The translations under genes and the position numbers were made by a program. Below are positions 1 to 64,000 of a stretch of DNA of 64,000 nt, piece after piece. Position 1 is the stretch's first letter. The number at the start of each line of letters is the position of its first letter. Source of the stretch: Streptomyces oryzae. Lineage in GTDB: Bacteria > Actinomycetota > Actinomycetes > Streptomycetales > Streptomycetaceae. Under the pieces are notes generated by a model. That model searched no databases and had not been told where the DNA came from. It saw only the letters and a program-made list of their open reading frames with translations. The stretch lies in contig NZ_JADKMA010000001.1 of the NCBI RefSeq assembly GCF_017676365.1, forward strand, positions 1 through 64,000. Reading direction: 5' to 3'.

Positions 1-40
1 CCCCCCGTCCCTGGTAACCCCCTCCCCTCAAGGACTCGTC

Positions 41-1078
41 ATGCGTAAAAGTGCCAAGATCACCGTGGTGTCGGTCGCCGCGACGCTCGCCCTCACCTCC
101 CTGACCGCCTGCGGCAGCAACTCCTCCGCTGCCGACGACGCGAAGAGCGGCGGCAAGGTCAAGATCATGGTCGGCGGTCTCGACAAGGTGATCTACCTGC
201 CCGCGATGCTCACCCAGCGGCTCGGCTACTTCAAGGAAGAGGGCGTCGACGTCCAGCTGCTCACCGAGCCGGCCGGCGTACAGGCCACCACCTCGCTCGT
301 CTCCGGCGATGTGCAGGGCGTCGTCGGCTTCTACGACCACACCCTCGACCTGCAGGCCAAGGGCAAGCAGGCGGAGTCCGTCGTGCAGCTCTCGCACGCA
401 CCGGGCGAGGTCGAGGTCGTCTCGAAGCAGGCCGAGGGCGACATCGCCTCGCCCAAGGACTTCAAGGGCAAGAAGCTCGGCGTCACCGGCCTGGGTTCCT
501 CCACCGACTTCCTCACCAAGTACCTCGCGGTCCACAACGGCGTACAGACCAAGGAGTTCACGCCGGTGGCCGTCGGGGCCGGGCAGACCTTCATCTCCGC
601 GCTGAAGAAGGGCTCCATCCAAGGCGGAATGACGACCGAACCGACCGTCAGCCAGGTCCTCGACAAGAAGCTCGGCAAGGTGCTGGTCGACATGCGCACC
701 CCCGAGGGGTCGAGAAAGGCGCTCGGCGGCACCTATCCCTCCTCCAGCCTCTACATGCAGACCGAGTGGGCGAACAGCCACAAGGAGACGGTGCAGAAGC
801 TGGCCAACGCCTTCGTCAAGACTCTCAAGTGGATGTCGGAGCACACCCCCGAGGAGATCGCCGCGAAGATGCCCGCCGACTACGCACAGGGCGGAAAGAA
901 GCTCTACGCCCAGTCGATCAAGAACACCCTGCCGATGTTCACCACGGACGGTGTCATGCCGGCCGACGGCCCCAAGACCGTCGAGCGCGTACTGAAGTCG
1001 TTCAACCCGAACCTCAAGAACCGGACCATCGACCTGAAGAAGACCTACACCACCGAGTTCGTGAAGAACGCCAAGTGA
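41..1078 (+). CDS. ABC transporter substrate-binding lipoprotein, NMT1/SsuA/TauA type
   Basis: Binds a small organic ligand outside the membrane and hands it to an ABC importer of the nitrate/sulfonate/thiamine-precursor class. The 345-residue product has a lipoprotein signal peptide: basic start MRKSAK, hydrophobic core, lipobox LTAC with the lipidated Cys at about residue 24, then a Ser/Ala/Asp linker. The body reads like the NMT1/THI5 fold (DKVIYLPAMLTQRLGYF near residue 50, GVTGLGSSTDF near 150). AAGGACTCGTC precedes the ATG. Permease and ATPase genes are not downstream, where the unrelated chitinase is convergent, so any partners must lie left of the window. Ligand unknown; family call fairly sure. 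Confidence 0.87.
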   Translation: MRKSAKITVVSVAATLALTSLTACGSNSSAADDAKSGGKVKIMVGGLDKVIYLPAMLTQRLGYFKEEGVDVQLLTEPAGVQATTSLVSGDVQGVVGFYDHTLDLQAKGKQAESVVQLSHAPGEVEVVSKQAEGDIASPKDFKGKKLGVTGLGSSTDFLTKYLAVHNGVQTKEFTPVAVGAGQTFISALKKGSIQGGMTTEPTVSQVLDKKLGKVLVDMRTPEGSRKALGGTYPSSSLYMQTEWANSHKETVQKLANAFVKTLKWMSEHTPEEIAAKMPADYAQGGKKLYAQSIKNTLPMFTTDGVMPADGPKTVERVLKSFNPNLKNRTIDLKKTYTTEFVKNAK

Positions 1079-1103
1079 CACGGTGACGGTGACGGTCACC
1101 GGA

Positions 1104-1135
1104 CGGGTGGGCCCGGAACACTCCGGGCCCACCCG
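1104..1135 (+). terminator. Hairpin terminator after the binding-protein gene
   Basis: Perfect 13-bp GC stem (CGGGTGGGCCCGG / CCGGGCCCACCCG) with a 6-nt loop, 25 bp past the stop codon. There is no T-run, which is common in Streptomyces terminators. It also lies beyond the convergent chitinase stop and may serve both directions. Confidence 0.75.
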
Positions 1136-1164
1136 CACCTCATGTCACGAGCCGGCGACCTGTC

Positions 1165-1220
1165 CGTCGGACTACGGACTACGTCGGACTACCTCGGACT
1201 ACCTCGGACGATGTCGGACG
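1165..1220. repeat. Degenerate 10-bp tandem repeat between convergent genes
   Basis: At least four consecutive 10-bp units close to ACCTCGGACT (1181-1190, 1191-1200, 1201-1210, 1211-1220) with degenerate units on the left. It lies just downstream of the chitinase stop and beyond the neighbouring gene's terminator. No coding role is seen. Confidence 0.7.
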
Positions 1221-1250
1221 CTTCGGCCCGGCCCAGGCACAACAGCCCGC

Positions 1251-1988
1251 TCAGCAGCTCAGGTTGTCGCCCGGAGGCACGCCCAGTATCTGGGTGAACT
1301 CCTTGTACTTGTCGATCCGGCTCTGGACCTGGCCCGGGTTGCCGCCGTTGCACTCCAGGCTTCCGTTGATCGCGCGGATCGTCTCGCCGAAACCGGCGCC
1401 GTTGACCATGGCGTCGTGCGGGGTCATCGTGCCGGGTCCGGTCTGGGTGTTCCAGTACCACAGGCCGGTCTTCCAGGAGACCGCGGCATCCCGCTCGACC
1501 TTGTAGGGGTCGTTGAGCAGATCGATGCCCAGCGCGTCGCCCGCGGCCTTGTAGTTGTAGTTCCAGCTGAGCTGGATGGGGCCGCGCCCGTAGTAGGCGG
1601 CCTGTCCGGCCGGGCAGCCGTACGGCTGGTTGGCGTCGCAGTAGTGGGGATAGTTGCTCTGGTCCTGCTCCACGACGTGGACCAGGCCGCCGGTTTCGTG
1701 GCTGACGTTGGCCAGGAACGCGGCGGCCTCCTGGCGCTTGACGGTGTCGCTGCCCGTGTTGGCGAACGCGGGGTAGGCGTCCAGGGCAGCAGTGAGGCCG
1801 CTGTAGGTGTAGAAGGAGTTCCGGTTCGGGAACATCTGGTTGAACTGGGCCTCGCTCACGACGAATTCCGCCGCCGAGCCCTTCGACGACCGCGCCGTGG
1901 TCGCCTGTGAGGTCGTGGGCATGACAAACCATAGGACGCATCCGACCGCCAGGGCGGTCAGCAGCGCCATGATGCGTCTCTTCGACAC
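1251..1988 (-). CDS. Secreted GH19 chitinase, catalytic domain only
   Basis: Hydrolyses beta-1,4 bonds of chitin outside the cell by the inverting GH19 mechanism. The GTG at 1988 is chosen because GAGGAG lies 7 nt upstream and translation then begins with a clean signal peptide (MSKRRI, hydrophobic stretch, cleavage near TSQA-TT). The mature part carries the GH19 core: catalytic Glu in SHETGG at residue 98, then YYGRGPIQLSWNYNY near 132-146, and Asn/Tyr-rich substrate-site motifs. At 245 residues it lacks a chitin-binding module, unlike larger Streptomyces ChiC-type enzymes. The gene is monocistronic, with a DasR-like operator upstream, so N-acetylglucosamine-responsive control is inferred. 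Confidence 0.93.
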   Translation of the reverse strand: MSKRRIMALLTALAVGCVLWFVMPTTSQATTARSSKGSAAEFVVSEAQFNQMFPNRNSFYTYSGLTAALDAYPAFANTGSDTVKRQEAAAFLANVSHETGGLVHVVEQDQSNYPHYCDANQPYGCPAGQAAYYGRGPIQLSWNYNYKAAGDALGIDLLNDPYKVERDAAVSWKTGLWYWNTQTGPGTMTPHDAMVNGAGFGETIRAINGSLECNGGNPGQVQSRIDKYKEFTQILGVPPGDNLSC

Positions 1989-2032
1989 TGGCGCACTCCT
2001 CAGTTGTAGGGGGCGGAGGCACTCAATCGCAA

Positions 2033-2050
2033 TGGTCTGTACCAAGTCAA
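2033..2050 (-). promoter_or_regulatory. Putative DasR-binding site (dre) within the chitinase promoter
   Basis: TGGTCTGTACCA (2033-2044) matches the known DasR dre core TGGTCTAGACCA at 10 of 12 positions, with both outer arms intact. On the minus strand a TTGACT -35-like hexamer (2050-2045) directly precedes it, and ATTGAG follows 17 bp later. A repressor here would occlude the promoter. It is 45 bp upstream of the GTG start. Confidence 0.6.
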
Positions 2051-2100
2051 GGTGTGAGCCCCCCGGAACTCCGCCCGACTCCGGGTCAGTTGGGCGCACC

Positions 2101-2150
2101 GCATCTGACCGCATCTGACCGCATCTGACGCATCTCACCGCATCGCACCG
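2101..2150. repeat. 10-bp tandem repeat upstream of the chitinase
   Basis: Three near-perfect copies of GCATCTGACC (2101-2110, 2111-2120, 2121-2130) followed by two decayed copies ending at 2150. It sits between the HIT gene stop and the chitinase promoter. It has the same 10-bp period as the array at 1165-1220, so period-10 repeats lie on both sides of the chitinase gene. Confidence 0.75.
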
Positions 2151-2235
2151 CACCAGCCCGGCAGCGAGCACCGTACGCAGCACCGACTGGCACGGCCGAC
2201 GCCTTCCGCCGACCGGCCACAGATGGTGCATGCCT

Positions 2236-2736
2236 TCAGCGGCGAGCCAGGGCCTCCCGGATACGGGCGGCCAGGGTGGTGGCCTCCTCGGGCTCCACCG
2301 CCAGCACGCCGTTCTCCGTCATCAGCGCGTGGAACTGCTGCTGTTCGTACGGGACTCCGGGCGGCAGTGCCGCGATGTGCCAGTGCAGGTGCGCGTTGCC
2401 CTGCCGGCTGCCGAGCGAGTACAGATACGTCCGCTCGGCCCCACACACCTCCTCAACGGCGAGCGCCACCTCACGCACAACCCGCATCAGCCGCACGTAG
2501 GCCACTTCATCGAGTTCGCGTACGACATGCTCGATGTGCGCCTTCGGTGCGACCAGGACCTTGCCGTGCACGGTGGGCCATCGGTCGAGGAAGGCCACAT
2601 GGCCGTCGTCCTCGTACACCGTCTCGTGCGCGTAGTCCGGGTCCCCGGACAGAAACGCACAGACAAAACACGGCCCGCGCCGGGCGCGGGCCGTGTACGC
2701 GTCGAGGTCCATGGGCTTGCGCCGGTCGACGGACAT
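2236..2736 (-). CDS. HIT family nucleotide hydrolase/transferase
   Basis: Histidine-triad proteins hydrolyse or transfer nucleoside-monophosphate groups from AMP-lysine, dinucleoside polyphosphates or nucleotide sugars. The 166-residue product has the triad as HLHWH (residues 116-120) and a CxxC pair near residues 23-26 that may bind zinc. ATG 2736 is preceded by GGGAGGAG, whereas the longer reading frame upstream of it is Pro/Cys-rich and unlike the family. The gene diverges from the rifamycin monooxygenase, with the RAE between them, so co-regulation is possible but unproven. Exact substrate unknown. Confidence 0.85.
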   Translation of the reverse strand: MSVDRRKPMDLDAYTARARRGPCFVCAFLSGDPDYAHETVYEDDGHVAFLDRWPTVHGKVLVAPKAHIEHVVRELDEVAYVRLMRVVREVALAVEEVCGAERTYLYSLGSRQGNAHLHWHIAALPPGVPYEQQQFHALMTENGVLAVEPEEATTLAARIREALARR

Positions 2737-2853
2737 CTGCGCTCCTCCCGTTCCAGGCCCGTGGAGCAACGAGGCAGGCCGCCCGCAGGGGCAACAAAAA
2801 GAAAGGCAAGGAGATTGCGAACTCCTTGCCACTATCAACGTATAGCGCACCGG

Positions 2854-2872
2854 GGGGCTTGCGGCAAGGCCC
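2854..2872 (+). promoter_or_regulatory. Rifamycin-associated element (RAE)
   Basis: The 19-bp imperfect inverted repeat GGGGCTTGCGGCAAGGCCC matches, as I remember it, the RAE found upstream of rifamycin-inactivating genes (rox, rph, arr, rgt) and helR in actinobacteria. It begins 8 bp after an AT-rich TATAGC element and about 155 bp before the monooxygenase start. It is the expected cis-signal for rifamycin-inducible expression of rox. Confidence 0.82.
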
Positions 2873-2990
2873 TGGTCGTGCCGCAGAATCTCCGGCCGGG
2901 GCCAGGACCTGCGGAAATCAGTGGTTCGGGAATGTGCGGGGCTTTTCGAAGCGTGCGTCTCGTGTGCGCACGACCGACTGCGCGGCGTGA

Positions 2991-4490
<1,500 letters not shown>

Positions 4491-4556
4491 TGGCTCCTTC
4501 ACTCTCATTTATGCAGGTCAGCGGGGATTTCAGCGGACGAGTGATAGCGTTGGCCC

Positions 4557-4997
4557 ATGAGCCCGGAAGAGCTTGCGAATCTTGCGCATCTGCGCCGAGC
4601 GCGGGATCTGATCGACCGGCAGTACGCACAGCCGCTCGACGTGCCGGCGATGGCCCGCCACGCGCTGATGTCGCCGGCGCACTTCTCCCGCAGGTTCCGG
4701 GCCGCCTACGGCGAGACGCCGTACAGCTATCTCATGACCCGCAGGATCGAGCGTGCGATGGCGCTGCTGCGCGGCGGCATGAGCGTGACCGACGCGTGCA
4801 TGGCGGTCGGCTGTACCTCGCTCGGGTCGTTCAGCTCGCGGTTCACCGAGCTGGTGGGGGAGACACCGAGCGCGTACCGCAGCCGGGAGCACCACGCCGT
4901 CGCGGCGATGCCCGCGTGCGTGGCGAAGGTGCACACCCGCCCGACGCGGAACACACCGAGCAGGATCGAAGAAGCGGGCGCCGCCGCCGCGGCCTAA
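4557..4997 (+). CDS. AraC-family regulator, DNA-binding domain only
   Basis: A 146-residue transcription factor that consists almost entirely of the two-helix-turn-helix AraC domain. The first HTH is around MARHALMSPAHFSRRF (residues 30-45); the second is around SVTDACMAVGCTSLGSFSSRF (80-100), followed by GETPSAYR. There is no ligand-binding domain. The next gene, a VOC protein, starts 10 bp downstream, and this AraC-VOC pairing is common in Streptomyces, so regulator and partner are probably co-transcribed. Confidence 0.9.
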   Translation: MSPEELANLAHLRRARDLIDRQYAQPLDVPAMARHALMSPAHFSRRFRAAYGETPYSYLMTRRIERAMALLRGGMSVTDACMAVGCTSLGSFSSRFTELVGETPSAYRSREHHAVAAMPACVAKVHTRPTRNTPSRIEEAGAAAAA

Positions 4998-5007
4998 CGT
5001 CGGTGCC

Positions 5008-5418
5008 ATGACCATCGCACTCAAGTACTGCCACATCACCGTGAACGACGTGGACGAAGCGCTCGCCTTCTACCGTGACGCGCTCGGCCTGGAGGTCCGC
5101 AACGACGTCGCTTCGGGGGGATTCCGCTGGGTCACCCTCGGTAGCACGACGCAGCCGCTCCTCGAAATCGTGCTCTCGGAACCGCACGCCGGCCGCCCCC
5201 AGGCCGACGGGGACGCCCTGCAGGAGCTGCTCACCAAGGGCGTCCTGCCGATGACCGTCTTCAGCACCGACGACATCGACGCGACCTTCGAGCAGGTGCG
5301 TGCCTCCGGCGCCGAGGTGCTGCAGGAGCCCATCGACCAGCCCTGGGGACCGCGCGACTGTGCGTTCCGTGACCCCTCGGGCAATATGGTGCGGATCCAG
5401 CAGGAGTCCAAGGCGTAA
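5008..5418 (+). CDS. VOC family protein (glyoxalase/bleomycin-resistance fold)
   Basis: A 136-residue single vicinal-oxygen-chelate protein with two beta-alpha-beta-beta-beta halves: the first begins LKYCHITVNDVDEALAFYRDALGLEV and the second runs through the typical end DPSGNMVRIQQ. Such proteins bind metals and either catalyse isomerisation or dioxygenation, or sequester small toxic compounds. It sits directly behind the AraC regulator and ahead of a UvrA-like ABC protein, which hints at detoxification. The specific substrate cannot be read from sequence. Confidence 0.88.
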   Translation: MTIALKYCHITVNDVDEALAFYRDALGLEVRNDVASGGFRWVTLGSTTQPLLEIVLSEPHAGRPQADGDALQELLTKGVLPMTVFSTDDIDATFEQVRASGAEVLQEPIDQPWGPRDCAFRDPSGNMVRIQQESKA

Positions 5419-5435
5419 CAGAGACCGCACACCCC

Positions 5436-5463
5436 CGGTCCGGTCCGACCGACCGACGGACCG
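5436..5463 (+). other. Weak inverted repeat in the VOC-UvrA spacer
   Basis: CGGTCCG (5436-5442) and CGGACCG (5457-5463) could form a 7-bp stem with a 14-nt loop between the VOC and UvrA-like genes. It might attenuate or terminate the VOC transcript. The rest of this 229-bp spacer shows nothing I recognise beyond a Shine-Dalgarno sequence at 5639. Confidence 0.35.
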
Positions 5464-5647
5464 AACGCGGCCGAGGCCTCTGAGGCGGTGGTGGGGCACA
5501 AGAGTTCGGCCCCTGGTTCCCGTCCGGACCGGGGGCCGAGCGGGCTTTGAGACCGACGCCAGGTCCGGCGACTCCGCCGGACGAGGGCGAGGAGAACTGT
5601 GTGTACCGGAGACCGCGAGGGCGGTCCTCCTGACTGATGGAGACATG

Positions 5648-8041
<2,394 letters not shown>

Positions 8042-8063
8042 GGCGGCGCCCGGGCGCGCCGCC
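8042..8063 (+). terminator. Hairpin after the UvrA-like gene
   Basis: GGCGGCGC / GCGCCGCC, an 8-bp stem with a 6-nt loop starting at the base after the stop codon. Two copies of GGCATGCCGGC (8064-8074, 8086-8096) follow before the convergent membrane-protein gene ends at 8113, making a compact bidirectional termination zone. Confidence 0.6.
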
Positions 8064-8112
8064 GGCATGCCGGCCGTCTTCTCAGGCATGCCGGCGGTCG
8101 TCCCGGTCGTCG

Positions 8113-8547
8113 TCAGACCCCGAGGACGCTGATCCCCAGGGCCAGCAGGACCAGCACCTTCACGGACTCGGTGGCCACGTAGACCCAGTGGGCGCGGGAG
8201 CGTGGCAGCGTCTCGCCTGCGAGCACCCGGTCGGACCTCCGGTTGAGGACGGGCCGTATCGCGAACAGCTGCGCTGCCAGCAGCAGCGCGGTGGCCGCGG
8301 TCAGCACGGCGATGTGAACGGGAGGACCGCCGAGGGCCACCGCCCCCACCACGGCGAGGGCGAGCACGGCCTCGATCCGGTTGAGCGCCCGGAAGACGAC
8401 CCGGCCGATACCGAGCCCGAGCGGCACGGTCACGCCGGGGGCGCGGAACTTCAGCGGTGCCTCGAGAAAGGAGATGGCCAGGACCATGCCGAGCCACACG
8501 AAGGTGACCGCGGTGGCGGTGGCGGTGGCGGCTGATGCTGCGTTCAT
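8113..8547 (-). CDS. Small integral membrane protein
   Basis: A 144-residue protein with about four predicted membrane segments: near 13-30, 60-75, 77-97 and 125-143. It carries LEAPLKFRAPGV after the first segment and the polar stretch RPVLNRRSDRVLAG before the last. I do not recognise a precise function; the layout resembles DUF4149/TMEM205-like proteins. The first ten codons are an Ala/Thr-rich GCC/ACC run generated by a GGTGGC trinucleotide-type repeat in the DNA. It is downstream of the permease on the same strand but separated from it by a strong hairpin. Confidence 0.7.
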   Translation of the reverse strand: MNAASAATATATAVTFVWLGMVLAISFLEAPLKFRAPGVTVPLGLGIGRVVFRALNRIEAVLALAVVGAVALGGPPVHIAVLTAATALLLAAQLFAIRPVLNRRSDRVLAGETLPRSRAHWVYVATESVKVLVLLALGISVLGV

Positions 8548-8585
8548 GGTCGGAATTCTCCTTTCCGCCGGACCGGGCGCGGCGC

Positions 8586-8617
8586 GGAGGGCCGTTGAGC
8601 GTGCTCAACGGCCCTCC
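8586..8617 (-). terminator. Strong hairpin terminator between permease and membrane protein
   Basis: Perfect 15-bp stem (GGAGGGCCGTTGAGC / GCTCAACGGCCCTCC) with a GT centre, 23 bp beyond the permease stop. It is the expected end of the PrpF-permease transcript. Confidence 0.8.
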
Positions 8618-8640
8618 GGTGCAGCGCTGTCGCCCCTGCG

Positions 8641-9894
8641 CTATGACCAGGGCAGAACCAGCGCACCCCAGGCGACGACGGGGCCGAGGGCGACGATGCC
8701 GCCGGTGTAGCCGATGACCTGGCGGTAGAAGCGGCGGGTGTCGACGCCGCGTACGTTGGCCAGCACCAGGGCGCCGTTGGTGGAGAACGGCGAGGTGTCG
8801 ACGATGGTGGTGGACACCGCGAGAGCGGCGATCAGGCCGGCGGCGCTGAGGTGGCTGGAGAGCAGCAGCGGCACGGCGAGCGGGATGATCGCGGTGAGGA
8901 TCGCGGTGGACGAGGCGAAGGCCGAGGTGACGGCCACCGTGAAGCACAGCAGCAGGGCGACGAGAAGCGGAGCCCCCAGGTTGGCCGTGTGCTCGGAGAT
9001 CTCCTCGATGATCCCGGCCTTCTCCAGCATCGCGATGTACGTCATCATGCCGCCCACCAGCAGCAGGGTGGACCAGCTGATGCCGTCGACGGCCTTCTCC
9101 TGCCGCTTCATGTCCACCAGTGCCAGCAGGGCGCCCGCCACCAGGGCCAGGAAGCCGATCTCCAGCTGGAAGCCGAGCGCGCCGACGACGAGGGCGACCA
9201 GGCAGCCGAGAGTGAGCCACTGCCGCCAGTCGGGCCTGCCCGCGACGGTGAGGCCGGCGTCGTCGGGCGCCGCTTCGTCGCCTTCGACCGACGGGGCGGA
9301 GCGCCTGGCCAGCAGCAGGTAGGTGAGCAGCGACAGCGCCAGGTTGATCACGAAGCTGGCGGTGAACAGCGACACGGGAGAGATGTGCAGCGCTGTCTTG
9401 TCGACCAGGCCGAGCACCAGCGCGCCGGAGACGGCGAGCGGCGAGAACGCCCCCGCGTGACCGCCGCTGATCACCATCATGCCGACGACGAGCGGGTTGA
9501 GTTTGTACCTGTAGGCGAAGTTCATGCCGATCGGTACGAGGAGTGCGACAGCGGCCGGGGTGAAGGTGCCGAACGCCGTCAGCAGGGCGGCTATCAGGAA
9601 CAGCACCCAGGGGATGAGCGCCACCTTCCCACGGACCATGCGCACCCCCGCAGCGACGAGCAGGTCGATCGTGCCGTTGCGGCGGGCGACGGAGAACAGA
9701 TACGTGACCCCCACGATCGTCACGAACAGGTCCACCGGAAAGCCCTCGAAGATCTCGTCCTCCGTGAGGCCGAGCGAGGCGGTGCCGACCGCGAAGGTCG
9801 CGACGAAGGCGAGAATGCCCAGGTTGATCGGGAGCACGGTGCCGACCACGAACATCACCAGCAGCGCGCCTATGGAGATCACTTCAGGAGACAT
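8641..9894 (-). CDS. SLC13-like permease with MatC N-terminal type (dicarboxylate/malonate carrier)
   Basis: A 417-residue polytopic membrane protein with roughly 11-12 helices. The N-terminal half resembles MatC_N dicarboxylate carriers (LPINLGILAFVATFAVG near residue 22; GHAGAFSPLAVSGALVLG near 145). The C-terminal half resembles ArsB/NhaD-type permeases (TSAFASSTAILTAIIPLAVPLL near 325). ATG 9894 has GAGGAC upstream. The gene begins 54 bp after a PrpF-like isomerase, so the pair probably imports and isomerises a di- or tricarboxylate. Substrate is inferred from family only. Confidence 0.85.
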   Translation of the reverse strand: MSPEVISIGALLVMFVVGTVLPINLGILAFVATFAVGTASLGLTEDEIFEGFPVDLFVTIVGVTYLFSVARRNGTIDLLVAAGVRMVRGKVALIPWVLFLIAALLTAFGTFTPAAVALLVPIGMNFAYRYKLNPLVVGMMVISGGHAGAFSPLAVSGALVLGLVDKTALHISPVSLFTASFVINLALSLLTYLLLARRSAPSVEGDEAAPDDAGLTVAGRPDWRQWLTLGCLVALVVGALGFQLEIGFLALVAGALLALVDMKRQEKAVDGISWSTLLLVGGMMTYIAMLEKAGIIEEISEHTANLGAPLLVALLLCFTVAVTSAFASSTAILTAIIPLAVPLLLSSHLSAAGLIAALAVSTTIVDTSPFSTNGALVLANVRGVDTRRFYRQVIGYTGGIVALGPVVAWGALVLPWS

Positions 9895-9948
9895 CTTTGT
9901 CCTCGGTGCAGGAGGGGACAGGAGACCGCGCCCCAAGGGGGCGCGAGG

Positions 9949-11175
9949 TTACCCCGGAACGGACGGCTGGAGACCGGCCGTACGAGGTGAGATGCGTCCC
10001 GGCTCAGGAGCCTTGCGTACTCCTGGTTCCGGTACGTAGATCCGCGCGTCGGCGAGCAGCCGGGCCGCACGCTGGACGGTGACCCGGTCCGGGACGCCGT
10101 CGTGGACGTCCGAGCAGCGGACCGCCACGACTCCGGCGGGGGTGCCCAGCCGCAGCCACCCGCCGTCGGATGCGCCCGGCCCGTCCACGGCCCGGGAGAC
10201 CACGGAGCCCTTCAGCAGGCTTGCGGTGGCGACGGCGACGGCGGAGGTGAGGCCGATCGCCGGGTGCGGGGCGTTCATGGAGAGCATGCGGACCGACACG
10301 TCGTAGTCCTCGGCGGCGACCGGCTCGCCCAGCGTCGTGGTGTAGGGCACGGCGGGGCCGACCAGGCCCACCTTCGGTACCGCGTCGCCGGGTGCTGCGC
10401 CCGGTTCGAGCAGTCCCATCAGCGGTGCGGCGGTGTGGCGGACTACGCGCAGCCAGGGCACGTCGGCCCGCAGCTGGTCCGGCGTCCCGGCACCGGTACG
10501 GCCGGCGCTGTGCGCGTCCACGAGAACCACGGGGGCGCCCGCGTCCACCATGGTCACCCGCTGCTGCTCGGGGGTGCCGAGCGGCAACTCTTCGGCGCCG
10601 GCCCGCAACGTGCCGGCGCCGGCCCGCAACTCCTCGGCCGCTCGTCCGGTGGGCAGCAGCGAGCCGGTGGTGCCTCCGGCCGGGCTGAGGAAGGTGAGGC
10701 CGACCGCCACGCCGCCGGCCCTGGTGCCGGGAACCGTCTGGTCGCCGAACTCGTGCACCACGCCGCCGACGGTGTCCACGGTGCCTTCCAGCACTGCTCC
10801 GGTATTGCGGTTCCGCATCACCACGCGTGTGTGGTCACCGGTGATGGGCACCAGTCCCTTTGCTACCGCGTACAGAGCGATACCGGTGGCGCAGTTGCCG
10901 CAGTTGCTGGTCCACTCCACCGTGCCGGTGCCGATACCGACCTGCGCGAACAGGTAGTCGACATCGACGCCCGGCTCGGGCGAGGCTCCGACGACGGCCG
11001 CCTTCGAGGTGGTCGGTGTCGCTCCGCCCACCCCGTCCAGCACCACTGGATCGGTGGAGCCGTACGCGGCGACCAGTAGTTTCTCCAACTCGCTGCGGTC
11101 GGTGGGTACATGGACCTGGCTGAACAACCAGCACTTGCTGGTGCCGCCACGTACCAGAGTCGCGGGAGTGTGCAC
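9949..11175 (-). CDS. PrpF-family isomerase (aconitate/oxalomesaconate-type tautomerase)
   Basis: PrpF proteins share the diaminopimelate-epimerase fold. They shift double bonds in tricarboxylates such as aconitates and 4-oxalomesaconate. This 408-residue GTG-start protein shows the family start ATLVRGGTSKCWLF and the conserved SNCGNCATGIALYAV stretch near residue 90, where DapF-fold enzymes keep a catalytic CGN. The C-terminal half contains MSMNAPHPAIGLTSAVAVA. It is first in a probable operon with a dicarboxylate permease and is transcribed divergently from a LysR regulator. That arrangement suggests an inducible carboxylate catabolic cassette. Confidence 0.88.
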   Translation of the reverse strand: MHTPATLVRGGTSKCWLFSQVHVPTDRSELEKLLVAAYGSTDPVVLDGVGGATPTTSKAAVVGASPEPGVDVDYLFAQVGIGTGTVEWTSNCGNCATGIALYAVAKGLVPITGDHTRVVMRNRNTGAVLEGTVDTVGGVVHEFGDQTVPGTRAGGVAVGLTFLSPAGGTTGSLLPTGRAAEELRAGAGTLRAGAEELPLGTPEQQRVTMVDAGAPVVLVDAHSAGRTGAGTPDQLRADVPWLRVVRHTAAPLMGLLEPGAAPGDAVPKVGLVGPAVPYTTTLGEPVAAEDYDVSVRMLSMNAPHPAIGLTSAVAVATASLLKGSVVSRAVDGPGASDGGWLRLGTPAGVVAVRCSDVHDGVPDRVTVQRAARLLADARIYVPEPGVRKAPEPGRISPRTAGLQPSVPG

Positions 11176-11320
11176 AGCTGAGGCTCTTCCTGGGTCACGT
11201 GGGGAAGGAGAGCGCCGCGCGTACCGTCACGAACGTGTTGCGCCCGCTGGATCGCGTCGGCGAATGCGAAGACCTTCGCAGACGCGCAACTTGGGCACAA
11301 TGGCAGATTCCTTCACCATG

Positions 11321-11337
11321 GTTTAGCTCAGCTAAAC
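11321..11337. promoter_or_regulatory. Perfect 17-bp palindrome, probable LysR operator
   Basis: GTTTAGCTCAGCTAAAC is a perfect inverted repeat around one base. It overlaps a TAAACT -10 element (11333-11338) that ends six bases before the LysR ATG at 11345. No Shine-Dalgarno sequence precedes that ATG, so the transcript is probably leaderless and autorepressed. It also lies about 150 bp upstream of the divergent PrpF gene. Confidence 0.72.
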
Positions 11338-11344
11338 TCTGTCC

Positions 11345-12313
11345 ATGCTGAACGTGCGCCGGCTGCTGCTGCTCACCGAGGCCGCCGAGCGCGGCTCGCT
11401 CACCGCGGCCGCCGAAGCGATGGGCATGACCACTTCCGCCGCGTCCCAGCAGATGTCCCTGCTGGAGCGGGAGGCCGGACAGCCCCTGATCGAACGACTG
11501 CCGCGGGGCATCCGCACCACCCCCGCGGGTGCAGCGCTGGCAGAGCGCGGCCGGGCCGTCCGCCGCGAACTGCGCGCCGCCGAGGCCGATCTGGAGTCCT
11601 TCGCCGACCTCGACCAGGGCACGCTGCGGCTCGGTTCCTTCCCCACGGCCAGCGCCTCGCTGCTGCCGCTGGCACTCACCCGGTTCAGCCACCGCCATCC
11701 CGGCGTACGGACCGTCGTACACGCCGGAGTCCTCGATCAGCTGCGGGAGATGCTGCACACGGGGGAGGTCGAGCAAGCGCTGCTGTGGGACTACGAGTGG
11801 AACCGCGTCGACGACGCGGCGCTCACCCTCACCCACCTCCTCGACGACCCCACCGTGCTGGTCGTCGCCGCCGACTCCCCGTTGCGCGCCCTGCCCTCAC
11901 TGCGCCTCGGCGACCTCGCCGAACAGGAGTGGATCATCCGCGCCGACAACCACCCCGTCGCCGACGTGCTGCGCCGCAGCTGCCGCCGGGCCGGATTCGA
12001 ACCGCGCATCGCCTACGCGTCGCACGACTACCAGGAGGCCCAGGCCATGGTGGCCGCGGGCCTCGGTATCGCGCTCGCGCCCCGGCTCGCGCTCACCAGC
12101 CGCCGCAGCGACGTCCGCCTGCTGCCCTTCGGGTCCGACGTGCCCGCCCCCACCCGGCGCATCCTCCTCGCCCGCGCGGCGTCCCGCGCCGCCACCCCGC
12201 CGGCGCAGGCCATGGCCCGTGTCCTGCGCGACGTGGCACAGAAGTTCACCAGCGCGGGGCTGGACCGCACGCAGCTCGGCGCGGTGCCCAGGGTCCCGCC
12301 GCGGCGCACCTGA
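11345..12313 (+). CDS. LysR-family transcriptional regulator
   Basis: A 322-residue LTTR. The N-terminal winged HTH is visible as RRLLLLTEAAERGSLTAAAE followed by TTSAASQQMSLLEREAGQPL; the periplasmic-binding-like co-inducer domain runs from about residue 90 (GTLRLGSFPTASASLLPLAL) to 290. It diverges from the PrpF/permease operon across a perfect palindrome, which is the classic arrangement for an LTTR controlling its neighbour. The likely co-inducer is the carboxylate handled by that operon (inference). The C-terminal 25 residues are low-complexity. Confidence 0.92.
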   Translation: MLNVRRLLLLTEAAERGSLTAAAEAMGMTTSAASQQMSLLEREAGQPLIERLPRGIRTTPAGAALAERGRAVRRELRAAEADLESFADLDQGTLRLGSFPTASASLLPLALTRFSHRHPGVRTVVHAGVLDQLREMLHTGEVEQALLWDYEWNRVDDAALTLTHLLDDPTVLVVAADSPLRALPSLRLGDLAEQEWIIRADNHPVADVLRRSCRRAGFEPRIAYASHDYQEAQAMVAAGLGIALAPRLALTSRRSDVRLLPFGSDVPAPTRRILLARAASRAATPPAQAMARVLRDVAQKFTSAGLDRTQLGAVPRVPPRRT

Positions 12314-12349
12314 CCTGGGCCCCGCGCCGGCGGGCCCGGACACCGGACA

Positions 12350-12376
12350 CCGGGCGCCCGGACGCCGGGCGCCTGG
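12350..12376. terminator. Bidirectional hairpin between LysR and MarR genes
   Basis: CCGGGCGCCCGG and CCGGGCGCCTGG form a 12-bp stem (one G-U pair) with a 3-nt loop. It lies in the 65-bp gap between two convergent genes, two bases from the MarR stop codon. Confidence 0.7.
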
Positions 12377-12378
12377 GG

Positions 12379-12840
12379 TCAGGCCGTCGTGTGATCGGCG
12401 AGTGCCGTCTCCAGGTTCGCGGCCATCGCGGACAGGACCCGGATCGTCTCCGCATACTGCTCCGTGGTCAGCCCTCGCAGGACGGTCCCACGTATGTCGC
12501 GCACGTGAGCCGCGACGGCAGCGTGCTGGGCCTGCCCTTCTGCCGTCAGCGCGAGGCGGTCCGCCTCCGCGTTGTACCGCACCCAGCCCCGGGTGGTCAG
12601 ACCCGTGGGTCCCTCGAGCACGGTGGCGAGGTACGCGGGCTCGCCTGTCGTGTTCTGCCAGAACGGGGCCAATGCCTCCTCGGCTTCGGTGCCGCTCTTG
12701 GGCCCGCTGCTCAGCAGGTTCAGCACCTGCCATTGGCGACGGTTCACGGCGAAGTCCGCGAGAACCGCGTCGAACTGCGCCTCGAGCAGGTTGTGTAGGT
12801 GTTTGAGCCAGTAGCCGATCGGCTTTTCGGGCGCGTTCAC
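12379..12840 (-). CDS. MarR-family regulator
   Basis: A 153-residue winged-helix regulator. Helices begin MNAPEKPIGYWLKHLHNLLEAQFDAVL. The recognition region around RQWQVLNLLSSGPKSGTEAEEAL is followed by a long segment with the wing at RGWVRYNAEADRLALTAEGQ. The GTG start at 12840 has GGGGAA upstream. It diverges from a second MarR-type gene with a 20-bp near-palindrome between them, so mutual or autoregulation is likely. Effector unknown. Confidence 0.85.
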   Translation of the reverse strand: MNAPEKPIGYWLKHLHNLLEAQFDAVLADFAVNRRQWQVLNLLSSGPKSGTEAEEALAPFWQNTTGEPAYLATVLEGPTGLTTRGWVRYNAEADRLALTAEGQAQHAAVAAHVRDIRGTVLRGLTTEQYAETIRVLSAMAANLETALADHTTA

Positions 12841-12893
12841 ATCGTTCCCCGTTCTGCTGCAGATCCCTCGAAGGAGGGCGATGCATGGTGGTG

Positions 12894-12913
12894 TGTATGT
12901 AGAATTACATGCA
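12894..12913. promoter_or_regulatory. MarR-type operator between divergent MarR genes
   Basis: TGTATGTA-GAAT-TACATGCA is a 20-bp inverted repeat with 7 of 8 arm positions paired. It stands out as AT-rich in a GC-rich setting. It is 53 bp from the leftward start and 29 bp from the rightward start, the place expected for a shared operator. Confidence 0.65.
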
Positions 12914-12942
12914 CTTGCTGGAAACTATGGAACGGGACCGGG

Positions 12943-13449
12943 ATGGAAAGCAACCCCCCACGCCAGAGCGTCCAGAGCGGTGAAGTGGCCGCGATCGAAC
13001 GGGCAGTGGTGGCGCTCCGCCGTCAGCAGCGGAGCCATGCCCTTGCCCGGCTCTCGGCCCGTCGCGGCATGCGCCAAGGCCGGTACGGAGCACTGCCCGA
13101 CGCGGTGTTCCAGCTGCTCGACGCCGTGGACGCCGCCGCTGAGCGCGGTCACGCCCCCACGGTCACCGAGGCGGCGACGGCGCTGGCTGTGGACCAGCCG
13201 CGTGCCAGCCGCCTGGCGGCGCAGGCCCTGGACGCCGGACTGCTGCACCGCGAAGCGGATCAGTCCGACGGCCGCCGCTCACTTCTGAGGCTCACCCCGG
13301 ACGGACGCGCCGCCCTCGACCGGATCCGCACCCTCCGCCGACAAGTGATCGCCGAAGCCCTCACCCACTGGCCCCCCGAGGACCGCGCCGCCCTTGCCCG
13401 GCTGCTCGCCCGCTTCGTCTCCGACGTCACGGCAATCACCGACCGGTGA
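12943..13449 (+). CDS. MarR-family regulator
   Basis: A 168-residue MarR-like protein: an N-terminal dimerisation helix (VAAIERAVVALRRQQRSHALARL), a recognition helix around TVTEAATALAVDQPRASRLAAQAL (residues 83-106), then the wing LLHREADQSDGRRSLLRLTPDGRAAL and a C-terminal helix pair. ATG 12943 is taken because the homologous region begins just after it; the longer frame upstream looks non-coding. It forms a divergent pair with the neighbouring MarR gene over a shared near-palindrome. Target genes are not evident. Confidence 0.85.
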   Translation: MESNPPRQSVQSGEVAAIERAVVALRRQQRSHALARLSARRGMRQGRYGALPDAVFQLLDAVDAAAERGHAPTVTEAATALAVDQPRASRLAAQALDAGLLHREADQSDGRRSLLRLTPDGRAALDRIRTLRRQVIAEALTHWPPEDRAALARLLARFVSDVTAITDR

Positions 13450-13538
13450 ACCCCGCGCTGCACGCAGAACGCACCCACAGCCCGCAACGGACGGTCAGAG
13501 GCGCTCCCCTCACCGGGGCAAGATCTCCAGGCCGAGCA

Positions 13539-14006
13539 CTAGCTCTCCCCGCCATCACAGGCGCGTATCAGCGAGGCCAGGATGCCTGTCGGGTCATGCA
13601 GTGGGCGGGCACCGTCTCGAACGACCCGGCGCGTTCCCGGATCCACCGGCTGGGTGCTTGCCCATGCGGGCGCCCCGATGTTGATCTCCACGTCCAGCCC
13701 GGACCCGGTGCGGAACCGCCATTCCGAAACGGCCCCCCACGCCCTCCTCCTGACCGGTTCGCCCAGCTCGACCTCGTCGATCCAGGAGCTGTCGGAGTAG
13801 CGGCCTGGATCAGTCGTCACGATGACGAGGTCGACGTCCGATTCCGGGCGCGGAGCCCTCCGGGCCCATGACCCGACGAGCAGCAGCCCGATGACATCGG
13901 GGTGGTCCGAAGCCCAGCCCGCGATGTGCTCGAGGAGTCCTTCGACCTCGGCCTCCCGCTCGGGCGAGACTCCGGTCGGTTCGGTATCGCCGTATTCGAC
14001 CATCAC
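13539..14006 (-). CDS. Nucleotidyltransferase-domain protein (Pol-beta superfamily)
   Basis: A 155-residue protein with the minimal nucleotidyltransferase signature GSWARRAPRPESDVDLVIV (residues 45-63): Gly-Ser followed by the metal-binding DxD. A third acidic residue is plausible in LDVEINIG near 104. Such small proteins transfer NMP groups to drugs, proteins or tRNA, but the acceptor is not identifiable here. Its ATG overlaps the stop of the upstream methyltransferase (ATGA, 4 bp), so the two are translationally coupled. Confidence 0.82.
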   Translation of the reverse strand: MMVEYGDTEPTGVSPEREAEVEGLLEHIAGWASDHPDVIGLLLVGSWARRAPRPESDVDLVIVTTDPGRYSDSSWIDEVELGEPVRRRAWGAVSEWRFRTGSGLDVEINIGAPAWASTQPVDPGTRRVVRDGARPLHDPTGILASLIRACDGGES

Positions 14007-14608
14007 GACTCCCGCGGTTTGCGCCAGATGATGCTGTAGCGCAGCAGGAGGTGGCGGCGGTAGTGGGAGCCGGGGAGGGTTTCGGCGGCCAGGGACTGCA
14101 TCTCGGTGTATGTCACGGGTGGCGGCCAGACGATGGGGGACGGGTGCTGCCAGTGGCCTTTCACGGTGCGGAGGGCGGTGCCGGCGGTCACACCCGCGAG
14201 GACGCGTAGCAGGTCGTTGGGCATGGTGCTGCGGGCGATCCCGACGAGGGCGAGTACGCCGCCGGGCCGCAGCAGCTCACGCATGCGGGCCAGCCCGGTG
14301 GCGGCGTCCATGTGGTGCAGGGTGGCCACCGATGTGACGACGTCGAAAGAGGCCGGCTCGAACGGGTGGGTGAGTAAGTCACCGAGGATGTAGTCGACAT
14401 CGTCCGAGTACGCGCGTGCTTGCTCGATGCTGGGCGCGTCGCGGTCGAGGCCGGTGACGTGCGGCACGGTCCGCCGGAGTGCGCGGGCGAGCATGCCCTC
14501 GCCGCAGCCGACATCGAGGGCCCGCTGGGCGCCGTCGGGGACCGCGCGGAGGATGCGGGGGTGGTAGTGGATGTTGTGGTTCCACCGCCTGCCGTTCTGC
14601 ACTGCCAT
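14003..14608 (-). CDS. Class I SAM-dependent methyltransferase
   Basis: A 201-residue enzyme with the SAM-binding Rossmann core: motif I LDVGCGEGMLARAL near residue 30, the acidic end of strand 2 at VTGLDRDAPSI, motif DVVTSVATLHHM near 88 and post-motif LLRPGGVLALVGI. It is UbiE/COQ5-like in style but lacks clues to its acceptor. ATG 14608 is used because the family start lies there; the longer upstream frame is unsupported. It is first of a two-gene operon with a nucleotidyltransferase, a pairing that might act jointly on one small molecule (inference). Confidence 0.87.
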   Translation of the reverse strand: MAVQNGRRWNHNIHYHPRILRAVPDGAQRALDVGCGEGMLARALRRTVPHVTGLDRDAPSIEQARAYSDDVDYILGDLLTHPFEPASFDVVTSVATLHHMDAATGLARMRELLRPGGVLALVGIARSTMPNDLLRVLAGVTAGTALRTVKGHWQHPSPIVWPPPVTYTEMQSLAAETLPGSHYRRHLLLRYSIIWRKPRES

Positions 14609-14911
14609 GCGAGCATCCTGCCGGACGCGGCTCGATCGTGCGGGCACCACCGGCCAACCGCCCTCCCGCCGCCGGGCCGGCCGAGCGTCCTCAACTCCGG
14701 TCAGCACTGGCTGGGTTGGCGGCATGAAGCTCCCCCAGTCCGGCGGCCGGCAGGACAAGCCCCGCGACCAGGCGGGCGCGTGGGCCGAGCCGCCGCAGCA
14801 GTAGGAATATCACCGTTGCCTACGGCCGGCCGACCTGGAGCCGACATCCTGCTATGCCCCGGGAGTGGTGGGTCCAGCCCCACCCGTACCCGTCCGGCAC
14901 GGCGCGCGGAT
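14609..14911. other. Intergenic stretch without a recognised gene
   Basis: About 300 bp between the two methyltransferase genes. It should contain the promoter of the leftward methyltransferase. A 26-codon plus-strand ORF starting ATGAAGCTC at 14725 was seen but has no ribosome-binding site or family resemblance. Confidence 0.5.
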
Positions 14912-14950
14912 CCCCACACCCCGGGCAGCTGAGCTGCCCGGGGTGTGGGG
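14912..14950 (-). terminator. Long perfect hairpin terminator after the methyltransferase operon
   Basis: CCCCACACCCCGGGCAG and CTGCCCGGGGTGTGGGG form a perfect 17-bp stem with a 5-nt loop. It touches the stop codon of the gene ending at 14951. It is the strongest terminator in the window. Confidence 0.85.
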
Positions 14951-15808
14951 TCAGACGGTGGCAAGTAGCACGTCTTCTCCGCTCGTCGGGCGGAGGCCGT
15001 CGGCGCGGTCGGCGAAGTAGCGCTCGCCGAGCGAGGCTCCCGGCACGTGCCGGACTTCCCGGAATCCGGCTTCGCGGGCCAGTGCCAGCATCTCGGACGG
15101 GGTGTAGAAGCTGCGGAACGGCGTGCCGGACGCTCGTGCGCCTGCCGTGCTCGCGGCCAGGCCGGGGCGGTCGGCGGGGTCGAGGAGTTCGGCCGGCAGC
15201 AGGAAGGTCATGGCGAGCGTCGAGCCGGGGGCGAGTCCGGCGATCTGGCGCAGGGTGGCGGTCGTGGCGTCCGTGGTGAGGTACATGGTGACGCCCGTGG
15301 AGACGATGACCGCGGGCCGGTCCGTCTCGAATCCGGCGGCGGCCAGCTGCTCGGTCCAGGAGGTGTCGGCTTCGAAGTCGACGGGGACCAGATGCAGCCG
15401 GTCGGGAATTCCGTAGCCGAGTTCGGTCAGGCGACGGCGCTTCCAGGACTGGGGGCCGGGCTGGTCGACCTCGAAGACGTGCAGGCGGGCCGCGGTCTCC
15501 GGGCTGCGCTGGGCGAAGGTGTCCAGACCGGCTCCCAGGATGACGTACTGGGTGACGCCGCGGCCGGCCTGCTCGGCGACCAGGTCCTCGATGAAACGGG
15601 AGCGGGCCACCACGGCTCCCCGGAAGCCGCTGGTGGTGTGCGGGTCCATGTCGGGGCGGTGGCGCCAGTCCTCGCCGGGGGCCGCCAGTTGCAGGCCGAT
15701 CTCGTCCTCGAGCACGTACGGGGGCTGGTCGACCTGGACGTGCATCGCCCGCCAGAGTGCGGTTCGTACTGCGGTGCTGTCGGGCGCCCCGGTCTGTGTC
15801 TCGGTCAT
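14951..15808 (-). CDS. SAM-dependent methyltransferase, TIGR00027/LCM-like family
   Basis: A 285-residue methyltransferase of the leucine-carboxyl-methyltransferase-like group that is expanded in actinobacteria. Diagnostic stretches are SRFIEDLVAEQAGRGVTQYVILGAGLDTFAQR (SAM motif I near residue 93), VFEVDQPGPQSWKRRRL, and STGVTMYLT near 170. The acceptor for this family is mostly unknown. It is the last gene of a cluster with a ribbon-helix-helix protein and a VOC protein, 23 bp after the VOC stop, and ends in a strong hairpin. Confidence 0.9.
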   Translation of the reverse strand: MTETQTGAPDSTAVRTALWRAMHVQVDQPPYVLEDEIGLQLAAPGEDWRHRPDMDPHTTSGFRGAVVARSRFIEDLVAEQAGRGVTQYVILGAGLDTFAQRSPETAARLHVFEVDQPGPQSWKRRRLTELGYGIPDRLHLVPVDFEADTSWTEQLAAAGFETDRPAVIVSTGVTMYLTTDATTATLRQIAGLAPGSTLAMTFLLPAELLDPADRPGLAASTAGARASGTPFRSFYTPSEMLALAREAGFREVRHVPGASLGERYFADRADGLRPTSGEDVLLATV

Positions 15809-15831
15809 GGTGGCGCTCCCTTCGCTCCTGG

Positions 15832-16176
15832 TCAGTTCTTGGCCGGGGCCTGCAGGGTCCAGAGGCGTCCGTCGGGGTCGCGGACGGTCATCTCCCTGGT
15901 CCCGTAGTGGGTGTCCTCGAACGGCGTGACCACTTCGACGGCGGGGTCGGGCTGGAACGCGTCCGCGTCCGGCACCTTCAGCACGATCCGCGACTGCGGC
16001 TTCCGGTCCTCCGGGATCTCGGCGATGAAGATGTAGGGGCCGTCGCCGTTGCGCAGCTGACCGGAGTTGTGGTCGGTCGAGAACTCCAGCTCGTAGCCCA
16101 GCGTCTGGAAGAACTTCGCCGCCCTGCCCCAGTTGTGCGTCTCCAGGAACACGGCCTCGATTCCTTCGGTTGCCAT
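15832..16176 (-). CDS. VOC family protein
   Basis: A 114-residue single-domain VOC protein. It starts GIEAVFLETHNWGRAAKFFQTLGYEL; the second half ends in TVRDPDGRLWTLQAP, where the usual second metal/substrate-side residues occur. Its ATG is one base after the TGA of the 59-residue ribbon-helix-helix gene, implying translational coupling, and the methyltransferase follows 23 bp later. Function unknown; a small-molecule binding or detoxifying role is likely. Confidence 0.87.
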   Translation of the reverse strand: MATEGIEAVFLETHNWGRAAKFFQTLGYELEFSTDHNSGQLRNGDGPYIFIAEIPEDRKPQSRIVLKVPDADAFQPDPAVEVVTPFEDTHYGTREMTVRDPDGRLWTLQAPAKN

Positions 16177-16177
16177 G

Positions 16178-16357
16178 TCAGCTCTCCTTGCGGCTCGACT
16201 GCTGCTGTTGTCCGTCTCCGTGGTCGAGGTAGGCGCGCAACGCCTCAGCGGTCAGCGCCGACAACGACATGCCCGACTCGATGGCGCGGTACTTGATCTG
16301 CTTGATCAGCCCAACCGGCAGATACACGTTGAACTGTTTGACTTCCTCATCGCCCAC
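16178..16357 (-). CDS. Small ribbon-helix-helix (CopG/Arc-type) DNA-binding protein
   Basis: Read directly from the minus strand: GTG at 16357 to TGA at 16178-16180, 59 residues. The N-terminal strand KQFNVYLP is followed by a helix ([12 protein letters not shown]), a turn (SGMS) and a second helix ([16 protein letters not shown]), the classic RHH order, then a short Gln/Ser tail. Below 60 codons, it is easily missed by automatic callers. The stop is one base before the VOC start. A palindrome and direct repeats lie just upstream, fitting autoregulation. No Shine-Dalgarno is obvious. It could be an orphan antitoxin-like regulator; no toxin is adjacent. Confidence 0.8.
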
Positions 16358-16363
16358 GGAGTC

Positions 16364-16386
16364 GATGCTAGCATCCTAGCAAGCTA
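16364..16386. promoter_or_regulatory. Putative RHH operator
   Basis: GATGCTAGCATC (16364-16375) is a perfect 12-bp palindrome, followed by CTAGCAAGCTA. Together they give TAGC half-sites at 8-bp spacing (TAGCATCC, TAGCAAGC), as expected for cooperative ribbon-helix-helix dimers. A minus-strand TAGGAT -10-like hexamer (16378-16373) is embedded. It ends in the stop codon of the HAD gene. Confidence 0.6.
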
Positions 16387-17100
16387 ATGAGACAGGGCCG
16401 CCTCACGCGGCTTCGCCGTCAGCGCGGTGGCCAGCTCCTCCAGTCCGTTGAACCGCCCGTCGAAGACATCGGAGTGGGCCGGCGGGTCACCCACCGGTCG
16501 CTGGACGTAGGCGGTACGCATGCCCTGTGCCTGGGCCCCGCGCAGGTCCCAGGCGTGGGCGGCCACCATGAGGACGCGTTCGGGCGGGCATCCGGCGGTG
16601 TCGATGGCGAACTGGTAGACCCCCGGCGCCGGTTTGTAGGCCTGGACGGCTTCGGCGGACAGCGCTTGATGCCAGCGCAGCCCCGCATGCGCGTTGAGCT
16701 GCAGCAGAGCGGTGCGGCTCGCGTTCGAGAGGCCGAGCACGGGGAACTGCTGCGCGAGCCCATCGAGACCGGCGACGGAGTCGTCCCAAGGGGGCAGGCG
16801 CCGGCCCGCGGTGGCCAGCCGGGCCACGGCCTCCGGGTCGGTGAGTCCGGCATGGCCGGCCACCCGTCGAGCGGCCTCACCGTCGATGATCTCGGTGCTG
16901 ACGTAGGCGCGGTGCCCTTCCGCGATGCGCTGCTGCTCGCGCTCGACGTACTGCTGCCACAAGGCGAGCAGCTCCTCGGCAGACCCCTCGTCCAGCGCGG
17001 GTATCGCCTCGCGAAGTGCCGCTCGAAGCCCGCCGGGTTCGTCGACCAGCGTTCCGAGGATGTCGAAGACGACGACGTCGATATCGCGGCTGTCGACCAT
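16384..17100 (-). CDS. HAD-superfamily hydrolase, type II haloacid dehalogenase-like
   Basis: A 238-residue HAD hydrolase. The nucleophile motif is VVFDILGTLVDE at residues 10-21; dehalogenases usually have DVFGT, so Ile-Leu is a mild variation. Motif II is LSNASRTALLQL near 123, the motif III Lys is in AYKPAPGVYQFA near 154, and motif IV is in MVAAHAWDLRGAQAQGM near 178. Type II enzymes hydrolyse 2-haloacids or act as phosphatases, and specificity is not clear here. It lies 26 bp upstream of the RHH gene on the same strand, so read-through into that cluster is possible. Confidence 0.88.
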   Translation of the reverse strand: MVDSRDIDVVVFDILGTLVDEPGGLRAALREAIPALDEGSAEELLALWQQYVEREQQRIAEGHRAYVSTEIIDGEAARRVAGHAGLTDPEAVARLATAGRRLPPWDDSVAGLDGLAQQFPVLGLSNASRTALLQLNAHAGLRWHQALSAEAVQAYKPAPGVYQFAIDTAGCPPERVLMVAAHAWDLRGAQAQGMRTAYVQRPVGDPPAHSDVFDGRFNGLEELATALTAKPREAALSH

Positions 17101-17133
17101 GGCGTTCCCCCCGTTCCTTGGGTTCCGGCGTGC

Positions 17134-17154
17134 GTCACCGGTTCAACAGGTGAC
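17134..17154. promoter_or_regulatory. Operator copy 1: GTCACC-N9-GGTGAC
   Basis: A 21-bp inverted repeat with perfect 6-bp arms. It is the first of two copies between the divergent HAD and CGNR genes. Confidence 0.68.
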
Positions 17155-17172
17155 GATGTTGCCGTTGGCGCC

Positions 17173-17193
17173 GTCACCGGTCAAGATGGTGAC
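17173..17193. promoter_or_regulatory. Operator copy 2: GTCACC-N9-GGTGAC
   Basis: Same arms and same 9-bp spacer length as copy 1, offset by 39 bp. It ends at the base before the GTG start of the CGNR regulator, so binding here would block initiation directly. Confidence 0.68.
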
Positions 17194-17739
17194 GTGATTT
17201 TCGCGTTCGTGAGCGGCAACCCGGCCCTCGATCTGGCCGGCACCGTGACATCCCGTCGAGGCGACCCCGTCGATTCCCTGGCCTCGCCGGCGGATCTGGA
17301 GCGGTGGGTGGCCGAATGTGACGAGCTCCCCGACCGCGTGACCGCCGACTCGGCGACCTTCCGGGCCGCGCTGTCACTGCGAGAAGCGCTCTACCGGCTT
17401 GCTCTCGACCGCGTCCTCGGCCGTCCCTTCGCCCCGTCCTGTCTCAAGGTCGTCAACGAGGCAGCCGCGGGGCCGGTCCCCGCGGTCGCGCTCAGCGACG
17501 CAGGGCTGCACATGTCGGGAGACCTGCGCGCAGTGCTCTCGTACATAGCCAGAAGCGGTATCGCCGTACTGGCCGACCCGCACGCCTGTCTCAAGGAGTG
17601 CGGTGGCGCCGGCTGCACCCGTATCTATCTCGACCGCTCGCGCGGTGCCCGGCGCACCTGGTGCGGTATGGAAGAGTGCGGCAACCGCGTCAAGGCCGCC
17701 GCCTACCGGGCGCGCAAACAAGCGTCGTCCCGGAACTAG
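17194..17739 (+). CDS. CGNR zinc-finger / ABATE-domain regulator
   Basis: A 181-residue protein. The N-terminal ABATE domain (stress-induced transcription regulator) begins FVSGNPALDLAGTV and continues through an all-helical region. The C-terminal CGNR zinc finger is visible as CGGAGCTRIYLDRSRGARRTWCGMEECGNRVKAAAYRAR (residues 139-177; quoted only to locate its Cys pairs). GTG 17194 fits the family start. The gene is 13 bp ahead of an MFS exporter and directly behind two identical-architecture operators, so it probably regulates itself and the transporter. Inducer unknown. Confidence 0.87.
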   Translation: MIFAFVSGNPALDLAGTVTSRRGDPVDSLASPADLERWVAECDELPDRVTADSATFRAALSLREALYRLALDRVLGRPFAPSCLKVVNEAAAGPVPAVALSDAGLHMSGDLRAVLSYIARSGIAVLADPHACLKECGGAGCTRIYLDRSRGARRTWCGMEECGNRVKAAAYRARKQASSRN

Positions 17740-17752
17740 GGCCCGGCACCGT

Positions 17753-19093
17753 ATGGCCCCGACGCAACCGCCCCCGTGGCACAGATCGGCCGTGCTCGGG
17801 GCCCTGATGCTGTCCGCCTTCACTTTCAACACGGCGGAGAATCTGCCGGTCGGCCTCCTGGAGCTCATCTCCCAGAGTCTGGACGTGTCGGTCCCCGCGG
17901 TCGGCCTCCTGGTCACCGGTTACGGCGTGACGGTCGCCGTGTCGTCGCTGCCGCTCGCCCATCTGGTGCGGAACGTGCCCCGGCGCCATGTGCTCGCCGG
18001 GCTGCTGGCCGCGCTGGTCGTCTCGAGCCTGGTTGCGGCGCTGTCCACCGCTTACTGGCTGCTCCTGGCGGCGCGGCTGCTGACCGCGCTGGCTCAGGCA
18101 CTGTTCTGGGCCGTCATGGGGCCGGTCGCGGTGGGCCTGTTCGCACCCGAGATCCGCGGGCGGGTGATCGGGGCGCTGTCCGTCGCCGGTTCACTCGCCC
18201 TCGTGCTCGGTGTACCCGCCGGGACCTGGCTGGGGCAGCAGAGCGACTGGCCGGTGCCGATGGCCGCCCTGGCGGGCCTGGGGCTCGTTCCCCTGGTGAC
18301 GATCGCCGTGTTGCTGCCGACCTCGCGCCCGGAACAGGAGCGTGCGGCGTACGGAAGCAGTCCCGATGCCCGCCGGTTCGCCACCGTGCTGGCGGCCGGA
18401 GTCCTGTCCGCCACCGGGGCGTTCGCGGGATACACCTACATCGTGAAGTTCCTGGGGGATGTGAGCGGATTCTCCCCTGGCACCGTCAGTGCCCTGCTGG
18501 TGGCCTTCGGCGCCGCGTGTCTGGCCGGTGTGAGCATCACCGGGGCGCTGCTGGACCGCTTTCCGCGCTCCGCGCTGCCCACTGCCGTGGCCACCCAAGC
18601 GGTGGGCATGCTCGGCATGTACGCGGCGGGCACCGATCCGGTGGCGGCCGTGGTCTTCCTTGCGCTGGTGGGTGGTGCACTGGGGCCGGTGTTCATGATC
18701 ACCCAGAACGAGATGCTGCACTGCGCACCGGGACGCACAGACCTCGCGCTCGCGGCCAACTCCGGTGCGTACAACGCCGGTATCGCGGCGGGGGCCGCCC
18801 TCGGCGCACTGGTCCTTCCGCTCGCCGGAGTACGGGGCACCTTCCTGGTCGGCGGGCTGCTGACCGCCGCTGCCTGCGCCGTACTGCTCGGCCGGCAGCT
18901 GCTGCCGCCGCGGGGTCACAGGGCGACTGTCCTGCCGCGGCCTGCCTCTCTCGCGAGAGACTCGGACCACTGCGCCAACGCGACATCGAGATCGGGGCGC
19001 CCCACACAGTTCACATGCCAGGGACGGTCGAGCCGGCTCCGGTCGGCGGCGGCGAAGTCTTGGATACGGTCGGTGGCCGGCGGAGTGTCCTGA
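17753..19093 (+). CDS. MFS transporter, DHA1-type exporter
   Basis: A 446-residue protein with about 12 membrane segments. It resembles the AraJ/PbuE-type DHA1 exporters: FTFNTAENLPVGLLELIS near residue 25, GRVIGALSVAGSLALVLGVPAGTWLGQ near 145, and ANSGAYNAGIAAGAALGALVLPLAG near 335. It is co-directional with and 13 bp after the CGNR regulator, so an efflux-plus-regulator pair is likely. The last 60 residues are hydrophilic, Arg/Ser-rich, and are encoded antisense to the ornithine-cyclodeaminase-like gene. This suggests loss of an earlier stop or that the tail is dispensable. Confidence 0.88.
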   Translation: MAPTQPPPWHRSAVLGALMLSAFTFNTAENLPVGLLELISQSLDVSVPAVGLLVTGYGVTVAVSSLPLAHLVRNVPRRHVLAGLLAALVVSSLVAALSTAYWLLLAARLLTALAQALFWAVMGPVAVGLFAPEIRGRVIGALSVAGSLALVLGVPAGTWLGQQSDWPVPMAALAGLGLVPLVTIAVLLPTSRPEQERAAYGSSPDARRFATVLAAGVLSATGAFAGYTYIVKFLGDVSGFSPGTVSALLVAFGAACLAGVSITGALLDRFPRSALPTAVATQAVGMLGMYAAGTDPVAAVVFLALVGGALGPVFMITQNEMLHCAPGRTDLALAANSGAYNAGIAAGAALGALVLPLAGVRGTFLVGGLLTAAACAVLLGRQLLPPRGHRATVLPRPASLARDSDHCANATSRSGRPTQFTCQGRSSRLRSAAAKSWIRSVAGGVS

Positions 19094-19968
19094 CCGGCCC
19101 ACCAGAGCGACAGGGACTGGCCTCCGCGGTGCAGCGTTCCCTCGAGGGTGTCCACGATCACGGACCCGCTGTGGAAACACCGGTCCACGAAGTCGAGGGG
19201 AGCCTCATAACCACCGAAATTCACCTGCACGGCATCTGGCGCGACCCAGGAGCTGCTGAACACCGGGCGCGTTGCGGTGGTCGCGGTTACGAGCATGTCG
19301 GCGCCGGTCACCGCTTCCCGCGCCGAATGCGCATCGAGCAGGGGGTAGGGGGTCGGCCCGACGGCGGCCCGCAGTTTCTCCGCGTCCAGATGCGGCGAAT
19401 AGATCCGCACTTCCTGGAGCTCGGAGCGGTCCTGCATCGCCCACAGCCGCACCAAGGTGGAGGCGATGTGCCCGCTTCCCAGCACTCCCACGACCCGCGC
19501 CTCGCACAGATCTCGTACGACGCAGGCACAAGCCGCGGTGCGCAGTGCGGAGAGAAGCGTGGAGCGAATAATGGTGCGCGGACGGGCAGTCAGCCGGTCG
19601 TAGAGCACGTAAAGAGCGCATGCGCGCGGCAAGCCTTGCTGATGATTGAGGGTATTGGCGCCGATCGCCTTGAAGCCCGCGCCGTTGCGGCTCAGAGCGG
19701 TCAGCACGTTGAGCTTGTAGTCGAAGGTGACGCCCTCGTACAGGCTCCGCGTCTCGTCGGGGATCCGGAGAAATTCCGCGGCTTCTTCATTCGTAGGCGC
19801 CACGGCTGCCTTGCTGTACCAGCCTTCTTGCGGCGAACACAGTATACGTCCGACCAGGTCGGTGATTTCAGCTGTTCTGTTCCACAAACCGCTCGCAACA
19901 AGGTCGTCCTCGGAGAGCAGAAGAAGCGGGACCTGATCACAAGCTGCTGTTGACCGGGAACCCGTCAT
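18916..19968 (-). CDS. Ornithine cyclodeaminase/mu-crystallin family enzyme, SbnB-like
   Basis: A 350-residue NAD-dependent enzyme. Rossmann motif VVGVLGSGHIASTLVRLW lies near residue 158, the substrate-side region FKAIGANTLNHQQGLPRA near 99, and the ATTATRPVF motif near 230. The long N-terminal segment and overall length resemble SbnB of the 2,3-diaminopropionate pathway, which needs an SbnA cysteine-synthase-like partner. No such gene is nearby, so it is an orphan. The 5' third has visibly lower GC than its neighbours, a possible sign of transfer. Its 3' end overlaps the convergent MFS gene by 178 bp. Confidence 0.82.
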   Translation of the reverse strand: MTGSRSTAACDQVPLLLLSEDDLVASGLWNRTAEITDLVGRILCSPQEGWYSKAAVAPTNEEAAEFLRIPDETRSLYEGVTFDYKLNVLTALSRNGAGFKAIGANTLNHQQGLPRACALYVLYDRLTARPRTIIRSTLLSALRTAACACVVRDLCEARVVGVLGSGHIASTLVRLWAMQDRSELQEVRIYSPHLDAEKLRAAVGPTPYPLLDAHSAREAVTGADMLVTATTATRPVFSSSWVAPDAVQVNFGGYEAPLDFVDRCFHSGSVIVDTLEGTLHRGGQSLSLWWAGQDTPPATDRIQDFAAADRSRLDRPWHVNCVGRPDLDVALAQWSESLAREAGRGRTVAL

Positions 19969-20112
19969 CGCTGCAACTCCAAGGGACTCATGCGCTTCTG
20001 TGCGGTGTGCCGCCGCTGGAGAATTTATCCCGGATCAGCGCATTTCCGGGGCTGCGCTGCTGCTGATACGGAGCTGAAAGAGTGACGGCCACGGTCGGGG
20101 CGAGGTGACGGT

Positions 20113-20144
20113 ACGCAGGCGCAGCCGGATACCCGGACCTGCGT
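20113..20144 (-). terminator. Possible hairpin after the TauE gene
   Basis: ACGCAGG and CCTGCGT enclose an inner CCGG-ATAC-CCGG pairing, immediately after the TauE stop codon at 20146. The stem is interrupted, so confidence is modest. Confidence 0.4.
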
Positions 20145-20145
20145 G

Positions 20146-20922
20146 CTAGCTCCACCATTGGTCGTACGCGAGTTTGGTGACCAGCCCGGTGACGGTGACC
20201 AGCAGGACGGCGCGTACGAAAGCGCTGCCCCGTTTGAGGGCCATGTGAGCGCCGATGAGGCCGCCTGACATGTTGAAGAGCGCCATCAGCGGGGCGAGCT
20301 TCCACAGCACCGTGTTCTGCCAGGCGAACATGGCCAGCGCGCCGATGTTGGTGCAGACGTTGATGACTTTGGTGGTGGCTGAGGCGGTGACCATGTCCAT
20401 GTTGAGGATGGCCACCAGGGCGATCACCAGGAACGCGCCCGTGCCGGGGCCGAGGAGCCCGTCGTAGAAGCCGATGCCGACGCCCGCGACCCCGAAGGTG
20501 GTCAGTAGGCGCCGCCGGGTGGCCTGCCCGCCAGGGGCCTGTCCGAACTGCGGGCGCAGCACCATGAAAGCGGCGACGCCGAGCAGCAGCACCATGATCA
20601 GCGGGCGCAGTACGGCGCTGTTCACCCCCGCGGCGAAGAACGCGCCGCCGACCGAGGAGAGCGCCGCCACCCCGCCCAGTCGGCAGGCCAGCCGTACGTC
20701 AACCGGCGCCTTGCGCACGTACGTTGCCGCGGCAGCCGCGGTGCCCACGACGCTCACCGCCTTGTTGGTGCCCAGTGCGTAGGCCGGGGGCAGGTGGGGG
20801 AGGCCGATCAGCAGCGCCGGCAGCTGGAGCAGACCGCCTCCGCCGACGACCGCGTCGATCCAGCCGGCCAGCGCTGCGGCGACGCACAGCATCGCCACGG
20901 CGGTGAACGATATGTCATACAC
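20146..20922 (-). CDS. TauE/SafE-family sulfite/anion permease
   Basis: A 258-residue polytopic protein with seven or eight membrane segments. It carries the two TauE/SafE repeat signatures: AGWIDAVVGGGGLLQLPALL near residue 20 and GFYDGLLGPGTGAFLVIALV near 145. Members export sulfite or sulfoacetate, or take up organosulfur anions. GTG 20922 gives a start (MYDISFTAVAML) that leads directly into the first helix, with GAGGAC upstream; the longer frame adds an Arg-rich stretch. It stands alone, so substrate is open. Confidence 0.87.
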   Translation of the reverse strand: MYDISFTAVAMLCVAAALAGWIDAVVGGGGLLQLPALLIGLPHLPPAYALGTNKAVSVVGTAAAAATYVRKAPVDVRLACRLGGVAALSSVGGAFFAAGVNSAVLRPLIMVLLLGVAAFMVLRPQFGQAPGGQATRRRLLTTFGVAGVGIGFYDGLLGPGTGAFLVIALVAILNMDMVTASATTKVINVCTNIGALAMFAWQNTVLWKLAPLMALFNMSGGLIGAHMALKRGSAFVRAVLLVTVTGLVTKLAYDQWWS

Positions 20923-21090
20923 GGATGGCGCGGTCCTCGCTGGTAGTGCGGCGGCGCGGCGTGCCCCCCCCCTCAGCGGGCGGGCGTCGCGCCAGGGCCG
21001 CTCCAGCATTCCAGACGATCACCGGCGCCTTTCCGCCAGGTAGGTCCGGAGGCGTCCACCCGCAATCCGCTGCGCGCAGGAGTGCGTGTC

Positions 21091-21315
21091 TCAGAGCTCG
21101 TAGCTCGCGAAAAGCTCCAAGTGGCCGCACTCAAGGCAACGGTAGGCGTCGATCTGCCGGGCCGGCCGGCCCATGCGTTTGGCACCGCCGAATATCCCCC
21201 GCTCCAGGGGACCCGCGATCCAGCGCGAGTAGCCGCGCGCGTTCTGGCCGGAGTCCTCCACGAAGCCCTGCTCCAGGCCGCCCGCTCCGCAGTGAGTGCA
21301 TGTGATGTTCTGCAT
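21091..21315 (-). CDS. Small zinc-ribbon protein
   Basis: A 74-residue protein with two Cys pairs, CTHC at residues 6-9 and CLEC at 60-63, forming a likely zinc ribbon around a basic, Gly-rich middle (GIFGGAKRMGRPARQ). The C-terminus ELFASYEL resembles other small bacterial zinc-ribbon proteins of unknown role. The ATG at 21315 is clear; the ribosome-binding site is weak. It lies between the TauE permease and the PP2C gene, and all three are on the same strand. Function unknown. Confidence 0.72.
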   Translation of the reverse strand: MQNITCTHCGAGGLEQGFVEDSGQNARGYSRWIAGPLERGIFGGAKRMGRPARQIDAYRCLECGHLELFASYEL

Positions 21316-21419
21316 CCGCTGATCGTAATGACGACCCGCGGACCGCCGCTTGCCCGTCGGCTCCGTCTCGGCGCGGCAGCCGTCGGCGGCCGAGTCGGTC
21401 GACGGCCGGGTCAGTGGTG

Positions 21420-23123
21420 TCAGCCGTCCCGGTCGGGTCGGCGCAGGGCGAGCAAGGCGACATCGTCGTCGTTGTCGGGGGGCCGGACGCGGCTGAGCAG
21501 CAGGTCGCAGAAGGCGTCGAGTGGACGGTGAGCCAGGGCGGCAGCGTGCTGGCGGAGCCGGTCGAGTCCTTCGCTCAGGGACCGGCCGCGCGACTCGATC
21601 AGGCCGTCGGTGTAGAAGATCAAGGTGGACAGGGGCGGCAGCGCTGCCGTGGCGTCCTGGCGCGGGGCGGTGAGTTCCGCGCCGATCATGGTGTCCATGG
21701 TGCTGTCCAGGAAGCCGGCCTGCCCGTCGTAGGTGACCAGGAGCGGCGGCGGGTGCCCGGCGTTGGTCCACCGCAGCTGGACTCCCGCTTCGCCCTCCCC
21801 GCCGCTTTCGACACGGGCGAAGACCAGCGTGGCCAGTGACGCTTCGGTCATGTGCTGCACGGCCTGGTCGAGCCTGCCGACGATGGCGCCGGGCGGTTCC
21901 TGGTAGGACCAGGCGTAGGCGCGCAGCATATTGCGGACCTGGGCCATGGCAGCTGCGGCGTCCGCGTCATGGCCCACGACGTCACCGACGGCCACGGCCA
22001 GCGCGCCGTCCTGAAGGCGGAAGGCGTCGTACCAGTCGCCTCCCACCTCGGACCCCTCCGGCGCGGCCGCATACCGTGCTGCCATCTCCAGCCCCGGCTC
22101 CAGCGGCAGTTGCGGCAGCAGGTGCCGCTGCATGGTCTCGGTGACCCGCTGCTGCCGCTGGTACAAACGCGCGTTCTCCAGTGCCAGCCCTGCCCGGCGC
22201 GCGATGTCCTCCAGCAGGGACAAGTCGGAGAACTCTTCCGGACGTTCGCCCTGACCGAGGGTCAGGGCGCCCAGAACCTCGCGGACCCCGCGGATCGGGG
22301 CGATGGCCGCCGAGTGCATCCCCGTCTCCTCGAACAGCTTCCGCTGCGCGACCGCGATGCCCGCATCCGGCGGGCCCTGATAGTTCTCGGGCCCCGCCAG
22401 CGTCGAAGCGGCGCCGCGCAGCGCACGCGACAGCGGCATCACGGACTCCTGCGGAATGGGCGGCATCGGCCCTTGCAGGTCCTCACGGTCGACCAGGCCG
22501 CCGTCCTCGTAATGGACGACAGAGGTACGCCACACCTCGTCGCCGTCAGTGATCAGATCGACGACAGCCCAGTCCGCCAGACGAGGTACCACCAGACGCG
22601 TGAGCCGGCGCACCGCTTCCTGGGCGTCGAGCGTGGACGTGAGGGTGGTGGTGGTCTCGGCCAGCAGGGCCAGCCGGTCCAGCTCCGACAACGGCGCCTC
22701 GGGCCGGCCCTCGCTCTCCTCGGGGGCCGTACCGGGTTCCTGCTCGAAGAAGATCACCATCGCGCCCGCGGCGTCCTCGGAGATCCGGCACGGAGTGATC
22801 GTCCAACAGGTCGGCAACAGGGTGCCGTCTCCGCGCTCGTACCACTCATGTTGCCCCTGAGCCGCCTGACCGCTGAGGAAGGCCCGGCTCATGGGGCACC
22901 TGCTTCGCGGCGTCGTCTGCCCATGGCGGTTGCGGTGCAGGCTGTCGTGGGCGTCCTGGTCCAGCAGATCCGCCGCCGGCCGGGCGAGCAGCACCTCGGC
23001 CTGACGATTCACATGGACGATCCGCGCCTGGTGATCCAGCACCAGCACGCCTGCGCCCTGCACCTCGGGCAACATCCGCATATCGCGCTGACCGGCGCCA
23101 CGCTCCTTCCCGGTGACCTCCAT
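21420..23123 (-). CDS. PAS-GAF-PP2C (SpoIIE/RsbU-type) protein phosphatase
   Basis: A 567-residue cytosolic signalling protein. Residues 15-130 form a PAS domain (GVLVLDHQARIVHVNRQAE), residues 150-320 a GAF domain (LDAQEAVRRLTRLVVPRLADWAVVDL), and residues 335-565 a PPM phosphatase with metal-binding GGDWYD, GDVVGHD and FYTDGLIES motifs. Such enzymes dephosphorylate anti-sigma-factor antagonists and so release alternative sigma factors. No HATPase domain is present, unlike the larger relative at 27869. The signal and partner are unknown. Confidence 0.92.
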   Translation of the reverse strand: MEVTGKERGAGQRDMRMLPEVQGAGVLVLDHQARIVHVNRQAEVLLARPAADLLDQDAHDSLHRNRHGQTTPRSRCPMSRAFLSGQAAQGQHEWYERGDGTLLPTCWTITPCRISEDAAGAMVIFFEQEPGTAPEESEGRPEAPLSELDRLALLAETTTTLTSTLDAQEAVRRLTRLVVPRLADWAVVDLITDGDEVWRTSVVHYEDGGLVDREDLQGPMPPIPQESVMPLSRALRGAASTLAGPENYQGPPDAGIAVAQRKLFEETGMHSAAIAPIRGVREVLGALTLGQGERPEEFSDLSLLEDIARRAGLALENARLYQRQQRVTETMQRHLLPQLPLEPGLEMAARYAAAPEGSEVGGDWYDAFRLQDGALAVAVGDVVGHDADAAAAMAQVRNMLRAYAWSYQEPPGAIVGRLDQAVQHMTEASLATLVFARVESGGEGEAGVQLRWTNAGHPPPLLVTYDGQAGFLDSTMDTMIGAELTAPRQDATAALPPLSTLIFYTDGLIESRGRSLSEGLDRLRQHAAALAHRPLDAFCDLLLSRVRPPDNDDDVALLALRRPDRDG

Positions 23124-23371
23124 GGCCGACTCCTCGATTCCGGTCTCCTCCGATCACCTTCGCACGCCTGTCCGCCTCCGGCGAGAAGACGACCGTCCAT
23201 ACCGCCGCGCCGGCCGACCGACACCCTCACGCCGCCAGCTTCCTCCCACCGGCCCCGGAGCGCATCCGGAGCCGCCCGCGGTGCGGCACACCGTGCGTGA
23301 ACGGCCGGAACGCCGGAACAAGATCTCCACCTCGCCAGTGACCTGACTCACACACATCTGTCTCACACACC
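23124..23371. other. Divergent promoter region, no gene seen
   Basis: About 250 bp between the PP2C start and the ECF-type promoter of the oxidoreductase gene. It includes a direct repeat of CTCACACAC (23347, 23362 area). I see no coding sequence. Confidence 0.5.
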
Positions 23372-23400
23372 CGTCACAACGACCGGCCCCGCGGTGTCTC
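23372..23400 (+). promoter_or_regulatory. ECF41-like promoter
   Basis: CGTCACA (23372-23378), a 16-bp spacer and TGTCTC (23395-23400) resemble the ECF41 consensus as I recall it (TGTCACA, about 16 bp, CGTC). ECF41-group sigma factors are known to drive COE-type genes, including oxidoreductases like the one starting 32 bp downstream. No sigma-factor gene lies in the window. Confidence 0.5.
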
Positions 23401-23431
23401 GTGCCCGAACCCCTGAAACGGAGGAGACACC

Positions 23432-24619
23432 ATGACCGGGAACACCGATGTGGTCGTGATCGGCGGCGGATACGCCGGCGCCCTGGCGGCCAACCGTCTC
23501 ACGCAGCGCACCGACGTGACCGTCACCCTGATCAACCCGCGCCCCGACTTCGTCGAGCGGGTCCGGCTGCACCAGCTGGTGGGCGGCTCCCACGACGCGG
23601 TGGTCGGCTACCGGGAGGTTCTGGCCGACAGCATCCGGCTAGTGGTCGACACCGTGACGCTGATCGACGCAGCCGAGCGCAGCGTGAGTCTGGAGACGGG
23701 CGACCGCCTCGCATACGACTACCTCGTCTACGCGGTCGGCAGTGGCAGCGCCGACCCGACCGTGCCGGGGGCGGCCGAGTTCGCCCATCCGACCGCCAGT
23801 CTGGAGGAGGCGCAGCGGCTGCGTTCCGTCATCGACGGCGCACCCGCGACGGCCCCGATGACGGTTGTCGGCGGCGGTCCGCTCGGCATCGAGACGGCTG
23901 CCGAGCTCGCTGAGCTGGGCCGCACCGTGACCCTGGCCTGCGGCGAGCAGCTGGGCCCGTATCTGCACCCGTCGGGCCGGCGCTCGGTGGCCAAGGCGCT
24001 GTCCGAGCTCGGGGTGACCGTGCTCGACGGCCCCGGTGCGCGGGTGACCGCCGTGACAGGCGGCGCCGTGCAGCTCAGTGACGGCCGCGAGCTCCCGAGT
24101 GCGGTGACGATCTGGACAGCCGGTTTCGGCGTGCCGGACCTGGCCGTCCGCAGCGGGCTGAGCACCGACGCCCTCGGCCGCCTGCTCACCGACGAGACGC
24201 TGACCAGCGTGGACGACGAACGCATTGTCGCGACCGGGGACGCGGCGGCCCCTTCGGGCCTGCCGCTGCGGATGAGCTGCCAGGCCGCGCTCCCTCTGGG
24301 CTCGCATGCCGCCGACACAGTCCTCAGCCGGATCGCAGGTGAACAACCCGCGGACTTCACCAAGGGCATCGCCGCCATGTGCGTCAGCCTGGGGCGTCGT
24401 GCCGGAGTCTTCCAGTTCGCCCACAGGAACGACACCGCGATGAGGCTCCACCTGAGCGGCCGCCTCGGCGCCAAGCTCAAGGAAGCCGCGTGCGCGAGCC
24501 CCATCAAGCAACTGGCGGACGAGGCGCGCAAACCCGGTTCGCACACCTGGCTGGTCAAGGACGCCAAGCGCCGGGAGCTGGTGCTGGCCAGGCGCGGCGA
24601 GGCCCTGGCCGGCCGCTGA
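23432..24619 (+). CDS. NAD(P)/FAD-dependent oxidoreductase, NDH-2-like
   Basis: A 395-residue two-dinucleotide-binding-domain flavoprotein. The FAD motif is VVVIGGGYAGALAA at residues 7-20, the NAD motif MTVVGGGPLGIETAAELAELG near 145, and the second FAD motif ERIVATGDAAAP near 267. It looks like a type II NADH dehydrogenase or ferredoxin-reductase relative without a C-terminal membrane anchor. GGAGGAG precedes the ATG. The upstream promoter resembles the ECF41 type, and this family is a recognised ECF41-associated (COE) target; redox stress control is inferred. Confidence 0.9.
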   Translation: MTGNTDVVVIGGGYAGALAANRLTQRTDVTVTLINPRPDFVERVRLHQLVGGSHDAVVGYREVLADSIRLVVDTVTLIDAAERSVSLETGDRLAYDYLVYAVGSGSADPTVPGAAEFAHPTASLEEAQRLRSVIDGAPATAPMTVVGGGPLGIETAAELAELGRTVTLACGEQLGPYLHPSGRRSVAKALSELGVTVLDGPGARVTAVTGGAVQLSDGRELPSAVTIWTAGFGVPDLAVRSGLSTDALGRLLTDETLTSVDDERIVATGDAAAPSGLPLRMSCQAALPLGSHAADTVLSRIAGEQPADFTKGIAAMCVSLGRRAGVFQFAHRNDTAMRLHLSGRLGAKLKEAACASPIKQLADEARKPGSHTWLVKDAKRRELVLARRGEALAGR

Positions 24620-24871
24620 ACGGCAGCCTCACGTCGGGTATCTGACGGCCGGCCGCCGCCGTCGCTCCACGACTGCCCCGGCTTCCCCGCCTCCGCGACT
24701 CCCGCCGCCCCGCCCGTCTCGCCAACGGACTCGTTGCCCGCAGGCCGCACGCCACACGCCGTACGGGAAGGCCAAAGGTCAGAGGGCGGAGAGCGGAGGC
24801 GACGAGCGGTGGGGAAGCCGGGCGGGATACCCGACGACCGGCGGATGAGACCGGAAGCGGCGGCCGCAAAG

Positions 24872-25777
24872 ATGGCCGGCATGGACCCCGAACTCGAAGC
24901 ATTCGTCCCGCTGTTCCCCCGCGCCGACCTGACCGACCCGGTTGCCGCGCGCGACAGCTTCGCCGAGCTGGCCGCCGCGGTACCGGCGCCGGAGACCGCG
25001 GACATGGCTGTCGAGGACCGCACCGTGCCCGCAGACCCGGACGTGCCGGTGCGGATCTACCGTCCACGCCAGGCGCGGGGCGCTCTCGTCTGGCTGCACG
25101 GTGGCGGGTTCGTGATGGGGAACCTGGACACCGAGCACCCGTGGGCCGCCCGTATCGCGGACGGTTCGGGCGCGGTGGTGATCTCGGTGGGCTACCGGCT
25201 GGCCCCGGAACACCGCTTCCCGGCCGCCCTCGACGACGCATACGCCGTTCTCCGCTGGACGGCCGAACACGCGGCCGAGCTCGGTATCGACCCGGAACGG
25301 ATCGCGGTCGGAGGCCACAGCGCCGGTGCGGGGATCGCGGCCGCGGTGGCCCTGCGGGCGCGTGACCACCAGGGCCCACCGATCCGCTTCCAGCTTCTCA
25401 ACCAGCCCGGACTGGACGACCGGCAGGAGACCTGGTCGGCGCGGAACTTCACCGACACGCCCTGGTTCAACCGCGGCAAGGCCGCCACGGCGTGGCGGCA
25501 CTACCTGGGCTCCCAGCCCGCCACACCGTACGCGGCCCCCGCGCGGGCGGCAGACCTGTCCGGCCTGCCGCCGGCCTATATCGCCACCGCGGAACTCTGC
25601 CCGAACCGCGACGAGGACCTCGCCTACGCCCTCCGGCTGCTCCAGGCAGGCGTCTCGGTCGAGCTGCACCAGTGGCCCGGCACCTTCCACGGGTCACAGG
25701 CGATTCTCTCCGCCGAGGTCTCGCAGCGGCAGAACGCCGAACTGGGCGCCGCTCTACGCCGTGCGCTGGCCGACTGA
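24872..25777 (+). CDS. Alpha/beta hydrolase, HSL-type esterase
   Basis: A 301-residue esterase/lipase of the hormone-sensitive-lipase group. The oxyanion-hole motif HGGGFVMGN lies near residue 76. The nucleophile elbow is GHSAGAG (GDSAGG in most relatives) near 149. The acid is likely Asp in CPNRDEDLAYA near 248, and the catalytic His is in GTFHGS near 270. Several ATGs cluster at 24845, 24872 and 24881 with no decisive ribosome-binding site; the family start favours 24872 or 24881. It is followed by a serine hydrolase on the same strand. Natural substrate unknown. Confidence 0.87.
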   Translation: MAGMDPELEAFVPLFPRADLTDPVAARDSFAELAAAVPAPETADMAVEDRTVPADPDVPVRIYRPRQARGALVWLHGGGFVMGNLDTEHPWAARIADGSGAVVISVGYRLAPEHRFPAALDDAYAVLRWTAEHAAELGIDPERIAVGGHSAGAGIAAAVALRARDHQGPPIRFQLLNQPGLDDRQETWSARNFTDTPWFNRGKAATAWRHYLGSQPATPYAAPARAADLSGLPPAYIATAELCPNRDEDLAYALRLLQAGVSVELHQWPGTFHGSQAILSAEVSQRQNAELGAALRRALAD

Positions 25778-25796
25778 GCCCGTCCGTCCCGGCGCG

Positions 25797-25866
25797 CTCA
25801 CCGAGCCCACCAAGCTCACCAACCCACCGAGCTCACCGACTTCATCGATCTCACCGATCTCACCAA
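25797..25866. repeat. Degenerate 9-bp repeat tract
   Basis: About eight units resembling GAGCTCACC or GATCTCACC (e.g. 25841-25866) fill the spacer between the esterase stop and the serine-hydrolase start, ending 15 bp before the ribosome-binding site. It lies in what would be the 5' leader of the serine hydrolase. Confidence 0.65.
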
Positions 25867-25885
25867 TCACGAAAGGACGGACGCC

Positions 25886-27163
25886 ATGAAGGCCCGAATT
25901 GTCTTGTGTGCGAGTGTCGCCGCGCTGAGTGTGGGCGCGGGTCCGGCGACGGCAGCTCCCGTACCCGACGAGACCTGGCCCGCGCCCGGGAGCCGTGGCA
26001 AGGCCGCGTCAGGGGGCCTTGACCCCGCCGAGCTGCAGTCCGCCATGGACGGTGTCCACCGCGCGGGGATGCCGGGGGTGTACGCCGAGGTACGCGATGC
26101 CGGCCGGACATGGCGCGGCGCCTCCGGGGTCGCCGATCTCAGCACCGGCCGGCCCGTGAAGCCCGGCATGCGGCAGCGCGTCGGCAGCGTCACCAAGACC
26201 TTCACCGCCGTCGCGGTCATGCAGCAGGTCGAGCGGGGGCGGATCCGGCTCGACGCGCCGATCGGCGACTATCTGCCGCAGCTCGTACCGGGGGAGCGCG
26301 GCGAGAAGATCACGGTCCGGATGCTGCTCAACCACACCAGCGGGCTCAGCGACTTCATTCCCTACGCTTTCCCGTCGCTGAGGAAGTCCCCGCCGGGGCC
26401 CGAGAGCCTGGACGACAACCGGTTCAGGCAGTTCCACCCGGCCGAGCTGATCGAGCTGGGGCTCGCGGCGCCTCCCGCCGGTGAGCCAGGCGGCGCCAAA
26501 GGCGTGTACTCCAACACCAATTACCTGCTCCTCGGCCAACTCTTGGAGAAGGTGACCGGCACCCCGGCCGAGCAGTACATCACCCGGCACGTCATCGAGC
26601 GCGCTGGGCTCCGGCACACCGAGTTCCCGTCCGAACCGCGTATCAGGGGACCGCACTCGCGGATGTACGAGGCGCTGCACGGCTTCATCGACCCGCCGCG
26701 CGACTACAGCGTCTACAACATGTCCTGGGTGGGGACGGGGGCCGGTCTGGTGTCGACCATGGAAGATCTCAACCGCTTCTACGGCAAGCTGCTGGACGGC
26801 GAGCTCGTCAACCGGTCGTCGCTGGCGCAGATGCAGCGCACGGTCCCGGTCCGCGCCCTGGACGGGACGACGATCGAGTACGGCCTGGGTCTGCACAAGG
26901 TCAGTGTCCCGGGCTGCGGCACCTTCTGGGGCCATGACGGCACAGTCTGGGGGGCCGGAACGACGTCCCTGACCCGGGCCGACGGAAAGCGTCAGATGTC
27001 CGTCGCGATCAACCTCATCAGGTGGAACCGGCTGGACTCCGCCGGGAAGCCGCAGCCCCACCCCATCGACGACGCGCTGTCGAAGCTGTACGGGCAGGCG
27101 CTGTGCGGCAACGGCAGCCCCAAGGCCCGGTCCGCCGTGCGGCTGCGGGAACTCGTCCCGTAG
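25886..27163 (+). CDS. Secreted serine hydrolase, beta-lactamase/DD-peptidase fold
   Basis: A 425-residue class C beta-lactamase-like protein. The Sec signal peptide is MKARIVLCASVAALSVG, cleaved near TAA-APV. The SxxK motif is SVTK near residue 104, the YxN motif is YSN in VYSNTNYLLLG near 207, and WGHDGTVWG near 350 is in the KTG/HxG position. It resembles streptomycete D-alanyl-D-alanine carboxypeptidase or EstB-type esterases, and the true substrate is uncertain. GAAAGG lies 8 nt before the ATG. It is co-directional with the esterase upstream but separated by a repeat tract. Confidence 0.88.
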   Translation: MKARIVLCASVAALSVGAGPATAAPVPDETWPAPGSRGKAASGGLDPAELQSAMDGVHRAGMPGVYAEVRDAGRTWRGASGVADLSTGRPVKPGMRQRVGSVTKTFTAVAVMQQVERGRIRLDAPIGDYLPQLVPGERGEKITVRMLLNHTSGLSDFIPYAFPSLRKSPPGPESLDDNRFRQFHPAELIELGLAAPPAGEPGGAKGVYSNTNYLLLGQLLEKVTGTPAEQYITRHVIERAGLRHTEFPSEPRIRGPHSRMYEALHGFIDPPRDYSVYNMSWVGTGAGLVSTMEDLNRFYGKLLDGELVNRSSLAQMQRTVPVRALDGTTIEYGLGLHKVSVPGCGTFWGHDGTVWGAGTTSLTRADGKRQMSVAINLIRWNRLDSAGKPQPHPIDDALSKLYGQALCGNGSPKARSAVRLRELVP

Positions 27164-27215
27164 GGCCTGTTGCGGAAGTGGCTCGGCTGTCAGAGCGGCC
27201 TGGGATGCTCCGGGC

Positions 27216-27671
27216 ATGGAGATGACAGTGCAGCTGACGATCGACTGCGCCGATCCGCAGAGAATGGTGACCTTCTGGGCCGAGGCCCTGGGCTATGTGC
27301 CTGAGCCTCCGCCGGGCGGGCACGCCACATGGCGTTCCTACTGGGCGGCGGTGGGGGTGCCCGAGGCGGAGTTGCCGGCCGGCGCCGGGGATGTTCCGGA
27401 GTCGATCATCGACCCCACGGGACGTGGACCGAGGGTGTGGTTCCAGCAGGTTCCTGAGCCGAAGGCCGCCAAGAACCGGTGGCACTTCGACCTGAAGGTC
27501 GGTGGGGGCCGTGACGTCCCGCTGGATGTCCGCACCCAGCGGGTCGAGGCTACGGTGGAACGGCTGGTCAAAGCTGGTGCCACCGTGCTGCGGATCAAGG
27601 ACGAGCCGGACACGGGGCTCTACGCCACGGCCATGCAGGACCCCGAGGGCAACGAATTCGACGTCGTCTGA
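27216..27671 (+). CDS. VOC family protein
   Basis: A 151-residue vicinal-oxygen-chelate protein of the glyoxalase_6 type often seen in Streptomyces. It starts VQLTIDCADPQRMVTFWAEALGYV, has PRVWFQQVPEPKAAKNRWHFDL in the middle, and ends MQDPEGNEFDVV. It acts as a single-domain dimer. No clear operon partner: the next gene starts 200 bp away. Function not assignable beyond the fold. Confidence 0.88.
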   Translation: MEMTVQLTIDCADPQRMVTFWAEALGYVPEPPPGGHATWRSYWAAVGVPEAELPAGAGDVPESIIDPTGRGPRVWFQQVPEPKAAKNRWHFDLKVGGGRDVPLDVRTQRVEATVERLVKAGATVLRIKDEPDTGLYATAMQDPEGNEFDVV

Positions 27672-27868
27672 GGGCCGTTGTGAGGGCGCTGGCCGATCCG
27701 CGGCGTGTGCCGTGGTGACCCCACCCGCGCCTGCTCCGGCTACGCCCCGGAATCGTCTCGCTACGCCCAGGAACAAGCATCTGACCAGCAGGAACAGCGA
27801 ACCGCAACTGGAGTACCGACTAGCGCATAGCTTGGGTCCGGAGGGGAGCAAGGTGTTAGGAATGACTC

Positions 27869-30673
27869 ATGAAGCTGCCTTTCCGCCGTCCCCGGAACCG
27901 GACGGAGCACCCGTCCGCCAGCTCCGGAGAGAAGGGGCGTCGGCGGCTGCGCCTGCGTACGGCGGCCGGTCAGGTGTTCGTGCTGCAGGTCGGGCTGGTG
28001 CTGCTGCTGGTCGCGGCCGCTGTGACCGCACAGCTGGTGCAGGCGCAGCGGGACGGCCAGGGCCGGGCCCGGGAGAAGTCGGTCGCGGTGGCCCAGGCAT
28101 TCGCGCATTCCCCGGGCGTGGCCGAGGCGATACAGGGCCCGAATCCGCCGAAGGTGCTCCAGCCACGCACCGAGGCGGCCCGCAAGGACGCGGGCGTCGA
28201 CTTCATCGTGCTGATGGACCGGAAGGGCATCAGGTTCACCCAGCCCAACCCGTCACTGATCGGCAAGAAGTTCGTCGGGACGATTGAGCCCTCGCTGCAC
28301 GGCCGTACCACCGTGGAGACCGTCACAGGGCCTCGCACCGGCGGCGACACCGAGGTCGTCCAGGCAGTGGTGCCCGTGCGGGACTCGAGCGGCAGGATCG
28401 TCGGCATAGCGTCGGCGGGCCTCGCCGTCCGCAACGTCACCGGCATGATCAACCAGCAGCTTCCGATCATTCTCGGCGCCGGTGCCGCAGCGCTCCTGGC
28501 CGCCACCGCCGGAACGGCCCTGGTCTCCAGACGGCTGCTGCGCCAGACGCACGGACTCGGGCCGGCGGAGATGACGCGGATGTACGAGCACCACGACGCG
28601 GTCCTGCACGCGGTGCGGGAAGGCGTGCTCATCCTCGGCCCCGAGGGGCGTCTCGTACTGGCCAACGACGAGGCCCGGCGCCTGCTGGATCTGCCCGCCG
28701 CCGGCACCGAGCCCCGCTACGTGAGCGAGCTGGGCCTGGACGAGCGGATGACGCAGCTGCTGGCCTCGGGGGACGCCGTCACCGACGAGGTACGGCTGTC
28801 CGGCGACCGGCTGCTGGCGGTGAACATCCGCCCCACGGCCCCGCACGGCGGGGAGCCGGGCAGCGTGGTGACGCTCCGCGACACCACCGAGCTGTCGGCC
28901 GTCTCGGGCCGCGCGCAGGTGGCACGGGAACGGCTCAAACTGCTGTACGAGTCGGGTGTGCGGATCGGCACGACGCTGGACGTGGCACATACGGCCGCTG
29001 AGCTGGCCGAGGTGGCGGTGCCCGGATTCGCCGACCTGGCAGCCGTCGACCTGCTGGACGAGGTCGTACGCGGCCAGGAGCCCGCTCCGCAGACCCAGCG
29101 CCGGCTGCGCCGCATGGCGGTCAGCGACACACCTGCGGGGCTGCCGCTGTACGAGGTCGGGGAAGCGATCACCTTCCGGACCGGTTCGCCGCAGGAGCGG
29201 GCTCTCGACGCCGAGCAGGCGGTGCTGGAACCTGATCTGCACAGCGCGGAGGAGTGGCTGCGCCACGACCCGGACCGCGCACGGCGGACCCTGGAGTACG
29301 GCGTGCATTCGCTGATCACCGTCCCGCTGCGGGCCAGGGGAGTGGTCCTGGGCATCGCGCACTTCTGGCGCAGCGGCGACTCGCCGGCCTTCGACGAGGA
29401 CGACGTGTCCTTCTCCGAGGAGCTGGCTGCGCGGGCCGCCGTCGCCATCGACAACGCGCGCCGCTACACCCGCGAGCACGCGATGGCCGTGACCCTGCAG
29501 CGCAGCCTGCTGCCCCGCGGGCTGCCCGAGCACGCCGCGCTGGAGGCGGCCTGGCGCTATGTGCCGGCCGAGGCGGGCGTGGGCGGCGACTGGTTCGACG
29601 TCATCCCCCTCTCCGGCACCCGCGTCGCCCTCGTCGTCGGCGACGTGGTCGGGCACGGACTGCACGCGGCCGCGACGATGGGCCGCCTGCGCACCGCCGT
29701 ACACAACTTCTCCGCCCTCGACCTGCAGCCCGACGAGGTGCTCGCCCGCCTGGACGAGCTCGTCGTCCGCATCGACGACGAAGACAGCCGCACCGGCCTC
29801 GCGGGCGGGCGGCAGTACGAGGAAGTGGCCGGGGCGACCTGCCTGTACGCCATCTACGACCCGGTCACCGGCTCCTGCACCCTGGCACGCGCCGGGCACC
29901 ACTGCCCCGCCGTCGTGTACCCGGACGGCACCGTCGGCTATGCGGACGTACCCGCGTCCCCGCCGCTTGGCCTGGGCGGTCACCCCTTCGAGACCACGGA
30001 GCTGCACCTCCCCGAGGGCGCCCGCCTCGTCCTGTACACCGACGGCCTGATCGAGAGCCGGGACCGCGACATCGACACCGGCCTGGAAATCCTCCGCACG
30101 GTGCTGGAGCGGACGGCGGGCAGCACTCCGGAAGAGACCGCCCGCACGGTCGCGGACTCCGTCATGCCCGCACACCCGTCCGACGACGTCGCGCTGCTGG
30201 TCGCCCGCATCCGGCGGCTCGATCCGACGCAGGTCGCCGAGTGGCAAGTGGAGCCGGACCCCGCGGCCGTCGCACCGGTACGCGCCGAATGCGCCGCGCG
30301 GCTGCGCGAGTGGGGCATGGAGGAGCTCGGCCACACCACCGAACTGATCCTCAGCGAGCTGATCACCAACGCCATCCGCTACGGCAGGCCGCCGATCCAG
30401 GTCCGGCTCCTGCACGACGACGACAGCCTCATCTGCGAGGTCGCCGACGGCAGTGGGACCTCACCGCATCTGCGCCGCGCGTCCACCACGGACGAGGGCG
30501 GCCGCGGCCTCTTCCTCGTCGCCCAGTTCGCCCAGCACTGGGGCACCCGCTACACGCCGGGCGGCAAGGTCATCTGGACCGAACAGCACCTCCACGGCGG
30601 CGCGTCCGCCCGCCCCGCCGAGGATCTGCCGGCCGACGCGCTGCTGGAGCAGTTCGGCGACGGGGGCTGGTGA
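27869..30673 (+). CDS. Membrane sensor with PAS, GAF, PP2C phosphatase and HATPase (RsbU/RsbW fusion)
   Basis: A 934-residue protein. TM1 at about 35-58, an extracytoplasmic Cache-like sensor (VDFIVLMDRKGIRFTQPNP near 113), TM2 at about 195-218, PAS 230-330, GAF 345-535, PP2C phosphatase 555-785 (GGDWFDV, GDVVGHG, LYTDGLIESRD), and a GHKL kinase-type ATPase 795-910 (LILSELITNAIRYG N-box; GGRGLFLV G-box). It can in principle both phosphorylate and dephosphorylate an anti-anti-sigma factor, a complete partner-switching module in one chain. The sensor resembles CitA/DcuS-type Cache domains. The Shine-Dalgarno is TAGGAATGACTC. Ligand unknown. Confidence 0.93.
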   Translation: MKLPFRRPRNRTEHPSASSGEKGRRRLRLRTAAGQVFVLQVGLVLLLVAAAVTAQLVQAQRDGQGRAREKSVAVAQAFAHSPGVAEAIQGPNPPKVLQPRTEAARKDAGVDFIVLMDRKGIRFTQPNPSLIGKKFVGTIEPSLHGRTTVETVTGPRTGGDTEVVQAVVPVRDSSGRIVGIASAGLAVRNVTGMINQQLPIILGAGAAALLAATAGTALVSRRLLRQTHGLGPAEMTRMYEHHDAVLHAVREGVLILGPEGRLVLANDEARRLLDLPAAGTEPRYVSELGLDERMTQLLASGDAVTDEVRLSGDRLLAVNIRPTAPHGGEPGSVVTLRDTTELSAVSGRAQVARERLKLLYESGVRIGTTLDVAHTAAELAEVAVPGFADLAAVDLLDEVVRGQEPAPQTQRRLRRMAVSDTPAGLPLYEVGEAITFRTGSPQERALDAEQAVLEPDLHSAEEWLRHDPDRARRTLEYGVHSLITVPLRARGVVLGIAHFWRSGDSPAFDEDDVSFSEELAARAAVAIDNARRYTREHAMAVTLQRSLLPRGLPEHAALEAAWRYVPAEAGVGGDWFDVIPLSGTRVALVVGDVVGHGLHAAATMGRLRTAVHNFSALDLQPDEVLARLDELVVRIDDEDSRTGLAGGRQYEEVAGATCLYAIYDPVTGSCTLARAGHHCPAVVYPDGTVGYADVPASPPLGLGGHPFETTELHLPEGARLVLYTDGLIESRDRDIDTGLEILRTVLERTAGSTPEETARTVADSVMPAHPSDDVALLVARIRRLDPTQVAEWQVEPDPAAVAPVRAECAARLREWGMEELGHTTELILSELITNAIRYGRPPIQVRLLHDDDSLICEVADGSGTSPHLRRASTTDEGGRGLFLVAQFAQHWGTRYTPGGKVIWTEQHLHGGASARPAEDLPADALLEQFGDGGW

Positions 30674-30703
30674 GCCCCCGCGCCCGGCCCGGCCAGGAGC
30701 CGG

Positions 30704-31351
30704 TCAGCCCTGGAGGGCGAAGAACAGCGTGTCCATGGTGTATCCGTACTTGAGCGAGGTCTGCCATTCGTCGTGCTCGTTCTGCATCATCTCGATGAGC
30801 CGCTTCGCCTCTTGGCTGAAGGCGCTGTCCATGCGGTCCAGCACTTCGGCGTAGGCGTCGGCCAGCGGCTTGGCCTGGGCCAGCGGCAGCCGGCCGATGG
30901 CCGGATACCCGTCCATGGGCGTCGGAATGTGGAACGGGATCTCGTCGGGCGGCCCGGCGAACAGGAAGTCGAGCGGCAGCAGACCGGCGGGGACGCCGAG
31001 GCGCTGCAGCTCCTCGCCCATGCTCCCGAAGAACGTGGAGGGCTTGGAGTACACGCCGAAATCCATCGGGTCGGACCCGCTCCAGTCGATGATGTGCTGG
31101 AGCGCCTTGTAGTACGCCTGGCCCACGTGGTCGCCTTCCGCGTCGGCATACCCCGCCAGGAGATGGTCGAGCGCCTCGGGGATGGTCAGGCCCAGATCGA
31201 TGCCCTGGCGTTCCAGGCTGAGCTGGTCCCTCTGGGCGGCCGGGCGTATGTGCTCGGTGAGCACGCTCTGCTGGGTCTCGTCGAGTTCGCCCTGGAGGTA
31301 GGAGACGACGCGGCTCTGCTCAGCGGTGCTCATCGTGATGATGTGGCTCAT
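30704..31351 (-). CDS. Uncharacterised DUF7691-like protein
   Basis: A 215-residue soluble protein. Relatives are common in Streptomyces and, as far as I recall, carry the label DUF7691. Visible traits: an N-terminal LSLERQGIDLGLTIPEALDHLLAG segment, the central YYKALQHIIDWSGSD, and a C-terminal helix ending YTMDTLFFALQG that fits the family end. It has no signal peptide or membrane segment. ATG 31351 is chosen from a cluster of Met codons (31360, 31351, 31333) without a clear ribosome-binding site. Neighbours do not explain it; some relatives occur near polymorphic-toxin loci, but that is not shown here. Confidence 0.65.
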   Translation of the reverse strand: MSHIITMSTAEQSRVVSYLQGELDETQQSVLTEHIRPAAQRDQLSLERQGIDLGLTIPEALDHLLAGYADAEGDHVGQAYYKALQHIIDWSGSDPMDFGVYSKPSTFFGSMGEELQRLGVPAGLLPLDFLFAGPPDEIPFHIPTPMDGYPAIGRLPLAQAKPLADAYAEVLDRMDSAFSQEAKRLIEMMQNEHDEWQTSLKYGYTMDTLFFALQG

Positions 31352-31475
31352 GGGCCACATCATGGCAGCGGGTACTGACAGAACACCGTGCGGGGCGGAG
31401 CCTCTCGCGGCTCCGGAATCGGCACGCCCTGAGGGGAGTTCGAGGGGCGGACCGGGGGCGGTGCGACCTCGGGGC

Positions 31476-32603
31476 TCAGCCGCTGCGACGAATCCGGAAG
31501 CGATCGGGTTCGGCCGGATCCCGGTCGACGACTTGGACCGGCGCCCAGGCCCACTGCCGAACGCTGATGCCTGGCGTACGGGAGAACCGGATCTTCCCGC
31601 GAGTGCCTTCGACCGCGACGTGCGACCAGGATTCCGCGATGCGCGCCCGGTCCGAGCCGTGCGAACGCAGCACTTCGGCGAGGACCGCGACCGTGTCGTA
31701 GCCCTCGAACGCGACGAAGGAGGGCGCTTCGCCGAGCCGCTCATGGAGGGCCGCCCCGACTCGTGCACCGAGTGGACCGAGGCGCTCGGGCAGGTAGCGC
31801 AGGAACGGGATCCCGGCGCCGTCGCCGCCCAGCAAAGCCGCCCATTCGGCGAACTCCGGCTGCCCGGCCGGGGCACCGATCATGACCTCGGCGAGTCGGT
31901 GATCGCCGCGGACGGACCGGACGATCGGCACTGCGGGGTCCGGGTGGCCGACCAGAAGCAGGAGAGCTGTGGCGGCACTGCCGACGAGTTCGCCGCACAC
32001 GTCCCCGGGAGCGAGCGCACCCATGTCCAGTTCGACGACGCTGCCACCGTGAGCGGCGAGGTGGTCCCGCAGGATCCGGGTCCCCGAGGCCCAGTAGACA
32101 CTCGACTGGGTTGCAACGGCGATGCGGCTGTGCCCCTCACTCAGGAGGAAGTCCGCGTAGATCCGCCAGCCGTGGGACTGCGCCGGACAAAGGCGCGCGA
32201 CCCAGTCCGTCGGCTGCTCGGTCAGCGCGTCGAGAACGGCTGACGAGCAGAGGAACGGCAGGCCGAGCGCGTCGGCCCGGGCGGCAGCGGCCCGAGCGAC
32301 CACACTGTGATACTCCCCGGCCACGGCGGCCACACCCAGGTGGGCCAGTTCCTCCACGGCCGCCGCTGCTCTCCGCGGATCGGCCGCGGTGTCCCGTACC
32401 ACCAGTTCGAGGGGGCATCCGGCGATCCCGCCGGCGTCATTGACTTCGGCAACGGCCAGTTCGAGCCCAGCGAGCAGGTGCCGGCCCGCCTCGGTCCAGC
32501 CGGGCCGGGACAGCGGAGCGAGAGCACCGATCCGAACGGAGGCTCCGTCAGTCCGCCCCGTCCCGGGCGTCGACGCTGATGACGGCGACGGCGGCGTATT
32601 CAT
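31476..32603 (-). CDS. Periplasmic-binding-protein-fold receptor (Peripla_BP_6/LivJ-like) without signal peptide
   Basis: A 375-residue protein of the branched-chain amino acid/amide-binding class: VRIGALAPLSRPGWTEAGRHLLAGLELAVAEVNDAGGIAG at residues 22-61 is the typical opening, and SRIAVATQSSVYWASGTRILRDHL and SFVAFEGYDTVAVLAEVL follow as expected. The N-terminus MNTPPSPSSAS has no hydrophobic core or lipobox, so it should stay in the cytoplasm. It may therefore act as a ligand sensor (AmiC-like) rather than a transport component; no permease genes are adjacent. It diverges from the vWA/ARPP pair. Confidence 0.78.
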   Translation of the reverse strand: MNTPPSPSSASTPGTGRTDGASVRIGALAPLSRPGWTEAGRHLLAGLELAVAEVNDAGGIAGCPLELVVRDTAADPRRAAAAVEELAHLGVAAVAGEYHSVVARAAAARADALGLPFLCSSAVLDALTEQPTDWVARLCPAQSHGWRIYADFLLSEGHSRIAVATQSSVYWASGTRILRDHLAAHGGSVVELDMGALAPGDVCGELVGSAATALLLLVGHPDPAVPIVRSVRGDHRLAEVMIGAPAGQPEFAEWAALLGGDGAGIPFLRYLPERLGPLGARVGAALHERLGEAPSFVAFEGYDTVAVLAEVLRSHGSDRARIAESWSHVAVEGTRGKIRFSRTPGISVRQWAWAPVQVVDRDPAEPDRFRIRRSG

Positions 32604-32906
32604 GCGTTGGCGCTCCCATGCGACCTTCGGTGGCAGGCTGCCTGCCCGGACCGCAGAGTGCCAGGTCCCGGTCGTAGGCGTCCATCTCATTGCGCCGGTA
32701 GCGGGCGGGGAACCACGGCCCCCAACGGCCGCCCCCGGCTCTCGCGGGGCTGTGGATAACCCGTAGTCGGTCGTGGCCTGCTCTGTTACGGTCCTGTGGC
32801 CGGCCGCGGGACTCCGGTGCGACTTCCGGAACGTGCCTATGAAGCAATGATTCGCAGCTCGTGCCCCCATTCCCCGGCCGGCATCCGCACGCATGGGGGA
32901 AAGCCG
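32604..32906. promoter_or_regulatory. Divergent control region with a DnaA-box-like site
   Basis: About 300 bp between the binding-fold gene and the vWA gene. It contains TGTGGATAA (32751-32759), the complement of a perfect TTATCCACA DnaA box, and a TACGGT -10-like hexamer (32787-32792) facing the vWA gene. Otherwise no gene is seen; the reading frame upstream of 32907 lacks family-like sequence. Confidence 0.4.
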
Positions 32907-34367
32907 ATGGATTCGTACGGGGATGTCGTCGCGGCGGAAGATGTGCTGCTCTTCGTCAACGCCGCGATCACCTCCACCGGCCAGCGTGAATTCCACACCG
33001 ACGCGGGCGAGCAGCGACTGTCCCTGGACTTTCTCCATGCGTACATGCTGGGGAACTACCGTGACCTGTACGCCGGAATCCTCGCGCTCGACATCAACGA
33101 CCACAACGCGGCGCTCGTCATCCGGCGTCTGCTGGAGACCACGGGCGAGGCCACTGCCGACCAGCGCCGCAGCGAGGGCCGGCTGATCGCGTGCCGGCTG
33201 GCGACACTTCCGCCGCAGCGCGTCTACCGCCTGTTCGGCGCGCTGGGCCGGGCCGGGGTCAACAACCGCCGCACCCGCGCGATCATGCGTGACTGGCTGT
33301 CCGCCCGCCCGGACCTGGCATTCGATGCCGTGAAATACCGCAGCGGCCTCAAGCGAGCTCTCCGGCACGCACACCTGGCCCCCGGGCGCGCACATCTGAC
33401 CCCCGCAGGTGAAGAGTTGGGGGCATTTCTGTTCGCACCGCTGTCCCGCCCGCGCTATACGACACCCCTCTTCGAGACGTGGCGCCGCGCGCATTACGAA
33501 AAGGCCGCCCTGTACGAGCTGCCCTATACCGCTGCCGAGGGTTTCGCCGCCAAGCACGGCATCGCCCGGGATGTGTTCCTGGAGCGCATCGCCCCGCGGA
33601 TGACCCGCCTGGAGACCCTGCGCGTGCAGGAGGCCGCGCGCAGGCGCGGGACCACAGCTGTGCCGGCGGACCTGACCAGGATGCCGCTGACCCGGTTGGC
33701 GACCTACGTTCTGTCGCTGCCGGTCGAGGACCGGCTGCGCCGGCGCACCGAGCTCACCCACGCCCTGGAATCCGCCGCCGACCGGGTTGCCGGAGCCCAC
33801 CGGGGGAGCTGGGGCAAGGTCACCGCCGTACTGGACGACAGCTTCTCAGCGTCCGGTTCGGGCCAAAAGCGCCGCCGACCGCTTGCCGTGGCTCTGGCCT
33901 GCCACTATCTGCTCGCGGCCCTGGCGAGCGACTACACCGCGCTGTGGACATCCGGACGGACCGACGCGCTGCTGGGCCACCCGTACGGGCCGACGCCGCT
34001 GGGCCGCCGGGTGCTCGACGCGCTCGGCACCAGCCCGTCCAGGCTGTTGATCGTCTCCGACGGATGGGACAACGCACCACCCGGCCTGGCCGCCGAAGTA
34101 CTGCGCGTCTGGCGGGTCAGGCTCGACCCCCGGCGCGGCACCAGCATCGTGCACCTCAACCCCGTCTACGACGCGGCCGACTTCGACGTGCGCCGGCTCT
34201 CCCCGTCCGTGCCCACAGCGGGCATCCGTGACGCCGAAGACCTTCCCGCACTGGTGGAAGTCGCCCAGTTCGCGGAAGGCCGGACGGGCCTGGCCGAACT
34301 GACCGCCTACATGTATGCCCGCGCCGCCCGGATGCTGAGCGAACACCACCGGGAGCAGCCGAGATGA
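32907..34367 (+). CDS. Ro60/TROVE-like helical-repeat protein with C-terminal vWA domain
   Basis: A 486-residue soluble protein. Residues 1-290 are predominantly helical with HEAT-like periodicity (FLHAYMLGNYRDLYAGILAL, HNAALVIRRLLE, RVYRLFGALGRAGVNNRRTRAI). Residues 310-450 form a vWA domain: MIDAS DxSxS in VLDDSFSASGS near 314 and the later metal-site Asp in LLIVSDGWDN near 387. This order matches Ro60/TROVE proteins that bind Y-like or misfolded RNAs, though similarity is remote and a dedicated TROVE match is not verified. GGGGGAAA precedes ATG 32907. Its stop overlaps the next start by 4 bp (ATGA), so the two proteins are made together. Confidence 0.7.
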   Translation: MDSYGDVVAAEDVLLFVNAAITSTGQREFHTDAGEQRLSLDFLHAYMLGNYRDLYAGILALDINDHNAALVIRRLLETTGEATADQRRSEGRLIACRLATLPPQRVYRLFGALGRAGVNNRRTRAIMRDWLSARPDLAFDAVKYRSGLKRALRHAHLAPGRAHLTPAGEELGAFLFAPLSRPRYTTPLFETWRRAHYEKAALYELPYTAAEGFAAKHGIARDVFLERIAPRMTRLETLRVQEAARRRGTTAVPADLTRMPLTRLATYVLSLPVEDRLRRRTELTHALESAADRVAGAHRGSWGKVTAVLDDSFSASGSGQKRRRPLAVALACHYLLAALASDYTALWTSGRTDALLGHPYGPTPLGRRVLDALGTSPSRLLIVSDGWDNAPPGLAAEVLRVWRVRLDPRRGTSIVHLNPVYDAADFDVRRLSPSVPTAGIRDAEDLPALVEVAQFAEGRTGLAELTAYMYARAARMLSEHHREQPR

Positions 34368-35521
34368 CGACCCTGGACCTGACCGGCCTGGCCACCCGCC
34401 CCTCCCAGGTCTGGGGCGCGGTCCGTCTGGTACCGCTCGTGCGCGCCGACCCTGTCGACGATCTCCGTCTGCGCTCGCAGCTCTACGGCGATGCGACAGG
34501 TCTGGTCGAGGCCGGCCCCCGCCATGCCTACATCTCCTACATCCCGCACGGATTCGTCGCCACATGGACGGGCGACGGCACACCCGCAGCCGCCTACGGC
34601 ACTCACATGTCGGCAAACGGCACCTCCGCTCCCGCCACGATGGGCCTGCGCTTCCACCGAGGAATGGCCCGCCGCCAGGCCAAGGACCGGCTGCGCTTCC
34701 TCCCGCTGCACCTGGCACTGGAGGGCTACCTGGCACTGCACTTCGGCGGCCCCTCGACCGCCTGGGAGGAGTGGTCGCAGCGCGCGATCCGCCAAGGGCT
34801 CTCCCCACGTGTCGAGGAGGCGTATGTGGGCGCGGAAGTACGCGGACTCGCCGAAGCCCTGCGTATCTTCGAGATCCACCCCGGCCAGTGCGGGGTGCTG
34901 GTTTACGTCGCTGATGCACTCGCGGCCGCGTTCGTGGTCCCGCACCCCGACGATTACCGCGCGCTCCATCCGACTCTTCTGCAGGACCTGTACGGCGAAC
35001 TCATCCACCACTACGCCACCCTGATGCCGCCGGTGCCGGACTTCCGGGCCCGCATCCCCGACGAGCGGGTCCGCTCCCTGGCCGATCTGCGTGGGGCAGT
35101 CGCCGAGCAGGAGCACGCCTGGACGCACTTTCACGACTCGGCCATGGCCGCCGGTCTGCTGGACCACGAGTACGCCTGGCAGACGGTCCATCGCCTGGGC
35201 CGCTTCACCCTCTCCCGCTTTCTGCCGCCGTTCCGGCCCAAGGAGGAGAACCACATCGGCGAGGCCATCACCGACGACAGGGGCAGGATCGCCTACCTCA
35301 AGACGTTCCGGCTGTCGGAGAACCAGGTCCGCCGCGGCCATCTCCTCAGCCGCCTGGCCGCCAACGACTGGCATCTGGCGCACACCGCAGCCGATCTCGG
35401 CGTCGACGAGGCACAACTGGGCCTGCGGCTGGAATCCGCCGGCTTCGCCTCTCTGCTCCGCCAGGACGTCCTGGACGGCTACCGCAAGCAGGCGCGAAAC
35501 CGCGGAGTCAGCCGGGGATGA
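34364..35521 (+). CDS. ARPP-like domain protein with C-terminal helix-turn-helix
   Basis: A 385-residue soluble protein. Residues 8-260 look like the ARPP domain family (LATRPSQVWGAVRLVPLVR; LEGYLALHFGGPSTAWEEWSQRA; GLAEALRIFEIHPGQCGVLVYVADALAAAFVVPHPDDYRALH, located near 125-210), a domain predicted in the literature as enzymatic but not characterised as far as I know. Residues 330-375 form a Fis-like HTH (ANDWHLAHTAADLGVDEAQLGLRLESAGF). Translation is coupled to the vWA protein. The name ARPP is recalled, not searched. The last 14 bp overlap the convergent Imm49 gene. Confidence 0.65.
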   Translation: MTTLDLTGLATRPSQVWGAVRLVPLVRADPVDDLRLRSQLYGDATGLVEAGPRHAYISYIPHGFVATWTGDGTPAAAYGTHMSANGTSAPATMGLRFHRGMARRQAKDRLRFLPLHLALEGYLALHFGGPSTAWEEWSQRAIRQGLSPRVEEAYVGAEVRGLAEALRIFEIHPGQCGVLVYVADALAAAFVVPHPDDYRALHPTLLQDLYGELIHHYATLMPPVPDFRARIPDERVRSLADLRGAVAEQEHAWTHFHDSAMAAGLLDHEYAWQTVHRLGRFTLSRFLPPFRPKEENHIGEAITDDRGRIAYLKTFRLSENQVRRGHLLSRLAANDWHLAHTAADLGVDEAQLGLRLESAGFASLLRQDVLDGYRKQARNRGVSRG

Positions 35522-37208
35522 CCTCGATCCGTTCGCGGTTGAGCAGATACGTGGGCAGACAGGGCTGCTTGAGCTCGACGGGGAAACCGTAGTCGTACGC
35601 CAGGCTCGCCATCGCCAGCGGACCGAGCGCCACCTGGGCGCGCGGTGCCGCCGAGTCGCCCCAGTACGCGCCGTGGTGTGCGAGGGCTTCGCCGAGGGCT
35701 TCGGCGAAGGCGTCGTGGTCGCGGGTGATCAAGCGGTGGAAGAGGGCGACCGGCTGGTAGTCGATCCGGTTCACGAAGTCCTTGGGTGTGCTGGTCGCGG
35801 TGTCGGGTGCGGACGTCTCCATCGTGGTGATCAGCTTCTGTGCGACGTCGTCCATGGGGCGCTGGGCCCAGTACGTCTGCAGGGTGTCGATCCAGTGCAG
35901 GACGTACTCGTCCACGGACTCGTCCTGCCGCAGCACCTCCAACGGCACCTGGCACAGCCGGTCGAGCCGTTCCCGCTGACGGCAGACGACGCAGACGTAG
36001 AAGGCGTCGAGCCAGGCACGGGCATCCGCCGGCGGGTCCGCCGGGGTGGCGGGTATCTGCCATGCGTGGTCCTCGCCCAGCCTGCACTCCTGCGGGTCCG
36101 CACCGGTGAACAGCGCCGCACCGAGCTGAACGGCGACGGCCCACGGGTCCCAGGTGTCGATCCGGGCCGCGTCGGGGTCCGTGGCGCAGCGGGCGTGGGC
36201 GAGGGCCAGAGCCGAGCGGAAGGCGTCGCGGAGCCCGGCCGGGTCCCCCATGAGGCAGGTGAGGGATTCTCCCGCGGTGCGCGAGAGTTCGGCGGCGTCC
36301 GGGGGCTCAGCCGCTGCGCGGGTGGCCAGCCGGCCGGCACTGTCGAGGCCGACCAGGCTCTTCATGGCGCCGAGCAGCTTTGGCGGCGGCTGGACGGAGA
36401 ACGTGCGGGCGTCGTCGTCGATGACGGTGAGGGAGGTCAGACTGCCCTGGTGCCACCAGTAGAGCCGCGGCGACAGCGAGCCGGGCCCGTCCTCGTACGC
36501 GCCGAAGGCGTACGCCGCAAGGCCGTTGACGGCGTCGACCACGGTGCCGTCGGCTATCGGGTGGTACGCCAGCAGATGCCGGGTCGGCACGACGACCAGG
36601 GCGCCGGCATCCGGCAGCTGCTCCCCGGTCAGCTGCCGGGCCAGTTCGGACAGGAACAGCGCCTTGCTCGCGACGAACGGGGAATCGCCGTACACCGAGT
36701 GCAGCAGCGCCCCGCCGTCCAGGGGCACCTCAGCATGCTCGACGGGCAGCTGCGTCAGGTTCGCGTACGCCGCCCGGCCGAGCTCCTGCAGTCCGGCGCG
36801 CGCGACATCCTGGTCGGTGAGCACCCGTACGCTGGTGGCGCCGTCCAGTGCGTAGCCGAAGACGAGCCCGTCGGCCACCACCCGCGCGTAGCTCATGGCG
36901 CCCGCGAGGTCGGGCGTGAGGGCCTCGGCGGGCAGCAGCCTCGGGTACGCGGCCCGCAGCAGTTCACCGGCGTCCTCGCCGCCCGCGCTCGCGTCCGCGA
37001 GGTTGGCGAAGTGTGCCGCGACCAGCTCGGGCCAGCGCTCCTGCGGGGTGTGCCTGCACTGCTGCGCCAGGCTGCGCAGGGAGTACTCGTGGTCCTGCTG
37101 CATGTGTGGCGCGGCCAGAGTCCGCAGCTGAGCGGCTTGGGCGACGGTCAGCATCGGGAGTTCGGCGTCGGGGGTGGCCATGCCGTCGGTGGCGTCGTGT
37201 CCGTTCAC
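35508..37208 (-). CDS. Imm49-family immunity-type protein
   Basis: A 566-residue soluble helical protein. The C-terminal half carries the Imm49 hallmarks: DAFYVCVVCRQRERLDRLCQVP near residue 410 and LGPLAMASLAYDYGFPVE with LPTYLLN near the end. Imm49 proteins are predicted immunity factors of polymorphic toxin systems and are widespread as orphans in Streptomyces. GTG 37208 has AGGG 8 nt upstream; ATG 37181 is an alternative. The N-terminal 250 residues are extra relative to a minimal Imm49. No toxin gene is adjacent, so this is an orphan copy. Confidence 0.75.
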   Translation of the reverse strand: MNGHDATDGMATPDAELPMLTVAQAAQLRTLAAPHMQQDHEYSLRSLAQQCRHTPQERWPELVAAHFANLADASAGGEDAGELLRAAYPRLLPAEALTPDLAGAMSYARVVADGLVFGYALDGATSVRVLTDQDVARAGLQELGRAAYANLTQLPVEHAEVPLDGGALLHSVYGDSPFVASKALFLSELARQLTGEQLPDAGALVVVPTRHLLAYHPIADGTVVDAVNGLAAYAFGAYEDGPGSLSPRLYWWHQGSLTSLTVIDDDARTFSVQPPPKLLGAMKSLVGLDSAGRLATRAAAEPPDAAELSRTAGESLTCLMGDPAGLRDAFRSALALAHARCATDPDAARIDTWDPWAVAVQLGAALFTGADPQECRLGEDHAWQIPATPADPPADARAWLDAFYVCVVCRQRERLDRLCQVPLEVLRQDESVDEYVLHWIDTLQTYWAQRPMDDVAQKLITTMETSAPDTATSTPKDFVNRIDYQPVALFHRLITRDHDAFAEALGEALAHHGAYWGDSAAPRAQVALGPLAMASLAYDYGFPVELKQPCLPTYLLNRERIEVIPG

Positions 37209-37374
37209 CCCCGTGACCCTACGAGACCTGTCTCCGGTTGCCTGCGGCCGGTGCCATGTCCAACGCTTTTGTGAGGATGCTTTTTGCCATGGCGTTGCCG
37301 GGTTGTCAGCAGGCGTTGCCGGGTTCTCAGTGGTCGACGCGGTCGGATTTGGCGAGCCACGCGTCGAACGGTGC

Positions 37375-37660
37375 CGTACGGTTCGTTCGAAACCGGCCAC
37401 CGCGGCATCGTGCCGATCGGCGGCTCGCCGGGTACGTCCTCATGAGTCAGCACCGCGCATACGCCGGGGCGCTTGAGCGCGGGACCGACGTCGATCGAAT
37501 TGATCCGCGCATACGGGTGCGGGCTGCGCAGTGTCGCGCCCCCACAGCATGTCCTACGCCCACAGATCCGAGGAATAGGCGTACTCGCCGCGCACTTTGA
37601 GCGTTCCGTCCGGCCGCAGCGGGCTGTCGCCGATCCCACCGGTGATCAACTCATTGAGGT
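37375..37660 (-). pseudogene. Relic of xanthine dehydrogenase molybdopterin-binding (large) subunit, 5' fragment
   Basis: The minus strand encodes, in pieces, the N-terminal region of an XdhA/PucD-type large subunit: GGIGDSPLRPDGTLKVRGEY then SSDLW, an in-frame TAG (37556-37554), DMLWG, a one-base frameshift in the C-run at 37539-37543, then ATLRSPHPYARINSIDV and AVLTHEDVPGEP. Similarity fades near 37375 and the remaining 650-plus residues are missing. Stop, frameshift and truncation together show decay. It lies in a 715-bp gene-free gap between Imm49 and the RNase H gene. Confidence 0.82.
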
Positions 37661-37923
37661 AGGTCCTGAGGAGTGCGGGCGGGAGAGATCCGATCGGTCA
37701 TTCAAGAGCCTCCATTGTCGGGGGATCTGGCGCCGGGGTTCGGGCAGGATTCGGGCGGTAGCCGGGCAGGGCGTACATCGGGTTCGAGCCGGATGCGAAT
37801 CCGATTCGAGTCGGGTCCGCTCGCGATGCCACCTGTGGTTGCTGCTCCTGCATGCGGGAGCAGCTGGGAAGCCGGGAGGGGTCAGGGACCTGTGAGGCCT
37901 GTGGGACCTGGCATGATCGGGGG

Positions 37924-38625
37924 ATGCCAGAACGTATGGTCGCGGCGTGTGACGGCGCCGCCAAGATCAACCCCGGACCCGCGGGCTGGGCCTGGGTGCT
38001 CGCCGACCCCGCGGGCTCCCCGCAGCGCTGGGAGGCGGGTCCGCTCGGCCGCACGACGAACAATGTCGCCGAGCTGACCGCGCTGGCCGAGCTGTTGGAG
38101 GCCACCGATCCGGCCGTGCCGCTGGAGGTCCGGATGGACTCGCAGTACGCCATGAACGCGGTCACCAAGTGGATCGCCGGCTGGAAGCGCAACGGCTGGC
38201 AGACCGCGTCGAAGAAGCCCGTGGCCAACAAGGACCTGGTCGTCCGTATCGACGCCCTCCTCGAAGGCCGCGACGTGGTCTTCCAGCACGTACTCGCCCA
38301 CCAGGTGAACGGCGACCCCCTCAACGCCATCGCCGACGCAGCCGCCAGCACCGCAGCCACCGAGCAGGCCCCCGCAGGCACGGCGCACGGCGCCACCGAC
38401 GTCCCGCGCCCGAGCCCCGCGACCGAGGACAAACCGCCGCGCCCGGCCCGCTCCCGCAAGGCCCGCACGCGCCGTGCGTCGGGCGGTGGCCCTGGCCCGG
38501 TCATCAAGGCCAAGTTCCCCGGCCGCTGCGGTCACTGCAACTCCCGCTACGAAGCGGGGGCGGACATCACCAAGATCGCCTCAGGCTGGGGCCACCGAGC
38601 CTGCCGCGACGCCGCCACCCCGTAG
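37924..38625 (+). CDS. RNase HI-like protein with C-terminal zinc-ribbon-like extension
   Basis: A 233-residue protein. Residues 5-145 are an RNase H fold: ACDGAAKINPGPAGW with the first catalytic Asp, the second acid in NNVAELTALAELL near 45, RMDSQYAMNAVTKWI with the third Asp near 70, and the final HQVNGDPLNAIAD region. It would cut RNA in RNA-DNA hybrids. A Pro/Arg-rich linker leads to a C-terminal module with CGHC, then GWGHRAC (residues about 200-228), a likely CxxC-H-C metal site. The ATG has GGGGG directly upstream; ATG 37936 is an alternative. It lies between two pseudogenes. Confidence 0.86.
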   Translation: MPERMVAACDGAAKINPGPAGWAWVLADPAGSPQRWEAGPLGRTTNNVAELTALAELLEATDPAVPLEVRMDSQYAMNAVTKWIAGWKRNGWQTASKKPVANKDLVVRIDALLEGRDVVFQHVLAHQVNGDPLNAIADAAASTAATEQAPAGTAHGATDVPRPSPATEDKPPRPARSRKARTRRASGGGPGPVIKAKFPGRCGHCNSRYEAGADITKIASGWGHRACRDAATP

Positions 38626-38699
38626 GGGCCGGGGCGCAGACTGCCCAAGCGGGCGGGCTGGAGCCCCCCCCGCCTCCAACGGGCCGGCAGCGGGGCATT

Positions 38700-39110
38700 G
38701 GGTGGGTCTCAGGTGGGCGTGGTGGGTGGAGATCAGGGCGTGCGTGGTCAGCCGGGGTCGCCGGATGCGGCGCCGAAGACGACGATGCGTCCGGTGAAGG
38801 GTTTGGTGACCGCCAGGCTGGTCCGAACGTCTCCTTGCCCACCGATTCCAGGGCCAGGTCGACCCCGCCGGGCAAGCGGGTGATCTCCGCAGCCAGATCG
38901 GGGCGCCGGCTGTCCAGGACCTCGTCGGCGCCAAGTGCTTTGACGGTGACGTGCTTGGCCGGTGACGCCGTAGCGATCACGTGGGCACCGTAGTGGCGGG
39001 CGAGACGGACAGCGCCCTGCCCCACGCCGCCGGCCGCGGCATGAACAAGCACCACATCACCGGCCTTGAGCTCGCCCAGCGGCTTCAGCGCAGCCAAGGC
39101 CGAGCGGCTG
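38700..39110 (-). pseudogene. Relic of zinc-independent quinone oxidoreductase / MDR alcohol dehydrogenase
   Basis: One frame (39110-38825) reads ALKPLGELKAGDVVLVHAAAGGVGQGAVRLARHYGAHVIATASPAKH... through GGVDLALESVGKETF, located by its NADPH motif AAAGGVGQGAV. A frameshift near 38823 moves the continuation to SLAVTKPFTGRIVVFGAASGDPG and a stop; a second near 38757 moves it to LTTHALISTHHAHL. The catalytic N-terminal half is absent: the sequence begins abruptly beside the nitroreductase promoter. Clearly a truncated, multiply frameshifted remnant. Confidence 0.82.
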
Positions 39111-39182
39111 TCGTGAATCGGGGCCGACGCTGACCGCCGAATAGGGTAAGGGAGTTGCGGTTGAGCGGGAGGACGACCAGGC

Positions 39183-39848
39183 GTGGATGTGTATGAGGCC
39201 GTGGACAGCCGCCGGGCCGTGCGGGCGTTCAGCGATGAGCCGGTTTCCAGAGAAATACTCGAACGAGTGCTGACGGCAGCGACGCGGGCTCCGTCGAGCG
39301 GAAATCTCCAGCCGTGGCACGTGTATGTCGTGACCGGCGAGCCCCTGGCCGCGCTGAAGAGACGCGCGACGGCCAGAGCACTCGCCGGGGACCCGGGTGA
39401 TGAGCGGGAGTATCCGATGTACCCGGCCGAACTCACCTCCCCGTATCTGGACCGCTTTTCCGCCGCGGCCGCCCAGCGGTACGAAGCGCTGGGAATCGAG
39501 CGCGACGACCCCGACCGGCCCAAGAAGATCGCCGCCTTGAACTCGGCGGCGTTCGGGGCACCAGTGGTCCTGTTCTGCTACCTCGACCGGACGATGGGGC
39601 CTGGTCAGTGGGGGGACGCGGGGATGTACTTGCAGACGGTCATGTTGTTGCTGAGGGCGGAAGGACTGCACAGCTGCCCCCAGGTGATGTGGACCATGTA
39701 CCGCAAGACGGTCAACCAGACAGTCGGAGCCGATGACAGGCTCGTACTGTTCTGCGGCATCTCGGTGGGATTCGAGAAGGAAGACGCCTCACGGCTGCGT
39801 ACCGGACGGGCGGAGATGGCGGAAACCGTAACCTTCATCGGAGCCTGA
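39183..39848 (+). CDS. Nitroreductase family protein
   Basis: A 221-residue FMN-dependent reductase. The family opening is VYEAVDSRRAVRAFSDEPVSREILERVL; the FMN phosphate-binding region is APSSGNLQPWHVYVVTG near residue 37; WGDAGMYLQTVMLLLRAEGLHSCPQ near 140 is the conserved second helix; the C-terminal ISVGFEKED matches the usual GxP-type end. Such enzymes reduce nitroaromatics, quinones or flavins using NAD(P)H. The GTG start at 39183 has GGGAGGA upstream. Adjacent genes give no pathway context. Confidence 0.9.
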   Translation: MDVYEAVDSRRAVRAFSDEPVSREILERVLTAATRAPSSGNLQPWHVYVVTGEPLAALKRRATARALAGDPGDEREYPMYPAELTSPYLDRFSAAAAQRYEALGIERDDPDRPKKIAALNSAAFGAPVVLFCYLDRTMGPGQWGDAGMYLQTVMLLLRAEGLHSCPQVMWTMYRKTVNQTVGADDRLVLFCGISVGFEKEDASRLRTGRAEMAETVTFIGA

Positions 39849-39911
39849 CCCGGTCTGTGGAGCTGTCCGGCGCCCGAAGAGCTCGGGGGAGGAGGTCGAA
39901 GGACCCGTGAC

Positions 39912-40298
39912 CTATCGAAGCTCTCCGCTGATCACCCAGAGGTGGCCGAACGGGTCCTTCACTCTGCCTTGCCGTTTGCCGTAGGGGCGGTTGTCGACCG
40001 GGATGACGAGCTGCGCCCCGTGCTGCACCATACGGTCCGCCGTCCCATCGGGGTCGGGCACTGTGAGCATGATCAGGACAGGCGAGCCACCCACTGATCC
40101 AGGATCGTTCCAACCCCACTCCTCAACGCTCTGTGCCAGCGCGAAGCCGACGGAACCGAGCGTGAGATCGGCGTGGTTCACGACACCGTGGTCGTCGGCG
40201 ACGCGGAGGTTCACCTCGGCTCCGAGCGCCTGGGTGTAGAAGGTGATCGCTGCGTCGGCATCGGAGACCAGCAGTTTGGGGATCAGTTGACTGTTCAT
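39912..40298 (-). CDS. VOC family protein, PhnB/YdeM-like
   Basis: A 128-residue VOC protein (IPKLLVSDADAAITFYTQALGAEV at the start, GRVKDPFGHLWVISGE at the end), the glyoxalase variant in which the last motif is DPFGHxW. ATG 40298, with GGAG upstream, places the gene 10 bp after the stop of an AraC regulator on the same strand. The alternative start at 40355 would overlap that regulator. The AraC-VOC arrangement repeats the one at 4557-5418. Confidence 0.87.
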   Translation of the reverse strand: MNSQLIPKLLVSDADAAITFYTQALGAEVNLRVADDHGVVNHADLTLGSVGFALAQSVEEWGWNDPGSVGGSPVLIMLTVPDPDGTADRMVQHGAQLVIPVDNRPYGKRQGRVKDPFGHLWVISGELR

Positions 40299-40308
40299 GC
40301 TCCGATGG

Positions 40309-41109
40309 TCATGGGGCAGGGCGTCGCCACCCTTGTAGATTTCGGCCCTCTTCATCGAGCCACGCGGCTGGAGTCGTGTTCATGAGGTCGCGGAAGTCAT
40401 GCACAAGGTGACTCTGGTCGTGATAGCCCGACTCGGCGGCCACTTGAGCCCATGAGTCCGCGCCTGCGCCGGCGCGGCTGACGGCGGACGCCAAGCGTGC
40501 GACGCGGGAGGCGAATTTCGGGGTGATCCCCAGCGAGCGCCCCATGACGTATCGCAAGCGCCGAGGGCTGAGGTGCGCGTATCGCGCCAGTTCCGCAACC
40601 GACGCCGTCCCTCTGCTGGCTCCGATCATGCCCAGAGTTCGGAGGGCGTCTTCGGGCCCACTGCCGTGACCAGCCCGGTCCAGGTACTCAAGGAGCCGGA
40701 CGCGCATGACGGTCTCGCGCTGACCGACCGGTCGGTCTGCCAGCTCCTCGCACAGTGCGGCCACCCACGGCAGGACGGCATCAGCGCTGACGCCGCCCGC
40801 GTCCATCTCGCTCAGCGGCACCCCGGTCAGCCGTTGCAACGCCGATGGCGACAACTCGGCGTATGCCACAGGCTGCTGCGACCGCAGAATCGTGGCCGGA
40901 GTCGCTACCCCTGGCCGCATCAACCCGGCCACAACCGCCTGGGCATTCCGGGTCCGCCCGTCGTAGCGAACCTCGATCGGGTCACTCAGACTGACAACCA
41001 ACCGAGCGGACAGTGCCGGGACGGCCCGATGCACACGAGGCCGACCGTCGTGTCCGCTGACGGCCACCACCCCGATGCCCGCAGCACGACACGCCTGACG
41101 TAGCTCCAC
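40309..41109 (-). CDS. AraC-family transcriptional regulator
   Basis: A 266-residue regulator. The N-terminal domain (residues 15-150) is an effector-type region with VHRAVPALSARLVVSLSDPIEVRYDG and QPVAYAELSPSALQRLTGVP, resembling the XylR/DUF6597-like group. The C-terminal AraC double HTH is SVAELARYAHLSPRRLRYVMGRSLGITPKF and SWAQVAAESGYHDQSHLVHDFRDLMNTTPAAW. The GTG start at 41109 has GGGGG just upstream; the frame extends further but looks non-coding. It is probably co-transcribed with the VOC gene 10 bp downstream. Confidence 0.86.
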   Translation of the reverse strand: MELRQACRAAGIGVVAVSGHDGRPRVHRAVPALSARLVVSLSDPIEVRYDGRTRNAQAVVAGLMRPGVATPATILRSQQPVAYAELSPSALQRLTGVPLSEMDAGGVSADAVLPWVAALCEELADRPVGQRETVMRVRLLEYLDRAGHGSGPEDALRTLGMIGASRGTASVAELARYAHLSPRRLRYVMGRSLGITPKFASRVARLASAVSRAGAGADSWAQVAAESGYHDQSHLVHDFRDLMNTTPAAWLDEEGRNLQGWRRPAP

Positions 41110-41245
41110 CCCCGCATTGTCACATCCCCTGACCCTTCGAGGCCGAGACGGCCGCACCCGGACGGACCCCGTAGGCTCCAGTCCTCTTCCTTTCCTGACT
41201 CCGATTTCCGACTGGTGAGGTGGGTGAGCCGGCATCAAACAGCGG

Positions 41246-41674
41246 TTGCGGAAGCTGTCTGCAGGCGGACGGGAGTTCGCATGGACAGGGCAGATCCATC
41301 ACCTGGCGGGAGAACGTGCCTGTCACCGGTGCGTTCGCGTACGCGTTTGGGGTGCCGGGAAGAACAGCCGCCTGCTCCAGGCGGATCTGTTGTCAAAGGC
41401 GGTCCTGCCGTGGGGCTGTGCGAGCGACAGCAGCTACCCGACCCCAAGGGACGTACGAACGGTCATCGACTACGCCCTTACGCACGGCTGGGATCTCAGC
41501 CCCAGCGGTGGGACGTTCTTCCTGAGTGAGCGTGAGCACGGCTCTGCGTTCGAACTGCCCGACTTCCTGCTCACTGATCGCCTCCTGACGCCTCCTGGTA
41601 CCGAACCCGCGCCCGGCGCCGGCCGGCAGGCAGCGGTCATTCGGCGTTCGCCAGGATCTCCGTCAGTGCCGTGA
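41246..41674 (+). CDS. Hypothetical protein, possible cytosolic DUF
   Basis: A 142-residue ORF whose middle looks like real protein rather than shadow: VRVWGAGKNSRLLQADLLSK, then YPTPRDVRTVIDYALTHGWD, then GGTFFLSEREHGSAFELPDFLLTDRL. Short Streptomyces hypothetical proteins with this pattern are familiar, but I cannot name a function. The start is uncertain: TTG 41246 is the first available and lacks a strong ribosome-binding site, so the N-terminus may be wrong. The last 38 bp overlap the convergent HPr gene. No signal peptide or membrane segment is seen. Confidence 0.5.
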   Translation: MRKLSAGGREFAWTGQIHHLAGERACHRCVRVRVWGAGKNSRLLQADLLSKAVLPWGCASDSSYPTPRDVRTVIDYALTHGWDLSPSGGTFFLSEREHGSAFELPDFLLTDRLLTPPGTEPAPGAGRQAAVIRRSPGSPSVP

Positions 41675-41924
41675 CGGCCTCGTGGGCGTCGGGTCCGGTG
41701 GCCCGGATGGTGACGGTGCTGCCGGCGGTGGCGCCGAGCCCCATGAGGCCGAGTACGCCGGTGGGGTTGACCGTCCTGCCGTTGTAGTCCAGTTCGAGGG
41801 CGCTGCGGAATCCGCCCGCGGCGCGGGCGAGCTGTCCCGCGGGGCGGGCGTGCAGGTGGGCCGGGAGCACCACCTGGGCCTCGCGGCGGGTGCTGGGGGA
41901 TGTGGTGTCAGAGTTTGCGGACAT
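41637..41924 (-). CDS. HPr-like phosphocarrier protein
   Basis: A 95-residue HPr-family protein with the phospho-accepting His in HLHARPAG (about residue 26) and the C-terminal regulatory region NPTGVLGLMGLGATAGSTVTI, where the usual Ser46 segment is found. It starts inside the 3' end of dhaM (17-bp overlap), so it is coupled to it. In PTS-dependent dihydroxyacetone kinases phosphate flows EI to HPr to DhaM to DhaL. This dedicated HPr fits that chain, with EI supplied from elsewhere. Confidence 0.9.
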   Translation of the reverse strand: MSANSDTTSPSTRREAQVVLPAHLHARPAGQLARAAGGFRSALELDYNGRTVNPTGVLGLMGLGATAGSTVTIRATGPDAHEAVTALTEILANAE

Positions 41925-42300
41925 GGCGGGCCTCTTCTGCTGAGTTGGCGACGGTTTGCAGGTCGGCACCGGACGCGGCGGTGACCACGGCGGCGACGGC
42001 TCCCTCGACGAAGGGGGCGTCGGCGATCACGACGTCGGCGCGCGGATGGTCGTCCAGCACGGTCCGGGTGGTCAGTACGGAGCTGCCGAGGTCGGCGAGG
42101 ACCAGGACGCCGCCGCCTCGGTCGGCGTCCTCGACGGCGGCGCGGACGAGTTCGTAGCTGGTGCCGATCCTTCCGTCGCCGGTCCCGGCCGCGGTGACGA
42201 CGGGAACGGCGTCGGAGCCGATCTGCTGCACCAGCAGGTGGAGACCTGCAGCGAGCTCGGCGCTGTGTGACACGAGTACGATGCCGACGGGTGCGCTCAT
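41908..42300 (-). CDS. dhaM: DhaM, EIIA-Man-type phosphotransferase subunit of dihydroxyacetone kinase
   Basis: A 130-residue EIIA-Man-fold protein with the phospho-accepting His in IVLVSHSAELAAGL (His12) and VLVLADLGSSVLTTRTVLDD in the middle, which is typical of DhaM. It passes phosphate from HPr to the ADP cofactor of DhaL. It consists of the EIIA domain only; the HPr part that is fused in E. coli DhaM is a separate, overlapping gene here. The ATG is 8 nt downstream of a TACTGT -10, so the mRNA is probably leaderless. It diverges from the IclR regulator. Confidence 0.9.
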   Translation of the reverse strand: MSAPVGIVLVSHSAELAAGLHLLVQQIGSDAVPVVTAAGTGDGRIGTSYELVRAAVEDADRGGGVLVLADLGSSVLTTRTVLDDHPRADVVIADAPFVEGAVAAVVTAASGADLQTVANSAEEARHVRKL

Positions 42301-42308
42301 GAACAGTC

Positions 42309-42344
42309 ACAGTAAATCTCGGAACACTGTTCAGCAATACTGAA
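42309..42344. promoter_or_regulatory. dhaM promoter and IclR operator
   Basis: On the minus strand TTGCTG (42337-42332), a 17-bp spacer and TACTGT (42314-42309) make a good housekeeping promoter. GAACACTGTTC (42322-42332), a perfect repeat around one base, fills the spacer. TTCAG-N5-CTGAA (42330-42344) overlaps it on the IclR side. The position suits repression of dhaM and of the regulator itself. Confidence 0.72.
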
Positions 42345-42356
42345 TCGGAGATCTCT

Positions 42357-43133
42357 ATGGTCCAGGCCGTGCATAGAGCAGTGCAGATTCTTCGGGAGCT
42401 TGCTTCCGGCGGACCCCGCCTGGGCGTGACCGACCTCGCCGACCGGCTGGGCGTCGCAAAGCCCACGGTGCACGCACTGCTGCGCACGCTGGAGACCGAA
42501 GGGCTGGTCTCGCAGGACAAGGACAGCGCGAAGTACCAGCTGGGCCCTGGTCTGGTGCAGTTGGGCAATTCCTACCTGGATACGCACGAACTCCGGACGC
42601 GCTCGCTGACCTGGGCGGACGCACTGGCCAAGCGGGCCGGGGAAGCCGTGTGGGTGGGGGTCCTCACGGGTGACCACGTGCTGGTCGTGCACCACGCGTT
42701 CCGTCCCGAGGGCGCGGTGCAGATCCTCGAAGTAGGCGCGAGCATCCCGTGGAACACCTGCGCCCTGGGCAAGGCCATCGCCGCGTCGCTTCCGGCGGCC
42801 GAGCGGGAGCGCCTGCTGACGGGGGAGCGCGCAGTGCTCACCGGCGCCAGCGTCACCGCCCGCAACGAACTGGAGCACCAGCTGACGGATGTCGCCGGGG
42901 CGGGCTACGCGGTCGAGGACCAGGAGTCGGCGATCGGGGACGCGGGCATCGCCTCGCCGGTCTTCGACCGCTCCGGAGAGGTGGTGGGCGCCATCGGCAT
43001 CGTCGGGCCGGTGGAACGCATGCTGGGCGAGCCGGCGCGCCAGGAGCTTGCCGTGGCCGTACGGGAGACGGCCCGCAACCTCTCCCGGGATCTGGGGGCT
43101 CCACGCCGGGCGGCGTACACCCCGGGGCCGTGA
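42357..43133 (+). CDS. IclR-family regulator of the glycerol/dihydroxyacetone regulon
   Basis: A 258-residue IclR protein: winged HTH in residues 1-65 (VHRAVQILRELASGGPRLGVTDLADRLGVAKPTVHALLRTLE) and an effector domain from 75 to 250 (GDHVLVVHHAFRPEGAVQIL; NTCALGKAIAASLP; GYAVEDQESAIGDAGIASPVFD). Related regulators (GylR) control glycerol use in Streptomyces. It lies between dhaM-HPr and glpF-dhaK-dhaL, and both control regions carry a GAAC-N3-GTTC site, so it most likely represses both units in the absence of glycerol-derived inducer. Confidence 0.92.
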   Translation: MVQAVHRAVQILRELASGGPRLGVTDLADRLGVAKPTVHALLRTLETEGLVSQDKDSAKYQLGPGLVQLGNSYLDTHELRTRSLTWADALAKRAGEAVWVGVLTGDHVLVVHHAFRPEGAVQILEVGASIPWNTCALGKAIAASLPAAERERLLTGERAVLTGASVTARNELEHQLTDVAGAGYAVEDQESAIGDAGIASPVFDRSGEVVGAIGIVGPVERMLGEPARQELAVAVRETARNLSRDLGAPRRAAYTPGP

Positions 43134-43203
43134 GGGAGCGAGGTTCCGCCGGGCATTCATCCCGGTTCCTGCAGGTCGCCGTCCCTGCCCGGTGCCGAAC
43201 CTC

Positions 43204-43261
43204 TTGACACGCGTGAAACCCGGGCTTAATTTCCCGAACAACGTTCATCCATGATGAACGT
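43204..43261 (+). promoter_or_regulatory. glpF-dha promoter with palindromic operator
   Basis: TTGACA (43204-43209), 17-bp spacer, TAATTT (43227-43232): a near-consensus promoter, rare in this GC-rich window. GAACAACGTTC (43236-43246) and the perfect repeat ACGTTCATC-CAT-GATGAACGT (43241-43261) follow at the expected start site, and a third half-site GACGTTCATC lies at 43273-43282. A repressor bound here would block a strong promoter. Confidence 0.8.
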
Positions 43262-43408
43262 AAGCCGGTCCGGACGTTCATCTTCCGGCTCCGCTCCTGC
43301 CCGGGTGCCACCCGCGAAGGACGTGTCCGGCGGCCCCTCCCCATCCCAGCCCGCGTCACGCGGAGGAGGTGAAGCGTCCGTACCAGTGCCGGTACCGGAC
43401 GCCGTCAT

Positions 43409-44167
43409 ATGGAAGTCAACTCCTGCCCACAGAAGCTCCTCGCCGAGATGCTGGGCACCGCCGTGCTGGTGTTCATAGGCGTCGGGTCCGTACCCGCGAC
43501 CGCCATCGTCGGCGGCGACGCCCCGTTCACCATGGCGCAGCTGGGCATGATCTCACTGGCCTTCGCCACCGCCGTCATCGCGATGGTCCACGCCATCGGC
43601 CACGTCTCGGGCTGCCACATCAACCCAGCCGTCACCCTGGCACTCGCAGCCACGAGGAACCTGCCCTGGCGGGAGGTCCCCGGCTACATCGCCGCCCAGT
43701 TCGCCGGAGCAGTGATCGGCGCACTCGCGATCGTGGGCGTGCTGGGACACCAGGCGGTCGACGCCGGCCTCGGTATCGCCGCCTACGGGCCGGGAGTCGG
43801 CGCCGGGCAGGCGTTCCTCGCCGAGGCGGTGGGGACGTTCATCCTCGTCCTGGTGGTCCTCGGTGCCGTCGGCCGGCGCGCGGACGGGGGCTTCGCGGGC
43901 CTGGCCATCGGATTCGCGGTGTTCGCCGTCATCATTCCGGTGGCCCCCGTCACCGGAAGCGCCATCAACCCGGCCAGGGCGCTCGGCCCGATGATCACCG
44001 GCGAGCTGTTCGGCGGCACGGTGCACTGGGCGCAGCTGCCCGTCTATCTGCTCGCGGAGGGAGTGGGCGCTGTCGCTGCCGGCGCCGTCCACGCCGTCTT
44101 GAAGGCCCGTCCGTCGGCGGCCGCGGTACGGATGCCCGAGCCCGTTTCCGAAGGAGCGGCATCGTGA
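43409..44167 (+). CDS. glpF: Glycerol facilitator / aquaglyceroporin
   Basis: A 252-residue MIP-family channel with six membrane segments and both NPA boxes: CHINPAVT near residue 70 and SAINPARALGP near 190. The Asp/Arg-rich selectivity-filter surroundings suggest a glyceroporin, and its place at the head of the dihydroxyacetone kinase operon supports glycerol or dihydroxyacetone as cargo. The dhaK GTG overlaps its stop codon by 4 bp. It is transcribed from the near-consensus promoter at 43204. Confidence 0.9.
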   Translation: MEVNSCPQKLLAEMLGTAVLVFIGVGSVPATAIVGGDAPFTMAQLGMISLAFATAVIAMVHAIGHVSGCHINPAVTLALAATRNLPWREVPGYIAAQFAGAVIGALAIVGVLGHQAVDAGLGIAAYGPGVGAGQAFLAEAVGTFILVLVVLGAVGRRADGGFAGLAIGFAVFAVIIPVAPVTGSAINPARALGPMITGELFGGTVHWAQLPVYLLAEGVGAVAAGAVHAVLKARPSAAAVRMPEPVSEGAAS

Positions 44168-45162
44168 AGAAGCTCATCAACGCCCCTGAGCGGGTCCTCG
44201 ACGATGCCCTCGCGGGGATCGCGGCCGCGCATCCGGACCTGTCGGTCGACGTCGAGGGCCGGGTGATCACCCGGGCGGGAGGTGCGGGACAGGGCAAGGT
44301 GGCCCTCGTCTCCGGCGGCGGCTCGGGACACGAGCCGTTGCACGGCGGGTTCGTCGGGACCGGGATGCTGGACGCCGCGTGTCCCGGCGAGGTGTTCACC
44401 TCACCCGTGCCCGACCAGATGCTGACCGCGGCCAAGGCAGTCGACAGCGGCGCGGGCGTGCTGTTCGTCGTGAAGAACTACACGGGTGACCGCCTCAACT
44501 TCCGGATGGCAGCGGAACTCGCCGAGGACGAGGGCATCACGGTGGAATCCGTGACGGTCGACGACGATGTCGCGGTGCAGGATTCCACCGGGACGGCGGG
44601 GCGGCGCGGCACGGGCGCCACGGTCTTCGTCGAGAAGATCGCCGGTGCCCTGGCCGAGCAGGGCGGTGACCTTCCGTCCGTAGCCGCGATGGCCAACCGG
44701 GTGAACGCGGCGACCAGGTCGTTCGCTGTGGCGCTGAGCGCGTGCACCACCCCCGAAGCGGGCAGGCCCGGGTTCGAGCTCGGCGCGGACGAGATCGAGA
44801 TCGGCGTCGGCATTCACGGCGAACCGGGCCGTCGGCGCGAGACGATCCGCTCCGCACGGGACACCGTGGCCGTCTGCCTGGACGCCATCCTCGCCGACCA
44901 GCCACTGGCCGCAGGCGAGGAGACGATCGTCATGGTCAACGGTCTGGGCGCGACGCCGCTCCTCGAGCTGTACGTGGTCTTCAACGAGGTGGTAGCCGCG
45001 CTCGCGGCGCAGAACGTGACCATCGCCCGGAACCTGGTCGGCAACTACGTCACCAGCCTGGACATGGCAGGCGTCTCCATCACGGTGTGCAGGGCCGATG
45101 CCGAGATGCTCGCCCTGTGGGACGCACCTGTGAACACCCCGGCGCTGCGCTGGGGGAGCTGA
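44164..45162 (+). CDS. dhaK: Dihydroxyacetone kinase subunit DhaK
   Basis: A 332-residue substrate-binding subunit that holds dihydroxyacetone covalently on a His. Visible: SGGGSGHEPLHGGFVG near residue 45, VKNYTGDRLNFRMAAELA near 102, and VGIHGEPG near 217 with the hemiaminal-forming His. The GTG start overlaps the glpF stop (GTGA). It acts with DhaL (45307), which carries the nucleotide, and DhaM, which recharges it. The length matches E. coli DhaK closely. Confidence 0.94.
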   Translation: MKKLINAPERVLDDALAGIAAAHPDLSVDVEGRVITRAGGAGQGKVALVSGGGSGHEPLHGGFVGTGMLDAACPGEVFTSPVPDQMLTAAKAVDSGAGVLFVVKNYTGDRLNFRMAAELAEDEGITVESVTVDDDVAVQDSTGTAGRRGTGATVFVEKIAGALAEQGGDLPSVAAMANRVNAATRSFAVALSACTTPEAGRPGFELGADEIEIGVGIHGEPGRRRETIRSARDTVAVCLDAILADQPLAAGEETIVMVNGLGATPLLELYVVFNEVVAALAAQNVTIARNLVGNYVTSLDMAGVSITVCRADAEMLALWDAPVNTPALRWGS

Positions 45163-45306
45163 GCCGGGCCGGAGGCGGGATGCGCACAGCACAACGGCTC
45201 GGAAAGAGGCGCCGGTACCGACGCCCGACGGCCGTGCTCACGCCGCCCCGCCTCCGGCTCATCCAACCACCGCCCAGTCCACACCGATCACCGAACGGAG
45301 ACCCCC

Positions 45307-45933
45307 ATGGATATCGACCTCGCCCGCGCGTGGGTGCAGGCCATCGCCGTTGCCGTGGGCCGGCACAAGGACCACCTCACCCAGCTCGACTCGGCGATCG
45401 GCGACGCCGACCACGGGACCAACCTGGACCGCGGCTTCTCCGCCGCCGCCGCTGTCGTGGCCGACCTCGACGCGGAAACGGTCGGAGCGGTGCTCACCAG
45501 GACCGGCACGGCGCTCATCTCCAGCACCGGAGGCGCCTCCGGCCCGCTGTACGGCGCTGCCTTCCGAGCCCTGGGCAAGTCGCTCGACGTTCCGGTCGCC
45601 GACCAGCGGGCGTTCGCCGCCGCATTGGCCGCCGGGCTGGAGAGCATCCGGAAACTGGGCACGGCAGCCCCCGGGGACAAGACGATGATCGACGCCTACG
45701 CTCCGGCCGTCGCCGCCTTCGAGGAGCGCTCCCGCCAGGGAGACGGCTTCGCCGCGGCAGCGCAGGCTGCCGCGGACGCCGCGGAGGAAGGCATGCGTGC
45801 GACGACCCCGTTGCAGGCACGCAAAGGCCGCGCCTCCTACCTCGGGGCCCGCAGCGTGGGCCACCAGGACCCCGGCGCCACCTCGACTGCCCTGATCTTC
45901 CGCGCTCTGGCCGACGTGGCGGCGGCACCGTGA
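45307..45933 (+). CDS. dhaL: Dihydroxyacetone kinase subunit DhaL
   Basis: A 208-residue all-helical subunit that carries ADP as a tightly bound cofactor and transfers phosphate to dihydroxyacetone on DhaK. The Mg/nucleotide-binding signature IGDADHGTNLDRGF is at residues 30-43, SSTGGASGPLYGAAF near 75, and the C-terminal GRASYLGARSVGHQDPGATSTALIF is characteristic. ACGGAGA lies just before the ATG. It is 144 bp after dhaK and probably in the same transcript. Confidence 0.93.
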   Translation: MDIDLARAWVQAIAVAVGRHKDHLTQLDSAIGDADHGTNLDRGFSAAAAVVADLDAETVGAVLTRTGTALISSTGGASGPLYGAAFRALGKSLDVPVADQRAFAAALAAGLESIRKLGTAAPGDKTMIDAYAPAVAAFEERSRQGDGFAAAAQAAADAAEEGMRATTPLQARKGRASYLGARSVGHQDPGATSTALIFRALADVAAAP

Positions 45934-46016
45934 GCTCATCACCAACAGCCTTGCAACCGCCTGCCCCGCACCCGTTCCAGCCGGGCCGGCTGAGCGGCTG
46001 ACCGGCTGACCGGTCC

Positions 46017-46052
46017 GACTGAACCGGCCGAGCCGACTGAACCGGCCGAGCC
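46017..46052. repeat. Two tandem 18-bp perfect repeats
   Basis: GACTGAACCGGCCGAGCC occurs twice in tandem (46017-46034, 46035-46052), preceded by GCTGACCG repeats from 45995. It lies between dhaL and the fused kinase gene, 64 bp before its start, and could form alternative hairpins in the operon mRNA. Confidence 0.75.
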
Positions 46053-46116
46053 GAACCCCCCGAACGTCAACGACCCACCAGACCCACCAGTGCGCACAAC
46101 CCACGGAGCACCACCG

Positions 46117-47832
46117 ATGACGTATTTCCTCCCGCCCACCGACACTGTTGCCGGCGCCGCGCGCGGGCTCGCCCTGGCCCACCCGGGGCTGATCGAGGTG
46201 CACCGCGATCCCCTCTACCTACGTGCGCGGTCGAGCAGCCCGGACCGTACCGTCGCCCTGGTCTCGGGCGGTGGCTCCGGACATGAACCGCTGCACACCG
46301 GGCTGCTCGGCCCAGGCGGCCTGGACGCCGTCTGCCCCGGCGAGATCTTCGCCTCCCCGCACAACCGGCAGATCTACGAGGCCGGTTCGGCCGCCGCCAA
46401 GAGCAACGGCGTCCTGTTCATCGTCAAGAACTACACCGGCGACGTGATCAACTTCCAGATCGCCGCGGAACGCCTGCGCCACGACGGTATTCCCGTGGCC
46501 ACCGTGCTGGTGGACGAGGACCTGGCGACCGACAACAAGGACACCGCGACCGGCCGCCGCGGCACCGCAGCAACCGTCATCGTGGAAAAGCTGCTCGGAG
46601 CCTTCGCCGACCAGGGCGCCAAGCTCGAGGAACTCGCCACCCTGGGCGCGGCGATCGTGGCGCACTCGCGAAGCCTGGCTGTCGCCGCCCGGGCCCAGAC
46701 CTCCCCGGCGACCGCAGAACCGGCCTTCCCCCTGAAGCCCGGAACCCTCGAATACGGAGTCGGGATCCACGGCGAGCGCGGCACAGGCACCATCGAGCAC
46801 CGCCCCGTCGACGCACTGGTAGAGCAGATGACCGACGACCTGCTCGCGGCTCTGCCCGGCGGACAGGACCAGGTGCTGGCCGTCGTCAACGGCCTGGGCG
46901 CCACGACCGGTCTGGAACTGCACGCCATCGGCTCCCTCCTGCACGAGGCACTCACGGCACGCGGCGTCCAGCCACTGGCCATCGTGCCCGGCACCTTCAC
47001 CGCGGCCCTGGACATGGCCGGCTTCTCCCTCACCCTCACCCGTATGAAGCCGGAATGGGCCGAGCTGTGGACGGCACCCACCGACACGCCGCTCGTGCTC
47101 CCCTCCCGCACCCTGACGGCCGACACCGCCGCGTCCGCCGTCGCCGGCCCTGCCGCCGCCGTCCAGGAGCCCACCGGTACCCCCACCCCGTCCAGCCGGG
47201 CCGTTCTCGACGGCTTCGCGGAGGTCGTCTCCCTGGTCCGCGACAATCTCACCGCGCTCGACCAGCTCGTCGGTGACGGCGACTTCGGCGACAACCTCCT
47301 CGGCGGCGTGCGACAGGCACAGACGCTGACTTCGACGGGGACCGACGGCATGACTGCTCTGGCCGAGGCGTTCCTCAACGACGTGGGCGGCACCAGCGGC
47401 CCCCTCTTCGGGCTCTTCTTCCAGCAGCTCGCGGCCGTCTCCTGGCCGGACGACCAAGCCCCTGACACTCGCGCGGTCGCCGACGCGGCCGCCGCCGGTC
47501 TGGCGGCCATCCACCGCGTGGGCGGCGCCGAGATCGGCGACTGCACCCTCGTGGACGCGCTCGGGCCCGCCGTCGACGCCCTGGGCAGTGCCGCCGGGAA
47601 CTTGGCCGACAGCCCCTTCACCGCTGCCGCCGAAGCAGCCGTCAAGGGCGCCTTGAACACGGCGTCCCTCACCCCTCGGCGCGGCCGCGCCAGTTACGTG
47701 GGCGAGCACGCCATCGGAGTCCCCGACCCAGGGGCCCTGGGCGTGGCCCTGCTGTTCATGGTGGTCTCACGCGTCTACGAACCGGACGCGGCCACCCGGC
47801 TGCCCGCCCCCCAGCACCTCACCGCCCGCTGA
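46117..47832 (+). CDS. Single-chain DhaK-DhaL (ATP-type) dihydroxyacetone kinase family protein
   Basis: A 571-residue fusion: DhaK domain at residues 1-330 (SGGGSGHEPLHTGLLG, VKNYTGDVINFQIAAE, VGIHGERGTG with the reactive His), a Pro/Ala linker near 345-375, then a DhaL domain at 375-570 (VGDGDFGDNLLGG, GGTSGPLFGLFF, GRASYVGEHAIGVPDPGA). Fused enzymes normally use ATP directly. It is next to a complete PTS-type DhaK/L/M set, so the operon carries two systems. The relaxed DhaL motif (GDGDFGDN) and adjacent paralogue leave room for another ketose such as erythrulose. Its end overlaps the convergent MBL gene by 66 bp. Confidence 0.88.
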   Translation: MTYFLPPTDTVAGAARGLALAHPGLIEVHRDPLYLRARSSSPDRTVALVSGGGSGHEPLHTGLLGPGGLDAVCPGEIFASPHNRQIYEAGSAAAKSNGVLFIVKNYTGDVINFQIAAERLRHDGIPVATVLVDEDLATDNKDTATGRRGTAATVIVEKLLGAFADQGAKLEELATLGAAIVAHSRSLAVAARAQTSPATAEPAFPLKPGTLEYGVGIHGERGTGTIEHRPVDALVEQMTDDLLAALPGGQDQVLAVVNGLGATTGLELHAIGSLLHEALTARGVQPLAIVPGTFTAALDMAGFSLTLTRMKPEWAELWTAPTDTPLVLPSRTLTADTAASAVAGPAAAVQEPTGTPTPSSRAVLDGFAEVVSLVRDNLTALDQLVGDGDFGDNLLGGVRQAQTLTSTGTDGMTALAEAFLNDVGGTSGPLFGLFFQQLAAVSWPDDQAPDTRAVADAAAAGLAAIHRVGGAEIGDCTLVDALGPAVDALGSAAGNLADSPFTAAAEAAVKGALNTASLTPRRGRASYVGEHAIGVPDPGALGVALLFMVVSRVYEPDAATRLPAPQHLTAR

Positions 47833-48666
47833 CCGGGCCAGCTCCCACGGGTCGTGCGCGCTGAAGACGGTGACCTCTTCCGCGTGGTCGCGGCGGAGGC
47901 CGCGCAGCCGGTCACGGGCCGCGACGCGAGCCGCGGAGTCGGTCTGTGCTCCCTGCTGGACCGGCTCGAGGGCGGGGTGGGGAAGCGGCGGGGTGCACTC
48001 GATCTCGCCGTGGTACATGTACGCGTCACCCGCGTGCAGAAGCCACCGTCCGTCGCCGTAGCGCACGGCGACGCCCGCGTGGCCGGCCGAGTGGCCGGGC
48101 AGCGGCACCAGCAGCAGCTCGCACGCCAGGCCCTGCGGGCGCGCCACGCCGGAGAAGCCGAACCACTCCGTACGCTCGTCTACGAGCGCAGGCGTCAGCA
48201 GCGGTGCGTGCGCCCGGTGTGCCCGCATGAAGCGGTCGAGGCTGTGCCGGTGGTACGGCGCCGCAGGGTCGGTGACGGCCCGGTACTCGTCGGGGTGCAC
48301 ATGCACCCGTGCGTACGGGAAATCGGGCAACCCTCCCGTGTGGTCGCGATGCAGGTGGGTGAGGACGATGTGCCGCACCTCCTGCGGCGCGTACCCGAGG
48401 CGGCCGACGTGGCGCAGCGCGGTCTCCGCAGGGTCGAGCGCGGGCTGGGCGTATGCCACCCAGTCCGCGCCCAGCGACTGTTCGGGGAGTTGCAGGTCGG
48501 TGGTGCCCAGGCCGGTGTCCACCAGGACGAGCCCGTCCGAGTCCGTCTCGATGAGCAGGCAATGGCAGACGGCGGCCAGATCGCGAGGCGCGGCACCTGC
48601 CTCGGGTTCTTCGCCGAGCAGTGGAACTTTCCGAAGCGAGCCGCAGTTGAGGTGGTGGATACGCAC
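47767..48666 (-). CDS. MBL-fold metallohydrolase, AHL-lactonase-like
   Basis: A 299-residue metallo-beta-lactamase-fold protein with the dinuclear zinc motif HLHRDH near residue 104, further ligands in LVPLPGHSAGHAGV near 192 and HAGDAYM near 215. The PGHSAGH motif is typical of the lactonase/alkylsulfodioxygenase-like branch. No signal peptide. GTG 48666 (AAGGGGG upstream) is used because the preceding frame is low-complexity. It diverges from an HxlR regulator across 59 bp, so it is the likely target. Natural substrate unknown. Confidence 0.86.
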   Translation of the reverse strand: MRIHHLNCGSLRKVPLLGEEPEAGAAPRDLAAVCHCLLIETDSDGLVLVDTGLGTTDLQLPEQSLGADWVAYAQPALDPAETALRHVGRLGYAPQEVRHIVLTHLHRDHTGGLPDFPYARVHVHPDEYRAVTDPAAPYHRHSLDRFMRAHRAHAPLLTPALVDERTEWFGFSGVARPQGLACELLLVPLPGHSAGHAGVAVRYGDGRWLLHAGDAYMYHGEIECTPPLPHPALEPVQQGAQTDSAARVAARDRLRGLRRDHAEEVTVFSAHDPWELARSAGGEVLGGGQPGGRVRFVDA

Positions 48667-48725
48667 AAGGCCCCCTTGGCGGGAAACGGGCGGGCGGTTC
48701 GCGACGGACGTTAGAAGGGGGCATC

Positions 48726-49130
48726 GTGACTCACCAAACGGTTGGACAGGCACCGGCGAGCGACCGGGACGGCCCGCTGGCGGACTGTCCGGACAGCGCT
48801 CTGCTCCCACCGGGCCGCGAACCACGCTGCCCCGTCGACATCACCCTCGCCACGCTGGCCGGCCGCTGGACGCCGCTGGTGGTCCGCGAGTTCCTGCGCC
48901 GTGGTCAGGCCACATACTCCGAGCTCTCCGCCGCCCTGCCCACCCTCTCGGACAAGGTCCTTTCCGACCGGCTGACCCGGTTGACCAGCGCGGGAGTCAT
49001 CGAACGCCACCGCATCCCCGGCTGGCCTCCCCGGGTCCGCTACGTACTGACCAGCCAGGGCCGGGCGCTGGAGCCGGTGGTGCGCAGCATGTGGGAGTGG
49101 GGTTCGGCGCGGCGCGACGCCCTCAACTGA
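48726..49130 (+). CDS. HxlR-family transcriptional regulator
   Basis: A 134-residue winged-helix protein of the HxlR/YodB type: CPVDITLATLAGRWTPLVVREFLRRGQATYSELSAALPTLSDKVLSDRL (residues 34-82) is the canonical opening, and the wing follows in GVIERHRIPGWPPRVRYVLT. Members often sense electrophiles or quinones through the Cys before the first helix, here Cys35. GTG start with GGGGGC upstream. It is divergent from the MBL hydrolase and probably controls it. Confidence 0.9.
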   Translation: MTHQTVGQAPASDRDGPLADCPDSALLPPGREPRCPVDITLATLAGRWTPLVVREFLRRGQATYSELSAALPTLSDKVLSDRLTRLTSAGVIERHRIPGWPPRVRYVLTSQGRALEPVVRSMWEWGSARRDALN

Positions 49131-49186
49131 TCAACACCCGGCCCCGGCAGGGAAACCGGCACAGGCCCGCCACCCGTCCCCGCCGA

Positions 49187-49801
49187 TCACAGGACGTCGT
49201 AGCACAGGTGCGTCGCGGTCGACGTCGAGATCACGCTCCGCTGCACCAGCGTGCGCGGGACCGCACCGGTGAACAGTGGCGTCCCGGCGCCCAGCACGAC
49301 GGGTGCGAGGTGGAGCATCAGCGTATCGACCAGCCCGGCGTCGAGCGCCGAGCGGATCGTGGCGCCGCCGCCCATGAGGACGACGTCGAGATCCTTGCCG
49401 CTGTCCGCCGACGCCGCCTCGGCGCGTTCGCGCGCCGCGGTGACGGCGTCGGGCAGACCCGTGGTGACGAACGTCCAGTCGAGATCGGTGAGCCGCACCG
49501 ACTCCGGCGGCGAGCTCGTCACGACGACGAACGGGGGCTTGCCGACCTCACCGGCGCCGTAGCCGATCTCGTCGTTCCAGCCGTTCGGCCCGTCGACCAG
49601 GTCGAAGAGCCGGCGGCCGAGAACGACCGCGCCCGAGCGTGCCGTCGCCTCCCGCACGAGCCGTCGTTCCTCGGGATCGTCGGAGAAGGCCCACGTGTGC
49701 AGGGCGTCGCCGCCGGTGCCCAGACCGCTGTCCGGCCCGGGGTCGGGCCCGGTGACGAAGCCGTCGAGGGATACGGAGATGTCAGCGATGATGCGAGTCA
49801 T
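49187..49801 (-). CDS. Dihydrofolate reductase-like (RibD C-terminal domain) protein
   Basis: A 204-residue protein of the YwjB/RibD_C group: IIADISVSLDGFVTGPDPGP at the start, GAVVLGRRLFDLVDGPNGWN near residue 53, and VVLMGGGATIRSALDAGLVDTLMLHLAPVVLGAGTPLF near 130-168. This NADPH-binding fold reduces pteridine- or riboflavin-precursor-like substrates, but these stand-alone versions are mostly uncharacterised. It appears monocistronic between an HxlR regulator and a SUKH protein. Confidence 0.9.
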   Translation of the reverse strand: MTRIIADISVSLDGFVTGPDPGPDSGLGTGGDALHTWAFSDDPEERRLVREATARSGAVVLGRRLFDLVDGPNGWNDEIGYGAGEVGKPPFVVVTSSPPESVRLTDLDWTFVTTGLPDAVTAARERAEAASADSGKDLDVVLMGGGATIRSALDAGLVDTLMLHLAPVVLGAGTPLFTGAVPRTLVQRSVISTSTATHLCYDVL

Positions 49802-49934
49802 ACCAGGGTAGACCCGCCCCGCCGCCCGAATTCATCGCTCTGCCCCGCCCGACATCTCCCGCTCTCCCGTCCCGCCCGCTCGCCGTCCGTTGAAAGCGCG
49901 GTCCTCGGGGTGCACCCGGATCAGTTCATTCGGA

Positions 49935-51827
49935 TCAGTTCATACGGATCACCAGGTATCTCTCTCCCTCCCTGGGCGGCCGCGTCCAGGAGCGCGTGGT
50001 GAAGGTGTGCAGCCGCCCGTTGACGAGGGCATGGCGCGGCAGGCAGGCACCGAACTCCTCGCCCACTGCTTCCAGCAGTCGCCGTTCCGCCCCGGCGCCG
50101 TCTTCCGGATCACCGAAGAACCGGCTCGGGTCCAGCGCACGCGGTATCTTCCCGCTTTGCCGGATCTCTCCGTCCGCGTAGGTGAAGGCGTACTGCTCGG
50201 CACCGTCTCGCGCCACCGAAAGGTGGAAGAACGGCTCCCCGTCCCAACCCCTCAGGCCGCTCCACACCACCACCGCGCGGGTGCCGGCGCCGGCGGCCGC
50301 GGCAGGGGAGACGAACCGCTGCCGGTCGAACGGGGCAGGGTCGCCGTCGAAGGCGAAGCTCCAGTTGATGCCGGCTCGCCCGACGGCCATGAGAGCTCTG
50401 TCGTCGTAGGACGAGGACTCCTTCTCGTTCTCCCGCGCTCTGTCGTGTGCCTCCCAGAGCGTCATGGGTTGGCTCAGTACGGCTTCGTCCCCGTCCGCGA
50501 GACGTCCGGGCAACTCCTCCGGCTCCGCCCCCTCTACCAGGACGAACCGGTAGGACATGCGGTTGTTACCAGGGTCCGGCTCCGCGAGCCACGCCAGGTT
50601 GCCCGGGTCGAGCGGGGCCGTCGGCCGCGGTTCCGCACCCGCCATCCCGCCCCTTGGCGTGGCCAGCAGTTCGCGGCCCCGGTCCGGGGTCAGCAGCGGC
50701 CCGAGTACGGGATCGGCCACCCAGCCCAGCGGCGCGAGGTGATACGGGCCGAGCGGTTCCCACAGCGGCAGAGCACCCCTCAACGTCCGCCACGCTCCGT
50801 CGGTGTCTCCCCACCGCGCCAGCTCCCGCGCCCGCTCGACGGCCTCCCCGAACGGTCCGGTCGCCGTATACCGATATGTGCCGTTCCGCACCTGGTCCAG
50901 CGTCGCGTAGGCCAGCGACACCAACTCCTCGTCGGCGCCCTGCAAATTGAACTCCAGCGTGGAGTCGTCCCGGTACGAGTGCTCCGCATGCTCGGCCACC
51001 AGCGGCGGCAGCAGCTCCGGCGCGTACCGCGGGTCCGTCACCAACTCCTTGAAGTACACCATGTACGTCTCTCCGAGCAGGCGGCGTATCTGGTCGCCCA
51101 GCCCGGTGGCCCGCGGTCTGCCGTACTCGGCGGCTTCCTTCAGCGCCTGCGCGGCCGGCTCCCAGGCACCGCGCAGCGCCTCCAGCCGAGCTTCCTCCAC
51201 CAGCGAGTCCAGCTCCCGCGTCGTGTCGTTGGCGAACACCGGGTCGTCCTCGCCCCGGTTCGCCCGCAGGCTGTGGAACTCCCGGTACATGTGACGCATG
51301 AACTCGACGAAGTTCGAGTGCCGCTCGGGCGCCTCGCCCCGCCAACTCGCCCATGTGTACACGGCCCACTCGCCGTCCTCATCCACCTCCTCGGGGTCCA
51401 TGAGGACATGGGTGACGTCGGACTCGACATCGAGTTGCAGCCCGCGCCGCCAGATGTCGACCTCCGCCCGCTCCTCGGGGCCGGCATCCTCGTCCAGATA
51501 CTCCTCGAATATCTCCGCGAGCCCCGACTCGTCGTTGTGCCAGCGTGCGTCCGCGGTACCCGCAAGCAGCCACACGAACTCGCCCGCGTGCCGCCACCCG
51601 TCGCTGACCTTGAGGAACTCCCGGTACGACGGGGGCATCCGGCGGCCAAGGCGCTCCTCCATGGCCGCGATCCGCTCCTCGGACGCGGGCGGGAACCCCA
51701 GCCACCGCGCCCGCCGGGCGGCCTCGTCGTCCTCACTCTGCGCCTCACCGTCCGGCGGGCAATCCGCCCACTCACCGCTCCAACGGAGCAGAAAGGGCCG
51801 CCAGTCGAATCCCGCGATGTCCATCAT
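49935..51827 (-). CDS. Large SMI1/KNR4 (SUKH) family protein
   Basis: A 630-residue soluble protein. The N-terminal SUKH-1 domain is at residues 40-190 (SEERIAAMEERLGRRMPPSYREFLKVSDGW is the classic signature, followed by a Trp-rich acidic stretch). Residues 200-400 are helical with a repeated Ala/Glu pattern, and residues 400-630 form a beta-rich region (SYRFVLVEGAEPEELPGRLADGDEAVLS; AQYAFTYADG-like strand pairs). SUKH proteins serve as toxin immunity factors or regulatory scaffolds. No toxin is nearby. Start at 51827 or 51824 (adjacent Met codons). Function unassigned. Confidence 0.82.
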   Translation of the reverse strand: MMDIAGFDWRPFLLRWSGEWADCPPDGEAQSEDDEAARRARWLGFPPASEERIAAMEERLGRRMPPSYREFLKVSDGWRHAGEFVWLLAGTADARWHNDESGLAEIFEEYLDEDAGPEERAEVDIWRRGLQLDVESDVTHVLMDPEEVDEDGEWAVYTWASWRGEAPERHSNFVEFMRHMYREFHSLRANRGEDDPVFANDTTRELDSLVEEARLEALRGAWEPAAQALKEAAEYGRPRATGLGDQIRRLLGETYMVYFKELVTDPRYAPELLPPLVAEHAEHSYRDDSTLEFNLQGADEELVSLAYATLDQVRNGTYRYTATGPFGEAVERARELARWGDTDGAWRTLRGALPLWEPLGPYHLAPLGWVADPVLGPLLTPDRGRELLATPRGGMAGAEPRPTAPLDPGNLAWLAEPDPGNNRMSYRFVLVEGAEPEELPGRLADGDEAVLSQPMTLWEAHDRARENEKESSSYDDRALMAVGRAGINWSFAFDGDPAPFDRQRFVSPAAAAGAGTRAVVVWSGLRGWDGEPFFHLSVARDGAEQYAFTYADGEIRQSGKIPRALDPSRFFGDPEDGAGAERRLLEAVGEEFGACLPRHALVNGRLHTFTTRSWTRPPREGERYLVIRMN

Positions 51828-52008
51828 GCGTCCGATGCTGCCACCCGCCACTGACAGTGCTCCGCTGCTGACGGTCCTCGGTCTTCCTTGACGCCCCGTC
51901 AGGAGCAAGTCGCCGAACGATGCCCCGGCCTGCCGATCAGAGGCGCGACGGCCGGACCGGGGACCGGGCCCCAGAGCCAGGGACCGGGGCCAGGGTCCCG
52001 GGGACGGG

Positions 52009-52036
52009 GCCGGGGACGATCGGTCCCGTCCCCGGC
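52009..52036 (-). terminator. Hairpin after the sugar-acid cassette
   Basis: GCCGGGGACG and CGTCCCCGGC form a perfect 10-bp stem with an 8-nt loop, 24 bp past the stop of the P-loop kinase gene. The surrounding 100 bp is a GGACCGGGG-rich, low-complexity spacer. Confidence 0.65.
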
Positions 52037-52060
52037 GGCTCGGCCCGTACGGGCCCCTCG

Positions 52061-52645
52061 TCAGGTCAGACCCTCCAGGGCGTGTGCTACCGCCGTCGCT
52101 GTCACGGCGCCGTCGGCGCGGTTGTCCAACACCAGCCGGCGCCCGCCCCTCCAGTGGCACTCGTTCTCCTGGGCCTTCTTCCAGAAGGCGTCCCAGTCGG
52201 CGAGCTTGGACAGGTCCCGGGCATAGCCGCGGGCCCTGACCCGCTCGCGGGCGGTCTCCGAATCCACGTGGACCTGTACGACCACGGGCTCGACATGCTG
52301 GGGCCAGGAGTGCCGTTCGGCCACCTCCTCCAGGTATCCGGGCCGGGAGACATAGCGGCCGAACGGGGCGTCCAGTACCACTGGCCGGCCCACGGCCAGG
52401 TTGTCCCGGGCCAGGTCCAGGAGGGTCGGATATTCGAGGTCCATCACCTGGGACTGGTAGTACGGGTTGAGGTCGCGCTGGGCCGGGTCCGTGCCGGCGA
52501 GTTCGAGCAGCGCCTCGGTGAGCCTCGTACAGACGGTGTCCTTGTCGAGGTAGGCGGCACCGGACTGTTGGGCCAGCAGCCTGGCCACGCTGGTCTTCCC
52601 GGAGCCTGCCGGTCCTATCACGAAGAAGGCACGGAGGGTGTTCAT
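52061..52645 (-). CDS. P-loop kinase (AAA_33/gluconate-kinase-like)
   Basis: A 194-residue small-molecule-kinase-like P-loop protein. Walker A FVIGPAGSGKTSVARLLA is at residues 8-25, then YLDKDTVCTRLTEAL as in gluconate/shikimate-kinase relatives, GRPVVLDAPFGRYVSRPGYLEE near 93, and a lid-like Arg cluster SETARERVRARGYARD near 133. Its ATG overlaps the MFS stop (ATGA), and the KDPG aldolase is upstream in the same direction. Context therefore suggests phosphorylation of the imported sugar acid before aldol cleavage, taking the place of a PfkB-type KDG kinase. This is inference. Confidence 0.8.
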   Translation of the reverse strand: MNTLRAFFVIGPAGSGKTSVARLLAQQSGAAYLDKDTVCTRLTEALLELAGTDPAQRDLNPYYQSQVMDLEYPTLLDLARDNLAVGRPVVLDAPFGRYVSRPGYLEEVAERHSWPQHVEPVVVQVHVDSETARERVRARGYARDLSKLADWDAFWKKAQENECHWRGGRRLVLDNRADGAVTATAVAHALEGLT

Positions 52646-53952
52646 GCCCGGCGCTCCTTGACGAAGAACTGGTAGGAGAGGGCGCCGACGAGCAGCAACG
52701 CGCCGCCGACCAGAAAGACCAGGGTGTAGTTGTTGCCCGTGGCGTCGAGGATGGCGCCGGTGACCATAGGGGCCAGTGCGGCGCCGAGGAAGCCGCCGAA
52801 GTTCTGGATGGCGCCCAGCGAAGCCACCTGGTGCGGTTCTGCGATGTCGGAGGCGAGGGTCCACAGGCAGCCCGTGGGTACCTGCGCGGCGAAGTAGCCG
52901 AGGGAGAGCAGGGCGATGGCGAGCGGGGTGCTCTCGACGTACGCCACGGGCAGCACCGCCGCAGCCGCCAGCACCGCACCCCCGACGATGGGCACCTTGC
53001 GCGAGGAAACCGCGGAGAAACCCCGGCGGATCAGGCGCCCGGACAGCAGACCGCCGAACAGGACGCCGAGGATGCCGCAGAGGTAGGGCAGGGAGGACAG
53101 CCAGCCGGTCTGGGAGAGGCTGAAGCCGCGAGAGGTCTCCAGATAGCTCGGCAGCCAGGTCAGGTAGACCCAGACGGTGTAGAAGATCCCGAACGCGCCG
53201 AGCATCATGAAGTAGGTGTTGCGCTGCCGGAACAGCGCTCCCCAGCCCGCCTGCTGCCCCGCGGACGTCGCGCGCGCCTCGGCTGCCGCCTGCGCCGCCT
53301 CCTCGCCCTTGATCAGCGCCTGCTCGCGCAGGGTCGGGTCCCGGTAGATCCGCAGCCACACCAGCATGACGACGATGCCCAGCGCGCCCACGGTGACGAA
53401 CATGCCGCGCCATCCGGACGTCAGCAGCAGGGCGGTGAGCAGGGGCGGGGCGATGGCGTTGGCTATCTGGGACCCCGTGTTGACGATCGAGACCGGCAGG
53501 GCGCGCTCGTTCTTGGCGAACCACCGCTCGTTGACCTTCAGGCTGGCGGTGAAGAACGGGGACTCGGTGATACCGAGGGCGACCCGGCCCGCGTAGAGCA
53601 GTCCGAAGCTGTGCGCGGCTGCCGTGACCATCGTCATCAGCGACCAGAGCCCGGCCGCCCAGGCGTACATGCGCTTGGGCCCGAACCGGTCGACGAGGTA
53701 GCCGGCCGGAAGGTTGGCGATGGCGTACGGCCAGGAGAAGGCCGCGAGCAGCAGCCCCATCTCGGTGGCGCTCAGGCCGAACTCGTCGGTGATGGTCGTG
53801 TTGGCGACGCTCAGGGTGGCGCGGTCGAGGTAGTTGACCACACCGCCGATCACCAGGAGGGCCACCAGGACCCAGCGGATGCGGATCGACTTCCGTGCGG
53901 CGAGGCCGTCGGCGGAGTCGAGTGAGGGGGACGTGAGGGACTGCTGGGCCAT
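52642..53952 (-). CDS. MFS transporter, anion:cation symporter (hexuronate/aldonate) type
   Basis: A 436-residue protein with 12 membrane segments. It looks like the ACS subfamily that imports galactonate, glucarate, hexuronates or related sugar acids: VVNYLDRATLSVANTTITDEFGLSATEMGLLLAAFSWPYAI at residues 38-78 is the usual opening, then GRVALGITESPFFTASLKVNERWF near 122 and NFGGFLGAALAPMVTGAILDATGN near 385. It lies between KDPG aldolase and the P-loop kinase in one direction, so it should import the substrate of that pathway. Confidence 0.9.
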   Translation of the reverse strand: MAQQSLTSPSLDSADGLAARKSIRIRWVLVALLVIGGVVNYLDRATLSVANTTITDEFGLSATEMGLLLAAFSWPYAIANLPAGYLVDRFGPKRMYAWAAGLWSLMTMVTAAAHSFGLLYAGRVALGITESPFFTASLKVNERWFAKNERALPVSIVNTGSQIANAIAPPLLTALLLTSGWRGMFVTVGALGIVVMLVWLRIYRDPTLREQALIKGEEAAQAAAEARATSAGQQAGWGALFRQRNTYFMMLGAFGIFYTVWVYLTWLPSYLETSRGFSLSQTGWLSSLPYLCGILGVLFGGLLSGRLIRRGFSAVSSRKVPIVGGAVLAAAAVLPVAYVESTPLAIALLSLGYFAAQVPTGCLWTLASDIAEPHQVASLGAIQNFGGFLGAALAPMVTGAILDATGNNYTLVFLVGGALLLVGALSYQFFVKERRA

Positions 53953-54045
53953 GGGGTGCTCCTTGAAATGACCAGCGTGTGCGTTGGGGAGGGCGAGCGG
54001 CGTGGGGGGTGAGCGGCGTGGGGGAGAGGTGGTGCGGCCGGACCG

Positions 54046-54693
54046 TCAGGCCCGTGCCCCTTCGATGGCGCGCAGCATGTCGGCGGCGGCCTCGGTGACC
54101 CGGCCATGGTCGCCGTCGACCCGGGCTGCCTTCGTCACGAAGCTGCCTGCACCGACGGCGACGACGCCCGCGTCGAACCACTCCTTGACGTTGTCGGGGG
54201 TGACACCCCCCGTCGGCATCAGCGGCGCCTGGGGGAGCGGGGCCCGGACCGTGCGGACATAGTCGGGCCCGACGAACTCCGCCGGGAAGAGCTTCACGAT
54301 GTCGGCGCCCGCCTGCATCGTGTCGACGATCTCCGAGGGAGTGAAGGCCCCGCTGACGGTGACAGCCTGGTAGCGGTTGGCCGTCTCGATCATCGCCGGG
54401 TTGAGGTTGGGGCTTACCAGCAACCGTGCGCCCGCCGAGACACAGGTCCGGGCGGTCGGCCCGTCCAGTACCGTGCCGGCGCCGACGACGACCCCGTCGT
54501 CGCCGTAGCGCTCGGCGAGCGTCGAGATCACCCCCAGCGCACCCGGCACCGAGAGGGTGATTTCCAGCGCCCGGATACCGCCCTCGATCGCCGCTTCCGA
54601 GACGGCCAGCGCCTCCTCGGCGCTGTCCAGCCGGACGATCAGCAGGGCGCCAGTACGGGTGATCGTATCCAGCGCATTAAACTTTGTTACCAT
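54046..54693 (-). CDS. eda: KDPG/KHG aldolase family protein
   Basis: A 215-residue class I aldolase of the Eda family that cleaves 2-keto-3-deoxy-6-phosphogluconate (or the phosphogalactonate/4-hydroxy-2-oxoglutarate analogue) to pyruvate and an aldehyde. The catalytic Glu is in ALEITLSVPGAL near residue 44. The Schiff-base Lys is in DIVKLFPAEFVGPDYV near 134, and the phosphate site is MPTGGVTPDNVKEW near 160. It heads a cassette with a sugar-acid MFS transporter and a small kinase, opposite a DeoR regulator. No ribosome-binding site is evident, suggesting a leaderless mRNA. Confidence 0.92.
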   Translation of the reverse strand: MVTKFNALDTITRTGALLIVRLDSAEEALAVSEAAIEGGIRALEITLSVPGALGVISTLAERYGDDGVVVGAGTVLDGPTARTCVSAGARLLVSPNLNPAMIETANRYQAVTVSGAFTPSEIVDTMQAGADIVKLFPAEFVGPDYVRTVRAPLPQAPLMPTGGVTPDNVKEWFDAGVVAVGAGSFVTKAARVDGDHGRVTEAAADMLRAIEGARA

Positions 54694-54707
54694 AGCGGCA
54701 CACGCTA
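54693..54707. promoter_or_regulatory. Inverted repeat at the aldolase start
   Basis: TAGCG-N5-CGCTA overlaps the first base of the aldolase ATG and a minus-strand TAGCGT -10-like hexamer (54707-54702); GTGACA lies about 18 bp further upstream. It may be a DeoR operator for the aldolase-MFS-kinase unit. Confidence 0.45.
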
Positions 54708-54796
54708 GAACATCGATTCACATCTTGTCACGCCCCGCGTCATACGAAGTTAGGCTGGCGCCGATCCGCACCCAGGCTTCGAGGAGACGAGACGCA

Positions 54797-55603
54797 GTGA
54801 GCAGGGCCGACCGGGCACCCTTGATCCCCGAGCAACGCCACCAGGAACTGCTGCGCCTGCTGCGGAGCAGCGGAGTGCTCAGCATCCGCGATCTGACCAC
54901 CGCGCTGAACGTCTCCCACATGACCGTGCGCCGGGACATCGCAGCGCTGGAGAAGAGTGGCCGGGTGGTCTCGGTGCAGGGCGGGGTACGGCTCGCCGAC
55001 GGGACCGGGCACGCACCGCCCCGCGAGCGGGCTTCACGGGCGGCGCTGGAGATGCCGCGCAAGCGCGCGATCGCCGAGACCGCCGCCGGGCTCGTCGAAG
55101 ACGGCATGGTCGTCTTTCTCGATGCGGGGACGACCTGTCAGTCGGTGGTGCCGTTCCTCGCCGCCCGCCAGGACCTCACCGTCGTCACCAACGACTTCCA
55201 CGCGGCGCTGGCGCTGTGCGATCTGCCGTCCGTGCACGCCATCCACACCGGTGGTGAGGTGGACGCGGCAAGCGGTTCGAGCAGCGGGCCGCTCGCCGCC
55301 AGGACGATCGGCACGCTCAACATCGACCTGTGCTTCCTCAGCGCCGGCTCCTGGGACCTGACCCACGGCGTCACCAGCCACTCCACCGAGAAGGTGCTGC
55401 TCAAACAGACCGTGATGGAGGCCGCCTCCTCCCTCGCGCTGCTCGCCGACAGCACGAAGTGGGGCACCGTGGAGCGGTTCCGGGTCACCGCCCTCGACCG
55501 GCTCGACACCGTCGTGACCGATGCGGGCCTGCCCACCGAGGTAGTCGACCGGATCATGGAAGAGGGCCCGTCAGTGCTGCGGCCGGAGGCGGCGGCAGGG
55601 TGA
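54797..55603 (+). CDS. DeoR/GlpR-family sugar-metabolism regulator
   Basis: A 268-residue regulator: DeoR winged HTH in residues 10-65 (IPEQRHQELLRLLRSSGVLSIRDLTTALNVSHMTVRRDIAALE), then a sugar-phosphate-sensing DeoRC domain (FLDAGTTCQSVVPFLAA near 105; VVTNDFHAALALCDLP; IDLCFLSAGSWDLTHGVTSHS near 178; LLADSTKWGTV near 218). GTG 54797 has GAGGAGAC upstream. It diverges from the aldolase-MFS-kinase cassette and most probably represses it until the phosphorylated sugar acid accumulates. Confidence 0.92.
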   Translation: MSRADRAPLIPEQRHQELLRLLRSSGVLSIRDLTTALNVSHMTVRRDIAALEKSGRVVSVQGGVRLADGTGHAPPRERASRAALEMPRKRAIAETAAGLVEDGMVVFLDAGTTCQSVVPFLAARQDLTVVTNDFHAALALCDLPSVHAIHTGGEVDAASGSSSGPLAARTIGTLNIDLCFLSAGSWDLTHGVTSHSTEKVLLKQTVMEAASSLALLADSTKWGTVERFRVTALDRLDTVVTDAGLPTEVVDRIMEEGPSVLRPEAAAG

Positions 55604-55617
55604 TGCCGCGAATCGCG

Positions 55618-56508
55618 TCACAGCGTGATGGGGCCGAGCGCGGCGGCGGTCTGGGCCAGGGCGCGGATGAGGGGGCTGTCGGCGGTGGTCCGCCAGGTCA
55701 GGGCCCATTGGAGGGCGGGGGCGTCGTGGATGGGCAGGAAGACGATGCCGGGCGGTTTGTTGTAGCGGGCCGCGATCTCGCCCAGCGGGTGGACGCACTG
55801 CCCGGAGGCGACCAGGGGGAGGATTTCATGGAAGGTCCGCGCTGCCGGGCCGCGTGGGACGAGGCGTCCACTCGGTGTGCGTACGGGAACCATGGACGCG
55901 ACCCAGTATTCGGGGGCATCGGGGCCGAGGTCGACGACGTGGTTGTCGGCGAGATCCTCCAGGGACGCGGTGCCCCGCTCGGCCAGTGGATGGTGTGCTG
56001 ACACGGCCAGTACGCGCCCTCCGGTGAGCACGGTGGGGCCGACAGTGAGGTCGGGTTCGGCGACGGGCAGCCACAGGACATTGATGTCGTTGTCCCCGGT
56101 GCGCAGGGCCGTGAACGGGTCGCTGCCGTTGACTTCGTTGAACTGCACGCCGCTGCCGGGGTAGCGGGCGCGGAACGCGTCGATGAGCGGGCGCAGTTCG
56201 TGCCCCGCATGGCCGAAGACGCCCAGCCGAAGGGTCTTGCCCGCACCCGGGCCGGCTGCTTCCGCGCGGGCGAGACCCTCACGGAGGAGGTCGACGGCCT
56301 GCTGCAGGTCTTCGCGCAGCCGCCGGCCGACCGGGGTCAGGGTCACGCGTCGGCTGGTCCGCTCGAACAGGGCCACGCCCAGGCGCCGCTCCTGCTTGCC
56401 GATGGCCTGACTGACGCGGGCCTGGGACACATGGAGCCGTTCGGCGGTGCGGCCGAAGTGCAGTTCCTCGGCGAGCGTCAGGAAGATCTCGATGTCGCGC
56501 AGCTCCAC
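55618..56508 (-). CDS. LysR-family transcriptional regulator
   Basis: A 296-residue LTTR: HTH ELRDIEIFLTLAEELHFGRTAERLHVSQARVSQAIGKQERRLG at residues 2-44, effector domain from about 90 (TLRLGVFGHAGHELRPLIDAFRARYPG) to 290. GTG 56508 with GGGAG upstream fits the family start (M-ELRDIEIFLTLAEELHF). It diverges from a SnoaL/NTF2-like gene and a DoxX gene, with an inverted repeat at its own start, so it probably regulates those. Confidence 0.9.
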   Translation of the reverse strand: MELRDIEIFLTLAEELHFGRTAERLHVSQARVSQAIGKQERRLGVALFERTSRRVTLTPVGRRLREDLQQAVDLLREGLARAEAAGPGAGKTLRLGVFGHAGHELRPLIDAFRARYPGSGVQFNEVNGSDPFTALRTGDNDINVLWLPVAEPDLTVGPTVLTGGRVLAVSAHHPLAERGTASLEDLADNHVVDLGPDAPEYWVASMVPVRTPSGRLVPRGPAARTFHEILPLVASGQCVHPLGEIAARYNKPPGIVFLPIHDAPALQWALTWRTTADSPLIRALAQTAAALGPITL

Positions 56509-56510
56509 GA

Positions 56511-56526
56511 ATAACTCCCGCGTTAT
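56511..56526. promoter_or_regulatory. LysR-type inverted repeat ATAAC-N6-GTTAT
   Basis: A 16-bp inverted repeat 3 bp upstream of the LysR GTG and about 140 bp from the divergent SnoaL-like gene. It has the dyad layout of an LTTR site and overlaps the ribosome-binding region of the regulator, consistent with autorepression. Confidence 0.55.
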
Positions 56527-56663
56527 GGATCGGTCCCCGAAGCTTACCTTGTTACCCCGCTGACCTGCGTCGATGCTGGACACGCCAGCAGCTGACAGGC
56601 CCCACATGCGCCTGATCGGCACACCGATGAAGCAGAGACGAAGCAGATGGGGCAGGGGAGCCG

Positions 56664-57113
56664 ATGAGTACCAGCACCATGCAGGCCGTCGCCGACCGCA
56701 TCGAGATCGAGGCGCTGCGCGCGGAGATCACCGACGCGGTGATGATGCGCGATTTCGACCGCTTCGCTTCGCTGTTCACGCCCGACGGCGCGATGCGGTG
56801 GCCCCACATCGGCAAGGAGTTCATCGGCCGGGAGGAGATCCGCGCCGGGATCGAGTGGGGGCAGGGGCTCTGGGAGTTCTTCGTCCAGCAGGTCCATCAG
56901 GGCGTCATCCGGCTGGATGGCGACTCCGCGGTCGGCCGTACCCATATCCAGGAGTTCGGGCGGCTGCGCGACGGCGGCTCGCACTCCAACTACGCGCTGT
57001 ATCACGACCAGTACGAGCGCACCCCCGGTGGCTGGAAATTCAGCCAGCGGGTCTATGAGGTCCGATACGCCGACTCCACCCCGCTGACGGGCGTAGGTCC
57101 TGATCACCCGTAA
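56664..57113 (+). CDS. SnoaL/NTF2-like protein
   Basis: A 149-residue cone-shaped alpha+beta barrel protein of the SnoaL_4 type: IEALRAEITDAVMMRDFDRFASLFTPDGAMRWPHIGKEFIGREEI at residues 16-60, and a beta-rich second half including GRTHIQEFGRLRDGGSHSNYALYHDQYERTPGGWKFSQRVYEVRY. Family members act as polyketide cyclases, isomerases or small-molecule binders. AGGGGAG precedes the ATG. It is 58 bp ahead of a DoxX protein and opposite a LysR regulator, and the role may be stress or aromatic metabolism. Confidence 0.88.
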   Translation: MSTSTMQAVADRIEIEALRAEITDAVMMRDFDRFASLFTPDGAMRWPHIGKEFIGREEIRAGIEWGQGLWEFFVQQVHQGVIRLDGDSAVGRTHIQEFGRLRDGGSHSNYALYHDQYERTPGGWKFSQRVYEVRYADSTPLTGVGPDHP

Positions 57114-57171
57114 CGGACACCGGGACCGGGACACCAATCCACCTTCGACCAATTCCTCTCAGGAGAAGCAC

Positions 57172-57546
57172 ATGGACCTCGCACTGTGGATCGCAGCGGG
57201 ACTGCTGGCTGCGGTCGCCCTGCTCGGCGGTTCGACCAAGACGTTCATCCCCAAGGAGAAGCTGGCCGCGCAGCACGGTGGTGAGTGGACGCAAAATGCC
57301 GGCGTCGGATTCGTCAAGACCCTTGGGATCCTCGAACTGCTGGCCGCGGTGGGTCTGATCCTGCCCGCCGCACTCGACATCGCCCCGGTGATGGTGCCGG
57401 TGACCGCACTGTGCTGGATTCTGCTGATGGTCGGCGCGATGATCACCCACCGCCGCCTTGGCCAGTCCAAGCTCGTGCTGGTCAACTCGGTCTACCTCGC
57501 CCTCGCGGTCTTCATCGCGGGAGGACATCTCCTGGGCACCAACTAG
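57172..57546 (+). CDS. DoxX-family membrane protein
   Basis: A 124-residue protein with four membrane segments (residues 4-20, 50-66, 72-92, 103-120) and the DoxX-like feature GFVKTLGILELLAAVGLILPAAL near 50. DoxX relatives associate with thiosulfate:quinone oxidoreductase or with redox and osmotic stress functions, but short versions are largely uncharacterised. AGGAGA precedes the ATG. It is probably co-transcribed with the SnoaL-like gene. Confidence 0.88.
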   Translation: MDLALWIAAGLLAAVALLGGSTKTFIPKEKLAAQHGGEWTQNAGVGFVKTLGILELLAAVGLILPAALDIAPVMVPVTALCWILLMVGAMITHRRLGQSKLVLVNSVYLALAVFIAGGHLLGTN

Positions 57547-57876
57547 CCTTCGTTGCTTGCACGTTGAGAAAGACAGGGGTGGACCGGCGGCGGTTCACGG
57601 ATACGCTTCGAGCGCTTTCGGGCGCGCAGGGAGCAGACCTTCGAGCTGCCTCCCGGAATGGCGAACGGGGCAGCGGCAGCGAAACGATCGCGCTATTTCG
57701 AGTGACCCCGCCGGGAGGAATATCTCGGTATTTCATGGGCAAAAGGGCGAAGCGCCCGAAGCGCTGCTCTATGACATATGCGTCAGAAGTAGTCCTGTGT
57801 CACCGGCTGGCGGCGCGGGCGGGCGCGCTTACCGTCTGCGACCTGCGTGGCCGTCACGGAGGGGACTCGTACGTCC
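57547..57876. other. Spacer with a locally AT-rich tract, no gene recognised
   Basis: About 330 bp before the antiporter. A tract at 57680-57790 is clearly less GC-rich than its surroundings and includes a short GGGCGAAGCGCCC hairpin near 57747. It should contain the antiporter promoter; I recognise no known riboswitch or RNA gene. Confidence 0.45.
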
Positions 57877-59181
57877 ATGCTTCTCGCCCATGCGCCCTCG
57901 TCCGTCGTCGTCTTCGGGGATGTCGCTGTCATCCTGTTGTGCGGAATCGCATTCGTTCCCCTGTGCCGACGGCTGCGCCAGCCGGTCATCGTCGGCGAGA
58001 TCGCCGTCGGCATCCTGCTCGGGCCCAGCGTTCTGGGACAGTTGCCCGGCGACCTGCCCGGCCTGCTCTTCCCTGACGAAGTCCGCCCCTACCTGGGGGT
58101 CATCGCCGATATCGGCATCGTCTTCTTCCTGTTCGCCGCGGGCTGGGAACTCGACCTGGGTGCCCTGCGTGGACGTGGGCGTGCCGTCGTGGCCGTCTCC
58201 GCTTCCTCCATGGGGCTGCCTCTGCTGTGCGTGGCCGCAACCGGCTATGCGGTCCAGGCCATCCACCCGGCCCTCCCCGGTCCCGGCGTCCCTCCGCTCG
58301 TCTTCTCGCTCTTCGTCGGCACCGCGCTGTCCATCACGGCCTTCTCCGTGCTCGCCCGCGTCCTGCACGAGACTGGACTGCACACCACACCGGTCGGCAC
58401 AACGGCCATCGCCGCGGCGGGACTGGGCGAGATCTTCGCCTGGTGCGGCGTCACCGCCGTCACTGCCCTGGGCAGCACCGGCGGTACGGACCAGCTCGCC
58501 CGCACCGCCGCCGAACTCGTCGGCTATGTGCTCGTCATGGCCTTCCTCGTCCGCCCCCTGCTGCGCCGCCTCGCCGCACGGATGGATCTCGTCCAGCACC
58601 ACTCTCTCGCTCTGGCCACCGTCTGCGCCGGGCTGTTCCTCTCCGCGAGCGCCACCGCCTGGATCGGCGTCCACGCGGCTCTGGGCGCCTTCGCCTTCGG
58701 GGTGGCCATGCCTCGCCTGGACGCCGCCACCCGGGTCGGGCTCGTCGCGCCCCTCCAGCAGCTGGGGTCCGTCCTGCTGGCCGCCTTCTTCGTGGTCACC
58801 GGCCTCTCCGCCGACCTGACAACTCTCAGCGGTGTGGGCATGCTCAGTGCGGGCCTGCTCCTGATCGCGGCCTGGGTGAGCAAGTTCGCGGGGGCAGCCC
58901 TTGCTCACCGTTGGTCCGGCGGCAGCTGGCGAGAAGCGGGAGCGGTCGGCGTTCTGCTCAACTGCCGTGGGGTGACAGAACTCGTCGTCCTGGTCATCGG
59001 CCGCCAGGCCGGCCTGATCGGCGACAAGCTGTTCACCATTCTCGTTCTGATCGCGCTCCTCACCACCGCCGCCGTGACCCCTCTCACCCGCCTGCTCAAG
59101 CCCCACGCCGACACGCGTCACCAGCCACCGACCGTCCCCGCACCCCGGTCGCGCCGCGAGCAGCCCTCCGGCTCCGCCTGA
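57877..59181 (+). CDS. Kef-type cation:proton antiporter (CPA2)
   Basis: A 434-residue membrane protein with 12-13 helices. It shows the CPA2 signature regions RLRQPVIVGEIAVGILLGPSVLG near residue 30, ADIGIVFFLFAAGWELDLGAL near 76, GTALSITAFSVLARVLHETGL near 148, and GVLLNCRGVTELVVLVIGRQAGLI near 365. It would exchange K+ or Na+ for protons. There is no C-terminal RCK/TrkA domain; the last 35 residues are a Pro/Arg-rich tail. ATG 57877 (GGAGGGG about 13 nt upstream) is favoured over GTG 57847. Confidence 0.9.
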   Translation: MLLAHAPSSVVVFGDVAVILLCGIAFVPLCRRLRQPVIVGEIAVGILLGPSVLGQLPGDLPGLLFPDEVRPYLGVIADIGIVFFLFAAGWELDLGALRGRGRAVVAVSASSMGLPLLCVAATGYAVQAIHPALPGPGVPPLVFSLFVGTALSITAFSVLARVLHETGLHTTPVGTTAIAAAGLGEIFAWCGVTAVTALGSTGGTDQLARTAAELVGYVLVMAFLVRPLLRRLAARMDLVQHHSLALATVCAGLFLSASATAWIGVHAALGAFAFGVAMPRLDAATRVGLVAPLQQLGSVLLAAFFVVTGLSADLTTLSGVGMLSAGLLLIAAWVSKFAGAALAHRWSGGSWREAGAVGVLLNCRGVTELVVLVIGRQAGLIGDKLFTILVLIALLTTAAVTPLTRLLKPHADTRHQPPTVPAPRSRREQPSGSA

Positions 59182-59207
59182 GCGGAGGGGCGGCTACTCG
59201 CAACCAA

Positions 59208-59294
59208 CAACCGACGGTTGACCGCCTGCCCGTCCAGGCCGCACTGAAGCGCTGGTCGAACAACCGATCCTCAGCGAGCCACAACGATCGGTTG
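59208..59294. promoter_or_regulatory. Two CAACCG/CGGTTG dyads upstream of the LysR gene
   Basis: CAACCG-A-CGGTTG (59208-59220) and CAACCGATC-N16-GATCGGTTG (59261-59294) share the same half-site. A TACGAT -10-like hexamer follows at 59303-59308, six bases before the GTG start. They look like a LysR recognition and activation site pair for an autoregulated, probably leaderless gene. Confidence 0.6.
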
Positions 59295-59314
59295 GGCACT
59301 CCTACGATGAGCCA

Positions 59315-60259
59315 GTGGACACCGAGGCATTGCGATCGTTCGTCCGGGCGGCCGAGCTCGGACAGTTCCAGCATGCTGCCGATGAGCTGGGCGTGACACA
59401 GCAGGCCGTATCCAAGAGGATCGCCGCCCTGGAGCGCGAGCTGGAGACCCGCCTGTTCACACGTACTGCGCGAGGGGTTGAGCCGACGCTCGACGGTCAG
59501 GCGTTTCTCTCTCACGCGCGGAGCATCGTCGCGAGTGCCGACCGTGCCGTCGCGGCGGTCAGGCCGGGCTCCCGGGCCCTGCGGATCGACGTTCTCGGCC
59601 TGCGAAGCGCACAGGCCGTCGTCATGCACGACTACTGGCGGTCGCATCCGCACATCGATCTCGACGTGGTGACGCTGAGGGTGAACGACCCACGCGCGGC
59701 GGTCGCCGCCGTCGAAGCGGGCGACGTCGATGCCTCGTTCCGTACCGTCACAGACCCGGCCGCCCTGCCGCCCGGCGTGCAAATGATCCATGCCTTCGAC
59801 TCCCCGCTGGAACTACTCGTCGGCCCGGGACATCCGCTCGCCTCCGCGCGCAGCCTGACGCCACCGCAGCTGCGCAAGCACCGGATATGGGTACCGGGTA
59901 TCGCGCCCCGCAGCGAATGGGGAGAGTTCTACGATCAGCTCGCCACCGAGTTCGACCTGCGCATCGACGCGGCAGGCCCGCATTTCGGAGACGAAGTGCT
60001 CCTGGAGACCCTTGCGGAGTCGGCGGACGTGGCCACATTCGTCGGGGCACGGGACCGGTACATCTGGCCTGCCAATTACGACCTGCGCCGCATCCCTGTT
60101 GCAGACCCGACTCCCGCGTACCCGCTCTCGCTCATCCTCCCCGGAACGAATCCACATCCGGAACTCCGCAAAATCATCACTCACCTCGGAACCCTGCCAA
60201 AGCTCCCCGAGCCGGCCTGGCGCCCGTCGTGGGCAATTCCCGACCCTCCCCGAAGCTGA
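59315..60259 (+). CDS. LysR-family transcriptional regulator
   Basis: A 314-residue LTTR: ALRSFVRAAELGQFQHAADELGVTQQAVSKRIAALERELETRLF (residues 5-48) is the HTH; the effector domain is visible in RIDVLGLRSAQAVVMHDYWRSHPHIDLDVVTL and LELLVGPGHPLASARSLTPPQLRKHRIWV. GTG start without a Shine-Dalgarno, six bases after a -10-like element, so a leaderless transcript is likely. Its target is unclear: the next gene is a co-directional acetyltransferase, and the antiporter lies upstream in the same direction. Confidence 0.9.
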   Translation: MDTEALRSFVRAAELGQFQHAADELGVTQQAVSKRIAALERELETRLFTRTARGVEPTLDGQAFLSHARSIVASADRAVAAVRPGSRALRIDVLGLRSAQAVVMHDYWRSHPHIDLDVVTLRVNDPRAAVAAVEAGDVDASFRTVTDPAALPPGVQMIHAFDSPLELLVGPGHPLASARSLTPPQLRKHRIWVPGIAPRSEWGEFYDQLATEFDLRIDAAGPHFGDEVLLETLAESADVATFVGARDRYIWPANYDLRRIPVADPTPAYPLSLILPGTNPHPELRKIITHLGTLPKLPEPAWRPSWAIPDPPRS

Positions 60260-60343
60260 CTCGGCCGGCTGCCGGCTGCAACCGCCCTCAGCAGCCCCGC
60301 GAGTCCCGTCAATTACCGCTACACCACCAGGAAGGGTCGGGGA

Positions 60344-60886
60344 ATGTCCAGCGACCGCCTCATGCGTATCCACAGTGCCGAGTTCCAGGCCATGGCCGAA
60401 CGGGTGCTACAGGTCACCGAGCTCACCTCCCGCCTGAACGTCCTGCCTTTCGACGACGAAGCGGGCAAGGCGGAGCTCTTTGAACAGATCCTCGGCAAGC
60501 CGCTGCCGGCGAGAGTCACGATCTATCCGCCCTTCTACACGGACCACGGCCTCAACCTCGACCTCGCCGAGCGCGTATTCATCAACCAGAACTGCACGTT
60601 CCTGGACTACGCCGGAATCCGGCTCGCTGAGCGCGTGATGATCGGCCCCAAGGCCACTTTCATCACCGGCGGCCACCCGGTCGACCCCGAGGAACGGCGG
60701 CTGTACCTCACCGGCGCGCCCATCGACGTGGCGGAGAACGTATGGATCGGCGCCGGCGCCACCATCCTGCCCGGCGTCAGCATCGGCCGCGACGCCGTGA
60801 TTGCCGCCGGCGCGGTCGTGGCCGACGACGTGCCGCCGGCAAGCCTGGTGACCGGCACCAAGGCAGCCGTGCACCGACGATGGTGA
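60344..60886 (+). CDS. Sugar O-acetyltransferase, maltose/galactoside acetyltransferase type
   Basis: A 180-residue left-handed beta-helix (hexapeptide repeat) acetyltransferase. The N-terminal helical segment (residues 10-50) is short; the core shows INQNCTFLDYAGIRLAERVMIGPKATFITGGHPVDPEER (residues 86-124), whose GGHP holds the catalytic His, then NVWIGAGATILPGVSIGRDAVIAAGAVVADD. It uses acetyl-CoA to acetylate a sugar hydroxyl, probably as a trimer. AGGAAGG precedes the ATG. It is convergent with the sugar ABC transporter; acceptor unknown. Confidence 0.9.
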   Translation: MSSDRLMRIHSAEFQAMAERVLQVTELTSRLNVLPFDDEAGKAELFEQILGKPLPARVTIYPPFYTDHGLNLDLAERVFINQNCTFLDYAGIRLAERVMIGPKATFITGGHPVDPEERRLYLTGAPIDVAENVWIGAGATILPGVSIGRDAVIAAGAVVADDVPPASLVTGTKAAVHRRW

Positions 60887-60944
60887 CGCCCGTCCGACTT
60901 CGGCGCGCCGCGCTGGGCAATCAGGGCAGCCGGAAAGGCAGGCG

Positions 60945-60980
60945 GGGCGGGGCGCCGACCCTGAGGGTGGCGCCCCGCCC
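60945..60980. terminator. Bidirectional hairpin between acetyltransferase and ABC operon
   Basis: GGGCGGGGCGCC and GGCGCCCCGCCC pair over 12 bp; after a bulged G, ACCC and GGGT add 4 bp around a TGA loop. It lies in the 132-bp gap between the two convergent genes. Confidence 0.8.
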
Positions 60981-61018
60981 GTGTTCCTACCGTTCCGTCG
61001 GTGCGGCCGGTGGGCCGG

Positions 61019-61909
61019 TCACTTCACCGACCCCGCCATGACCCCCTGGACGAAGTGCCGCTGGAAGGCAAAGAAGACTGCCACCGGCACGATCAGGGAC
61101 AAGAAGGCCCCGGGCGCCAGCACGCCGATGTTGCTGCCGAACTGCCGCATCTCCGACTGCAGGGCCACCGTCAGCGGCTGCGCCTGGCTGTCGGCGAAGA
61201 TCAAGGACACCAGCATGTCGTTCCACACCCACAGGAACTGGAAGATCGCGAGGGAGGCGATCGCCGGCCGCCCCAGCGGAAGCACCAGCCGCAGGAAGAT
61301 CCGCCATTCGCTGCCGCCGTCCATCCGGGCGGCCTCCAGCATCTCGCGGGGGATCTCCGCGAAGTAGTTCCGCAGCAGGAAGACCGCGAACGGCAGCCCG
61401 TACGCGACGTGGAAGAGGACCACTCCGGGGATCGTGCCGAAGAGACCGACCGCGCCGAACATCTTGGCCACCGGCAGCAGCCCGACCTGGACGGGAACCA
61501 CGAGCATGCCCACCACGATCAGGAAGATCCAGTCGCGGCCGGGGAACTCCAGCCAGGCGAAGGCGTATCCGGCCAGGGCCGCGATCACGACGACGGCCAC
61601 CGTGGCGGGCACCGAGATCAGTACCGTGTTCCAGAAGGCGTCCACCATGCCCGAGTTGTCCAGCAGCGCTGTGTAGCTGTCGAAGGACAGGCTCCCGGGG
61701 TTGGTGAGCCCCTTCCACCAGCCGGTCGCCGCGTTGTCCTCGTCGGGCCGCAGCGAGCCGATGAACAGCCCGAAGGCGGGGGTGAGCCACAGCAGTCCGA
61801 CGACCACGAGGCCGAGCTGCACCACGCTGCGGCTCAGCTGCCGCAACAGCCAGGTGACGCGTCGCGGCCCCCCGTTCTTGGGGGAGGCCGTGCTGGGGAG
61901 GGCGGTCAT
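61019..61909 (-). CDS. Carbohydrate ABC transporter permease, MalG-like
   Basis: A 296-residue inner-membrane permease with six membrane segments. The EAA loop that docks on the ATPase is EAARMDGGSEWRIFLRLVLPLGRP near residue 197. The start MTALPSTASPKNG leads into TM1 near 33-50, and the C-terminus FFAFQRHFVQGVMAGSVK is the standard MalG/CUT1 end. The ATG overlaps the upstream permease stop (ATGA). It forms the transmembrane channel with the MalF-like protein. No ATPase gene is present, so it probably shares MsiK as other Streptomyces sugar importers do. Confidence 0.93.
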   Translation of the reverse strand: MTALPSTASPKNGGPRRVTWLLRQLSRSVVQLGLVVVGLLWLTPAFGLFIGSLRPDEDNAATGWWKGLTNPGSLSFDSYTALLDNSGMVDAFWNTVLISVPATVAVVVIAALAGYAFAWLEFPGRDWIFLIVVGMLVVPVQVGLLPVAKMFGAVGLFGTIPGVVLFHVAYGLPFAVFLLRNYFAEIPREMLEAARMDGGSEWRIFLRLVLPLGRPAIASLAIFQFLWVWNDMLVSLIFADSQAQPLTVALQSEMRQFGSNIGVLAPGAFLSLIVPVAVFFAFQRHFVQGVMAGSVK

Positions 61910-63300
61910 GACTGGCTCCTGCGGAAGCGTCGGATGTTGAAGATCATGGCCGGGACCACCAGGAGCAGCAGCAGGACTCCGAGCGCGCTGCCCAGACCCT
62001 GGTTGTTGCCCCCGCCGAAGGACACCAGCCACATCTGCAGTGCCAGGACGTTGGCGTCCTGCTGGACAGGGCCGGGCGCGATGACGAAGACGAGGTCGAA
62101 GACCTTCATCACATTGATCACCTGGGTCACGAAGACCACCCCGAGGACCGGGGCCAGCAGCGGGACGGTGATCCTGCGGAAGATCTGCCACTCGTTCGCG
62201 CCGTCGATCTTGGCCGCTTCGATCACGTCCCGTGGCATGGCCGAGAGCCCGGCGCCGATCAGCACCAGCGCGAAGCCGGTCCAGATCCACAGGTAGGCGC
62301 CGATGATCGCCGGAGTGATGAGCGCGGGCCCGAGCCACTCCACGCCCCCGTACGGCTCGGCGAAGTTCTTCGCGGGCAGGCGTAGGGAGTAGTCACCGGC
62401 CGGCAACTTGCCGAAGCTGTACGAGCCGTCGGATGCGGTGGTCGTCTCGGCCACGGCTTTTCCGTGCGAGTCGACCGCCTCCACCACGAGCTTCGGCAGG
62501 CCCTTCTCCTTCGGGTCGACCTGTCCCGACTTTCCGCCGCCGCCGAGGGTGAAGTCCACCCAGGCCACACCGCGCAGCTCGGAGCCACCCGGCTTGACGG
62601 CCGCGGCCTTGTGGGCGGGCTTGGCGTCCTTCGGCAGGTCCTTGGGCGGGACGCCGACCAGGCCGAGGTTGACCGTGTTGCCGGGGGAGGCCTTGTCCTT
62701 CGTGGTGTACGAGCCGTCCGAGCCCTTGGCCAGCGCGGTGCTGTCCTTGGGGCGCGCCGTCGGATAGCCGGCGCTGTCGTCGAAGGCATTGTGCACCCCG
62801 ACGGCGACCGCGTTCAGCACGCCCCGGTCGGGGTCCTGCTCGTAGACGACGCGGAAGATGATGCCCGCGGCGAGAAAGGAGATCGCCATCGGCATGAACA
62901 GCACCAGCTTGAACGCGGTGGCCCAGCGGATCTTCTCGGTCAGCACGGCGAGGATCAGCCCGAGACCGGTCAGCAGCAGCGGCGCGACCACGACCCAGAT
63001 GGTGGTGTTGCGGATCGCCTTCAGCGTCGCCGGGTCGCGGAACATCTCCGCGTAGTTCTCCACGCCGACGAAGCGCGTGCCCGAGGCGTCGAAGAGGCTG
63101 CGCCCGACCGTGAAGAGGATCGGGTACGCGACCAGCGCGCCGAGCAGCAGCAGTGCGGGGAGCAGGAAGAGCAGGGCTATCAGGCGCCGGCGGCGTGCGG
63201 CCCGACGGCGCGGGCTGTTCCGGTGGTCGCCGGCGCCCGGCCCCGCCCCGCCCGGCTGAGGCGCCGGGCGGGCAGGGGCCTGCACAGTAGTGGCTGGCAT
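61906..63300 (-). CDS. Carbohydrate ABC transporter permease, MalF-like, with large extracellular insertion
   Basis: A 464-residue permease, about 150 residues longer than usual for CUT1. TM1 at 38-62, TM2 100-120, TM3 128-152, then a hydrophilic block at 155-325, TM4 from about 327, and the EAA loop EAAKIDGANEWQIFRRITVPLLAP at 361-384. The block ends in a beta-sandwich-like stretch (KLVVEAVDSHGKAVAETTTA, DGSYSFGKLPAGDYSLRLPA at 270-310) resembling CarboxypepD_reg/SdrD-B-type folds. It occupies the topological position of the MalF P2 loop, which contacts the binding protein. The binding-protein gene ends 12 bp upstream. Confidence 0.9.
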   Translation of the reverse strand: MPATTVQAPARPAPQPGGAGPGAGDHRNSPRRRAARRRRLIALLFLLPALLLLGALVAYPILFTVGRSLFDASGTRFVGVENYAEMFRDPATLKAIRNTTIWVVVAPLLLTGLGLILAVLTEKIRWATAFKLVLFMPMAISFLAAGIIFRVVYEQDPDRGVLNAVAVGVHNAFDDSAGYPTARPKDSTALAKGSDGSYTTKDKASPGNTVNLGLVGVPPKDLPKDAKPAHKAAAVKPGGSELRGVAWVDFTLGGGGKSGQVDPKEKGLPKLVVEAVDSHGKAVAETTTASDGSYSFGKLPAGDYSLRLPAKNFAEPYGGVEWLGPALITPAIIGAYLWIWTGFALVLIGAGLSAMPRDVIEAAKIDGANEWQIFRRITVPLLAPVLGVVFVTQVINVMKVFDLVFVIAPGPVQQDANVLALQMWLVSFGGGNNQGLGSALGVLLLLLVVPAMIFNIRRFRRSQS

Positions 63301-63312
63301 CGGGTACGTTCC

Positions 63313-64000
63313 TCAGTCCTTGTACGCCTTGGCCGCGGCGGCCTCGAGCTTGCGAGCCGTGGCCTTGGGGTCGGACGGGTCGCGCAGGAAGTCCTGCAGC
63401 AGCTTCCACTCGCCGGCGCCCTGGGTGCCGCCGAAGGCGGCCGGGGCCTGGTCGGACATGTCGAACCGGACGGAGTTCCCGGCGTCGATCAGCGACTTGG
63501 CGGTCTTGCGGGTGACGTCGTCCTGGTACGCCTTGGGGTCGACGCTCTTGTTGGGGGAGAGGAAGCCCCCGGCGCCGGCCCAGATCTCGGCCGCTTCCGG
63601 CGTCGCCAGGAACTCGAGCAGCTTCATCCCGGCCTTGCGGTTCTTTCCTGCCTTGAGGACGGTGGCCGCGTCACCGCCGCCGACCACCGGGTTCTTCCCG
63701 TCCCCGACGGCGGGGAAGGGGAAGAACTTCGCGTCTTCGCCGACCTTCTTCTTCAGGTCGCCGGAGATGGTGGCGCCCACGAAGTCGCCCTCGTAGACCA
63801 TTCCGGCCTTGGGGTCGTTGCCGAAGACCTGCTCGACGGACTCGGGGAAGGTGGTGCGCAGGGCGCCCTTGCCGCCGCCGGAGATCAGCTTCTTGTCCTT
63901 GAAGAGCTCGGAGAGCGTCGTCAGGGCCTTGACCACGCTCGGGTCGGTCCAGGGGATCTTGTGGGAGGCGAGCTTGTCGTAGTTCTCGGGTCCGGCCTGG
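63313..64000 (-). CDS. Extracellular sugar-binding protein (family 1), C-terminal part
   Basis: The frame is open to the window edge, so only the last 228 residues are present; the start, signal peptide and lipobox lie beyond 64000. Features of SBP_bac_1: PENYDKLASHKIPWTDPSVVKAL, then AGMVYEGDFVGATI, FFPFPAVGDGKNPVVGGGDAATVLKAGKNRKAGMKLLEFL, and a helical C-terminus GEWKLLQDFLRDPSDPKATARKLEAAAAKAYKD. It captures an oligosaccharide for the two permeases downstream. Its gene is the first seen of the transport operon. Confidence 0.92.
   Translation of the reverse strand, partial: QAGPENYDKLASHKIPWTDPSVVKALTTLSELFKDKKLISGGGKGALRTTFPESVEQVFGNDPKAGMVYEGDFVGATISGDLKKKVGEDAKFFPFPAVGDGKNPVVGGGDAATVLKAGKNRKAGMKLLEFLATPEAAEIWAGAGGFLSPNKSVDPKAYQDDVTRKTAKSLIDAGNSVRFDMSDQAPAAFGGTQGAGEWKLLQDFLRDPSDPKATARKLEAAAAKAYKD

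Follow-up and report, generated by a model that had tools for sequence, protein, structure and literature searches.

The locus examined here raises the question of what a vWA-domain protein and an ARPP-like protein, encoded by overlapping genes in Streptomyces oryzae, do together. The sequence-only reading of the window (the whole stretch of 64,000 nucleotides that was analysed) likened the first protein to Ro60/TROVE RNA chaperones and proposed an RNA-related or defence-type system. The locus proves to be a compact unit of three parts: a folded small RNA, a protein with the predicted shape of the human Ro60 ring, which serves RNA quality control, and an ARPP partner. Computation shows the three parts and that they occur together, as well as the ring protein's predicted fold and an RNA structure with covariation. 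On balance, the locus probably specifies a Ro-like ribonucleoprotein, in which a Y-RNA-like RNA, a TROVE/Ro60-like ring and ARPP-2 are made together. Its features are as follows.

32784..32792, + strand: conserved TGTTACGGT block, -10-like, directly before the RNA (alignment of 14 close loci)
32799..32882, + strand: Y-RNA-like structured RNA, ~84 nt (covariation; nhmmer upstream of gene 1)
32907..34367, + strand: gene 1, TROVE/Ro60-like protein, 486 aa (AlphaFold2 pLDDT 83.4; Foldseek; VIA-align)
33834..33848, + strand: MIDAS metal-site motif D310-x-S312-x-S314 in the vWA domain of gene 1 (invariant, 57 aligned rows)
34364..35521, + strand: gene 2, ARPP-2 protein, 385 aa (Pfam PF22549, E 6.6e-134)
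35318..35446, + strand: Fis-like helix-turn-helix at the C-terminus of ARPP-2, residues ~319-361 (weak profile and fold match)

Gene Pairing

The two open reading frames have the extents first proposed and overlap, as had been noted, by 4 bp (ATGA at 34364-34367). Whether the pair is conserved had been left to a survey of gene neighbourhoods. From 236 relatives, 80 loci on genome contigs were kept, and ARPP-2 lies directly 3' of gene 1 in 80/80 of them; the two genes are thus not rarely adjacent, and their pairing exceeds chance. The 4-bp overlap is found in 69/80 kept loci with the chosen start, and an in-frame NTGA start is available in 8 more. ARPP-2 is split over two frames in two of the 80 (L043 and L071). 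The protein alignments A1 and A2 consist of 57 and 56 chosen rows and do not cover every locus.

A Predicted Ro60-like Fold in the First Protein

The proposed domain composition of the first protein, a helical-repeat half joined to a vWA domain with an intact DxSxS site, agrees with both the AlphaFold2 prediction and the 57-row alignment. Residues ~1-300 are predicted to be all-helical, and residues ~301-460 to form a vWA-type alpha/beta domain, in which D310, S312, S314 and D385 are invariant in the 57 aligned rows and T363 is at least 90% conserved. The best match of the predicted model is a full-length Ro60/TROVE-like fold comprising a helical-repeat ring and a vWA domain. Foldseek ranks 1-10 are all Ro60/TROVE (E 1e-5 to 3.4e-4), the first unrelated match follows at E 0.018, and VIA-align superposes the model on 9kop over 410 residues at 5.0 A (Z 16.5). 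These matches span residues 8-477, nearly the full length of the protein, with a TM-score to the query of 0.43-0.57 and an rmsd of 7-11 A in Foldseek.

The protein sequence is more distant. The gene 1 product has zero matches in Pfam (E<=1), NCBIfam or PADLOC, and TROVE (PF05731) is absent from the 11 Pfam families matched by the 57 aligned rows at E<=10; the protein is therefore classed as TROVE-like rather than as a TROVE member. An HMMER profile of gene 1 retrieved no TROVE protein from the PDB sequences. The profile-profile comparison (hhalign) of a wider gene 1 family with 14 diverse TROVE proteins gave 95% (E 2e-8) over residues 280-386, that is, the helix preceding the vWA domain and the first half of that domain, whereas narrow alignments (A1 vs the canonical TROVE alignment A3) gave 5%. 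A forced global alignment reached 96.7% across 413 columns, at low confidence in the helical half and without decoys. The helical half thus lacks a confident sequence link to TROVE, and its likeness rests on the predicted model.

A competing identity for this protein would be a vWA co-chaperone of the CoxE/MoxR type, with no relation to Ro60. Its vWA domain alone does match the MIDAS domain of Rea1/MDN1 (Z 12.6) and NorD (Z 11.0), but the TROVE matches of the predicted model cover at least 400 residues including the helical half, and the RNA adjoining the gene has a Y-like stem. A CoxE/MoxR-type identity is therefore highly improbable, and the original comparison with Ro60 stands for the predicted structure.

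A Covarying RNA Upstream of the Pair

A search for a Y-RNA-like transcript nearby, suggested together with the Ro60 comparison, led to a conserved, covarying RNA upstream of gene 1. Its architecture consists of an 8-bp closing stem, a bulged C, 3 bp of GGG/CCC, an internal loop and three further helices. The 5' and 3' ends pair into the lower stem with compensatory changes: 42 double-change cells were counted vs 10.3 in shuffles, with 99.0% of cells paired, and 33 vs 5.6 when Nostoc rows were added. Pair types do not clearly outnumber those in shuffles (49/500, or 298/500 with Nostoc). The bulged C is present in 96/96 rows of alignment A5 (the rows left after removal of five identical RNA sequences, some of the loci being near-identical, and with a manual correction to the coordinates of L106) and in 25/25 rows of A6; in L025, where gene 1 is broken, a U takes its place. 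In the Nostoc RNAs the stem sequence differs from that of the window and the pairing is kept, while helix 3 is disrupted in part and helix 2 lacks one pair. In single-sequence folding, a 131-nt stretch of the window is no more stable than shuffles (z 0.72); the 89-nt RNA alone is more stable than shuffles (z -3.07), and so are two RNAs from Nostoc (z -3.46, z -5.02). The case for the RNA rests on covariation. The RNA has no match in Rfam 15 at E<=10.

The stem invites comparison with Y RNAs, whose Ro60-binding stem is described in part of one source as a seven-base-pair helix with a single bulged cytidine and a three-nucleotide bulge opposite (PMC4726728); bacterial Y RNAs, according to sections of another, retain the bulged C (PMC4030889). 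The internal loop of the new RNA measures 5 by 5 columns, three pairs past the bulged C, and does not clearly equate to the three-nucleotide bulge that vertebrate Y RNAs have. Directly before the RNA, the TGTTACGGT block may act as a promoter: the first 15-nt bin of the conserved element is 0.60 identical, and the preceding bins 0.30-0.44. The conserved RNA is presumably transcribed. An N-terminal coding extension of gene 1 (an open reading frame from GTG 32796) was considered and rejected; the RNA-to-ATG distances fall into all three frames (35/25/36), and just 42/96 rows have an open frame across the RNA.

All intact loci of the ARPP-2 type that were checked have the RNA upstream of gene 1. 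From 104 loci with full-length gene 1, nhmmer found it within 700 nt in 101/103 upstream stretches, and the remaining two carry it further upstream. These stretches count the window twice (as win and L001) and omit L015 and L054, which have <700 nt upstream; the genome of L015 (G028) has the RNA. It also precedes gene 1 in two loci outside the building of the RNA model (L183 and L184), and the model matches 3/3 Nostoc plasmids at 50-54 bits. Among 199 genomes of the genus of the window, 28 match both RNA and protein, 1 (a relic locus) the RNA only, 3 the protein only and 167 neither. Two of the 28 are relics; in this sample, gene 1 is fragmentary in G025, G043, G057, G115 and G165 and in two pieces in G120 and G155. 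At remnant loci the RNA is missing (L027, L030) or weak (L028). The new RNA was not found below E 0.1 at 41 canonical TROVE loci with flanks of ~1.5 kb.

So close an association could also mean that the RNA is a cis-acting operon leader rather than a separate Y-like RNA, with the ring protein, ARPP-2 or a small molecule binding it as a regulatory 5' UTR. Its end lies a median of 29 nt from the ATG of gene 1, on the same strand, and the gene directly follows in nearly all loci, which would suit a leader. Yet an intact RNA is kept where another gene intervenes before the ring gene, an opposite-strand thermolysin-type gene in L077 and a polyprenyl-synthetase gene in L066; the RNA persists in the relic locus G117, which has lost the TROVE-like gene; and the two RNA ends join in a single stem that carries a Y-like bulged C. 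We consider a leader unlikely and action in trans likely.

The ARPP-2 Partner

The ARPP-like domain recognised earlier in the second protein is identified by Pfam as ARPP-2 (PF22549), scoring 445.7 bits where the cut-off is 27; a sub-threshold ARPP-1 match is also obtained. The prediction that ARPP domains are enzymatic is based, in the relevant part of one source, on two conserved residues, a Cys and a Gln, taken there to be catalytic (PMC9503650), and the residues compared here are presumably those meant there. Of the two, this protein keeps a glutamine and lacks the cysteine of ARPP-1: Q175 and G177 are invariant in ARPP-2, Q175 being present in 8/8 compared rows, whereas the Cys common to five compared ARPP-1-type proteins is absent in three compared ARPP-2 rows. 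The predicted ARPP-2 model is of low confidence (pLDDT 68.7) and gave no fold match, so no enzyme class is claimed.

The proposed Fis-like helix-turn-helix is consistent with what was found, through weak matches: the C-terminus resembles an NtrC-family DNA-binding domain at a profile E of only 0.41, and its fold match extends over 40 residues at 1.2 A with a Z of 3.4, a value that can mean little. This HTH-like C-terminus is present in ARPP-2 rows and missing from ARPP-1-type rows. Together with the loss of the ARPP-1 cysteine, it could indicate that ARPP-2 is mainly a DNA-binding regulator or a structural partner, the unit then being an ordinary RNA-quality-control ribonucleoprotein that has a regulator of its own. 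Against this, ARPP-2 shares the ARPP core with Q175 and G177 with the partners found in a phage, Alkaliphilus and Nonomuraea, which have no HTH tail, and a mainly regulatory or structural role seems improbable.

Distribution, Flanking Genes and the Defence Question

The distribution of the pair is patchy. When 296 genomes of the phylum were searched by profile, gene 1 turned up in two, both of the genus of the window and one its own, and PF22549 is above its cut-off in the same two. Protein identity across families is ~70%. The gene 1-ARPP-2 pair is also present in 3/3 Nostoc plasmids, which are conjugative. More distantly, a TROVE-like gene is accompanied by an ARPP-1-type partner in a huge phage, an Alkaliphilus plasmid, and Nonomuraea and a relative; PF20208 was absent from the 199 genomes of the genus in a search run without a positive control. 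In viral contigs, no relatives of alignment A1, the Nostoc ARPP-2 or the Alkaliphilus protein and no exact RNA core were found, and the huge-phage proteins matched their own contig alone.

The RNA model had no significant match at the phage, Alkaliphilus or Nonomuraea-type loci, and the RNA is therefore established just for the ARPP-2 type. The phage gap upstream of the TROVE-like gene contains short open frames, by eye, and no match to the RNA model. In Alkaliphilus, the best match to the model has E 0.57; the 231 nt upstream give a fold z of -6.05 that includes a terminator-like hairpin, and 150 nt without the hairpin give -2.16. The 101 nt upstream in Nonomuraea have a fold z of -0.05, and this DNA does not align with that of the relative L182.

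An anti-phage or plasmid-conflict system would explain several of these observations. In such a system, the ring and the RNA would sense RNA damage during infection, and ARPP-2 would be the effector or a signal-processing enzyme. The patchy distribution (28/199 genomes of the genus matching both parts, two of them relics), the occurrence on conjugative Nostoc plasmids and a huge phage, and the description of ARPP, in portions of PMC9503650, in ARG-centred conflict systems are all compatible with it. On the other side, neither gene of the pair nor the Imm49 gene had a PADLOC match, and clustering of the flanks of the 80 loci with a crude gene caller found no other family in >12/80. That caller recovered gene 1 in 75/80 and ARPP-2 in 43/80 loci; having missed known genes, it yields neighbour counts that are lower bounds. 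The ~70% protein identity and the slowly changing RNA also seem unlike an arms race. The convergent Imm49 gene noted beside the pair is indeed there (E 7.8e-48), but it is not conserved: tblastn found nothing in the flanks of other loci (1.5 to 6 kb), which places it outside the unit. The defence-type reading is thus without direct support, and we give it a low probability.

Relation to Known Systems and Proposed Mechanism

The closest parallels come from bacterial Ro systems. The Deinococcus radiodurans RYPER complex is presented in parts of two sources as Rsr, a Y RNA and PNPase (PMC4726728, PMC7790460). On this description, RYPER and the present locus share a Ro60-type ring, a paired-end small RNA with a bulged C and a partner for RNA handling, a putative one in the present case. 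They differ in that gene 1 does not match the Pfam TROVE model, the RNA has no counterpart in Rfam, and the partner, ARPP-2, is encoded by the second gene of the pair itself. In Salmonella rsr-yrlBA-rtcBA, as outlined in part of PMC7790460, a Ro-like protein, a Y-like RNA and RNA-related genes are likewise encoded together; here ARPP-2 replaces RtcB/RtcA, and the tRNA-like domain of YrlA was not found in the RNA, ARAGORN detecting none in L031, L047, L057, L085 and L119-L121. The ARPP family links the locus to ARG-centred conflict systems, in whose neighbourhoods a vWA protein can occur according to sections of PMC9503650; ARPP-2 lacks the cysteine of ARPP-1. Outside ARG systems, the same sections list ARPP with HIRAN, WYL and a deacetylase/glycosidase, and TROVE has 0 occurrences in the main text of that paper. 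No description of ARPP-2 with TROVE was found in searches of open-licence literature, and one may exist in other print. Canonical TROVE proteins occur in 81/150 genomes of the genus, including that of the window. Like gene 1, they have a vWA domain with a MIDAS; the TROVE annotation is theirs, and their profile link to gene 1 is limited to the vWA domain and the preceding helix.

For the Ro-like ribonucleoprotein, these parallels suggest a mechanism. Binding between the RNA and the ring protein is likely and would occur through the bulged-C stem. On the model of bacterial Ro systems, the ring would capture damaged or misfolded RNA, and the small RNA would control access to the ring or tether the partner. 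ARPP-2 would fill the place of PNPase in Deinococcus or of RtcB/RtcA in Salmonella, acting on the captured RNA, on RNA ends, or on a nucleotide made from the captured RNA; that it processes RNA or a nucleotide is a tentative proposal. In its broadest form, which we likewise put forward with some reserve, the locus may represent a second class of bacterial Ro ribonucleoprotein. The new RNA family would serve as the Y RNA for a divergent, TROVE-like ring that has a dedicated ARPP enzyme. Together they would form an RNA-gated machine that modifies, repairs or clears damaged RNA and is exchanged between filamentous bacteria and plasmids, a huge phage carrying a related pair of proteins.

Implications

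The recurrence of the three-part unit in filamentous bacteria and on cyanobacterial plasmids points to an undescribed RNA-handling machine. According to a portion of one source, functional work on bacterial Ro proteins and Y RNAs had, as of 2020, been confined to Deinococcus (PMC7790460). The locus offers a natural minimal unit, a single RNA with a single ring and a single partner, in hosts, Streptomyces-type bacteria and Nostoc, that can be grown and genetically altered. With its covarying bulged-C stem, RNA recognition can be tested directly, and its constant ARPP partner provides a route to the chemistry of a domain family that is known, in the relevant parts of the papers cited, from predictions only.

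Conserved pairing of the genes

The unit comprises a structured RNA and two genes, listed here by coordinates, strand and identity:

32799-32882, +, structured RNA that looks like a Y RNA
32907-34367, +, gene 1, open reading frame for a TROVE-like protein of 486 aa
34364-35521, +, gene 2, ARPP-2, 385 aa (PF22549, E 6.6e-134)

Both open reading frames were confirmed at these coordinates, together with the 4-bp ATGA overlap described in the sequence-only reading, and the PF22549 match bears out its ARPP-like assignment of the second protein. The nearest named relatives of gene 1 belong to Streptomyces. Pairing was surveyed in the best 80 of 236 gene 1 relatives in a genome contig collection, which represent eleven named genera, including Streptomyces, Kitasatospora, Saccharopolyspora, Actinomadura, Streptosporangium and Nocardia. 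ARPP-2 directly follows gene 1 in 80/80 of these loci (split over two frames in 2), with a spacing of -4 bp in 69/80 and an in-frame NTGA start available in another 8. No third flanking gene family recurs in more than 12 of the 80 loci, as judged with a crude gene caller whose own recovery was 75/80 for gene 1 and 43/80 for ARPP-2. The convergent neighbor is indeed an Imm49-domain gene (35508-37325, E 7.8e-48); none of the other loci compared has it, and it does not belong to the conserved unit.

Reach beyond the phylum was assessed in one genome contig scan and in plasmid, phage and viral collections. Both genes are present in 3/3 Nostoc plasmids (approximately 49% and 42% identity), two of which are typed as conjugative. 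XisH/XisI (L120:9451-10190 and L121:9472-10211) separate the TROVE-like gene from ARPP-2 in two of the three.

Fold of the first protein

Searches of Pfam, NCBIfam and PADLOC with gene 1 found nothing at E<=1, and TROVE is absent among the 11 Pfam families touched by 57 aligned gene 1 rows at E<=10. The whole analysis is computational, and the fold match comes from a predicted AlphaFold2 model (57 sequences, no templates, pLDDT 83.4). Foldseek ranks 1-10 for this model are all Ro60/TROVE chains (E 1e-5 to 3.4e-4, TM to query 0.43-0.57), and the first unrelated chain appears at E 0.018. VIA-align superposes model residues 8-477 on 9kop ('Crystal structure of the Trove domain') with Z 16.5 over 410 residues (5.0 A, 12% identity), and the Ro60 of Thermus phage phiLo scores Z 16.2, ahead of the best vWA-only matches, Rea1 (Z 12.6 over 178 residues) and NorD (Z 11.0 over 166). 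The predicted fold thus favors the earlier Ro60-like interpretation, and the MIDAS residues are conserved. In sequence comparison by hhalign, the widened gene 1 family aligns with 14 diverse TROVE proteins at 95% (E 2e-8, no decoy run) over residues 280-386, corresponding to the helix before the vWA domain and the first half of that domain. A forced global alignment reaches 96.7% over 413 columns, with the helical half aligned without confidence and no decoy run. Because this sequence link is weaker than the fold link, gene 1 is described as TROVE-like by its modeled fold and is not filed as a TROVE member.

ARPP-2 and distant partners

The predicted model of ARPP-2 is poor (pLDDT 68.7) and matched no known fold. 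Q175 and G177 are kept in 8/8 rows shown, from Streptomyces to phage. The published proposal on ARPP points to a Cys and a Gln that are conserved, as well as to sugar-linked contexts (PMC9503650). The Cys common to five ARPP-1-type proteins is absent from the ARPP-2 rows, and a cysteine mechanism is therefore not to be assumed. A Fis-like HTH tail is found in actinobacterial and Nostoc rows and is absent from pairs with an ARPP-1-type partner.

Such pairs occur in distant elements. A tblastn search from the Nostoc protein identified a TROVE-like protein in a 462-kb uncultured phage (21% over 94%, E 2e-15), whose partner gene matches PF20208 (E 6.3e-25). An Alkaliphilus plasmid encodes a TROVE-like protein with 28% identity to the phage protein (E 1e-31), adjoined by a DUF6569 gene with 36% identity to the phage partner. 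Nonomuraea gerenzanensis has an ARPP-1-type pair with an ATGA overlap, and its relative, locus L182, has an ARPP-1-type pair too.

Two side observations concern these loci. Approximately 830 nt without an annotated gene precede the Alkaliphilus TROVE-like gene (L153:6143-6970). This gap contains a terminator-like hairpin around 6720-6748 as well as an 8-bp stem, UAUGCGAU/AUCGCAUA, and possibly holds an unrelated RNA partner. In the huge phage, a tRNA with anticodon CTA (L151:693-761), called tRNA-Pyl by ARAGORN, is a possible amber suppressor, and ARAGORN finds three further tRNA genes in the same 13.4 kb.

A structured RNA upstream of the pair

Alignment of upstream DNA from 18 close loci revealed a nearly invariant block of approximately 115 nt in more variable surroundings. 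A profile built from 13 of these loci placed the RNA no more than 700 nt upstream of gene 1 in 101/103 stretches (the window counted twice), and in the remaining two, L066 and L077, it lies further upstream. L183 and L184, outside the model's training loci, also have the RNA. Across 96 loci (15-nt bins), mean pairwise identity is approximately 0.30-0.32 at 46-120 nt before the element, 0.35-0.44 in the last 45 nt before it, 0.59-0.92 within it and 0.33 after it. The consensus of these loci also has a loosely conserved GGAAA-like block approximately 30 nt before the element, to which the window itself is a poor fit, and a TGTTACGGT block directly before the RNA (both in the region 32750-32792).

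The consensus RNA folds into a closed hairpin with a median length of 84 nt (range 83-86), built from a closing stem of 8 bp, a bulged C, GGG/CCC, an internal loop and three more helices. The bulged C is present and GGG/CCC unchanged in 96/96 rows; U replaces the bulged C at L025, which has a fragmented gene 1. In the 96 sequences, 99.0% of cells pair, versus 39-50% in slid structures. Changes on both sides number 42 cells in 8 pairs versus 10.3 in shuffles (0/500 reach 42), a count that row kinship inflates, and the pair-type count is not clearly above shuffles (49/500).

The Nostoc RNA provides an independent test. The covariance model recovers it from 3/3 plasmids with scores of 50-54 bits; in two of them, 19 and 29 nt separate its end from the annotated gene. 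Although the Nostoc closing stem, ACUGUUUG/CGAACAGU, has little in common with GCCGGCCG/CGGCCGGC, the 8 bp of the stem, the bulged C and GGG/CCC all persist. Part of helix 3 is disrupted there, and helix 2 has lost one pair. Adding Nostoc gives 33 cells with changes on both sides versus 5.6 in shuffles, in an alignment fitted to the structure, which favors it.

The known Ro60-binding stem combines a helix of seven base pairs with one bulged cytidine and a bulge of three nucleotides opposite (PMC4726728), and bacterial Y RNAs retain the bulged cytosine (PMC4030889). In the present RNA, the ends pair, and both an 8-bp helix and the bulged C are present; a counterpart of the opposite bulge is not clear-cut, and ARAGORN detected no tRNA-like domain at seven loci. 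By anatomy and context, it looks like a Y RNA. Its place upstream of gene 1 could instead be that of an operon leader only. This reading is argued against by L077 and L066, in which a thermolysin-type gene on the opposite strand and a polyprenyl-synthetase gene, respectively, separate the RNA from the ring gene, favoring a separate RNA.

Specificity and distribution

The window RNA has no match in Rfam 15 at E<=10, and the sole match of the Nostoc RNA there is SNORD23 (E 5.3). In a set of 199 genomes from the window's genus, RNA and protein occur together in 28, the RNA only in 1, the protein only in 3 and neither in 167 (Fisher p 1e-29, which ignores relatedness), with one RNA match per genome that has any. 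Two of the 28 are relics (G025 and G165), and in the RNA-only genome, G117, the RNA is adjoined by a fragment of ARPP-2. By their short matches, two protein-only cases (G057 and G115) look like remnants and the third (G043) like a weak, probably spurious match. Broken or fragmentary copies of the unit also occur in several genomes of the genus (L025-L030 and L181). The broken copies and the relic G117 suggest repeated loss of the unit.

None of 41 loci with a canonical TROVE gene (30 from the window's genus and 11 others, with approximately 1.5 kb flanks) has the RNA below E 0.1. Canonical TROVE matches occur in 81/150 genomes of the genus, and also in the window's own genome (G000, contig C64:2873-3058, locus L111); two Ro-type systems can thus coexist in one genome. 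Elsewhere, a canonical Ro gene lies between rtcR and an RtcB-family gene on a Rhizobium plasmid (L168). Phages carry canonical TROVE relatives as well: 84 records contain them, among them those of crAss001 and Bacillus phage G, and 5/6 such phage loci examined have a tRNA gene in their 1.5 kb flanks.

Possible mechanism and role

In Deinococcus, the Y RNA acts as a tether between Rsr and PNPase (PMC4726728). The unit follows this logic, ARPP-2 occupying the partner position. The RNA would probably bind the ring protein, and ARPP-2 might, more tentatively, process RNA or nucleotide. The mobility and patchy presence of the unit fit a role in stress or conflict, but no direct evidence for defense was found.
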